Assembly: GCA_002897995.1 (NCBI GenBank)
Contig: BDTT01000016.1
Coordinates: forward strand, 1 to 36,960
DNA from: a bacterium BMS3Bbin10
GTDB taxonomy: Bacteria; Pseudomonadota; Alphaproteobacteria; Rhizobiales; Methyloligellaceae
Reading direction: 5' to 3'
DNA: 36,960 nucleotides
The first letter of the stretch is position 1; each line of letters opens with the position of its first letter. Positions 1 through 36,960 of the stretch are shown piece after piece. The position numbers and the translations under genes were made by a program. The notes beneath the pieces are model-generated. The model was not told the origin of the DNA. It saw nothing but the letters and a program-made list of their open reading frames with translations, and searched no databases.

Positions 1-114
1 GTCATCGAAATCGAGAAAGCGGTCGATCTGCCGAAGCATGTGGTTCTCCGGCACATGATCGTCCAGGCAGAAATCGTAAAAGAGACGCTCCGGAACCGCC
101 TGTCTGCCCATCAT
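1..114 (-). CDS. IS1182-type transposase, N-terminal fragment (runs off the window)
   Basis: The reverse strand reads an open frame from an ATG at 114 to base 1: 38 residues beginning MMGRQAVPERLFYDF and continuing with HMLRQIDRFLDF. This is how IS1182/IS5-type DDE transposases usually begin. The catalytic domain would lie left of the window and cannot be judged, so intact or broken status is unknown. The ATG pair at 109-114 is the natural start. A candidate terminal inverted repeat lies about 65 bp upstream at 178-200. The family assignment comes from recognising the N-terminus only. Confidence 0.75.
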   Translation of the reverse strand, partial: MMGRQAVPERLFYDFCLDDHVPENHMLRQIDRFLDFDD

Positions 115-177
115 CAATCCGCCCTCCGCGCCAAAACACTAGGAAGACGGAATCACGACTGCAAAAAAGGATCAAGG

Positions 178-200
178 CCGACTAAATCAACAAAATCTGC
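178..200 (-). repeat. Candidate terminal inverted repeat of the IS1182-type element
   Basis: The minus strand reads GCAGATTTTGTTGATTTAG followed by TCGGC. This resembles the GCAGATT-TGTTGA type ends I associate with IS1182-family elements. It lies just upstream of the transposase start, where the right end of the element is expected, so the element probably ends near base 200. The other end is outside the window, so the pairing cannot be tested here. Confidence 0.5.
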
Positions 201-544
201 CTTCAGCCGACCTTCACGCGCTGCCATTCTGGCTACCAGAATACTGCCGTCAAATCACAATTTTTCCGATGCCGAATAAAAGTTGAACCAGCTGTTTTGC
301 AATCCGCCGACTGTTCAGCTTTTACCAACCTTACCGGTTGCGCTTTCCTTTGCGCCCCGCTGCCGATCTCGCACCCGGCAATTCGGGAAAAGGGTTTCTG
401 GGTATCCTGTTGCGATATGCGTGTTTAGCGAGGAAATGCCCAAATTTGTGCAAAATCACGCCATGGAGGCACCACACAAACACCAAACCCATGTGTAGAC
501 TTTACCCTTGGTTGGGAGCGTATGAATTAGTGGAGAGTTGCCCG
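201..544. other. Non-coding stretch between the IS end and the lipoprotein gene
   Basis: I see no convincing gene here. The short open frames at 283-498 and 338-544 lack good start signals and read like frame noise. The segment should contain the promoter of the lipoprotein gene at 545, but no clear -35/-10 pair stands out. Confidence 0.5.
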
Positions 545-1012
545 ATGCCACCCCGTTTCCTCGCACATGCCGCCTCAATCCTGCCTGCAATTGCTCTGGC
601 CGCCGGACTGGGCGCGTGCACCGGCCCCGTATATTTTGCGGAACAGCTGAAAACAATTCCCGTGCCCGGACCAGTTTTGATGAAGAGCTTGTCAGATCCC
701 GATTGCCGTCTCCAGCCTCGCCTTGCTGTGGCAACGGACAAAGAAAAGCCGAAATACAAAACCGCGGGACCGGATTTCGAAAACGACTATTCCGGCACCA
801 GTAAACCCGAGACATCACTGGCGAAGGAAACAGCCTCCACACCGGCCAATGCCGGCTTGAAAGACATGCAGAATGAGCGTGATTGCTATAGACGGGCTGA
901 GCAGGTAGCGCGCGAGCATCTAAATGAACTTCAGGCGTCGGCCACCGACACGGTTGTGGCGTTGGACAGGGTAAAGCATCGCCTCAATGCTAAGAGCTTC
1001 CAGCCGCTATAG
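545..1012 (+). CDS. Putative lipoprotein of unknown function
   Basis: This is a 155-residue protein. The ATG at 545 follows a good ribosome-binding site (GGAGAG at 532-537). The open frame extends further upstream, but only this start places a signal peptide at the N-terminus. It has a basic and hydrophobic start (MPPRFLAHAASILPAIALAA) and then a lipobox GLGAC, predicting lipidation at Cys near residue 24. After that come a Pro-rich stretch with two Cys, a low-complexity linker and a charged helical C-terminus (ERDCYRRAEQVAREHLNELQ) that may form a coiled coil. I do not recognise the family. It sits between two IS-like ends (178-200 and 1073-1096). The envelope location is inferred from the lipobox. 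Confidence 0.65.
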   Translation: MPPRFLAHAASILPAIALAAGLGACTGPVYFAEQLKTIPVPGPVLMKSLSDPDCRLQPRLAVATDKEKPKYKTAGPDFENDYSGTSKPETSLAKETASTPANAGLKDMQNERDCYRRAEQVAREHLNELQASATDTVVALDRVKHRLNAKSFQPL

Positions 1013-1072
1013 TGACAGCCTCACCTTGACGTGCGATCAGCTCATCTCAAAATCGGCCAAGGTCCGCTTCTT

Positions 1073-1096
1073 GCTAATTTGTTGATTTAGTTGACT
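1073..1096 (+). repeat. Degenerate IS end matching the repeat at 178-200 in inverse orientation
   Basis: TTTGTTGATTTAGT at 1078-1091 is an exact 14-base inverted match to 181-194, with partial similarity on both sides. It may be the surviving end of a second, decayed copy of the same IS, pointing rightward. No transposase remnant is recognisable downstream. The match is short and AT-rich, so chance is possible. Confidence 0.3.
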
Positions 1097-1287
1097 GTTG
1101 GCGAGCTGGCGGTATCCGCATTTGGCAGGAGCGGATATGGAAAGCCTCCAAACCACTACGCCTGCGAGTCGAGGCGACTTCCGGTTAAGGTCAGGAGCGG
1201 ATATCCTGCTGAACCACGCCCGATTTCAGCGTTACCGCTGAAAGCTGACCTCGAACCGTAGCATAAACGCCCGCTTCGCGCCTTCGC

Positions 1288-1623
1288 TCAGGCGCTTTTC
1301 GCCGCGCGGTCTCGCGTGGCGCTTTGTTCCCCGGCTTCGTCCGCCAGCCGGTTGAGGCATTGCAGCGCCGCGTCGAGATGTTCGATTGCGGTCTCGCCGC
1401 CCGCCTTGCCCCCAAACATGCTCGTCTGGGCCTTGGCCATATGGCTTGCGGCTTCCTCGCACATATGCGCGAGATGCGTAATCGTCGCGGCGTTTCCGGC
1501 CTTGCCGGTTTGCGCCCCCGCAACCGCCGCCGCGCGCAACACGGTCCCGGCCGCCGATGCCGTCGCTTCGGTGAGGGCCTGCGGGTTGCCCTGTTTGGAC
1601 TTTGCCTTCGATGCGCGCGCCAT
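1288..1623 (-). CDS. Small Ala-rich helical protein of unknown function
   Basis: This 111-residue protein starts at an ATG at 1623 preceded on the minus strand by AAAGGAGACTGGC, a very good ribosome-binding site. That site is the main reason to accept the frame over the overlapping ones. The N-terminus is basic (MARASKAKSKQG). The rest is Ala-, Thr- and Gly-rich and looks helical, with HLAHMCEEAASHMAKAQTSM and EHLDAALQCLNRLADEAGEQ as amphipathic segments. There is no signal peptide and no membrane span. It is divergent from yebC across 1624-1856. I do not recognise a family, so the function is unknown. Confidence 0.6.
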   Translation of the reverse strand: MARASKAKSKQGNPQALTEATASAAGTVLRAAAVAGAQTGKAGNAATITHLAHMCEEAASHMAKAQTSMFGGKAGGETAIEHLDAALQCLNRLADEAGEQSATRDRAAKSA

Positions 1624-1856
1624 GCCAGTCTCCTTTGCGTTTAGCGCAGCGGTCCGGGCGGGCCCGGCGCTGCGTAACCCCCAAGGCTAGGCGCGAGGTG
1701 TAAACGCTTTGTTAACCACGGCAGCCCCCCGGGCGCGCTTTTGTACAAGAGGTGGATTCTAACAAGCTGCATTCGTATAAGATGGGGTCCTGGGGAGGTG
1801 AATTGACGGTCTCCGCGCCACCGCAAAACTGAATAACAGACACGGAAAAACAGACA

Positions 1857-2603
1857 ATGGCTGGCCATTCCAAATTCAAGAACATCATGCACCGCAAGGG
1901 TGCGCAGGACAAAAAGCGCGGCAAGATTTTCTCCAAGCTGGGCAAGGAGATTACGGTCGCGGCCAAGATGGGCACGCCCGACCCCGATATGAATCCGCGC
2001 CTGCGCACGGCCATACAGGCGGCCAAGGCGCAGAATATGCCGAACGCCAATATCGACCGCGCCATCAAGCGCAGCCAGGAAGCGGGCGGCGAGAACTATG
2101 AAGAGGTCCGTTACGAGGGTTTCGGAACGGGCGGCGTCGGGGTCATCGTCGAGGCGCTGACCGATAACCGCAACAGGACCGCCGGCGAGGTTCGCTCCAT
2201 CATGTCGAAGCATGGCGGAAATCTCGGCGAGACCGGCGCGGTATCCTGTATCTTCGACCGGGTCGGCGCGGTGGAATTCGGCGCTGAAGCGGGTTCCGCG
2301 GACGAGGTGTTCGAGGCGGCCATCGAGGCGGGCGCGGAAGACGTGGACTCAAGCGATGAGGGCCACACAATCTATTGCGACGCCGAGGCGCTGCATGACG
2401 TCGCCAAGGCGCTTGAAGCCACGCTTGGCGCGCCCACAAGCGCCGCGATCATATGGCGGCCGCAGAATACCATCGAGCTGGACGACGCGGCGGGGGAAAC
2501 ATTGCTCAAAATGCTCGAAGCGCTGGAAGACTCCGACGACGTGCAGAGCGTCTACGCCAATTTCGAAGTCTCCGATGCTGTAATCGAGAAAATGGACGCG
2601 TGA
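1857..2603 (+). CDS. yebC: YebC/PmpR-family protein
   Basis: This 248-residue protein matches the usual YebC length and opens with the family hallmark [20 protein letters not shown]. The middle carries the conserved NIDRAIKR and the [14 protein letters not shown]-like segments. The C-terminal part is acidic ([18 protein letters not shown]). YebC proteins are three-domain cytosolic proteins described as transcriptional regulators (PmpR) and more recently as factors aiding ribosomes at difficult peptide motifs. Which role applies here cannot be read from sequence. The gene commonly precedes ruvC in Proteobacteria; here four kilobases holding three genes separate the two. Confidence 0.95.
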
Positions 2604-2625
2604 TCTTTTCGCGTTTTCTAGCCCC

Positions 2626-4125
2626 ATGACCCCCATAGAGATGTTCATCCGCGCGGCCGCCATCTGGCCAGAGGCGATCGCCGTTGACGTCACGGGGAAG
2701 ACACTCAGCTACGCTCAGCTTCTGGCGCGCGTTCGCGCCGCGGCGAGCGCCTTGCAGCAGATCGACCCTGCGCCCGGGTCGCGGGTCGGCATCTGCGCCT
2801 ACAACGATCTGGAGCATCTGATCGCGTTTCTGGCGACCTTCGCTGCGGGAAAAACATGGGTGCCGCTCTATCCGCGTCTCGGGCGGTCCGAACTTCCCGT
2901 CATGGCGGAGTTTACGGACGCCAGCATCGTCATAACGCTAGAAGAATCGCGCGAGCTTTTCGAAAGCCTGGACACGCATATCGTGACGCTGGGGGCGGCG
3001 GGCAAGACGAGCTTTGCCGCGCTTGAAGCGGCAGGGGAAGGCAAGGCGCCCGAGCGGCATTTCCGCGAACTGGACGCAGTCCACGCCATCAAATTTACCG
3101 GCGGCACGACCGGCGCGCCCAAGGGCGTGATGCAGCCCGTGCGCGCCTGGAACACCAATATCGCCACGCAGATTCATGTCTGGGGGATGGGCGCCGGCGA
3201 GCGCACATTGCTGGCGGCCCCCATGACCCACGGCGCGGGCACCTATATCATGCCGACTTTGGCGGTGGGCGGCACGCTGGTCATCGCCGACCGGCAAAGA
3301 CCCGAGCAGCTCATCGAAATACTGGCGGCGCAAAATATCGCGACCGTATTTCTGCCGCCGACGCTCATCCAGCTCATGGCCGATATTCCCGGCGCGGGTG
3401 ATTTGTCATTCCCCGGTTTGCGCAACCTTATTTATGGCGCGGGGCCCATGCAGCCGCAGGCGGTGGAAAAGGCGCAAGGGATTTTCGGGGAATGCATCGC
3501 CACCACCTATGGCCAGACCGAAGCGCCGCAGATTGCCACTGCGCTCAGCGCGGAAGATCTCGCCAAACCCGAACTGCGCGCAAGCGTGGGGCGCGAAACG
3601 CTCCTGACGCGCGTCGCGGTCATGGATGACGAGGGCGCTCTGCTTCCCCCCGGTGAAATCGGCGAAGTCGTCATCCGGGGCGATCTGGTCATGACGGGCT
3701 ATTGGCGCCAGAGCGAAAAGACAACCGAGACGCTTGTCGATGGCTGGCTGCATACGGGCGATCTGGGGATGCTCAACGAGACCGGCTGCCTGCTGCTCAA
3801 GGGCCGTGAGCGGGATGTCATCATCTCCGGCGGTTTCAATGTCTATCCTGGCGATGTCGAGAAAATTCTCGGCCAGCATGGCGATGTCTCGGACTGCGCC
3901 GTGTTCGGCGTGCCGGATGAAAAATGGGGCGAGGCGGTGCATGCCGCGGTCGAGCTGCACCGCGAATGCGATGCGGCGCAGCTGATCGAGCATGTGAAAG
4001 CATCCCTCGGCCCGGTGAAAGCGCCCAAGAAAATCCATGTCTATGAAGCTCTGCCGCGCAACGCCTATGGCAAGCTGCAACGCCAGGACCTCGTGGATGC
4101 GGCCGTGAAGAGGGAAGAAAACTGA
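2626..4125 (+). CDS. AMP-forming acyl-CoA synthetase (class I adenylate-forming enzyme)
   Basis: This 499-residue ANL-superfamily enzyme would activate a carboxylic acid as acyl-AMP and transfer it to CoA. The motifs in order are: the phosphate-binding loop FTGGTTGAPKG at about 157-167, YGQTEAP near 295, GWLHTGDLG near 373, the hinge region ERDVIISGGFNVYPGD near 396, and the catalytic Lys in NAYGKLQR near 483. The set is complete, so it should be active. It lies 22 bases after yebC and its stop overlaps the start of the next gene (TGATG), so the two are probably co-translated. The substrate cannot be assigned. The partner suggests a di- or tricarboxylate or a branched hydroxy-acid, but this is inference. 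Confidence 0.9.
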   Translation: MTPIEMFIRAAAIWPEAIAVDVTGKTLSYAQLLARVRAAASALQQIDPAPGSRVGICAYNDLEHLIAFLATFAAGKTWVPLYPRLGRSELPVMAEFTDASIVITLEESRELFESLDTHIVTLGAAGKTSFAALEAAGEGKAPERHFRELDAVHAIKFTGGTTGAPKGVMQPVRAWNTNIATQIHVWGMGAGERTLLAAPMTHGAGTYIMPTLAVGGTLVIADRQRPEQLIEILAAQNIATVFLPPTLIQLMADIPGAGDLSFPGLRNLIYGAGPMQPQAVEKAQGIFGECIATTYGQTEAPQIATALSAEDLAKPELRASVGRETLLTRVAVMDDEGALLPPGEIGEVVIRGDLVMTGYWRQSEKTTETLVDGWLHTGDLGMLNETGCLLLKGRERDVIISGGFNVYPGDVEKILGQHGDVSDCAVFGVPDEKWGEAVHAAVELHRECDAAQLIEHVKASLGPVKAPKKIHVYEALPRNAYGKLQRQDLVDAAVKREEN

Positions 4126-4895
4126 TGCCGAAATCTCAAGATCCGACAACGGCGCTGTGCCGTCACACGCTGACTTCCATCCACTACCGCGACAAAAACC
4201 TGGTCGAGGACCTGCTTCAGGGCGATGCGGATTTCGTGAAGGTGATGGCCGAGCATATTCTGGCGCGCGAGCTGTCCGGCGCTGAAATCCGCATTGTCAA
4301 CGCCATCCTCATCGCCATCATGGAGCATGGGCTGACCCCCAGCGCCATTGCCTGCCGGGAGATTTACATGAGCGCGCCGGAAAACCTGCAAGGCGCCGTG
4401 GCGGCGGGGCTGATGGGGGTCGGAAGCCAGTTTGTCGGCACCATCGAGAACAACGCCGTGCTGCTCGCCCGGATCGTTGCTGTTGCAGAGGGTAATGCGC
4501 GGCGTGAAACGGCCCGTGAGATCATTGCCGAACACCGCGCCGCCAAGACCCTGCTGCCCGGCTTCGGGCATCATCTGCACAAGCCCGACGATCCGCGCGC
4601 CCGGCGTCTGATCGAGATGGGCCGGGAGGCGGGTTTCGCGGACGGCTATCTCGACAGCCTCGAACTCCTGAGTGAAGAAATCGATGCGGCTTTTGGCAAG
4701 CATGTGCCCGTCAATGCGACCGGGGCGGTCTCGGCGCTCATGGGCGAGATGAATATCCCGGTGAAGCTGATGCGCGGCTTTGCCGTCATCTCGCGCGCCG
4801 CCGGGCTTGTCGCCCATATCGCCGAAGAGCAGCAGCGTCCCAGCGGCCGCTATATCTGGGATCTGGTGGACAGGTCGGTCCCATACAGGAAATAA
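4125..4895 (+). CDS. Short citrate-synthase-like / citryl-CoA-lyase-like protein
   Basis: This 256-residue protein corresponds to the C-terminal catalytic part of citrate synthase or ATP-citrate lyase. It shows the active-site segments EHGLTPSA (His68) and GFGHHLHKPDDPRA (His149), and the GLMGVGSQFVGTIEN and SRAAGLVAHIAEEQQRP segments. The position where citrate synthase and ATP-citrate lyase carry the catalytic Asp (N-V-D) reads N197-A198-T199, so the usual acid/base is absent. Related short proteins in databases are commonly labelled citryl-CoA lyase. It overlaps the acyl-CoA ligase by one base, suggesting the ligase makes the thioester that this protein handles. The actual reaction is unknown. 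Confidence 0.75.
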   Translation: MPKSQDPTTALCRHTLTSIHYRDKNLVEDLLQGDADFVKVMAEHILARELSGAEIRIVNAILIAIMEHGLTPSAIACREIYMSAPENLQGAVAAGLMGVGSQFVGTIENNAVLLARIVAVAEGNARRETAREIIAEHRAAKTLLPGFGHHLHKPDDPRARRLIEMGREAGFADGYLDSLELLSEEIDAAFGKHVPVNATGAVSALMGEMNIPVKLMRGFAVISRAAGLVAHIAEEQQRPSGRYIWDLVDRSVPYRK

Positions 4896-4912
4896 CCGGC
4901 CCGCAGGCATAA

Positions 4913-4934
4913 GGTTCCGGTTATTTCCGGAACC
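4913..4934 (+). terminator. Hairpin after the ligase/lyase pair, possible terminator
   Basis: GGTTCCGG (4913-4920) and CCGGAACC (4927-4934) form a perfect 8-bp stem with a 6-base loop, 18 bases after the stop codon. A competing pairing exists between ATAACCGG at 4892-4899 and CCGGTTAT at 4917-4924. There is no clear T-run directly after it, so intrinsic termination is uncertain. Confidence 0.4.
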
Positions 4935-4965
4935 CGTTTCCTCCCCGCCGGGGCCAAATTTTATC

Positions 4966-4982
4966 TAGGCAATTTTTGCCTA
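4966..4982. promoter_or_regulatory. 17-bp palindrome, terminator-like or operator-like
   Basis: TAGGCAATTTTTGCCTA is a perfect inverted repeat with a three-base centre. It is followed by TTTG and lies about 105 bp upstream of the CtrA-type box of the next gene. It could be a second weak terminator or a protein-binding site. The remaining intergenic sequence, apart from the promoter at 5087-5118, shows nothing else I can name. Confidence 0.35.
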
Positions 4983-5086
4983 TTTGCTTGACTTTGCACG
5001 AATCACCGCGCGCAAAGACGTGGCCACTGGGCCGGATTTTCAGCAATTACTGCAAAAAAACCCAGCATTACCGCCAAAAAACAAAG

Positions 5087-5118
5087 TTAAGCCTCCGTTA
5101 AATCCTAAGCCTCATAGT
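5087..5118 (+). promoter_or_regulatory. CtrA-type box and putative -10 of the beta-barrel gene at 5204
   Basis: TTAA-GCCTCCG-TTAA (5087-5101) matches the CtrA full-site consensus TTAA-N7-TTAA exactly. Eleven bases later CATAGT (5113-5118) could be a -10 element, placing the box over the -35 position as in known CtrA-activated promoters. The same box, spacing and CATAGTCCC-NN-TATGAAACA block recur at 22179-22224 in front of another beta-barrel gene. The predicted transcript start is near 5125. Confidence 0.6.
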
Positions 5119-5203
5119 CCCAATATGAAACAGCATCAGGTCTTTGCGTGCCGGTGCGCGCAGGTGCTTCGAGGGTGAAATAAAGGGTAACTGAGGGTAC
5201 GAG

Positions 5204-6034
5204 ATGAAGAACTTCCGCCATGCGATCATTGTAGCAGCCGCCTTGACAATGGGGCAGACAGCCACCGCCAGCGCCGCCAGTCTGCCGCTGCCGCCTGTTG
5301 TCGAGCCGATGCCGATTCCGGAGCCCGTCGCGGCCACGGACTATTATCTGCGCAGCTATATCGGGATCACCAATCAGGAAATCGATACTTTTACGAATGA
5401 TGTGATTGCGAACGGCCCCTTTACCATCATCGATCATGACTTCGACAGCTCACCATTCATCGGTCTCGGTATCGGTTTCGTGTACTCCGACCGGTTCCGT
5501 TTCGATCTGACGGGCGAGTATCGTGGAAAGTCCGACTTTGACGGTCTCGACTCATATACAGGCTGCGCGTTTGGTGCGGGCGTGTGTACCAACGAATATA
5601 CCGGCAACAAGTCCGAGTGGCTGTTCCTCGCCAATGGCTATTGGGATATCGGGACCTTCCGCGGATTTACGCCTTATGTCGGCGGGGGCATTGGCACGGC
5701 CGCGGTCACGCTCAGGGACTTCAGAGACGTGAACCAGCTTGCCGGCGCTGTTCACTGGGCTTCGGACAACACCGAATGGAATTTTGCCTGGGCCCTTAAT
5801 GCCGGTTTTTCATATGAAATCTCACCAGACCTGACGTTCGATATGGGCTACCGCTTCGCATATCTCGGCGACGGCAAAACCGGCAGCTTCAAAACCTTCG
5901 TTCCAGCGGACCCCGGCGGACCCCTAACGCTGAAGGACATCGTATCCCACGATGTGATGGTCGGCTTGCGCTGGAACTTCGGCGGCGACAGTTGCTGCGA
6001 TATTCCCGAAGCCATGCCCATCCCCTACAAATAG
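5204..6034 (+). CDS. Outer-membrane beta-barrel protein (porin/Opa-like)
   Basis: This 276-residue protein starts at an ATG after GAGGGTACGAG. Residues 1-25 form a signal peptide ending in an ASA-type site, followed by a Pro-rich linker (LPPVVEPMPIPEPVA). The mature part alternates polar and aromatic residues as in beta-strands: YYLRSYIG, FIGLGIGFVY, FRFDLTGEYRG, FTPYVGGGIGTAAVTL, FDMGYRFAYLG and VMVGLRWNFGG. This is the pattern of small 8-stranded alphaproteobacterial surface barrels. There is an unusual Cys pair near 121-128 (GCAFGAGVC) and a C-terminal extension after the last strand with CC. It resembles the proteins at 22285 and 34881 in plan. The exact function is unknown. Confidence 0.85.
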   Translation: MKNFRHAIIVAAALTMGQTATASAASLPLPPVVEPMPIPEPVAATDYYLRSYIGITNQEIDTFTNDVIANGPFTIIDHDFDSSPFIGLGIGFVYSDRFRFDLTGEYRGKSDFDGLDSYTGCAFGAGVCTNEYTGNKSEWLFLANGYWDIGTFRGFTPYVGGGIGTAAVTLRDFRDVNQLAGAVHWASDNTEWNFAWALNAGFSYEISPDLTFDMGYRFAYLGDGKTGSFKTFVPADPGGPLTLKDIVSHDVMVGLRWNFGGDSCCDIPEAMPIPYK

Positions 6035-6058
6035 CAATTTGCGGCTTTAGAGAATCAG

Positions 6059-6088
6059 ACCGGGTGCGGGGAACCGCGCCCGGTTTTT
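6059..6088 (+). terminator. Rho-independent terminator of the beta-barrel gene
   Basis: ACCGGG-T-GCGG-GGAA-CCGC-G-CCCGGT forms a GC-rich stem with a GGAA loop, followed directly by a T-run (to 6088). It lies 25 bases after the stop codon at 6034 and insulates the barrel gene from ruvC. Confidence 0.85.
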
Positions 6089-6205
6089 CTTTGCCCCGCG
6101 CATCTGGCCGGGCGCGCATGACCTACCCTGTTAACGCCTCGCATGGCACACTCGCCAAGTGATTCGTTCCGGGTTTGTCCCGCCCGAATTTCTCCGGGGG
6201 TAGGT

Positions 6206-6709
6206 TTGAACAGTCCAATTCGCATCATCGGCATCGATCCGGGTCTGCGCCGCACCGGCTGGGGCGTCATCGAAAGCGATGGCCACCGGCTCGGCTTCGT
6301 GGCGAGCGGCGCCGTGACGCCGGATGCGGGTGCGGAACTCGCCCGCCGGCTGATGGCGCTGTTCGAAGGCCTGAGCGAAGTGCTCAGCATATGGGACCCC
6401 GCCGAAGCGGCCGTGGAGAACACCTTCGTCAACAAGGATGCATCCGCCACGCTGAAGCTGGGTCAGGCGCGCGGCATCGCGCTGGTGACCCCGGCGCTGG
6501 CAAATCTGTCCGTCGCCGAATACGCCCCCAACATGGTCAAGAAGACGGTTGTCGGCGCGGGCCATGCGGGCAAGGAGCAAATCCGCGCCATGATCGGCCA
6601 TCTGCTGCCCAAGGCGAACCCTCAAAGCGAAGATGAAGCCGACGCGCTCGCCATCGCCATCACCCATGCCCATCACCGCGTCTGGAAGGCATTGGAGGCG
6701 GCGGAATGA
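6206..6709 (+). CDS. ruvC: Crossover junction endodeoxyribonuclease RuvC
   Basis: RuvC resolves Holliday junctions made during recombination by paired nicking, acting with RuvAB. I choose the TTG at 6206: it gives [20 protein letters not shown], the normal RuvC N-terminus, with GGGGG at 6196-6200 as ribosome-binding site and a 167-residue product of typical length. The ATG at 6143 would add 21 unlike residues. The acidic catalytic residues are visible in [15 protein letters not shown] and [11 protein letters not shown]. The stop overlaps an ATG (ATGA at 6706-6709) that was probably once the ruvA start. ruvA now begins about 190 bases later because of an inserted repeat. Confidence 0.93.
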
Positions 6710-6911
6710 TCGGCATCATTTTTTCCCTCCCCTTGACGGGGAGGGATCAAGGGTGGGGTGACGTGGCAAATATGTATGGGCCCTTGGGCGCATTCGGGTT
6801 TGTTTTCAAAGCGTTCGCTGCCGCTCATATATTTGTTTCACCCCCCACCCCTGGCCCCTCCCCGCGTTGGGGGAGGGAGAAGTTCGTGCTGGAGTGTCGG
6901 CAATGATCGGC
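6705..6911. repeat. REP-doublet (MITE-like) insertion between ruvC and ruvA with 10-bp target duplication
   Basis: The direct repeats AATGATCGGC at 6705-6714 and 6902-6911 flank a 187-bp segment. Near its ends are two GC-rich hairpins (CCCTCCCC-TTGAC-GGGGAGGG near 6724-6745, and CCCCTCCCC-GCGTT-GGGGGAGGG near 6855-6878). These are inverted copies of each other extending over about 38 bp. This is the layout of a REP doublet or small non-autonomous element moved by a transposase. The left repeat supplies the ruvC stop and the right one the ruvA start. It encodes no credible protein. Confidence 0.7.
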
Positions 6912-7523
6912 AAGCTGAAAGGCATCATCGATGCGCTCGGCGATGACTGGGCGCTGATTGACGTCGGCGGCGTGTGCTACGAGGTGCATTGCTCGGCGCG
7001 CACGCTCGGGCAATTGCCGCAGGCGGGCGAGGCGGCGACGCTGTCCATCGAGACCTATGTGCGCGAGGACCAGATCAGGCTGTTCGGCTTTGCCACCGAT
7101 GCCGAACGCGCCTGGTTCCGGCTGCTGCAAAGCGTTCAGGGGGTCGGCGCCAAGGTGGCGCTAGCCGTGCTCGGCACGCTCTCCCCGCAGGACCTCGCCA
7201 ATGCAATCGCGCTTCAGGACAAGGCGCAGGTGTCGCGTTCACCCGGCGTCGGCCCCAAGGTCGCGCAGCGCATCGTGAGCGAACTCAAGGACAAGATCCC
7301 CAATATGGCGCTCTCGGGCCAGCCGGGCGCGGTTATCTCGCTGGCGGGCGAGGGCGGCGAGCAGGCCGCGCCCGCAGCCGCCGATGCGGTCTCGGCCCTC
7401 ACCAATCTCGGCTATGCCCAGGCGCAGGCCAGCGCCGCCGTCGCGGCCGCGTCGCGCAAAGCAGGCGAGGGCAGCGAAACCGCTGAACTTATCCGGCTCG
7501 GGCTGAAGGAGTTGGCGCAGTGA
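6903..7523 (+). CDS. ruvA: Holliday junction branch migration protein RuvA
   Basis: RuvA binds four-way junctions as a tetramer and recruits RuvB. The start at 6903 gives [20 protein letters not shown], the expected RuvA N-terminus, and a 206-residue product. The upstream in-frame ATG at 6867 lies inside the inserted repeat and is rejected. Residues 1-63 form the OB-fold ([12 protein letters not shown]). Next come the helix-hairpin-helix motifs ([18 protein letters not shown] and [18 protein letters not shown]). After a flexible linker, domain III ([16 protein letters not shown]) contacts RuvB. Its stop overlaps the ruvB GTG start (GTGA), showing coupling to ruvB but no longer to ruvC. Confidence 0.95.
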
Positions 7524-8560
7524 GCGACCGCCCCGTGGAAATGGCCCGGCAAAGCGACGATGAGGCCGACACGAATCTGCGCCCGCAGACGCTTGGCGAG
7601 TTCATCGGCCAGAAGCGTGCCTGCGGCAATCTGAAAGTCTTTATCGAAGCGGCGAAGTCGCGGGCCGAGGCGCTCGACCATGTGCTGTTCGCCGGGCCGC
7701 CGGGCTTGGGCAAAACCACCCTGGCGCAGATCGTCGCCCGCGAGCTTGGCGTCAATTTCCGCGCCACCTCCGGCCCGGTCATCGCCAAGGCGGGAGATCT
7801 GGCGGCGCTGCTCACCAATCTGGAAGAGCGCGACGTGCTGTTCATCGACGAAATTCACCGGCTCAATCCGGCTGTGGAGGAAATCCTCTATCCGGCCATG
7901 GAAGACTTCCAGCTTGATCTGATTATCGGCGAAGGACCGGCGGCGCGCTCGGTGCGCATCGATCTGGCGAAATTCACGCTCATTGGCGCGACCACGCGCA
8001 CGGGACTTTTGACGACCCCCTTGCGCGACCGTTTCGGCATTCCCGTCCGGCTCAATTTCTACGAGGCGGACGAACTGGAAGAGATCGTGCGGCGCGGCGC
8101 GAGGGTATTAGGAATGTCTGTGAGCGACGACGGCGCAAGCGAAGTGGCGCGGCGCTCCAGAGGCACCCCGCGTATCGCCGGGCGGCTGCTGCGGCGCGTG
8201 CGCGACTTCGCGGCCCATGAGGGCGCTGCACTCGTCGATGCGAAAGTGGCGGACAAGGCGTTGCGAATGCTGGAGGTGGACGGGCGCGGGCTCGATGCGC
8301 TGGATCACAGATATCTCAGATGTATTGCGGAGAATTACGGCGGCGGGCCGGTCGGCATCGAGACCATTTCAGCCGCCCTGTCGGAGCCGCGCGATGCGCT
8401 GGAGGAAATCATCGAGCCCTATCTGCTGCAACAGGGTTTCATCTCGCGCACCCCGCGCGGGCGGATGCTGACGGCGCACGCGTTCGCGCATATCGGTCTC
8501 GGCCCTCCGAAGGGGTTTGAGGGGGCGCAGGCCACGCTGTTTGAGGATGGCAGTGACTGA
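7520..8560 (+). CDS. ruvB: Holliday junction helicase RuvB
   Basis: RuvB is the AAA+ motor that drives branch migration with RuvA. The 346-residue protein has the usual RuvB length and starts at a GTG overlapping the ruvA stop. Visible are the N-terminal [12 protein letters not shown], the Walker [10 protein letters not shown] near 58-66, the Walker [12 protein letters not shown] near 109-119, sensor [20 protein letters not shown], and the C-terminal winged helix with [14 protein letters not shown] and RTPRGR. All key motifs are intact. The next gene begins inside its last codons. Confidence 0.97.
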
Positions 8561-9209
8561 ACAGCAACCCGCAAAAAGATTTTTGGATAAAGAAGAGGCG
8601 GCGAGGCACCTGATTCACACTGCGATTCGAATGATTATGATCGCAGAAGACCCTTTCGCTATTCACTTATTGGTTCAATCAGCGGAAAAAATACTACTTG
8701 ATCTGTCAAAAAAACAAGGAGTCGCACTGACCTTGGATTGGAAGCCGCTCATTCGTAAGGAGAGGCAAGATGAATTCTTTAAGAGATATCGGGAGGCATA
8801 CAACTACTTCAAACATGCTGATCGCGATTTCGATCAGGAATTGCCAGTTCGCGATATCACTATGATCAACGTGTTGGGAATTCTCTGCTGTGTCAGCGGT
8901 TATCAGGAGTTATTTGGTTACAAAACGGGCCATATGCAGTTTATCTCTGCGTTTTCATTTGTGGTTGTCCCCGGTGTGTTTAAGCTGCCAGGCGATAAAG
9001 CTGATGAATTTTCCGAAGGAATGAAAGAAATCAAAGACCTTACTCCAAGGAGATTCTTCGCGTTGGCTCCAAAAGTGAAGTGGATTGCGGGCCTTGGTTT
9101 GGAGAACGAGCGTACCAGAGATACCGAAGACCACGGGGACTTTTACGATACCTCATTCCGTGAACTAGCGAAGCGCGATGAGAAAAAGAACTCATCTGGG
9201 AAAGTATAG
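8547..9209 (+). CDS. Uncharacterised soluble protein, AT-richer than its neighbours
   Basis: This protein is about 220 residues. Two starts fit: the ATG at 8547, or the GTG at 8553 with GAGG six bases before it (8543-8546). Both lie within the end of ruvB. The first half is helical ([21 protein letters not shown], then [11 protein letters not shown]) and is followed by a conserved-looking [20 protein letters not shown] hydrophobic stretch sits in the middle ([19 protein letters not shown]). No signal peptide is seen. The RxxYNxFKH segment loosely recalls HEPN-type folds, but the Rx4-6H spacing is not met, so I do not assign it. Base and codon use are clearly more AT-rich than in ruvB and ybgC, suggesting later acquisition. 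Confidence 0.75.
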
Positions 9210-9233
9210 TCATCAAATGCGAAACACCGTGAA

Positions 9234-9719
9234 ATGATGGCGAAAGTGACTGATGCTGAAATGGCCTGGCCCGGCCTCGCGGGCCGCATCGAGGGTGCGG
9301 CGCACATCCTCCCCATCCGCGTCTATCACGAGGACACTGATTTTACCGGTCTCGTCTATCACGCCAATTATCTGAAATTCTGCGAGCGCGGGCGCTCGGA
9401 CTTTGTGCGCCTTTCAGGCATCAGCCAGACAGAGTTGTTTGACGCAGGAGGTGACAAAGAGCCGGCCGCTTTCGTCGTGCGCCATATGGATGTGGATTTT
9501 CTCAAACCCGCCCGCATGGACGATGTGCTGGAGATTGTCACATCAGTCGATGAGATCGGCGGCGCGGCGATGACCCTGCTGCAGGACGTGACGCGGGAGG
9601 GAACGGTGCTGGCGCGGCTGCGCGTTAGAATCATGCTGGTCTCGCGTTCAGGCAAAGTGAGGCGTCTGGGCGACCTTGTCCGCGCTTCGCTTGAACGGTT
9701 CGTTAACCAAGAAGGCTGA
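9234..9719 (+). CDS. ybgC: Tol-Pal-associated acyl-CoA thioesterase YbgC
   Basis: This 161-residue hot-dog-fold thioesterase is the usual first gene of the tol-pal cluster. The signature VYHEDTDFTGLVYHANYLKF near 32-51 contains the catalytic Asp of the 4HBT family, followed by CERGRSDFVR. RHMDVDFLKPARMDD is the second conserved strand region. The start is ATGATG at 9234/9237, and the first 20 residues are outside the fold. YbgC is cytoplasmic, acts on acyl-CoA or acyl-ACP, and has been linked to phospholipid metabolism. Its precise need in Tol-Pal function is unsettled. Confidence 0.93.
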   Translation: MMAKVTDAEMAWPGLAGRIEGAAHILPIRVYHEDTDFTGLVYHANYLKFCERGRSDFVRLSGISQTELFDAGGDKEPAAFVVRHMDVDFLKPARMDDVLEIVTSVDEIGGAAMTLLQDVTREGTVLARLRVRIMLVSRSGKVRRLGDLVRASLERFVNQEG

Positions 9720-9877
9720 CCCTCGCCTCAGGAGAGTCCGGCAGGCGGCCTCATTGGCGAATCGCCTATCGGAAAATTATTGGGCCCGAGCCTAGTTTCG
9801 TCACAAATGCGCTCCACATCTCATGCCCGTGCGAGAGGCGTTCGGGGCGCGCGAAAGACCACCAGCGGGAAGACCCC

Positions 9878-10591
<714 letters not shown>

Positions 10592-10594
10592 TCG

Positions 10595-11041
10595 ATGGGC
10601 GTGATGTTCGGCAGCGGGTATATAAGGCGGCGCAGCCGGTCGGGCCGCAATTATCAGCCCATGAGCGAGATTAACGTGACGCCCTTTGTGGACGTCATGC
10701 TGGTGCTGCTCATCATCTTCATGGTGACGGCGCCGCTGCTGACCGTGGGCGTGCCCATTGATCTGCCGCAGACGAAAGCAAAACAGCTTGAGGGCGACAA
10801 GGAGCCGCTGACCATATCGGTGGCCAGGAATGGCAAGGTTTTCCTGCAGGAGACCGAAATTTCGCTCGACGAAATTGTGCCCAAACTCGTTGCTATCACC
10901 AGGAGCGGATATAGCGAGCGGATTTTTGTGCGCGGTGACCGCGCCACCGATTACGGGACGGTGATGAAGGTGATGGCAACCATCGCCGCCGCCGGTTTCA
11001 GGCGCATCGCGCTCGTCACGGAACTTGAAGAAAGGCTCTGA
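10595..11041 (+). CDS. tolR: Tol-Pal system protein TolR
   Basis: TolR is an ExbD-family protein with one membrane span and a periplasmic domain. It works with TolQ as the proton-driven stator. The 148-residue protein has [20 protein letters not shown] at 23-42, in which Asp33 is the conserved proton-carrying residue. The periplasmic domain follows ([20 protein letters not shown], then [19 protein letters not shown]). AGAGG upstream supports the ATG at 10595. It sits tightly between tolQ and tolA (17 bases to tolA), consistent with one transcript. Confidence 0.95.
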
Positions 11042-11058
11042 CCAGAGAGAAGGAACCC

Positions 11059-11931
11059 ATGCGCAGGGGCCTCATCATATCGCTGGGCCTGCATCTGCTG
11101 ATCCTCATTTCGGCGGTCGCGGTGTTCCCTTTCAGCTCCGAGCGGCCGCCGCCCCGGCCGACGCCGCTGCCTGTGGATCTGGTGACACCCGCGGAATTCA
11201 CCAAGCTCAAGGCCGGTCAGCGCAAGGCGAAGACCGAGCAGGCCAAGGCGAAAAAGAAGCCTGAGCCGGCAAAAAAGAAAGCAGTGAAAAAATCGAAGCC
11301 GTCAAAGGTCAAATCGGTCAAGGCCCCGGCGCCAAAGCCGAAAAGGGCTGAAACCCCGCCGAAAAAGCCCAAGAAAACCGCAAAAGCGAAACACAAGCCA
11401 AAACCGAAGCCGAAAAAGACGGTGAAAAAATCCAAGCCAAAACCGAAGAAGGTCGCGGCCAAGCCGAAAAAAGCCGCGGCAAAGAAAAACAAAAAACCGT
11501 TCGATCCCGACAGGATCGCGGCGCTGCTGAACAAGGTGCCCGATGCGGGCCCCAAATCTCCCGCCGCGCCCGAGAAAAAGAAGAAACCGGCGCCCGCGAA
11601 GGGCCGCGCCGACGGGCGCGACCTTGCCATGACCTTCAACGAGATCGATGCGCTCCGGGCGAAAATCTCCCAGTGCTGGAACCCGCCCGTCGGCGGGCTG
11701 GGAGCGGACGCCATCAAGGTGAAACTGCGGATGGCGCTGCGCCCCGACGGGTCCCTGTCGCGCGAGCCGCAGGTTGTGAACCGGGTGGGCTCACCCTATT
11801 TCCAGGCGGCGGCCGACGCGGCGGTGCGGGCCGTGATGCTGTGCCAGCCCTATGAACTGCCGGCGAAAAAATACGCCCTGTGGCGCGATATGATCCTGAA
11901 TTTCGACCCGCGGGAGATGTTTGGCGGATGA
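11059..11931 (+). CDS. tolA: Tol-Pal system bridging protein TolA
   Basis: TolA links the inner-membrane TolQR motor to TolB and Pal. The 290-residue protein has an N-terminal membrane span at about 4-24 ([19 protein letters not shown]) with the family's conserved Ser-His pair. A very Lys/Pro-rich central region covers about 55-155. A C-terminal domain ([15 protein letters not shown], then [13 protein letters not shown]) has two Cys likely to be disulfide-bonded. The middle is dominated by KKPK-type repeats rather than the Ala-rich helix of E. coli, so it is more likely extended. Its stop overlaps the tolB start (ATGA). Confidence 0.9.
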
Positions 11932-13280
11932 TGTGCTCTGGTAAATTCGAAATCCTGACCGGAATGTGGCGTGCGGCCTTTCTCGCGCTCATGATGGCGG
12001 TTGCATCTGTCTGGACCCTGACGGGCGCTCATGCGCAGATGGAGATCGACATCACCCAGGGCTCGCTAAAGCCGGTGCCGGTGGCCATTCCCGTATTTGG
12101 CGGTTCGAGCCTGAACGATCAGAAACTCGGCGCCGATATCGCCGGGGTGGTGATCGCCGATCTGGAGCGCTCGGGGCTGTTCAAGCTGGTCGACCCGGCG
12201 GCCTATATCGAGCGCATCGTCAATCTGAGCCAGGCGCCGCGTTTTTCGGACTGGCGGACAATCAGCGCGCAGGCGCTGGTGGTGGGGCGCGTCACGCGCG
12301 AGCCCAGCGGGCGGCTCAAGGCGGAATTCCGCCTGTGGGATATTTTTGCCGGCAAGCAGCTCGCCGGTCAGCAGTTCTTCACCCAGGGGCGCAACTGGCG
12401 CCGTGTCGGCCACCTGATCGCGGACGCGGTCTATGAGCGGCTGACGGGCGAAAAGGGGTATTTCGACACCCGCATCGTCTATGTGGACGAAACCGGCCCC
12501 AAAAACGCCAGGGTCAAGCGCCTGGCGATCATGGATCAGGATGGCCGCAATCTGCGCATGCTGACCCGGGGCGGGGCGCTGGTGCTCACCCCCCGCTTCA
12601 GCCCGACCTCGCAGGAAATCACCTATTTGTCCTATGAGGACGGGCGCCCGCGCGTTTATCTGCTCAATATCGAGACCGGCCAGAAGGAAATTGTCGGCGC
12701 CTTCCCGAATATGTCCTTTGCGCCGCGATTCTCCCCCGACGGAAAAAAGATCGTCATGAGCCTGCAACAGGGGGGCAACGCCAATATTTTCTTGATGGAC
12801 CTGCAATCCAGGCGCACATTCCGCCTCACAAACACGCCGGCGATCGATACGGCGCCCAGTTTTTCTCCCGATGGCCGGAGAATCGTTTTCGAATCGGATC
12901 GCAGCGGAAAACAGCAGCTTTACGTGATGAATTCCGATGGTTCCGGCCAAAAACGCATCTCTCTGGGAGAGGGACTTTATTCAACGCCAGTCTGGTCGCC
13001 GCGCGGAGACCTGATCGCCTTTACGAAAAAACGCGGATCCCAGTTCCTGATCGGCGTTCTCAAGCCCGACGGCTCGGGGGAACGCGTGCTTACCGAAGGT
13101 TTTCACAATGAAGGGCCCACCTGGGCGCCCAATGGCCGGGTTCTCATGTTCTTCCGCGAGTCGCCTGGAGCGGGCGGAGGGCCGAAGCTCTATACCATTG
13201 ATTTAACTGGATATAATGAGCGCCTCGTCGCAACTCCGTCCTTCGGTTCCGATCCCGCCTGGTCGCCGCTGATCAATTGA
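11928..13280 (+). CDS. tolB: Tol-Pal system periplasmic beta-propeller TolB
   Basis: TolB is a periplasmic protein that binds Pal, TolA and peptidoglycan-associated partners. The ATG at 11928 overlaps the tolA stop, and the frame is 450 residues. Starts at 11931 and 11964 are also possible. The last gives the tidier signal peptide [17 protein letters not shown] with cleavage after AHA. The N-terminal alpha/beta domain (AIPVFGG to [16 protein letters not shown]) precedes a C-terminal propeller with repeated SPDG blades ([44 protein letters not shown]). The length is typical. No terminator is evident after it. Confidence 0.95.
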
Positions 13281-13505
13281 TTGCAACAAGAATCTTTCCA
13301 ATGGTGCAAAAACCGCGGATTTGGCTTGATTGCCGCTGCCGGTATTGCAATTCTTTAGGCGGGTGGTTGAGATTCGAAGCGTTGCATTTTGGCACCATGT
13401 GTTGAGAAAACACCTTGAGAAATGCAGTCCGTCCTTGATCAAATGGTTCCACCTCAGTAAACGCAAAGATGGCTTTTGCCGATTATATCAAGAGGAGAGA
13501 AGACC
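13281..13505. other. Intergenic region between tolB and the small lipoprotein gene
   Basis: No terminator or gene is recognised here. A promoter for the small lipoprotein may lie at its right end, where TATATC near 13486 could serve as a -10 element, but I see no matching -35. The plus-strand frame at 13330-13518 has no start signal and is unlikely to be coding. Confidence 0.4.
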
Positions 13506-13649
13506 ATGCAGGGTTTGAAAGGCGTGATCATTGTCGCCAGCATTGTGGCAACCGCCGCTGCTCTGGGGGCCTGCCGCAAGAATGTTACTGCCAAGCCGAT
13601 GAAGCTCGGCGCTGCGGACGTCACGGTTGAGCAGGCGGTGCGCGTCTAA
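13506..13649 (+). CDS. Small lipoprotein (47 residues)
   Basis: The ATG at 13506 is preceded by AGGAGAG at the right distance, a near-ideal ribosome-binding site. The product opens MQGLKGVIIVASIVATAAAL and continues GACRKNV, a compact signal peptide with lipobox LGAC and predicted lipidated Cys at 23. That leaves about 25 mature residues ending VTVEQAVRV. There is no membrane retention Asp at +2, so an outer-membrane destination is likely under E. coli rules. I do not recognise a family. Its position between tolB and pal suggests an envelope role, but this is inference from context. Confidence 0.7.
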   Translation: MQGLKGVIIVASIVATAAALGACRKNVTAKPMKLGAADVTVEQAVRV

Positions 13650-13930
13650 ATTAGGCGTTCACGATCACAATAATAAGCCTGTCAAGCGGGGGGATTCCTC
13701 GCAAGATGGATAGCTGGATGCCGTGTCGCCAGAGCTTATGCAAAGGCGTCTACGGCGTTCCAGCGCCATCCATCCACCGGGTGATCCAGTCACCGGTTTA
13801 GAGTGATCTGAGTAAATCACGGAACAATCCAGCTGACCGCACTGCCACAAGTCTGCCATTCGCGGGCGGTAAGATTGCGTTAATGTTTTGAGTTTAACGC
13901 TAATCCATTATGTATCTGTGGCGGGAGTAA
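13650..13930. other. Intergenic region upstream of pal
   Basis: This region contains an imperfect dyad near 13776-13800 (ACCGG-G-TGA ... TCA-CCGGT) and a GTGAT/ATCAC pair near 13802-13819. Both could form hairpins after the small lipoprotein gene. An AT-rich stretch at 13875-13920 (TTAATGTTTTGAG, then TTATGTATC) probably holds the pal promoter. The TTAA pair here is 10 bases apart, not 7, so I do not call it a CtrA box. Confidence 0.4.
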
Positions 13931-14440
13931 ATGGGGATGTTCCGTAAGAACGGCTATGCGCGCACCATTGGCTTGGTGGGCGTTTTTCTGGTTGCGGCGG
14001 GCCTTGCCGCCTGTTCCAAGAAACCGCAGCAAATGGCGCTCGGCCAGCAGGCTGACGGACCGATTTCGCCTGGCACGTCACGGGATTTTAGCGTGAATGC
14101 CGGCGACAAGGTCTACTTCACCGTCAACAGCTCGCAATTGACCCCCGAGGCGCAGGCCACCTTGCGCGGGCAGGCGCAGTGGCTGGGGAAATATCCCCAA
14201 TACAGCGTGACCCTCGAGGGCCATGCCGATGAGCGCGGCACGCGTGAATATAATATCGCCCTTGGCGCGCGGCGCGCCAGCGCCGTGCGGACCTATCTCT
14301 CCGGTCTCGGCGTCAATCCGGGGCGGCTTCGCACGATCTCCTATGGCAAGGAACGCCCGGTGGCGGTTTGCAACGATATTTCCTGCTGGTCGCAGAACCG
14401 GCGCGCCGTCACCGTGCTGAACGCGCGCGCCGGCAGCTGA
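13931..14440 (+). CDS. pal: Peptidoglycan-associated lipoprotein Pal
   Basis: Pal is an outer-membrane lipoprotein that holds the outer membrane to peptidoglycan and is the end point of the Tol machine. The 169-residue protein has signal peptide residues 1-27 with lipobox LAAC and lipidated Cys near 28. A short linker is followed by an OmpA-like domain (about 55-165) carrying VTLEGHADERGTREYNIALG, the diaminopimelate-binding region, and RRASAVRTYL. Two Cys (ICNDISC-type segment near 150) are seen as in other alphaproteobacterial Pals. GGGAG five bases before the ATG supports the start. It has its own leader, so it may be transcribed apart from tolB. Confidence 0.96.
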   Translation: MGMFRKNGYARTIGLVGVFLVAAGLAACSKKPQQMALGQQADGPISPGTSRDFSVNAGDKVYFTVNSSQLTPEAQATLRGQAQWLGKYPQYSVTLEGHADERGTREYNIALGARRASAVRTYLSGLGVNPGRLRTISYGKERPVAVCNDISCWSQNRRAVTVLNARAGS

Positions 14441-14513
14441 TCTTCCCGCCGATTTCCAAACGGCATCACGGGGCGGCGCGCGATATTCGCCGCCAGGTTT
14501 GCCGTCTTGCTCG

Positions 14514-14527
14514 CGCAAGCGCTTGCG
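14514..14527. repeat. 14-bp perfect palindrome between pal and cpoB
   Basis: CGCAAGCGCTTGCG is self-complementary and sits 74 bases after the pal stop, in a GC-rich stretch with no T-run. It could be a weak terminator, an RNA processing stem or a chance GC palindrome. Confidence 0.3.
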
Positions 14528-14643
14528 GCGCGGCGCGTGTGACCATAGTTTAGCCCAATTGGTTCCCAACTCTGCCCCGCGCGGCCGGTCATCGGTTCGC
14601 GGCGTGAGACAGCTTCCATTCAAGACCGGCTTCAATTCAAGAC

Positions 14644-15714
14644 ATGAAACGGCGCATTTCATTTCCATCCACCATTGTCCGGGCCGCCGCCATCGTGCTG
14701 GCGGGCTGGGGGATTGTTTTTGCCGTGCCGGCCCTGGCGCAACAACCGGCCGCTCCAGCGGCGGCGGCATCATCATCGGGCGGCGCGCTGGATGAGCGGA
14801 TCGGTCGCCTTGAAGAACGCATAACGGATCTGCAGACCGTGATCGGCACCCTGCAATCCTTTGTTCGCGATGGTGCGGCGGCTCCCGCGCCAGGTGGTTT
14901 TCCTCCCCCGGGCGGACAGCCGGAATTTGCCGGCGGCAGCGGACCCAGCGAAGTTTCCATTCGCGTTCTGGCGCTGGAGACGCAGATTCGCGCCCTGACG
15001 GGCCAGATGGAGCGGATCGCCGAGCGCCTCAACCGGATAGAAGCAGGGACGGGCGCGCCGCCGCTCGGTCCCGCTTACCGGTCTTTGCCGCAGGGGCAGC
15101 AATCGGGCGGTCCATCCGCCAATCCATTGGCCCCGGAGCAATTGGCGAAACCGGCGCTTCCAGGTCAGGCTCCCGCGCCGCAATTCGGCACCACCGCCTC
15201 TCCGCCGCAGTTCGGCACAACGGCTTCACCTCCGCAACCGGCAAACCCCTTTGACCAGGCTCCCCTGCATGCTCCCGCGCCGGCGCAGGCCCCGCAATTG
15301 CCGCCTCTCGCCGGTCTGCCGGGTGGCGGAGAGGGCCCGCGCGCCATGTATGACGCGTCCTATCAGAATTTTCTGCGCAATGATTTTGGCGCCGCGGAGA
15401 ACGGATTTCGCAGTTTCCTGGCCACCTATCCGGCCGACCAGCTGACCAGCAACGCCCAATACTGGCTCGGCCGCACCCATTTCGAGCGCAAGCAGTTCGA
15501 GCCGGCGGCCAAGGCTTTCCTCGCCGGCTACAAGAAAGACAAGAAAAGCGCCATCGCGCCGGATGCGCTCCTGCATCTGGGGCTCTCGCTGGAGCAGCTT
15601 GGCGAAAAAGACGCCGCCTGCTCCACGCTCAGGGCGGTCATCCAACAGTTTCCAGATGTGTCCGGGAAGATCAAACAGGACACCGCCGCCGCGATCAAGC
15701 GCGGGCGCTGTTGA
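14644..15714 (+). CDS. cpoB: Cell division coordinator CpoB (YbgF), TPR protein
   Basis: This periplasmic protein coordinates peptidoglycan synthesis with Tol-driven outer-membrane constriction. The 356-residue protein has a signal peptide (residues 1-33, ending PALAQ). A coiled-coil segment follows (LDERIGRLEERITDLQTVIG, then VLALETQIRALTGQMERIA). A long Pro/Gln/Gly-rich linker covers about 130-230. The C-terminal TPR domain runs from MYDASYQNFLRNDFGAAENG to the end. The linker contains a tandem copy of QFGTTASPP encoded at about 15180-15234. The Shine-Dalgarno sequence is weak. Confidence 0.9.
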   Translation: MKRRISFPSTIVRAAAIVLAGWGIVFAVPALAQQPAAPAAAASSSGGALDERIGRLEERITDLQTVIGTLQSFVRDGAAAPAPGGFPPPGGQPEFAGGSGPSEVSIRVLALETQIRALTGQMERIAERLNRIEAGTGAPPLGPAYRSLPQGQQSGGPSANPLAPEQLAKPALPGQAPAPQFGTTASPPQFGTTASPPQPANPFDQAPLHAPAPAQAPQLPPLAGLPGGGEGPRAMYDASYQNFLRNDFGAAENGFRSFLATYPADQLTSNAQYWLGRTHFERKQFEPAAKAFLAGYKKDKKSAIAPDALLHLGLSLEQLGEKDAACSTLRAVIQQFPDVSGKIKQDTAAAIKRGRC

Positions 15715-15745
15715 GGCGGCGGGCCGCACGGCGTATATCCATCTT

Positions 15746-17053
15746 ATGGCGACATCTCCAATCAACGATGCCGAAGGCGCGGCGCTTTTCGCGTGCCTCG
15801 ATGGCGTGGCCCATGCCGCTCTCGCGGTCTCGGGCGGCGCGGATTCGGTTGCGCTTATGGAACTGGCGCGGCGCTGGCGTGACCAATCTGGCCGGGACGC
15901 GCCCCGGCTGAGCGTTCTGAGCGTCGACCACGCCTTGCGCGAGGGATCGGACCGGGAAGCGGCGTGGGTGACTGAAAGGGCGCGGGCGCTCGGGCTGGCC
16001 TGCACCATTCTGCGCTGGGAGCCGGGGCCGAAGAAAAACCGCATTCAGGCCGATGCCCGCCAGGCGCGCTATGACCTGATGGCGGATTATGCGCATGCCA
16101 ATGGGCTCGATGCGCTGGTCACCGCCCATCATCTCGACGATCAGGCGGAGACATTGCTGATGCGCCTTGGCCGGGGCAGCGGTCTCGACGGGCTGACGGC
16201 AATCCCCGAAAAAGGCTGCTGGGCGGGTCTGCCCGTGTTCCGGCCGTTTCTCGATGTGCCCAAAGCGCGGCTCAAAGCAACGCTGGAAGCGCTCGGGGTG
16301 GAATGGCTCGAAGACCCGAGCAATGAGGATGCCCGCTTTGAGCGGGTGCGCCTGCGCCGCGCCATGGACCGGCTGGAGACACTGGGGCTCGGCGCGCCCG
16401 CCCTGGCGCGCTCCGCCAGACGCCTGCGCCGCGCCCGCAACGCGCTGGATCGGATCACCAGCCTTTTCCTGCGCGATCATGGCGCGTATGACCCGGCCGG
16501 TTTTTGCCGGATTGATGCCCCGGCGCTGCATGAAGCACCCGAGGAAATCGGTTTGAGGGCGATGGCCCGTATGATTTCAGCCGTTGGCGGGCGGGGGGAG
16601 GCCATGCCCCGGCTTGGCAAACTGGAAGGGTTGCTTGAGGCGCTGAAATCGCAAGCAGATACCTCCCTCGCGCCTTCCTCCCTCACCCTGGGCGGATGCC
16701 GGGTGATCCCGGGCAGGGAAGAGATTCTGGTCCTGCGTGAGCCCGGACGTACCGGACTTGGCGATCTGACGCTAAACCCCGGGGAATGCGGATTGTGGGA
16801 CAATCGCTACCGCGTGCGTCTGTCGGCGCGCTCGGGCGCGCCGGTGCAGGTGCGAGCGCTGGGTCTGCGGGGCTATGGCGAGCTGCGCGCCCGGCTTGGC
16901 CGGGCGGTGAGTCTGCCCGAGTCCGCCGCCGACGGCCTGGTCTCGTTCTGGCGCGAGGAGGGCCTTGTCGCGGTGCCGCCTCTGGGGTTTCATGCGCACA
17001 GCGGCGCGAACGCCGGGTGCAGCGCCGATCTTGTCAATCCGGGACTGCTATAA
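15746..17053 (+). CDS. tilS: tRNA(Ile)-lysidine synthetase TilS
   Basis: TilS attaches lysine to C34 of the CAU-anticodon isoleucine tRNA, an essential step that converts it to read AUA. The start at 15746 gives 435 residues, typical for the family. The frame is open further upstream but overlaps cpoB and is not protein-like. The N-type ATP pyrophosphatase P-loop SGGADS is at about 28-33. SVDHALREGSDREA, HHLDDQAETLLMRLGRGSG and WLEDPSNED are the other family signatures. The C-terminal domain is less conserved (LRARLGRAVSLPESAADG). It follows cpoB by 31 bases. Confidence 0.93.
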   Translation: MATSPINDAEGAALFACLDGVAHAALAVSGGADSVALMELARRWRDQSGRDAPRLSVLSVDHALREGSDREAAWVTERARALGLACTILRWEPGPKKNRIQADARQARYDLMADYAHANGLDALVTAHHLDDQAETLLMRLGRGSGLDGLTAIPEKGCWAGLPVFRPFLDVPKARLKATLEALGVEWLEDPSNEDARFERVRLRRAMDRLETLGLGAPALARSARRLRRARNALDRITSLFLRDHGAYDPAGFCRIDAPALHEAPEEIGLRAMARMISAVGGRGEAMPRLGKLEGLLEALKSQADTSLAPSSLTLGGCRVIPGREEILVLREPGRTGLGDLTLNPGECGLWDNRYRVRLSARSGAPVQVRALGLRGYGELRARLGRAVSLPESAADGLVSFWREEGLVAVPPLGFHAHSGANAGCSADLVNPGLL

Positions 17054-17312
17054 GGGCGATGTTAAGCTCATTTTGGCGGCGGGGTCGCGCGACGGCGTAT
17101 TTCGCGCTAAAACAGTGGAGCGGACAGGTGCAGATCGGGGGCCCCTATGCGGCAAATGAATCACGGGTTTGCAACTTGGCAAATGGGGCGCGGATACATA
17201 TGTTCCTGAACAAGGGAATATGACAGGCAGGCCAGATCAGCGCCGCAATTCTCCGATAGCTTGAAGTTAGGCGGGCCGGTTTGGCCGGCGACCCCGCAAT
17301 GAGGCAGACTTA

Positions 17313-19256
17313 ATGAATGCGAATTTCCGGAATTTCGCCATCTGGGTGATCATTGCGTTATTGCTGATCGCGCTGTTCAACCTGTTCCAGAACCCGGCGC
17401 AGCGCACGCGCGCGAATGAAATAAGCTTCTCGCAACTGCTGACCGAGGTGGACAACGGCAAGATCGGCGAAGTCACCATCGCCGGGTCCCAGATCACCGG
17501 CCAGTTTACCGATGGGCGGGCCTTCCAGACCTATGCGCCGAACGATCCCACGCTGGTGAAGCGGCTCTATGACAAAAACGTCAAGATCACCGCCAAGCCT
17601 TCCGACGAAGACGTGCCCTCGCTGATGGGCGTGCTGGTGTCCTGGTTCCCGATGCTGCTGTTGATCGCGGTGTGGATTTTCTTCATGCGCCAGATGCAGT
17701 CCGGCGGCGGGCGCGCCATGGGTTTCGGCAAGTCCAAGGCGAGACTTCTGACCGAGCGTCAGGGGCGGGTGACGTTCGACGATGTGGCCGGCGTCGACGA
17801 GGCCAAGGAAGATTTGGAGGAAATCGTCGAGTTTCTGCAGGACCCGCAGAAATTCCAGAAACTGGGCGGACGAATCCCGCGCGGCGCGTTGCTTGTGGGG
17901 CCTCCGGGCACCGGCAAGACGCTGCTGGCGCGCGCCATTGCGGGCGAAGCCAATGTGCCGTTTTTCACCATATCCGGTTCCGATTTCGTTGAAATGTTTG
18001 TTGGCGTCGGCGCAAGCCGTGTCCGCGACATGTTCGAGCAGGCCAAGAAGAATGCGCCCTGCATCATCTTCATCGACGAGATTGACGCGGTTGGCCGTCA
18101 TCGCGGCGCGGGTCTGGGCGGCGGCAATGACGAGCGCGAGCAGACGCTCAACCAGCTGCTTGTCGAGATGGACGGCTTTGAAGCCAATGAAGGCGTCATT
18201 CTGATCGCCGCGACCAACCGTCCCGACGTGCTCGATCCGGCATTGCTGCGCCCCGGACGCTTCGACCGTCAGGTCGTCGTGCCGCGCCCCGACATTATTG
18301 GCCGCGAGAAAATTCTCAAAGTGCATGTGCGCAAGGTGCCGCTGGCGCCGGATATCGATCTTCGCGTGGTTGCGCGTGGAACGCCCGGTTTCTCCGGCGC
18401 GGATCTGGCCAATCTGGTGAACGAGGCCGCCCTTCTGGCCGCGCGCCGCTCCAAGCGGCTTGTGACCCAGCAGGAATTCGAGGACGCCAAGGACAAGATC
18501 ATGATGGGCGCGGAGCGCCGCTCCATGGTGATGACCGAGGAAGAAAAGAAGCTCACCGCGTATCATGAAGGCGGTCATGCGCTGGTGGCGCTGCATCAAC
18601 CCGCGTCCGACCCCATTCACAAGGCGACCATCATCCCGCGCGGGCGCGCGCTTGGTATGGTGATGCGCCTGCCCGAGCGCGACCAGCTTTCGGTGACCCG
18701 GGCCAAGTTCAAGGCGGACCTGGCTGTTGCCATGGGTGGACGTGTCGCGGAAGAGCTGATCTTCGGCTATGACATGGTGACGTCGGGGGCTTCGTCCGAC
18801 ATCAAGATGGCGACGAGCATGGCCCGGGCCATGGTCACGCAATATGGCATGTCCGATAAACTCGGGCCGCTCGCCTATGGCGACAATGAGGAGGAAGTGT
18901 TCCTCGGCCATAGCGTGGCGCGGACGCAGAACCTTTCGGACGAGACCCAGAAGCTCGTCGATGACGAGATTCATCGCATCGTCGAGGAGGGTTACAAGAC
19001 GGCGGAGAAGGTCTGCAAAAAACACATCAAGCAGCTTCACACCATCGCTCAGGGGCTGCTTGAATATGAAACCCTCTCGGGCGACGAGATCAAGGACTTG
19101 CTGAAGGGCAAACCGCCGATCCGCGATTTTGACGACGACGAGGGCGGGACCAAGGCCGCGGCCTCCGCCGTACCGGCCACGGGCAAGGCGAAAAAGGCCA
19201 AGCCCAAAAAGGGCGGCGAACCCGACGCGGGCGCCCTGGAGCCGCAGCCGTCTTAG
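17313..19256 (+). CDS. ftsH: ATP-dependent zinc metalloprotease FtsH
   Basis: FtsH is a membrane-anchored hexameric AAA+ protease that degrades misfolded membrane proteins and regulatory targets. The 647-residue protein has two membrane spans (about 7-25 and about 106-126, [14 protein letters not shown]) around a periplasmic domain. The Walker A GPPGTGKT is near 195-202, and the Walker B with second region [17 protein letters not shown] follows. Next are the arginine-finger region RPGRFDRQV, the zinc-binding HEGGH near 418-422, and the zinc-ligand Asp in [11 protein letters not shown]. The C-tail is Lys/Ala-rich. A 259-bp non-coding leader precedes it. Confidence 0.98.
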
Positions 19257-19285
19257 GCTCTCCATCCGCAGAGGGCGGGATTTTG

Positions 19286-19316
19286 GAAGCGGCGCCAGTG
19301 CGCCGCTTCTCTCATT
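19286..19316 (+). terminator. Terminator-like hairpin after ftsH
   Basis: GAAGCGGCGC (19286-19295), loop CAGT, and GCGCCGCTTC (19300-19309) make a perfect 10-bp stem followed by TCTCATTT. The tail is only moderately T-rich, but position and stem strength fit an intrinsic terminator 29 bases after ftsH. Confidence 0.7.
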
Positions 19317-19353
19317 TCGGGGCTGACGGTGCCGGAAGGGGGAAGGGAATTCC

Positions 19354-20433
19354 ATGGCGGACAAGATCTATCTTCGCCCGGCCGGCTTTCTTTACGGCCG
19401 CGCCGCGCCTGAGGCGGCTTCCGGGGGCAAGGCCGGCGTGATTGCAGGCGGCGGCGTTGGCTTCGCCATGGCGCAAGTCATCGAGGGTGCGCCCGGTGAT
19501 GCGCGCAGGGAGCTTCGGTCCTTTTCCGAACTTTTCGCTTCGCGCGACCCCGCCATCGCCGGTTTGCTCAAGGCGATCACCGCGCCGCGCGCACCGCTTG
19601 CGGGTCTTTCCCTGGACCGGCCTCGCATCATGGGCGTTGTCAATGTGACGCCCGACAGTTTTTCCGATGGCGGGCTTCACGCCACCGCCGATGCCGCGAT
19701 CGCCCACGCCCGGCAGCTCGCGGCCGATGGCGCCGATATCCTCGATATCGGCGGCGAATCAACCCGGCCGGGCTCCGCTGCCGTCGGCGCGGAAGAAGAA
19801 GCGGCGCGCGTCCTTCCCGTGATCGAGGGGCTGAAGGAGGCAGGCGCGGTCATCTCGGTCGATACCCGCAAGAGCGCCATCATGACACAGGCGGCGCAAG
19901 GCGGAGCGCATATTATAAATGACGTGTCCGCCCTGACCCAAGACGGTCAAAGCCTCCAGGCGGCGGCCGCGTCCGGTTTGCCGGTCATTCTCATGCATGC
20001 GCGCGGCGACCCCGAAACCATGCAGGATGACCCGGCCTATGGCGATGTCCTGCTGGAGGTTTACGACTATCTCAGCCGCCGCATCGCCGCCTGTGAGCGG
20101 GCCGGAATTGAGCGCGCGAAAATAATCGCCGATCCCGGCATCGGTTTCGGCAAGACGGTTGAGCATAATCTGGCTCTCCTGGCGGGCCTGAGCCTGTTTC
20201 ACGGGCTTGGCGTCGGCCTGTTGCTGGGGGCCTCGCGCAAGCGGTTCATAGGCGCGCTTACGGGCGAGGCGGAGGCGCGCAGACGCGAGCCGGGCTCGCT
20301 TGCGGCGGCGCTTGGCGCGCTGGGCCAGGGCGTCCAGATCGCGCGGGTTCACGATGTGGCGGCGGCGCGCCAGGCCTTTACCATATGGAACGCCATTCAT
20401 TCCCCCGGCCGGAGAGCGCCATCCCACGCCTGA
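19354..20433 (+). CDS. folP: Dihydropteroate synthase
   Basis: FolP condenses 4-aminobenzoate with dihydropterin pyrophosphate in folate synthesis and is the sulfonamide target. The TIM-barrel core begins near residue 88: MGVVNVTPDSFSDGG with the pyrophosphate-binding segment, then DIGGESTRPGSA, SVDTRKSAIM, HIINDVSAL, DPGIGFGKTVEHN and GASRKRFIG. All key motifs are present. About 85 extra N-terminal residues precede the core, giving 359 residues against roughly 270-280 in E. coli. I recall such extensions in other alphaproteobacterial FolP. No folB or folK follows; the next gene is glmM. Confidence 0.95.
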   Translation: MADKIYLRPAGFLYGRAAPEAASGGKAGVIAGGGVGFAMAQVIEGAPGDARRELRSFSELFASRDPAIAGLLKAITAPRAPLAGLSLDRPRIMGVVNVTPDSFSDGGLHATADAAIAHARQLAADGADILDIGGESTRPGSAAVGAEEEAARVLPVIEGLKEAGAVISVDTRKSAIMTQAAQGGAHIINDVSALTQDGQSLQAAAASGLPVILMHARGDPETMQDDPAYGDVLLEVYDYLSRRIAACERAGIERAKIIADPGIGFGKTVEHNLALLAGLSLFHGLGVGLLLGASRKRFIGALTGEAEARRREPGSLAAALGALGQGVQIARVHDVAAARQAFTIWNAIHSPGRRAPSHA

Positions 20434-20463
20434 AATTGGCGTAATCTTTGCTTACATTATTTG

Positions 20464-20499
20464 AAACCATTTTCATGGAAGCTGCGCGCATAATGGTTT
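20464..20499. promoter_or_regulatory. Inverted repeat upstream of glmM
   Basis: AAACCATT (20464-20471) and AATGGTTT (20492-20499) form a perfect 8-bp inverted repeat 20 bases apart, within the 131-bp folP-glmM gap. It could be an operator pair or an RNA stem in the glmM leader. No clear -35/-10 elements are paired with it. Confidence 0.3.
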
Positions 20500-20564
20500 G
20501 AACATTGCCACGGGGCTGGTGAGCGGAGTTATTTCCGCCTTCGCACGATATCGACGGGAATTTG

Positions 20565-21905
20565 ATGGCGCGTAACCTATTTGGAACGGACGGGATTCGC
20601 GGGACGGCGAATGCGCACCCCATGACGTCTGAAATGGCGCTCAAGGTGGGCATGGCCGCGGGCACGATGTTCACCAATGGAGACCATCGCCACCGGGTGG
20701 TGATCGGCAAGGACACGCGGCTGTCCGGTTACATGATCGAATCCGCGCTGGTGTCCGGCTTTACCTCGGTCGGTATGGATGTCTTCCAGCTTGGACCCAT
20801 GCCGACGCCCGCCGTCGCCATGCTGACGCGCTCGCTGCGGGCCGATCTCGGCGTCATGATTTCCGCCTCCCACAATCCATATGAGGACAACGGGATCAAG
20901 CTGTTCGGGCCCGATGGCTACAAGCTCTCCGACGCGCGTGAAATGGAAATCGAAGCGCTGGTGGAGAACGGGCCGCCCCTTGCCGCTCCGCAGGACATCG
21001 GCCGCGCCAAGCGCATCGACAGCGCCCAGGAGCGCTATATCGAATTTGCCAAACGCACATTGCCGCGCAACATCCGGTTCGACGGACTGCGCGTGGTCGT
21101 CGACTGCGCCAACGGCTCCGCCTACCAGGTGGCGCCCGCCGCCCTGTGGGAGCTCGGCGCGGAAGTGATCACCATCGGCGTTGACCCCAACGGGCTCAAT
21201 ATCAACAAGGACTGCGGCTCCACCGACCTTGGAGAGTTGCGCAAGAAGGTGCGCGAGATGCGGGCCGATATCGGCATAGCACTCGACGGCGACGCCGACC
21301 GCGTGATGATTGTCGACGAAAAGGGGCGCGTCATCGATGGCGATCAGCTGATCGCCGTCATGGCCAAGTCCTGGCAGGACCGGGGCCGGCTTTCGGGCGG
21401 CGGCGTCGTCGCCACGGTGATGTCAAATCTGGGCCTGGAGCGCTATCTGGAAGGCTTGGGCCTTTCGCTTGTCCGCACGCCCGTTGGCGACCGTTACGTT
21501 GTCGAGCATATGCGCGAGCACGGCTTCAATGTCGGCGGCGAGCAGTCGGGTCATATCATCCTGTCGGATTTCTCGACCACCGGCGACGGTCTTGTCACCG
21601 CGTTGCAAATTCTCGGCGTCGTGACCGAAAGCGGAAAGCGCGTCAGTGAAATCTGCAACCGGTTCGAGCCCCTGCCGCAGGTGCTGAAGAATGTGCGCTA
21701 CAAGCACGGCAAACCGCTGGACGATCAAGAGGTCATCAAGGCCATCGATGAAAGCAAGGGCAAGCTCGGCCGTGCCGGGCGTCTGGTTATCCGGCCGTCG
21801 GGAACCGAACCGGTGATCCGCGTCATGGCCGAAGGGGACGACGAGAGGCTGGTCGGAAATGTCGTAAACACCATTGTCGATGCGCTGAAAGGGGCCGCTG
21901 CCTGA
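20565..21905 (+). CDS. glmM: Phosphoglucosamine mutase GlmM
   Basis: GlmM interconverts glucosamine-6-phosphate and glucosamine-1-phosphate, feeding UDP-GlcNAc for peptidoglycan and lipopolysaccharide. The 446-residue protein starts [16 protein letters not shown] at the ATG at 20565. The codon before it is a TTG that I reject. The phosphoserine loop [14 protein letters not shown] places the catalytic Ser at residue 102, as in other GlmM proteins. [11 protein letters not shown] is the metal-binding loop, GEQSGHII the sugar-binding loop, and [12 protein letters not shown] the phosphate-binding loop near the C-terminus. It ends 52 bases before a strong terminator. Confidence 0.97.
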
Positions 21906-21957
21906 GCGGCGGGGCTGTTTGGTTTTTCCTCCCGAGTATCAGTTGCGTAGTCTTTAT

Positions 21958-21995
21958 GCGGGTTCCGGCGCGAGCGCCGGGACCCGCTCTTTTTT
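21958..21995 (+). terminator. Strong rho-independent terminator of glmM
   Basis: GCGGGT-T-CCGGCGC-GA-GCGCCGG-G-ACCCGC forms a long GC-rich hairpin followed by TCTTTTTT. It is immediately followed, with no spacer, by the first of four hairpin repeat units (21996 onward). Confidence 0.93.
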
Positions 21996-22142
21996 GTCCT
22001 ACCGCTTCGCTGTATGAGGACGTGTTTTTTTTGTCCTACCGCTTCGCTGTATGAGGACGTGTTTTTTTTGTCCTATCGCTTCGCTGTATGAGGATGTGTT
22101 TTTTTTGTCTTATCGCTTCGCTGTATGAGGACGTGTTTTTTT
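21996..22142 (+). repeat. Hairpin tandem repeat array 1 (four 36-37-bp units)
   Basis: The units at 21996-22032, 22033-22069, 22070-22106 and 22107-22142 have the form GTCCT-(16 bases)-AGGAC-GTG-T(7-8). Each predicts a stem GTCCT/AGGAC followed by a T-run, like a miniature terminator. Unit 3 has AGGAT and unit 4 has GTCTT, and both changes keep a G.U pair in RNA read in the glmM direction. The same family recurs in inverse orientation at 36717-36960. There are no variable spacers, so it is not CRISPR. Confidence 0.9.
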
Positions 22143-22178
22143 CCCGGGAGCTCCGCCCCGCCATTCGGGCTGTCAGGG

Positions 22179-22224
22179 TTAAGCATCTCTTAAATAATCT
22201 GGTTCATAGTCCCGGTATGAAACA
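22179..22224 (+). promoter_or_regulatory. CtrA-type box, putative -10 and conserved leader block for the gene at 22285
   Basis: TTAA-GCATCTC-TTAA (22179-22193) is a perfect CtrA consensus. CATAGT at 22205-22210 follows after 11 bases. CATAGTCCC-NN-TATGAAACA (22205-22224) is the same block seen at 5113-5132 with identical spacing. The predicted transcript start is near 22217, at the conserved ATGAAACA. Confidence 0.6.
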
Positions 22225-22284
22225 ACCCGGCCGGGTGCGGAGTGCCAAGCGCATCTCACCGGCCATGGATAAGGCGGGACAAAG

Positions 22285-22965
22285 ATGGGACATTTCCGGT
22301 ATTCGCTGGTGGTTGCGGCGCTAATTGCGGCAGGATCGGCTACAAGCGCCCAGGCGCAGAAATTCCAGTTCCCGCCCCCGCCCGTGACCCCGGTTCCCGC
22401 GGCTATTGCTGTTCCGGATTACTCAGCCTGGTATCTGCGCGGCGATATCGCCTGGTCCCTCTTTGAAGACCCGGACATGAGCCAGCAGGGGGTCGCGTTC
22501 TCCAGTGAGGATATCGACGACGCATTCAGCCTCGGCGGCGGCTTTGGGTATTATTTCAGCGACAGCATTCGCGGAGATGTCACGGTCGATCATCGCTTCG
22601 AATCCGATGTCGAAGGTGTAAATTCGCAGAGTGGCGCAAGGATCGAGACCAATCTGTCCAGCACGGCCGTCCTGGCCAACCTATATTTTGATTTTGGCGG
22701 CCGCGATTACATAACGCCCTATTTGGGCGCCGGCCTCGGCTTCAGCTATAACGACACGGGCAGCGAAGCCAATGTCGATCTTGCGGCGGCTGCAATGGCG
22801 GGTGTCAGTTTCAGCATTCATGATGGTTTTCTGTTCGACGCGGGCTACCGCTTTCTCTATCTGGGCGATGCGGAGACCTCTGGAAGCGGAGCGGCTGCCG
22901 CCCTGTCCATTGACGATGTTTACGCGCATGAGCTGCGTGTGGGCTTTCGCTACGAGTTGAACTAG
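22285..22965 (+). CDS. Outer-membrane beta-barrel protein (Opa-like)
   Basis: This 226-residue protein has a signal peptide (MGHFRYSLVVAALIAAGSAT, ending SAQAQ) and a Pro-rich linker (FQFPPPPVTPVPAAIAVP). A barrel of alternating strands follows: AWYLRGDIAWSL, SLGGGFGYYFSD, IRGDVTVDHRFES, AVLANLYFDFGG, ITPYLGAGLGFSY, FLFDAGYRFLYLG and ELRVGFRYELN, ending in an aromatic C-terminal strand as outer-membrane proteins do. It shares plan, linker and upstream promoter with the protein at 5204, so the two are probably paralogues under common control. The function is unknown. Confidence 0.85.
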   Translation: MGHFRYSLVVAALIAAGSATSAQAQKFQFPPPPVTPVPAAIAVPDYSAWYLRGDIAWSLFEDPDMSQQGVAFSSEDIDDAFSLGGGFGYYFSDSIRGDVTVDHRFESDVEGVNSQSGARIETNLSSTAVLANLYFDFGGRDYITPYLGAGLGFSYNDTGSEANVDLAAAAMAGVSFSIHDGFLFDAGYRFLYLGDAETSGSGAAAALSIDDVYAHELRVGFRYELN

Positions 22966-23031
22966 ACCCCGGTTCCAGCCAAAGGCAGCGAAGTTAAGAA
23001 AAAGCTGTACACACCCCCAACTCAAGACTGC

Positions 23032-23058
23032 GGCGGGAGAAATCCCGCCACTTTTTTT
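23032..23058 (+). terminator. Rho-independent terminator of the beta-barrel gene at 22285
   Basis: GGCGGGA-GAAA-TCCCGCC is a perfect 7-bp stem with a GAAA loop, followed by AC and a run of seven T. It lies 66 bases after the stop codon, between this gene and the convergent transporter gene. Confidence 0.9.
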
Positions 23059-23087
23059 GTGCGCCTGGAATATGGTCGGAAGTTGCT

Positions 23088-24611
23088 CTAGCGGTTGCCG
23101 CCGGACAGCCGCCGGACCAGCGGGCTTGCCAGCACCGCGATCAGGCCCGCCGCGCCCGTGAACATGGCCACCTTCCAGAACAGCGCATCGGGCGAAAGGT
23201 TTTCAAGGGAACCGGCCACCAGCCCGGCGATGAGATTGCCGAGTGCGGCGGCGATGAACCACACCCCCATCATCTGACCCACGCGCCCGCGCGGCGCGAG
23301 CTTGGTCATGGCGGACAGCCCCACGGGGCTGAGGAACAGCTCGCCGACGGTGTGCAGGAAATAGGTGACGATGAGCCAGGCCGGGGAGGCCGGGTTTTCA
23401 GGGCTGGTGTTGGCCGCGCCCCAGGCGATGACGAAAAAGCCCGCCGAGAGCGCAATGAGACCGAGCGCGAATTTCATCGCTATCGAAGGGTCGGCATTGC
23501 GGCGCGCGGCCCAGGTCCACCCCGTGCCGAATACCGGCGCAAGAGCGATGATGAACAGCGGATTGATGGACTGGAGCCAGCTTGCCGGCATTTCCCAGCC
23601 CAGAACGCTCCGGTCCGTCAGCTTGTAGGCGAACAGGTTGAGCGAGGACCCGGCCTGTTCGAAGCCCGACCAAAACAGAGCCGCGAGCACGAACAGCCAG
23701 ACAATGACCCATAGCCGCTTTTTTTCCTCTCTGGAGAGGCCTGCCCCGAGAAAGAGATAAGCGAAATAAATCGCGGCAACGCCGATGACGGCTGCGCCCA
23801 GCATTTCAGCGATGACCACGAGTGACATGACAAAGCCGCCGGACGCCGCTTTTTGAAGGGCGAATGTCATTCCCAGCAGAATAGCCAGTATCAGCGGCAG
23901 GACCGGGGCCGGCTTCCGGCCCGCCGTCACGGGATGCGCCGGGCGCAGGCCTGCACTCCCGAGATGCCGCGCGCCTCTTTTATACTGGATGAGGCCGAGC
24001 ACCATGCCGAAACCGGCCAGCGAAAAGCCCCAGTGCCAGTTGAAGTTCTCCGCCAGCAGTCCGCATAGCAGCGGCCCGGCCATGCCGCCCAGATTGATGC
24101 CCATATAGAATATGGAAAAGCCCGCATCGCGCCGCGCGCCGCCTTCGGGATACAGATCGCCCACCATGGCCGAAATGTTCGGTTTCAGCAGGCCGGTGCC
24201 GGCGACGATGAGGGTGAGCCCGAGAATGAAGCTCGGGATTTCCGGTATTCCCAGAAGCGGCGCGGCCATGGAGAAATGCCCGGCGGCGATAATGCAGCCG
24301 CCCGCGAACACCGTATTACGGGCACCCCAGAATCTGTCGGCGAGCCAGCCGCCGGGCAGCGCCAGCAGATATACGAAAGCCGTGTAGATGCCATAGACGG
24401 CGGCGGCGTCGCGCGTCCCCAGCCCGAGGCCCGGATTGGCGCCGGTGGCCGCCGCGGTCATATAGAGGATCAGCAGCGCGCGCATGCCGTAATAGGAAAA
24501 GCGCTCCCACATTTCGGTGAAAAACAGCGTCGACAGGCCGCGCGGATGCCCGAACCAGAGCGTGCCGCCGGGCGGGGAGGGGGGGCTGTCGGTATCCGAG
24601 GCGTCAGTCAT
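23088..24611 (-). CDS. POT-family proton-coupled peptide transporter
   Basis: This 507-residue inner-membrane protein of the PTR2/POT branch of the major facilitator superfamily would import di- and tripeptides with protons. FFTEMWERFSYYGMRALLIL near 30-49 carries the ExxER-type motif of helix 1. GGWLADRFWGARNTVFAGG is the loop 2-3 signature. FSIFYMGINLGGMAGPLLCG is the PTR2 signature in helix 5. About 14 hydrophobic segments are visible, ending VGLSAMTKLAPRGRVGQMMG and IAVLASPLVRRL. It is convergent with the barrel gene upstream and divergent from serC. The substrate range cannot be read. Confidence 0.9.
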   Translation of the reverse strand: MTDASDTDSPPSPPGGTLWFGHPRGLSTLFFTEMWERFSYYGMRALLILYMTAAATGANPGLGLGTRDAAAVYGIYTAFVYLLALPGGWLADRFWGARNTVFAGGCIIAAGHFSMAAPLLGIPEIPSFILGLTLIVAGTGLLKPNISAMVGDLYPEGGARRDAGFSIFYMGINLGGMAGPLLCGLLAENFNWHWGFSLAGFGMVLGLIQYKRGARHLGSAGLRPAHPVTAGRKPAPVLPLILAILLGMTFALQKAASGGFVMSLVVIAEMLGAAVIGVAAIYFAYLFLGAGLSREEKKRLWVIVWLFVLAALFWSGFEQAGSSLNLFAYKLTDRSVLGWEMPASWLQSINPLFIIALAPVFGTGWTWAARRNADPSIAMKFALGLIALSAGFFVIAWGAANTSPENPASPAWLIVTYFLHTVGELFLSPVGLSAMTKLAPRGRVGQMMGVWFIAAALGNLIAGLVAGSLENLSPDALFWKVAMFTGAAGLIAVLASPLVRRLSGGNR

Positions 24612-24694
24612 CGGTTGCGGCCATCTGTCTGCGTTGCGGCGCCTACATTAGACCAACTGCCGCTTGACTTGGGTGGCTTTCGCGCCTAATTGCG

Positions 24695-24745
24695 CAGGTG
24701 GGACACCCCTCCCCAACGAGGGGCAACTATCTGTAAGGGTAGAAC
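24695..24745 (+). ncRNA. Candidate serC leader RNA (alphaproteobacterial serC motif)
   Basis: Directly before the serC ATG two small hairpins can form: CCCCT (24706-24710) with AGGGG (24719-24723), and CTATC (24727-24731) with GGTAG (24738-24742). The second places the ribosome-binding site AAGGG in its loop and stem. A serC RNA motif in this position is known from Alphaproteobacteria (Corbino and co-workers; Rfam serC family). The match is from memory of its layout, so a covariance-model search would decide. Translational control of serC-serA is inferred. Confidence 0.5.
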
Positions 24746-24748
24746 ATC

Positions 24749-25924
24749 ATGAGCGAACTTGCGAAACCGGCCGCGCGGCCGGCCAATCCGCGTTTTTCTT
24801 CCGGCCCCTGCGCCAAGCATCCCGGCCACTCCCTCGACAATCTCAAGAATGCCTTCCTCGGGCGCTCGCACCGCGCGCGTGACGGCAAGGCGCGGCTGAA
24901 GCTGGCCATCGACCGCACGGCGCAACTGCTCGGCCTGCCGGACGGCTACCGCCTGGGCATAGTTCCCGCCTCCGATACCGGGGCGATGGAAATGGCGCTG
25001 TGGTCTCTTTTGGGGCCGCGCGGCGTCGACATGCTGGCGTGGGAGAGTTTCGGCAAAGGCTGGGTCGGCGATGTTACGAAACAGCTCAAATTGCCCGATG
25101 TCCGCGTGATCGAAGCCGAGTATGGCGAACTGCCCGATCTAACAGAAGTCGATTTCACCCGCGACGTGGTGTTCACCTGGAACGGGACGACTTCGGGCGT
25201 GCGCGTGCCCGACGGAAGCTGGATTGCGGGCGACCGGGAAGGCCTCACGATCTGCGACGCCACATCGGCCGCCTTCTCGCAGAGGCTTGACTGGGACAAG
25301 CTCGATGTGGCGACCTTCTCCTGGCAGAAGGCGCTCGGCGGCGAGGCGGCGCACGGCATGCTGGTGCTTTCCCCGCGCGCGGTGGAGCGCCTCGAAAGCT
25401 ATACGCCGCCCTGGCCGATGCCGAAAATCTTCCGCCTGACAAAGGGCGGCAGGCTGATGGAGGACGTCTTCAGGGGCGTGACCATCAACACGCCCTCCAT
25501 GCTGTGCGTGGAAGACTGGCTCGATGCGCTCGATTGGGCGCAAAGCGTTGGCGGGCTCGATGCCCTTGTGGCGCGGGCGGACGCCAATGCGCGGGTGATT
25601 TCCGGCTGGGCCGGACGCGCCCCATGGGTGGATTTTCTGGCGAGGGTTCCCGAGACGCGATCCAACACATCCATCTGCCTCAAGATTACCGATCCGGCGG
25701 TGACGGCATTGCCGCATGACGCCCAATGGGCCTTTGTCAGGCAAATGACGGGGCTGCTTGAGGGCGAAGGCGCGGCATTCGACATTGCGACACACCGCGA
25801 TGCGCCGCCGGGCCTGCGCATCTGGGCCGGAGCCACGGTTGAAACACCGGACCTCGAGGCCCTGATGCCGTGGCTCGACTGGGCGTTTGCACGCGCCAAA
25901 TCCGACATCGCGCAAGCGGCTTAG
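24749..25924 (+). CDS. serC: Phosphoserine aminotransferase
   Basis: SerC is a PLP-dependent class V aminotransferase converting 3-phosphohydroxypyruvate and glutamate to phosphoserine, step two of serine synthesis. The 391-residue protein starts [20 protein letters not shown], typical of the alphaproteobacterial type. [18 protein letters not shown] binds PLP phosphate. [15 protein letters not shown] and [11 protein letters not shown] (PLP ring Asp) are intact, and the Schiff-base Lys lies in [14 protein letters not shown] near residue 194. It is followed by serA, with a REP doublet in between. Confidence 0.95.
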
Positions 25925-25938
25925 AATATTATGTTGAC

Positions 25939-26065
25939 GAGACCCCCCTCCCTAACCCTCCCCCGCAAGGGGGGAGGGGACCGGCCAGTGCAGGCTGCGA
26001 ATACGCGCTGGCGTATCTCCTCTCCCTCCCCCCTTGCGGGGGAGGGACAGGGAGGGGGGTCCCCC
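25939..26065. repeat. REP doublet between serC and serA
   Basis: The two ends are inverted copies over about 40 bp. The left end reads CCCCCCTCCCTAACCCTCCC and continues with CCCGCAAGGGGGGAGGGG; the right end reads back as the same. Each end also folds on itself (CCTCCCCC-GCAA-GGGGGGAGG). It resembles the element at 6705-6911, but the arms are arranged the opposite way round the spacer. It ends 17 bases before serA, just ahead of its ribosome-binding site. No target duplication is obvious. Confidence 0.7.
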
Positions 26066-26082
26066 ATGCAAGGATACAAGCC

Positions 26083-27672
26083 ATGACTCCCAAAGTTCTT
26101 ATTTCAGACAAGCTGAGCCCGCTCGCGGAGAAGGTCTTTACCGATCGCGGCATTGAGGTCGATACAAAAGTTGGCCTCGACAAGAGCGAACTGGCCGAAA
26201 TCATCGGTGATTATGACGGCCTGGCGGTCAGGTCCGCGACCAAGGCGAGCGAAAAGATCATCGCCAGGGCGGACAGGCTGAAGGTCATCGGCCGGGCCGG
26301 GATCGGTGTCGACAATATCGACATTGCGGCCGCGACCGCGCGCGGCATCATCGTGATGAACACGCCCTTCGGAAATTCGATCACCACGGCGGAACATGCG
26401 ATCTCGCTTATGTTCGCACTGGCGCGCCAGATTCCGGCGGCAAATGCCTCGACGCAGGCGGGCAAGTGGGAGAAGTCGGCCTTTATGGGGGTCGAGGTCA
26501 CAAGCAAGACCCTGGGCATTATCGGCTGCGGCAATATCGGCTCCATCGTCGCGGAACGGGCATTGGGACTGAAAATGAAAGTGCTTGCCTTCGATCCCTT
26601 TCTGTCTCCTGAACGCGCCGTGGAGCTTGGGGTTGAAAAGGTGGAACTGGACGACTTGCTGAAACGCGCCGATTTCATCTCCCTGCACACGCCGCTCACC
26701 GACAAGACGCGCAACATCATCGACGCAAAGGCGCTTGCGAAAATGAAAAAGGACGTGCGCATCATCAATTGCGCGCGCGGCGGGCTGATCGTGGAAGAGG
26801 CGCTGAAAGCGGCCCTGGATGCCGGGCAGGTGGCCGGCGCGGCGCTCGATGTGTTCGGCGATGAGCCGGCGACGCAGAATATCCTGTTTGGCGTGCCGGG
26901 CGTCATCTGCACGCCGCATCTGGGCGCGGCGACAACCGAGGCGCAGGAGAATGTGGCGGTGCAGGTGGCCGAACAGATGGCGGACTATCTGCTGACCGGC
27001 GCCATTTCCAACGCCATCAACTTTCCCTCCATCACGGCCGAAGAAGCCCCGCGCCTGAGGCCCTATGTCATGCTTGCCGAGCAGTTGGGCTCCTTTGCCG
27101 GGCAATTGACCCGAAGCGGCCTGAAGGCGGTTCGTCTCGAATATGCCGGCGAAATCGCCGAGCTCAATACCAAAGCGCTCACCTCGGCCGCGCTTGCGGG
27201 CGTATTGCGGCCGATGCTGCAGGACGTGAATATGGTCAGCGCGCCGGCAATGGCCAAGGACCGCGGCATTGACCTTGAGGAAGTGACGCGCGGCCAGGAG
27301 GGCGCCTATGGGAGCTATATGCGCCTGACGCTGGTGACGGAGCGTCAGGAGCGCTCCGTTGCGGGCACGGTGTTTTCCGATGGCAAGCCGCGCGTCATCC
27401 AGGTGAAGGGCATCAATATGGAAGCCGAACTCGGGCCCAACATGCTCTACACGACCAATGCGGACAAGCCGGGCTATATTGGCGCCGTGGGTACGGTTTT
27501 CGGTAAAAATGAAGTGAATGTCGCAACCTTCAATCTGGGGCGCGACAAGCCCGGCGGCAACGCCATCACCCTGATCGAGGTCGATGCGCCGATTACCGAT
27601 GACGTGCTGGCCGAGGTTCGCAATCTGCCCCATGTCGTTCAGGCCGCGCGGCTGTATTTCCGCAATGAGTGA
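26083..27672 (+). CDS. serA: D-3-phosphoglycerate dehydrogenase
   Basis: SerA oxidises 3-phosphoglycerate with NAD to start serine synthesis. I choose the ATG at 26083 (MTPKVLISDKLSPLAEKVF), which gives 529 residues, the long three-domain form. The open frame further upstream runs through the REP doublet and is rejected. The NAD-binding motif GIIGCGNIG is near 145-153. Catalytic elements are NCARGGLIVEE (Arg), ALDVFGDEP (Glu) and TPHLGAATTEAQ (His). The allosteric-substrate-binding domain follows (FPSITAEEAPRLRPYV), and a C-terminal ACT domain (GYIGAVGTVFGKNEVNVATF) fits serine feedback. Confidence 0.97.
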   Translation: MTPKVLISDKLSPLAEKVFTDRGIEVDTKVGLDKSELAEIIGDYDGLAVRSATKASEKIIARADRLKVIGRAGIGVDNIDIAAATARGIIVMNTPFGNSITTAEHAISLMFALARQIPAANASTQAGKWEKSAFMGVEVTSKTLGIIGCGNIGSIVAERALGLKMKVLAFDPFLSPERAVELGVEKVELDDLLKRADFISLHTPLTDKTRNIIDAKALAKMKKDVRIINCARGGLIVEEALKAALDAGQVAGAALDVFGDEPATQNILFGVPGVICTPHLGAATTEAQENVAVQVAEQMADYLLTGAISNAINFPSITAEEAPRLRPYVMLAEQLGSFAGQLTRSGLKAVRLEYAGEIAELNTKALTSAALAGVLRPMLQDVNMVSAPAMAKDRGIDLEEVTRGQEGAYGSYMRLTLVTERQERSVAGTVFSDGKPRVIQVKGINMEAELGPNMLYTTNADKPGYIGAVGTVFGKNEVNVATFNLGRDKPGGNAITLIEVDAPITDDVLAEVRNLPHVVQAARLYFRNE

Positions 27673-27750
27673 GGCGGAGGCAGATTCCGGTAAAAGTTAA
27701 GGTTTGCCGGTCTGTTGGCCGCATGTGTTGAGATTAACCACGGGCATGGC

Positions 27751-27778
27751 TTGTTAGTGTGTTGATGTTTCGTATATT
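27751..27778 (+). promoter_or_regulatory. Putative sigma-70-type promoter for the gene at 27826
   Basis: TTGTTA (27751-27756) and TATATT (27773-27778) are separated by 16 bases, close to the housekeeping consensus. The predicted start is near 27785, 40 bases before the GTG start of the small basic protein. Confidence 0.5.
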
Positions 27779-27825
27779 CTAGGTTCTGCGGCGGTTGCGG
27801 TTAGTAATGCGTTTGGAGTTCAGCC

Positions 27826-28200
27826 GTGTCGCGTATCAAGTTGCGTAATGGCGATATCGCCCTGCTGGGACAACTCTATCAGGGGCCCCTTGAGCTGGGC
27901 GATATTCCAAATGATGCTCTGGAGAGGTTGACGGCGCTGGGCCTGGCCCGAAAAGTGCTCGGTTCCTGCAAGATCACGCGCACGGGTCAACTCACATTCC
28001 ACCGGCAATCTTTCGCGAAAGCCCCGCGGCGAAGGGTGGTGCAGGTGACGCAGAGGCATCCTGTGTTTCTGCAGAAGCAGCGTTGGCGCAGGCTGTTCAA
28101 CTGGGCGCACTTATCGAAATTTCTGAAACTTCGCAGCGCGCGCGATACGCGCATGTGGCGTGCGGCGCGGTATTCACGAGGGGTCACCAGGTCCCATTGA
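27826..28200 (+). CDS. Small basic protein of unknown function
   Basis: This 124-residue protein starts at a GTG at 27826, preceded by GGAG seven bases upstream. The first 60 residues (SRIKLRNGDIALLGQLYQGP, then LERLTALGLARKVLGSCKIT and RTGQLTFHRQS) look like a small winged-helix layout: helices, then a strand, Gly and strand. The C-terminal half is strongly Arg/Lys-rich and lacks clear structure. Its last 17 bases overlap the end of the convergent bactofilin gene. I recall similar short proteins in Rhizobiales without a function. DNA or RNA binding is a guess from charge and layout. Confidence 0.6.
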   Translation: MSRIKLRNGDIALLGQLYQGPLELGDIPNDALERLTALGLARKVLGSCKITRTGQLTFHRQSFAKAPRRRVVQVTQRHPVFLQKQRWRRLFNWAHLSKFLKLRSARDTRMWRAARYSRGVTRSH

Positions 28201-28567
28201 CGGCCTTGCCCTCCTTCTGGAACAGGCGCTTGGTCCCGATTGCAGTTGGACTGTCGATACGCCTCGACATGCCCTCGAAGAACGCACCCTGCTCTATCAG
28301 CAAGAACTGGTGATGAACATCGCCTTCGACATGGGAACTCGACTGTAGCTTGACGGATTGACTGTGTATGGAGCCGTCGATGCGTCCCTTCACGACGACA
28401 TCTTCCGCCACCACACCGCCCGTGATCTTCGCTTTTTCACCCAGGATGAGCGAGACACACTGGACGTCGCCTTGAACTACGCCCTCAATCTGTAACTCGC
28501 CCTTGGAGATGACGGTTCCCGCTATGGTGATGTCGGGACCGATAATGGATGACGCTTTGTTACTCAT
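28184..28567 (-). CDS. Bactofilin (polymer-forming cytoskeletal protein)
   Basis: This 127-residue bactofilin-domain protein belongs to a family of nucleotide-independent beta-helical filament proteins that act in cell shape and polar or stalk-like wall synthesis. The start at 28567 gives MSNKASSIIGPDITIAGTVI. The upstream ATG at 28600 adds residues unlike the family. Repeating six-residue-type beta turns are visible (GELQIEGVVQGDV, ILGEKAKITGGVVAEDVVVK and GRIDGSIHSQSVKLQSSSHV). It ends with EGDVHHQFLLIEQGAFFEGM, the family C-terminal strand. The short tail overlaps the convergent gene. It is a paralogue of the bactofilin 158 bases upstream. Confidence 0.9.
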   Translation of the reverse strand: MSNKASSIIGPDITIAGTVISKGELQIEGVVQGDVQCVSLILGEKAKITGGVVAEDVVVKGRIDGSIHSQSVKLQSSSHVEGDVHHQFLLIEQGAFFEGMSRRIDSPTAIGTKRLFQKEGKAVNGTW

Positions 28568-28725
28568 CTGAGCCCCCAGAAACTTACGCGAGAGCAGCAC
28601 TTGCTCGACTGGCCCGCCCGGCCAAAACGCCTGCAGGTCAAGAAACAGCTTGGTAAACTTGGTACTTGTATAACTCCACCCAAATTGGATGATGAAAGGC
28701 GGATCACCCTGTCGGAAATGATCGC

Positions 28726-29154
28726 CTAGGCAGCAGTGGCTTCAGCCCTTGCTTTTGGTCCTGATCCGTTTTGAAGAGGGCGCACGGTATTTTGTTTGGT
28801 GGATGCCTGCCCGGACTTTTCCTTGGCGTGCATGCTCTTTTGCTTGGAACGGCCATCGAAGAATGCGCCCTTCTCGATGGCAAAGGACTCGTGATGCACG
28901 TCGCCGGTCACGCGAGCCTTGGATTCAAGGCGCACATCAACCCCATGAATCGGACCATCGACCGTCCCGTTCACAACGACATCCTGGGAAACGATTTTTC
29001 CCAGAATACGGCCCTTATCGGAAACATGGAGGGCCGTACAGTTCAATTCTCCCTCGATCTCGCCATGGACCTCAACCAGACCCTCGGCGGAAACATTCCC
29101 TGCTATATTCAATCCTTCAGCTATCACTGTTACGTGGCGCCGACGCTTAAACAT
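28726..29154 (-). CDS. Bactofilin (polymer-forming cytoskeletal protein)
   Basis: This 142-residue protein starts at an ATG at 29154 after AGAGGT on the minus strand. The bactofilin core covers about residues 8-100 (VIAEGLNIAGNVSAEGLVEV, then GRILGKIVSQDVVVNGTVDG and GDVHHESFAIEKGAFFDGRS). The tail is Lys/Gln-rich and disordered (KQKSMHAKEKSGQASTKQN), as usual for the family. The first residues MFKRRRHVTV are basic and could touch the membrane. It is the upstream member of a two-gene bactofilin set on the minus strand. No M23 peptidase, a frequent partner, lies beside it here. Confidence 0.92.
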   Translation of the reverse strand: MFKRRRHVTVIAEGLNIAGNVSAEGLVEVHGEIEGELNCTALHVSDKGRILGKIVSQDVVVNGTVDGPIHGVDVRLESKARVTGDVHHESFAIEKGAFFDGRSKQKSMHAKEKSGQASTKQNTVRPLQNGSGPKARAEATAA

Positions 29155-29381
29155 AACTACACCTCTTACTTACTCGGATTACTAACTCAGAACACAGGTC
29201 TCATACTTAGCCCCAGGCTGCGTAACGTGCCGTACTCTGGAGCATTCGAAAGTATAGTCGGTCGCAAGATTGATAGCCAGCATGCTCTGCGAGATTATCT
29301 GCATATGGTTAGGAGCCGAACTTCGTTGGTCTTGAGGCTCTGACAGGAAATCCGCGCCCATTTGAGGGCCTGTGGCGCAAC
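29155..29381. other. Divergent intergenic region between bactofilin and fhs genes
   Basis: This region carries the promoter of the bactofilin pair, leftward, which I could not pin to clear elements, and the upstream part of the fhs control region. The plus-strand open frame across it is the antisense of the bactofilin gene and its leader, and has no start signal. Confidence 0.4.
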
Positions 29382-29410
29382 GTATACATGCCGCGTGGTA
29401 TTATGTATAC
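29382..29410 (+). promoter_or_regulatory. Paired GTATAC operator with putative -10 upstream of fhs
   Basis: GTATACAT (29382-29389) and ATGTATAC (29403-29410) form an 8-bp inverted repeat whose centres are about 21-23 bp apart, roughly two helix turns. Each contains the self-complementary GTATAC core typical of some GntR-family operators. TATTAT at 29399-29404 could be the -10, so a bound regulator would block or modulate fhs transcription. The regulator is not in the window. Confidence 0.5.
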
Positions 29411-29467
29411 AAACGGGATAATCAGTAGTTTCAGCATATAAACAGTCAACAAAATCAGGTGCCGGCC

Positions 29468-31138
29468 ATGACCATCGATCTTGAAATCGCACGTTCCGCC
29501 AAGCTCAAACCAATCACCGAAATTGCCAGCAAGCTCGGAATTCCCGAAGATGTGGTGCTACAGCATGGCCCGCATATCGCGAAAATTTCCCTCAGCCATG
29601 TCGAGAAGATCGCCGAAAAGCCGAATGGCAAGCTGATCCTCGTGACGGCGATCTCGCCGACCCCGAGCGGCGAGGGCAAGACCACCACCACCGTTGGCCT
29701 CGGCGATGCGCTGAACCGTATCGGCAAGAATGCGATGATCTGCATCCGTGAGCCTTCCCTCGGTCCGGTGTTCGGCATGAAGGGCGGGGCGGCCGGCGGC
29801 GGCTATGCCCAGGTGGTACCCATGGAGCAGATCAATCTGCATTTCACGGGTGATTTCCATGCCATCGCCGCAGCCAACAATCTGCTGGCCGCGATGATCG
29901 ACAATCACATCTATTGGGGCAATGAGCTGGAAATAGACGAGCGGCGGATCGCCTGGAAGCGCGTCGTCGACATGAACGACCGGGCGCTGCGCAAGATCGT
30001 CAATTCTCTCGGCGGGCGGACCAACGGTTTTCCGCGTGAAGACGGTTTCGACATTGTCGTGGCGTCGGAGGTGATGGCCATCTTCTGTCTGGCGAACAAT
30101 ATGCGCGATCTGGAAGAGCGGCTCGGCAAAATCGTTGTCGGCTACACCCGCAAGGGCAAGGCGATTACGGCGTCCGATATCCAGGCCCATGGCGCCATGA
30201 CGGTGCTGCTGAAAGATGCGCTGTCTCCGAACCTGGTTCAGACGCTCGAGAACAACCCGGCCTTCATTCATGGAGGCCCGTTTGCCAACATCGCCCATGG
30301 CTGCAACTCGGTGCTGGCCACGCGGACGGCTCTTGGCATGGCCGACTATGTTGTGACGGAAGCCGGATTCGGCGCGGATCTCGGCGCGGAGAAATTCTTC
30401 GACATCAAATGCCGCAAGGCGGGCCTGAGCCCCTCCGCGGTGGTCCTGGTGGCGACCGCGCAGGCCCTCAAATGGCATGGCGGCGTGGAAAAAGACGGTC
30501 TCAGATCGGAAAATGTCGAGGCCATCAGGAAGGGCGCGCCCAATATCGCCCGGCATATCAGGAATCTGAACTCCTTCGGCGTGCCGGTTGTCGTCGCGGT
30601 CAACCGCTTCCCGGCCGACACGGACGCGGAGATGGAAGCCATTGCCGAAATTGCCGGGGAAAACGGCGCCGATGTCGCCATCTGTTCGCATTGGGCCGAC
30701 GGCGGCGCGGGTGCGGTGGAGCTGGCCGAAAAGGTCACGGCTCTGGCCGATTCGGGCAAGGCCGATTTCAAACCGCTTTACGAAGACGACATGCCGCTCT
30801 GGGAGAAGGTCAAGACCATCGCCACCAGGCTTTACGGCGCCGACGATATCATCGGCGACAAGGCGGTGCGGAACCAGTTCAGGCGGCTGGAGAAAAACGG
30901 CTTCGGCCATCTGCCCGTCTGCATGGCCAAGACGCAATATTCCTTCTCCACCGATCCGACGCTGCGTTCGGCTCCCAGCGGCCATGTGATACCGATCCGC
31001 GAAGTGCGCCTGTCGGCCGGCGCCGGTTTCGTGGTGGTCATCGCCGGCGATATCATGACCATGCCGGGGTTGCCGCGCGAGCCCGCCTCGCACCACATCA
31101 AGATGGGTGACGACGGCCAGATTGTGGGTCTGTCATAG
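29468..31138 (+). CDS. fhs: Formate-tetrahydrofolate ligase
   Basis: Fhs uses ATP to join formate to tetrahydrofolate, giving 10-formyl-THF for one-carbon metabolism and purine synthesis. The ATG at 29468 is preferred over a GTG three codons earlier, and the product is 556 residues, the usual length. The P-loop [18 protein letters not shown] begins near residue 65. [20 protein letters not shown] and [17 protein letters not shown] are family signatures. The C-terminal [20 protein letters not shown] is the THF-binding region. With serC-serA and purA nearby the window is rich in serine, one-carbon and purine genes, but these are separate transcription units. Confidence 0.97.
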
Positions 31139-31266
31139 ACACACCGGCCTTTGCGCCCGGCCTGTCGTTTTGCCGCCTGAAGCCCCGTTTGCTCCGGGCG
31201 TCACCTGCTACAGGGCGGCGGGACGTTATGACCCTCGCCTCGCGCGCGGACTCAGGCTATAAATGA

Positions 31267-31297
31267 GAACGGCCCCCACGCATGTGCGGGGCCGTTC
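31267..31297 (+). terminator. Strong hairpin just before purA (terminator or leader structure)
   Basis: GAACGGCCCC (31267-31276) and GGGGCCGTTC (31288-31297) form a perfect 10-bp stem, with a further CAC/GTG pairing inside the loop. No T-run follows; the purA start is 20 bases on. It could end fhs transcription or act as a regulatory structure in the purA leader. Confidence 0.55.
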
Positions 31298-31316
31298 GGT
31301 GTTCAGGGGTTGGATC

Positions 31317-32609
31317 ATGGCGAATGTTGTTGTTGTCGGCTCGCAATGGGGCGATGAGGGTAAGGGCAAGATTGTCGACTGGCTTTCGGAGCGAGCCGAC
31401 GTGGTGGTGCGCTTTCAGGGCGGCCACAATGCCGGCCATACGCTGGTGATCGACGGCAAGACTTACAAGCTCTCGCTGCTGCCCTCGGGGGTCGTGCGCC
31501 CGGGCAAGCTGGCCGTCATCGGCAATGGCGTGGTGATCGACCCGTGGGCGCTGGCGCAGGAAATAGAGACGCTTCGTTCCCAGGGCGTGGAAATTTCGCC
31601 CGAATGTTTCCGGATTGCCGAGAACGCGACGCTCATTCTGCCGCTGCACCGCGATCTCGACGCCTTGCGCGAGGCCGCCGCGGGGGAGGGCAAGATCGGC
31701 ACCACCAGGCGCGGCATCGGCCCGGCCTATGAGGACAAGACCGGCCGGCGCGCCATCCGCGTGATGGATTTGCAGAACCTGAAAACCCTCAAGCCCAAGA
31801 TCGAGCGCATCCTGGCGCATCACAATGCGCTGCGCCGGGGCCTGAGCGAGCCGGAAATCAGCGCCGATGAGCTTTGCGAACAGCTGCATCAGATTGCGCC
31901 GAAGATTTTGCCCTATGTCGATACGGTGTGGGCGCTGCTGGATCAGCAGCGCCGCCAGGGCAAGCGCATCCTGTTCGAAGGCGCGCAAGGGGCGCTGCTC
32001 GACATCGACCACGGCACCTACCCCTATGTGACGTCATCCAACACGGTTGCCGCGCAGGCCGCGACCGGTACCGGCATCGGCCCCAGCGCGCTCAACTATG
32101 TGCTGGGCATCACCAAGGCCTACACCACGCGCGTCGGCGAAGGGCCATTTCCGACGGAGCTGTTTGACGAGGTCGGGCAGACCCTCGGGAAACGGGGCCG
32201 CGAATTCGGCACGGTGACGGGCCGGGCAAGGCGTTGCGGCTGGTTCGACGCCTGCCTCGTGCGCCAAACCATCAAGGTGGCCGGCATCAACGGCATCGCG
32301 CTCACCAAACTCGACGTGCTGGACGGTTTCGAGGAGCTGAAACTGTGCGTGGGCTATCGTCTCGACGGCGTGCCCGTCGATCATCTGCCCGCCGCTCAGG
32401 GCGCGCAGGCCCGCGTGGAGCCGGTGTATGAAACACTTGAAGGATGGAGCGAATCCACCGCCGGCGCCCGCTCCTGGGCCGATTTGCCCGCAAACTGCAT
32501 CAAATATGTGCGCCGGGTGGAGGAACTCATCGAGGCGCCCGTCGCCATGCTCTCCACCAGCCCCGAGCGCGAGGACACCATCCTGGTGCATGATCCTTTC
32601 GAGGACTAG
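31317..32609 (+). CDS. purA: Adenylosuccinate synthetase
   Basis: PurA joins IMP and aspartate with GTP in the first committed step to AMP. The ATG at 31317 after AGGGGT gives [20 protein letters not shown] and 430 residues, as expected. [11 protein letters not shown] is the GTP-binding loop with catalytic Asp13-type residue. [13 protein letters not shown] carries the catalytic His. [40 protein letters not shown] and [13 protein letters not shown] are further signatures. All key residues are present. Confidence 0.98.
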
Positions 32610-32670
32610 GGTCTGTTGACACGCGCCCCGCGCCATTCGACTCTTTTGCAGGTTTGCCTGGGAGAATGGC

Positions 32671-33972
32671 GTGAATCGCACCGACCGGATGGTTCTGAAA
32701 TTCCGCGATGTCCTCAGAGAGACAGAGCGTCTCGGGCCGGACGATCTGCGGGCTTACCAGCAGAGCCTGCTGACGCCGCTGCTCCTGCACGCCAGCGCAC
32801 ATACATCATTCTATCGCAAGCGGCTTGACGGGATATTCAATGGCGGTGAGGTCGACTTCTCGAAATGGGGCGGGATTCCGGTTCTGACGCGTGCCGAGGC
32901 GCAGCGCAGCGAGAGCGCCCTGAAGGCAGCGATGGTGCCGCCGCATCTCGGCGCGGTGAGCGCGGACGAGACATCGGGATCCACCGGACGGCCGCTGCGC
33001 TATCTGAAAAACGAACTTATGGATATCGCCGCGCTGGCCATGACCGACCGCCTTTACCGGTGGTGGCGCTTCGATGGCGCGAGCCCCATGGCGAATTTCG
33101 TCTCTCCGCGGCGCAAGGCCGCCGATCCCGATGGCAGCGAAACCTTCGGCTGGCGAAGCGGCTTTCTGGAAGGATGCACCTATCTGCTCGACACGTCCGG
33201 AGATGCGGACAGGCATGTCGATTGGCTGAACAGGATTCGCGCCCGTTATCTGGTGTCCTACTCTTCCATGGTGCCACCGCTTGCTGAACGTATCCGTGAG
33301 CGCAATCTGGATATCGGGTTTGACCGGGTCATAACCCGCGGCGGGGTCGTAACGGACGAAGCGCGCGCGCTTTGCAGGGAAGTTTTCGGCGGGCCGCTCG
33401 TTGACCAGTATGGCGCCGATGAGATCGGCCAGATTGCCTGCGAGTGTCCCCACTGCGGCGCATATCACATCAGCGCCGAAGCCGTGCTCGCCGAGATACT
33501 GGACGAGCAGGGCGCGCCCGTGAAGCCAGGTGAAACGGGCAGGGTCGTTCTCACCAATCTTTACAACTACGCCATGCCGCTGATCCGCTATGAGATCGGC
33601 GATCTTGCGACTGTTTCTCCAGACAATCTCAAATGCAAAACCCGCTTGCCGTCCCTCATCCGGATTATCGGGCGTTACCGGAATACATTCACCCTCGCCG
33701 ATGGCCGCGTATTGTTTCCCAACGTACCGATGAGCGGCTTCAGGGATTATCTGGGCTATTCGCAAATCCAGATTGTCCAGACGGAATTCGACCGGCTTGA
33801 GGTGCGCTATGTGCCCGATGGCGGTAAACGGGCGCCGGACCGGGAAGGCCTGGAGGCCTGGCTCCGGGAGGGGCTGGATCCGTGCTTTGGCGTGAGGGTA
33901 AAAGAGGTCGGAGAAATCCCCCCGTCATCCGACGGAAAATACGAGGATTTCCTGTCTCTGATCGCGAAATAG
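32671..33972 (+). CDS. PaaK/CapK-like adenylate-forming enzyme
   Basis: This 433-residue protein starts at a GTG at 32671 with GGGAG upstream. It belongs to the phenylacetate-CoA-ligase/CapK branch of AMP-forming enzymes. It has the ATP-binding loop TSGSTGRPLRY near 108-118, YGADEIGQIACECPHCGAYH near 247-266 with three Cys and a His as in PaaK zinc-like knuckles, and RYEIGDLATV near 306. GRYRNTFTLADGRVLFPN follows. These enzymes activate aryl or other acids as AMP esters, some for CoA transfer and some for surface polysaccharide modification. No pathway partner is adjacent, so the substrate is open. Confidence 0.8.
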   Translation: MNRTDRMVLKFRDVLRETERLGPDDLRAYQQSLLTPLLLHASAHTSFYRKRLDGIFNGGEVDFSKWGGIPVLTRAEAQRSESALKAAMVPPHLGAVSADETSGSTGRPLRYLKNELMDIAALAMTDRLYRWWRFDGASPMANFVSPRRKAADPDGSETFGWRSGFLEGCTYLLDTSGDADRHVDWLNRIRARYLVSYSSMVPPLAERIRERNLDIGFDRVITRGGVVTDEARALCREVFGGPLVDQYGADEIGQIACECPHCGAYHISAEAVLAEILDEQGAPVKPGETGRVVLTNLYNYAMPLIRYEIGDLATVSPDNLKCKTRLPSLIRIIGRYRNTFTLADGRVLFPNVPMSGFRDYLGYSQIQIVQTEFDRLEVRYVPDGGKRAPDREGLEAWLREGLDPCFGVRVKEVGEIPPSSDGKYEDFLSLIAK

Positions 33973-33985
33973 TTAAGGCGAATCA

Positions 33986-34032
33986 CCGATAAGCATGTCC
34001 CCGCGAAGGCGGGGATGGAAGCCGGTTATCGG
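33986..34032. repeat. REP-like palindromic hairpin after the PaaK-like gene
   Basis: The outer stem CCGATAA (33986-33992)/TTATCGG (34026-34032) and the inner stem TCCCCGC (33998-34004)/GCGGGGA (34009-34015) stack into a long hairpin. The inner core is a common dispersed motif in alphaproteobacterial intergenic regions. It lies between two convergent genes and may also act as a bidirectional terminator. Confidence 0.6.
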
Positions 34033-34095
34033 AAAAATGATACGCATAAACAAAGCCGGGACCGCGGTTTTGATTCCATCAAAACATGAAGCGAT

Positions 34096-34881
34096 CTAAG
34101 GCGTGCCGCCACCGAGCTTGATGCTGACGCGCACGCGCACTTTGTGAACGTCGATGTCGTCGATCTTGCCCGTTTGCCCTGCTGCAAACCCGTGTGGCAC
34201 GGAATTGAAACTCTCGAAATTCTCGTAGAGATAATCAGCCCCGACAAACAGGGTTGGCGTGACGGCGACCTCGAAACCGCCTCCGACAGCCGCGCCAACG
34301 AGTGTGTCGCTGTCGGAATGATTGGAAGTGACTGTGGTGTTCGAGGTCGTGTTCGTGAATGTACCCGTCTCCGACCAGTCGACATCCATGAATGCGACAC
34401 CGCCCGTCGCAAAGAACAGCGTGTTGCCGGTTATGAAACCAAGGCGGCCGCGGATCGTGCCCTGCCAGTTAAACTCAAGTTCCGACCGGCGCTGGAACGT
34501 GAAACCATCATTACTCACCGTACCTGACGTCCCCGATCCGGAAGCCGATACGGAATCATCGCCGCCAAGGTAGGTCCAGTCCCCTTCGACGCCGAACAGG
34601 ACATTGCCGGGTGTGACGAAATTGAAGCCGCTCTGAACGCCGGCAAGGAAATCGTCTATGTCAAACGAGTCATTACGGCCTGGAATCGAGAACGTGTCGC
34701 CCGGCATGACAAGTGTGTAGGGCGCGCTTTTGAATGTTGCATCCCCGGAAAAGTAACCCGCATGCACGCCCGCATAGAAACCGGCGAACGGATTTGTGAC
34801 GCCTTGCGCCGCTGCCGGCGTGGCCGCCGAAATATCGAGCAATGTCAGTGCTGCAAGACCCGCTATGGCTGTTTTTTTCAT
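34096..34881 (-). CDS. Outer-membrane beta-barrel protein (Opa/Omp25-like)
   Basis: This 261-residue protein starts from the ATG at 34881 (MKKTAIAGLAALTLLDIS). The ATG at 34893 adds MGWT before the signal peptide and is less likely unless the transcript is leaderless. Signal cleavage is expected after AAAQG-type residues near 26. The mature part has porin-like segments FAGFYAGVHAGYFSG, NFVTPGNVLFGVEGDWTYLG, FNWQGTIRGRLGFITGNTLF, TLVGAAVGGGFEVAVTPTLF and VGADYLYENF, and ends in KVRVRVSIKLGG. It resembles Omp25/31-type alphaproteobacterial surface proteins. It has a CtrA-type box upstream. Confidence 0.88.
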   Translation of the reverse strand: MKKTAIAGLAALTLLDISAATPAAAQGVTNPFAGFYAGVHAGYFSGDATFKSAPYTLVMPGDTFSIPGRNDSFDIDDFLAGVQSGFNFVTPGNVLFGVEGDWTYLGGDDSVSASGSGTSGTVSNDGFTFQRRSELEFNWQGTIRGRLGFITGNTLFFATGGVAFMDVDWSETGTFTNTTSNTTVTSNHSDSDTLVGAAVGGGFEVAVTPTLFVGADYLYENFESFNSVPHGFAAGQTGKIDDIDVHKVRVRVSIKLGGGTP

Positions 34882-34898
34882 GGTCCAACCCAACTCAA

Positions 34899-34932
34899 AC
34901 TACCAAGAGATCACCCGTTAAGTTATCATTAA
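34899..34932 (-). promoter_or_regulatory. CtrA-type box upstream of the beta-barrel gene at 34881
   Basis: On the minus strand TTAA-TGATAAC-TTAA (34932-34918) is a perfect CtrA consensus, only 36 bases before the start codon. GGTAGT at 34904-34899 is a possible -10. The implied 5' leader is 11 bases or less. The conserved CATAGTCCC block of the other two barrel promoters is absent. Confidence 0.5.
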
Positions 34933-35340
34933 CCTGCGACGGCCGCTGTAGCTTGCGTGCAACAGTTAAAATGTTTTTTGTGCGGAATACTATTGTAACA
35001 ATAAAGTGATTTCCGCGTTAGAGCTATGATTTTACTGAAAAATACAGTTTCCGCAGGGCATGAAGCACATGAAGCAGACATGCCTGATGCGAAAGCGGAA
35101 GGACATAACCGCAATGGCGTGGGACGCCCGCGCACCGGAGTTCACCACTGATTCCCTTGACGCTGTCAGAGCCCAGGGGGCGCGAAGGCTGGATTCCGTT
35201 TTCCCGGGCGCAGCCATTTGACGGATCGGGGTCTCTCCCCAAATGCCTTGTCACAGCAAGCGGCCCCGGCCCGCAAGAATGAAAACACAACTCACGGGAA
35301 CCACGGGATTTCGTGACATGACTTGAAAAGGGAGAGTCTC
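34933..35340. other. Divergent intergenic region with palindrome and long hairpin
   Basis: No gene is seen in this stretch. TATTGTAACAATA at 34991-35003 is a perfect palindrome about one base, suggestive of an operator. A long imperfect hairpin runs from TTCCGC (35049-35054) with inner GGCATG (35057-35062) to CATGCC (35079-35084) and GCGGAA (35095-35100). It might be part of a small RNA or a leader. The promoter of the small secreted protein at 35341 must lie here but is not obvious. Confidence 0.45.
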
Positions 35341-35595
35341 ATGAAAAAGATCGCTTTGACGCTTGGCGCGGCCGTTGTCGCCCTGACCTCGATACCGGCC
35401 ACCAGCGCCCAGGCCGGCGCCGTGCGGTTCCACAATGGCTGGAGAGCCCCTGTCGTCGTCGCACCCCATGTCGCGCCGCGCGTCGTTGTCGGCGCCCCGG
35501 CGGCCAATTGCTTCTGGACCAGGAAAAAGGTTCGCACGCCAAACGGCTGGTACTGGAAAAGGGTCCGGGTCTGCGGGGCCGTTCGCCGCTACTAG
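35341..35595 (+). CDS. Small secreted protein of unknown function
   Basis: This 84-residue protein starts at an ATG preceded by AAAAGGGAGAG, a strong ribosome-binding site. It has a signal peptide MKKIALTLGAAVVALTSIP with cleavage after SAQA near residue 25. A Val/Pro/Ala-rich segment follows (VVVAPHVAPRVVVG) and then a basic aromatic tail with two Cys (NCFWTRKKVRTPNGWYWKRV). The Cys pair may form a disulfide in the periplasm. Short secreted proteins of this style are common in Rhizobiales and uncharacterised. Confidence 0.7.
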   Translation: MKKIALTLGAAVVALTSIPATSAQAGAVRFHNGWRAPVVVAPHVAPRVVVGAPAANCFWTRKKVRTPNGWYWKRVRVCGAVRRY

Positions 35596-35618
35596 GTTGT
35601 TTCGTTTCCTTCAGGCCG

Positions 35619-35655
35619 GGGCCGTCCCTCGATAGCGAGCGGGCGGCCCTTGTCT
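35619..35655. terminator. Terminator hairpin between two convergent genes
   Basis: GGGCCG-T-CC, then CTCG-ATAG-CGAG, then C-GG-G-CGGCCC form a long stem with a tetraloop, followed by TTGTCTTG. It sits 24 bases after the plus-strand stop at 35595 and 27 bases beyond the minus-strand stop at 35682, so it can serve both genes. Confidence 0.7.
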
Positions 35656-35681
35656 TGCTGGGGCGGCCGCCGGGCTCACGC

Positions 35682-36590
35682 CTACAGCAAAAACAGCAGC
35701 ACGCCGGCGATAAGCACCGCGATGCCGGCAAGTTCGGTCACGGTAAACTTCTCCTTGAAATAAAGCGAGGAAATCAGCAGCGTAAAGACGGCCTCGACCT
35801 GGCCTACCGATTTCACGTAAGACGCATTCTCGATGGTCATGGCGGTGAACCAGCAGATAGAACCCACCGCGCTTGTGACGCCGATAAAGGCGCACAGCCG
35901 CCAATCGGGGAGCATCGCCATGAGGCCTTCGCGCTCGCGGATGAACAGCCACAGGCCAAGGAACACGACCTGGAAACCGGTCACCGCAACGACGGTGCTG
36001 GCCGCGCGGATGAGAAAATCGCCTTCCCCCAGAGACAGGCTGGCTTCGCGCAGAAACAGATAGGAGAGGCAGAAGCCCAGCGCGGAGGCGAACCCGATAA
36101 TAGTCGGCTTCCAGGCTTCAAATCCGCCGCCCTGAATGGCGAACACTCTTACTCCCACCCTGGCGACCGATATCAAAATGACGCCGGCCAGGGTGAGCGC
36201 AACCGCAAGCCAGCCGGTCCCGGAAATAACTTCGGAGAAGAATATCGAGCCGATGACGGCGGTCAGCATGGTGTCGGTTTTGGTCAGCGTCGTGCCCACG
36301 GCGAAATTGCGCAGGGTGAAAAGCTGGATGAGAAACACCGTCGCCGCGACCTGGGCGATCGAGGCGCCAAGGGAATACAGCAGGAAGGGTGCGTGAATCT
36401 CCGGAATGCTCTGGCCGGTCCCGGCGCTGACGGCCCACAGATAGAGCAGCAGGAGCGGCATGCCGAATATCGAGCGCACATAGGTCGTGACCATGGTGGA
36501 CAGGCGCGCGTTCAGGCTCTTCTGTCCGGCGGTGCGCACAGCCTGCATCAATGCGCCCAAGACGCTGATCGGTATCCAGATGAGTTCCAT
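35682..36590 (-). CDS. EamA/DMT-superfamily transporter
   Basis: This 302-residue inner-membrane protein has about ten hydrophobic spans arranged as two EamA halves. The first half includes WIPISVLGALMQAVRTAGQK, IFGMPLLLLYLWAVSAGTG and TLTKTDTMLTAVIGSIFFSE. The second includes FASALGFCLSYLFLREASLS, VGQVEAVFTLLISSLYFKEK and ELAGIAVLIAGVLLFLL. Glu in the FFSEVISGTGW and YFKEKFTVTELAG segments marks the repeat ends. Family members export or import amino acids, nucleotides or metabolites. The substrate is not predictable here. It stands alone, with the hairpin repeat array upstream of its start. Confidence 0.85.
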   Translation of the reverse strand: MELIWIPISVLGALMQAVRTAGQKSLNARLSTMVTTYVRSIFGMPLLLLYLWAVSAGTGQSIPEIHAPFLLYSLGASIAQVAATVFLIQLFTLRNFAVGTTLTKTDTMLTAVIGSIFFSEVISGTGWLAVALTLAGVILISVARVGVRVFAIQGGGFEAWKPTIIGFASALGFCLSYLFLREASLSLGEGDFLIRAASTVVAVTGFQVVFLGLWLFIREREGLMAMLPDWRLCAFIGVTSAVGSICWFTAMTIENASYVKSVGQVEAVFTLLISSLYFKEKFTVTELAGIAVLIAGVLLFLL

Positions 36591-36716
36591 GATGCCCTAA
36601 CCCCGGCAGGTCTGTACCACAGGAGTGAACCGGTGCGATAGAAGCAGGCGGGCGCAAGGGGCGCATGGGTTGCCCGCGCCAGACATGCTATCCCGGTTTC
36701 ATATGAAAATGGGAGG

Positions 36717-36960
36717 GTCCTCATACAGCGAAGCGATAGGACAAAAAAAAGGAGTCCTCATACAGCGAAGCGATAGGACAAAAAAAGAGTCCTCATACAG
36801 CGCAGCGATAGGACAAAAAAGGAGTCCTCATACAGCGCAGCGATAGGACATAAAAAGGAGAGTCCTCAAATAGCGCAGCGATAGGACATAAAAAGGAGAG
36901 TCCTCAAATAGCGCAGCGATAGGACATAAAAAGGAGAGTCCTCAAATAGCGCAGCGATAG
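36717..36960 (-). repeat. Hairpin tandem repeat array 2 (at least six units, runs off the window)
   Basis: The units start at 36717, 36754, 36789, 36824, 36862, 36900 and 36938 (35-38 bp each; the last is cut). On the minus strand each reads GTCCT-(16 bases)-AGGAC followed by a short T-rich tail, the same family as 21996-22142 but inverted. The left three or four units carry the CATACAGCG version and the right ones AAATAGCGC, so the array changes progressively. The direction suggests it follows the 3' end of a minus-strand gene lying right of the window. Confidence 0.88.

Follow-up and report, generated by a model that had tools for sequence, protein, structure and literature searches.

A dispersed 36-bp palindromic unit behind glmM, probably a very short mobile DNA element of Alphaproteobacteria and their phages

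The array that follows the phosphoglucosamine mutase gene glmM in the window (the whole 36,960-nucleotide stretch analysed, contig C16 of a 3.18-Mb genome in 137 contigs) is, judging from sequence comparison, probably a fourfold tandem repeat of a non-autonomous mobile DNA element of very small size. This reading draws on a dispersed family of units, on compensatory changes in their pairing, on empty sites and copy-number steps in related genomes, on host genes that are kept in frame, on phage neighbours and on wobble pairs that are independent of the strand. The array is not the strand-specific RNA signal that a preliminary description had proposed; lying downstream of a good terminator, it is most likely to be neutral for the host.

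The array downstream of glmM

The features of the window are collected in Table 1. Four units of 36–37 bp had been described directly behind the glmM terminator, and both the hairpin coordinates (starts at 21996, 22033, 22070 and 22107, giving a period of 37 bp) and the shuffles agree with this; 0.00 units are expected by chance in the window (up to three mismatches, 100 shuffles). The GTCCT/AGGAC stem is also seen, as a 5-bp stem enclosing a 16-nt interior. The predicted plus-strand RNA energies of units 1–4 are −8.3, −8.3, −6.0 and −5.6 kcal/mol, and the changes in unit 3 (AGGAC to AGGAT) and unit 4 (GTCCT to GTCTT) both give G.U pairs in the plus-strand fold, as had been reported. The array had further been said to look like a chain of mini-terminators or stem-loops. 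None of the four units was called in a consensus scan for intrinsic terminators (G+C-rich stem, short loop and T-run), which argues against a chain of mini-terminators. Rfam has no match to the array at gathering score; its three sub-threshold matches all lie on or overlap the glmM terminator.

Table 1. Coordinates of glmM, its terminator and the palindromic units in the window
Feature	Coordinates	Strand	Description
glmM (phosphoglucosamine mutase)	20565..21905	+	Gene before the array; NCBIfam TIGR01455, 635.7 bits versus a cut-off of 447.55
glmM intrinsic terminator	21958..21995	+	13-pair stem at 21958–21987 plus T-run; the array starts at its end
Unit 1	21996..22032	+	Palindrome 21996–22021 plus T-rich spacer
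Unit 2	22033..22069	+	Palindrome 22033–22058 plus spacer
Unit 3	22070..22106	+	Palindrome 22070–22095 (AGGAT) plus spacer
Unit 4	22107..22142	+	Palindrome 22107–22132 (GTCTT) plus T-rich end
Second array of the family	36717..36960	-	Six complete palindromes and a seventh truncated at the contig end; spacers vary

Past the array, positions 22285–22965 hold a gene for an outer-membrane beta-barrel protein (Pfam OMP_b-brl), which an adhesin model matches only far under its cut-off (46 versus 210 bits), and a serC leader RNA (RF00517, 74.3 bits) lies at 24696–24747. Contigs C6 and C51 start inside arrays, as the window ends in one; with arrays at these contig ends, palindrome arrays are the likely cause of the assembly breaks and probably interrupt the assembly of this genome.

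The unit and its pairing

The unit is a 26-bp imperfect palindrome with an A-rich tail of ∼10 nt on the minus strand, ∼36 bp in total. The preliminary description had given each hairpin a run of T. T-rich spacers are indeed present in the array, but where this genome has a single copy the T-rich stretch precedes the hairpin (5′ side, plus strand) and a T-run after the hairpin is usually missing; the unit is therefore best read on the minus strand as a hairpin followed by an A-rich tail. Enrichment of A extends over about nine tail positions in units from named genomes and about eight in those from viral contigs. The spacers are similar within an array and differ between arrays (cgggtttatct, tctcttttct, ttgtttattt), being T-rich just ahead of GTCCT. 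The spacing between neighbours peaks at 36 bp (28 arrays), 35 bp (16) and 34 bp (6), with scatter from 27 to 72 bp.

Positions 2, 3, 24 and 25 of the paired foot of the hairpin were N in the search pattern, which leaves pairs 2–25 and 3–24 free; elsewhere in the foot, and in the core, the search patterns left little freedom, so that conservation there is no independent evidence. Pair 2–25 is Watson–Crick in 321 of 338 distinct units (shuffle mean 125, maximum 155) and is made up of CG 151, TA 108, GC 61 and AT 1. Pair 3–24 is Watson–Crick in 328 of the 338 (shuffle mean 194, maximum 222), with CG 234, GC 90, TA 3 and AT 1. Kinship among the sequences inflates these counts; the same mix of pairs nonetheless recurs across separate genera, and with one unit per named stretch (n = 116) each of the two pairs is Watson–Crick in 110. 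Since the pattern-free positions are Watson–Crick through several different pairs, the pairing of the foot is truly conserved, by way of alternative pairs, and the stem first noted behind glmM is constrained throughout the family. Foot intermediates exist (e.g. GCC/GAC in seven units), and templated correction of imperfect palindromes may be the mutational source of the compensatory changes.

On the minus strand, the loop AGCGNAGCG contains GCGNAGC, a motif of the kind that forms very stable mini-hairpins in DNA. DNA folding gave the minus strand a slightly lower energy in all three pairs tested, the best folds being weak, and of the three foot types folded the one with GCG is predicted to form two small hairpins and not the palindrome hairpin. 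The 3′ half of the family core on the minus strand (GCGGTAGNNC) resembles a tRNA D-arm (GCGGTAGAGC), a likeness that may be chance.

Distribution of the family

A search for the unit in the whole genome and in relatives, as the preliminary description had suggested, found a dispersed family. This genome has 52 units at up to three mismatches to one consensus (control 0) and 57 with the foot-free pattern at one mismatch; the units number at least 57 at 21 loci (19 stretches at up to six substitutions), and there is one further divergent match on contig C121. Units are present in 19 of 101 relatives, in 26 of 397 genomes of the order (one mismatch) and in 13 of 337 genomes of the class (exact match; controls 0). 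In the order scan a reversed control pattern matched once in at least eight genomes, and single mismatched matches (e.g. in G152 and G161) may be chance. The highest density seen was in another genome of the class, G467, with 54 exact units in 1.7 Mb.

At least 118 stretches with units come from named genomes, and the taxa among the matches listed include Erythrobacteraceae, Asticcacaulis, Caulobacter, Brevundimonas, Rhodobacteraceae, Parvularcula, Robiginitomaculum and others. The match in Arthrobacter (L126), whose foot is mismatched, may be fortuitous. True-looking units also occur at L100, L146 and L157 in metagenome-assembled genomes labelled Euzebyaceae and Nitriliruptorales, which belong to another phylum; these copies reflect either transfer or binning error. 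Viral contigs contribute at least 120 stretches with units.

Strand preference and orientation to genes

Selection for an RNA of one sense predicts that G.T pairs dominate on the transcribed strand, which is not what is seen. The strand test kept units with at least three of five Watson–Crick foot pairs and at least four of six consensus foot letters, which lowers every mismatch class, and used the loci before L332. The foot cells of the resulting 431 units comprise 2078 Watson–Crick pairs, 19 top-strand G.T, 28 A.C and 30 others; with arrays collapsed, G.T stands at 18 and A.C at 28 (p = 0.18). The ratio of G.T to A.C is 4:7 where the top strand is transcribed and 7:12 where the bottom strand is transcribed (Fisher p = 1.0). 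This genome contributes two G.T and three A.C, both G.T cases being units 3 and 4 of the glmM array. The wobble counts, though small, fit a constraint on DNA.

Intergenic arrays have both genes along the unit direction in 47 cases, both against it in 64 (a set that includes repeated copies of one phage locus), convergent genes in 25 and divergent genes in 22; relative to genes, the orientation of the element is not fixed. The gene calls behind the orientation, intragenic and transcription counts came from a custom codon-usage script, which missed the PhnW-like gene (L049), and 70 of the 285 arrays lay too close to the end of their locus for gene context.

These results bear on the earlier proposal that a chain of stem-loops or mini-terminators is selected as RNA in the glmM direction. 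In the glmM array itself both stem changes do create plus-strand G.U pairs, and RNA of the plus strand folds better than RNA of the minus strand. Family-wide, however, A.C pairs are no rarer than G.T pairs and the direction of transcription has no effect, so that the one-strand preference for G.U, named beforehand as the outcome on which the proposal hung, is absent from the 431 units; units lie in either orientation to genes, none is called as a terminator, and the array sits downstream of a strong terminator. With the empty sites described below, the wobble counts, the mixed orientation and the lack of a terminator call led us to reject a function as RNA or terminator, which we now regard as highly improbable. 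Arrays of stem-loops with T-runs are not necessarily terminators, and caution is warranted in reading them as such.

Empty sites and copy number

At the glmM locus, the terminator is present and the array absent in three genomes of the same genus (G005, G007 and G002) and in a further member of the family (G011). The closest relative, G006 (91% identity over the matched glmM stretch), lacks terminator and array alike, so the glmM locus alone cannot fix the order of events. Fourteen loci were compared with relatives, and eight of the nine alignments attempted succeeded, L034 being unaligned on its right side; the span of L037 was taken from match coordinates and not from an alignment, and L038 (two), L039, L044 and L046 fall outside the alignment set.

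In valS there is a clean 36-bp insertion relative to G006 and G003. The murB/ddl junction (genes named by eye) has a 36-bp insertion relative to G003, G006 and G007, and L042 has one of 36 bp relative to G007 that is common to G006. The gene of a PhnW-like transaminase is longer by 144 bp (4 × 36) than in G005, and that of an M17 aminopeptidase carries a 39-bp insertion relative to G006. Less tidy are L048 (34 bp) and L043 (48 bp), both relative to G005 and both common to G006; L032 has 109 bp relative to G007 in the alignment and 110 bp relative to G006 by match coordinates. That these last lengths (34, 48 and 109–110 bp) and the glmM period of 37 bp are not all 36 counts against the mobile-element reading. 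Orthologous places also differ in copy number: a single unit here corresponds to 181 bp in G006 that hold five listed units, and five units here correspond to about two there (a difference of 107). From the sequences compared, copy number is seen to change in steps of ∼36 bp.

In the tidy insertions, the alignments allow the minus-strand 5′ junction to coincide with the edge of the hairpin foot, and the extra 10 nt are the A-rich tail, although A-runs at the insertion sites make the placement uncertain by a few bases. The aligned insertions show no consistent target-site duplication, with 1–4 bases of similarity at some junctions. An account without any transposition, in which units spread only by horizontal transfer with their flanks and by slippage of existing arrays, would explain the ∼36-bp steps at orthologous loci and the units in phage contigs, but neither process yields clean insertions with both flanks aligned at unrelated places, and we consider this account very unlikely.

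To the right of the L044 array (3597–3730 of its own contig, C105), ∼95 bp of flank is a dispersed repeat in its own right: G006 has about 15 matches to it, and G005 and G007 have several. At L038 (3562–6350 of its own contig, C32) an ISXO2/IS1595-type transposase gene is flanked by two arrays whose ends are inverted AAGGTGATAATTCCC / GGGAATTATCACCTT, and ACCGCTTCG occurs on the outer side of each; this looks like the insertion of an IS into a palindrome unit.

Copies inside genes and in phages

According to the custom gene calls, 57 of the 285 arrays lie inside coding sequences, 49 with the minus strand of the unit coding (46 in the xSSSEAVGQ frame and three in another) and eight with the plus strand coding; five of these eight are alike and probably represent one terminase locus in related phages. 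Pfam searches on ten hosts identified valyl-tRNA synthetase, M17 aminopeptidase, PheS, a class-I W/Y synthetase (the tyrosyl enzyme, TyrS, from further comparison), a GidA-family protein (presumably TrmFO, from its size), UvrB, a CarD/TRCF protein (Mfd type), a DAO/GCV_T protein, MutL and ThiC. The hosts in this genome, valS and the M17 aminopeptidase and PhnW-like genes, are open throughout, with no stops. Comparison of the PheS host with solved PheS leaves an 18-residue gap around the insert, the TyrS insert lies between two matched stretches, and the PhnW-like protein carries 48 residues that its G005 homologue lacks. The element accounts for SSSEAVGQ-like insertions in aminoacyl-tRNA synthetases and repair proteins; the peptides SSSEAVG, SSNSEAIG, SSSEAIG and SSNSEAVG gave no match in the literature searched.

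In phage contigs, nine of the ten tested proteins beside or around units match PHROGs: two tail sheath proteins, a large terminase whose gene has the unit inside it, and one protein each of the head closure, portal, maturation protease, small terminase and primase families, the ninth match being of unknown function. A single unit lies ∼20 nt before the same small gene (phrog_14596), beside the small terminase gene, in many phage contigs (L304, L309, L223, L228, L234, L236 and L239, and on similar ground L220, L272, L307 and L308); this is perhaps a copy kept for use. As for the family at large, arrays of binding sites for a nucleoid protein or regulator, kept for that binding, would agree with the conserved core and the tandem spacing of ∼36 bp. 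The foot letters vary freely in pairs, however, copies sit within aminoacyl-tRNA synthetase and phage genes, and close relatives do not share the sites, which makes such a role extremely unlikely.

Possible mechanism

Dispersed insertion, stem pairing and stepwise copy number can be read from the comparisons themselves. Beyond them, we infer recognition of a folded strand and movement in trans: a mobilizing enzyme would recognize the folded single strand, the foot needing only to pair and the loop supplying the sequence that is recognized, and would act in trans, perhaps from phages. Arrays could then grow by slippage or by repeated insertion.

A narrower version of the mobile-element reading is a REP-like element moved by a Y1 (HUH, TnpA_REP/RAYT) transposase in trans from another genome or a phage. 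A hairpin with a paired foot and a sequence-conserved loop, tidy insertions without target duplication, tandem arrays and one Y1 gene in this genome would all suit it, but Y1 is absent from the unit carriers G006, G007, G008, G009 and others and present in G001, which has no units; no unit adjoins the Y1 genes examined (L085–L093), and no fixed tag sequence flanks the hairpin. We regard this version as possible but doubtful. In its simplest form, with a Y1 transposase of the same genome as partner, it was rejected on the presence of the gene here, its absence in G006 and others and the lack of a unit beside L085–L093. Neither Y1_Tnp nor RVT_1 matches, each found in eight of 31 genomes, track the units, and G006 has 28 units with no match to either.

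A small A-tailed retroelement, in which an RNA copy of the hairpin and its A-rich tail is reverse transcribed and inserted, is very unlikely. The A-rich 3′ tail and the 5′ junction flush with the hairpin foot in tidy insertions would be expected of it, but the wobble pairs show no RNA-like tolerance and RVT_1 has no match in this genome or in G006, on which ground a reverse transcriptase was rejected as the partner.

In its broadest form, the mobile-element reading proposes an undescribed class of ultra-short protein-coding mobile DNA, and here we are evenly divided. Its members would be 36-nt A-tailed hairpins moving as a folded single strand by a trans-acting, possibly phage-carried enzyme. 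They would have spread in Alphaproteobacteria and the phages of these, as well as in some actinobacterial lineages, and would time and again have added ∼12 in-frame residues of the SSSEAVGQ type to essential proteins.

Comparison with known repeat families

No paper describing the element was recognized in a literature search that lay largely outside subscription journals, nor any family in Rfam, in keeping with the preliminary description, which knew of no repeat family of this form. Thousands of predicted REPs are reported for Erythrobacter cryptus and Hyphomonas (PMC12306157), and the present unit could be among them, unrecognized.

Bacterial MITEs (Correia/NEMIS, ERIC, RUP) are small and non-autonomous, and some are fused in frame to genes (PMC2229807); they are ∼100–200 bp in length with terminal repeats and target duplications, none of which is seen for the present unit. 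Br-REP1 and Br-REP2 of Bradyrhizobium are alphaproteobacterial stem-loop repeats described for intergenic regions (PMC5082802), and their printed consensus sequences are unlike the unit. The GC clusters of yeast mitochondria are very short mobile palindromes (PMC4478555), but they are mitochondrial and of other sequence, and the likeness is one of analogy only.

REPs, BIMEs and REPINs with TnpA_REP (RAYT) are palindromes of 20–40 bp that form clusters and reach many copies (PMC3733652). The present unit is similar in having a 26-bp palindrome and at least 57 copies in this genome, fewer than the >100 usual for REPs. It differs in that units are also intragenic (valS, M17 aminopeptidase, PhnW-like), where REPs are extragenic; in having no GTAG or CGTC tag, the flanks showing a T-rich/A-rich side and no fixed tetranucleotide; in having no Y1 gene that tracks the units (one here, none in G006 and others), although a Y1 enzyme may be supplied in trans; and in its head-to-tail arrays.

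Palindromes that code for protein have been described mainly in Rickettsia and Wolbachia (PMC2229807, PMC10969869), where the Rickettsia palindromic elements (RPEs) and their Wolbachia equivalent are dispersed both between genes and in frame within conserved protein genes (PMC2229807, PMC10969869). The present unit is likewise palindromic, hairpin-capable, dispersed and found in frame in protein genes (57 of 285 arrays). RPEs are 105–146 bp long (PMC2229807), whereas the unit, at ∼36 bp, has about a third of that length, and its hosts are free-living alphaproteobacteria and phages; the two are likened by description only, not by sequence. The best reading is that the unit works like RPEs and REPs yet falls under neither definition. 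This 36-bp version, carried by free-living alphaproteobacteria and by phages and with sites that are empty in close relatives, offers cultivable organisms in which the movement of such palindromes can be studied.
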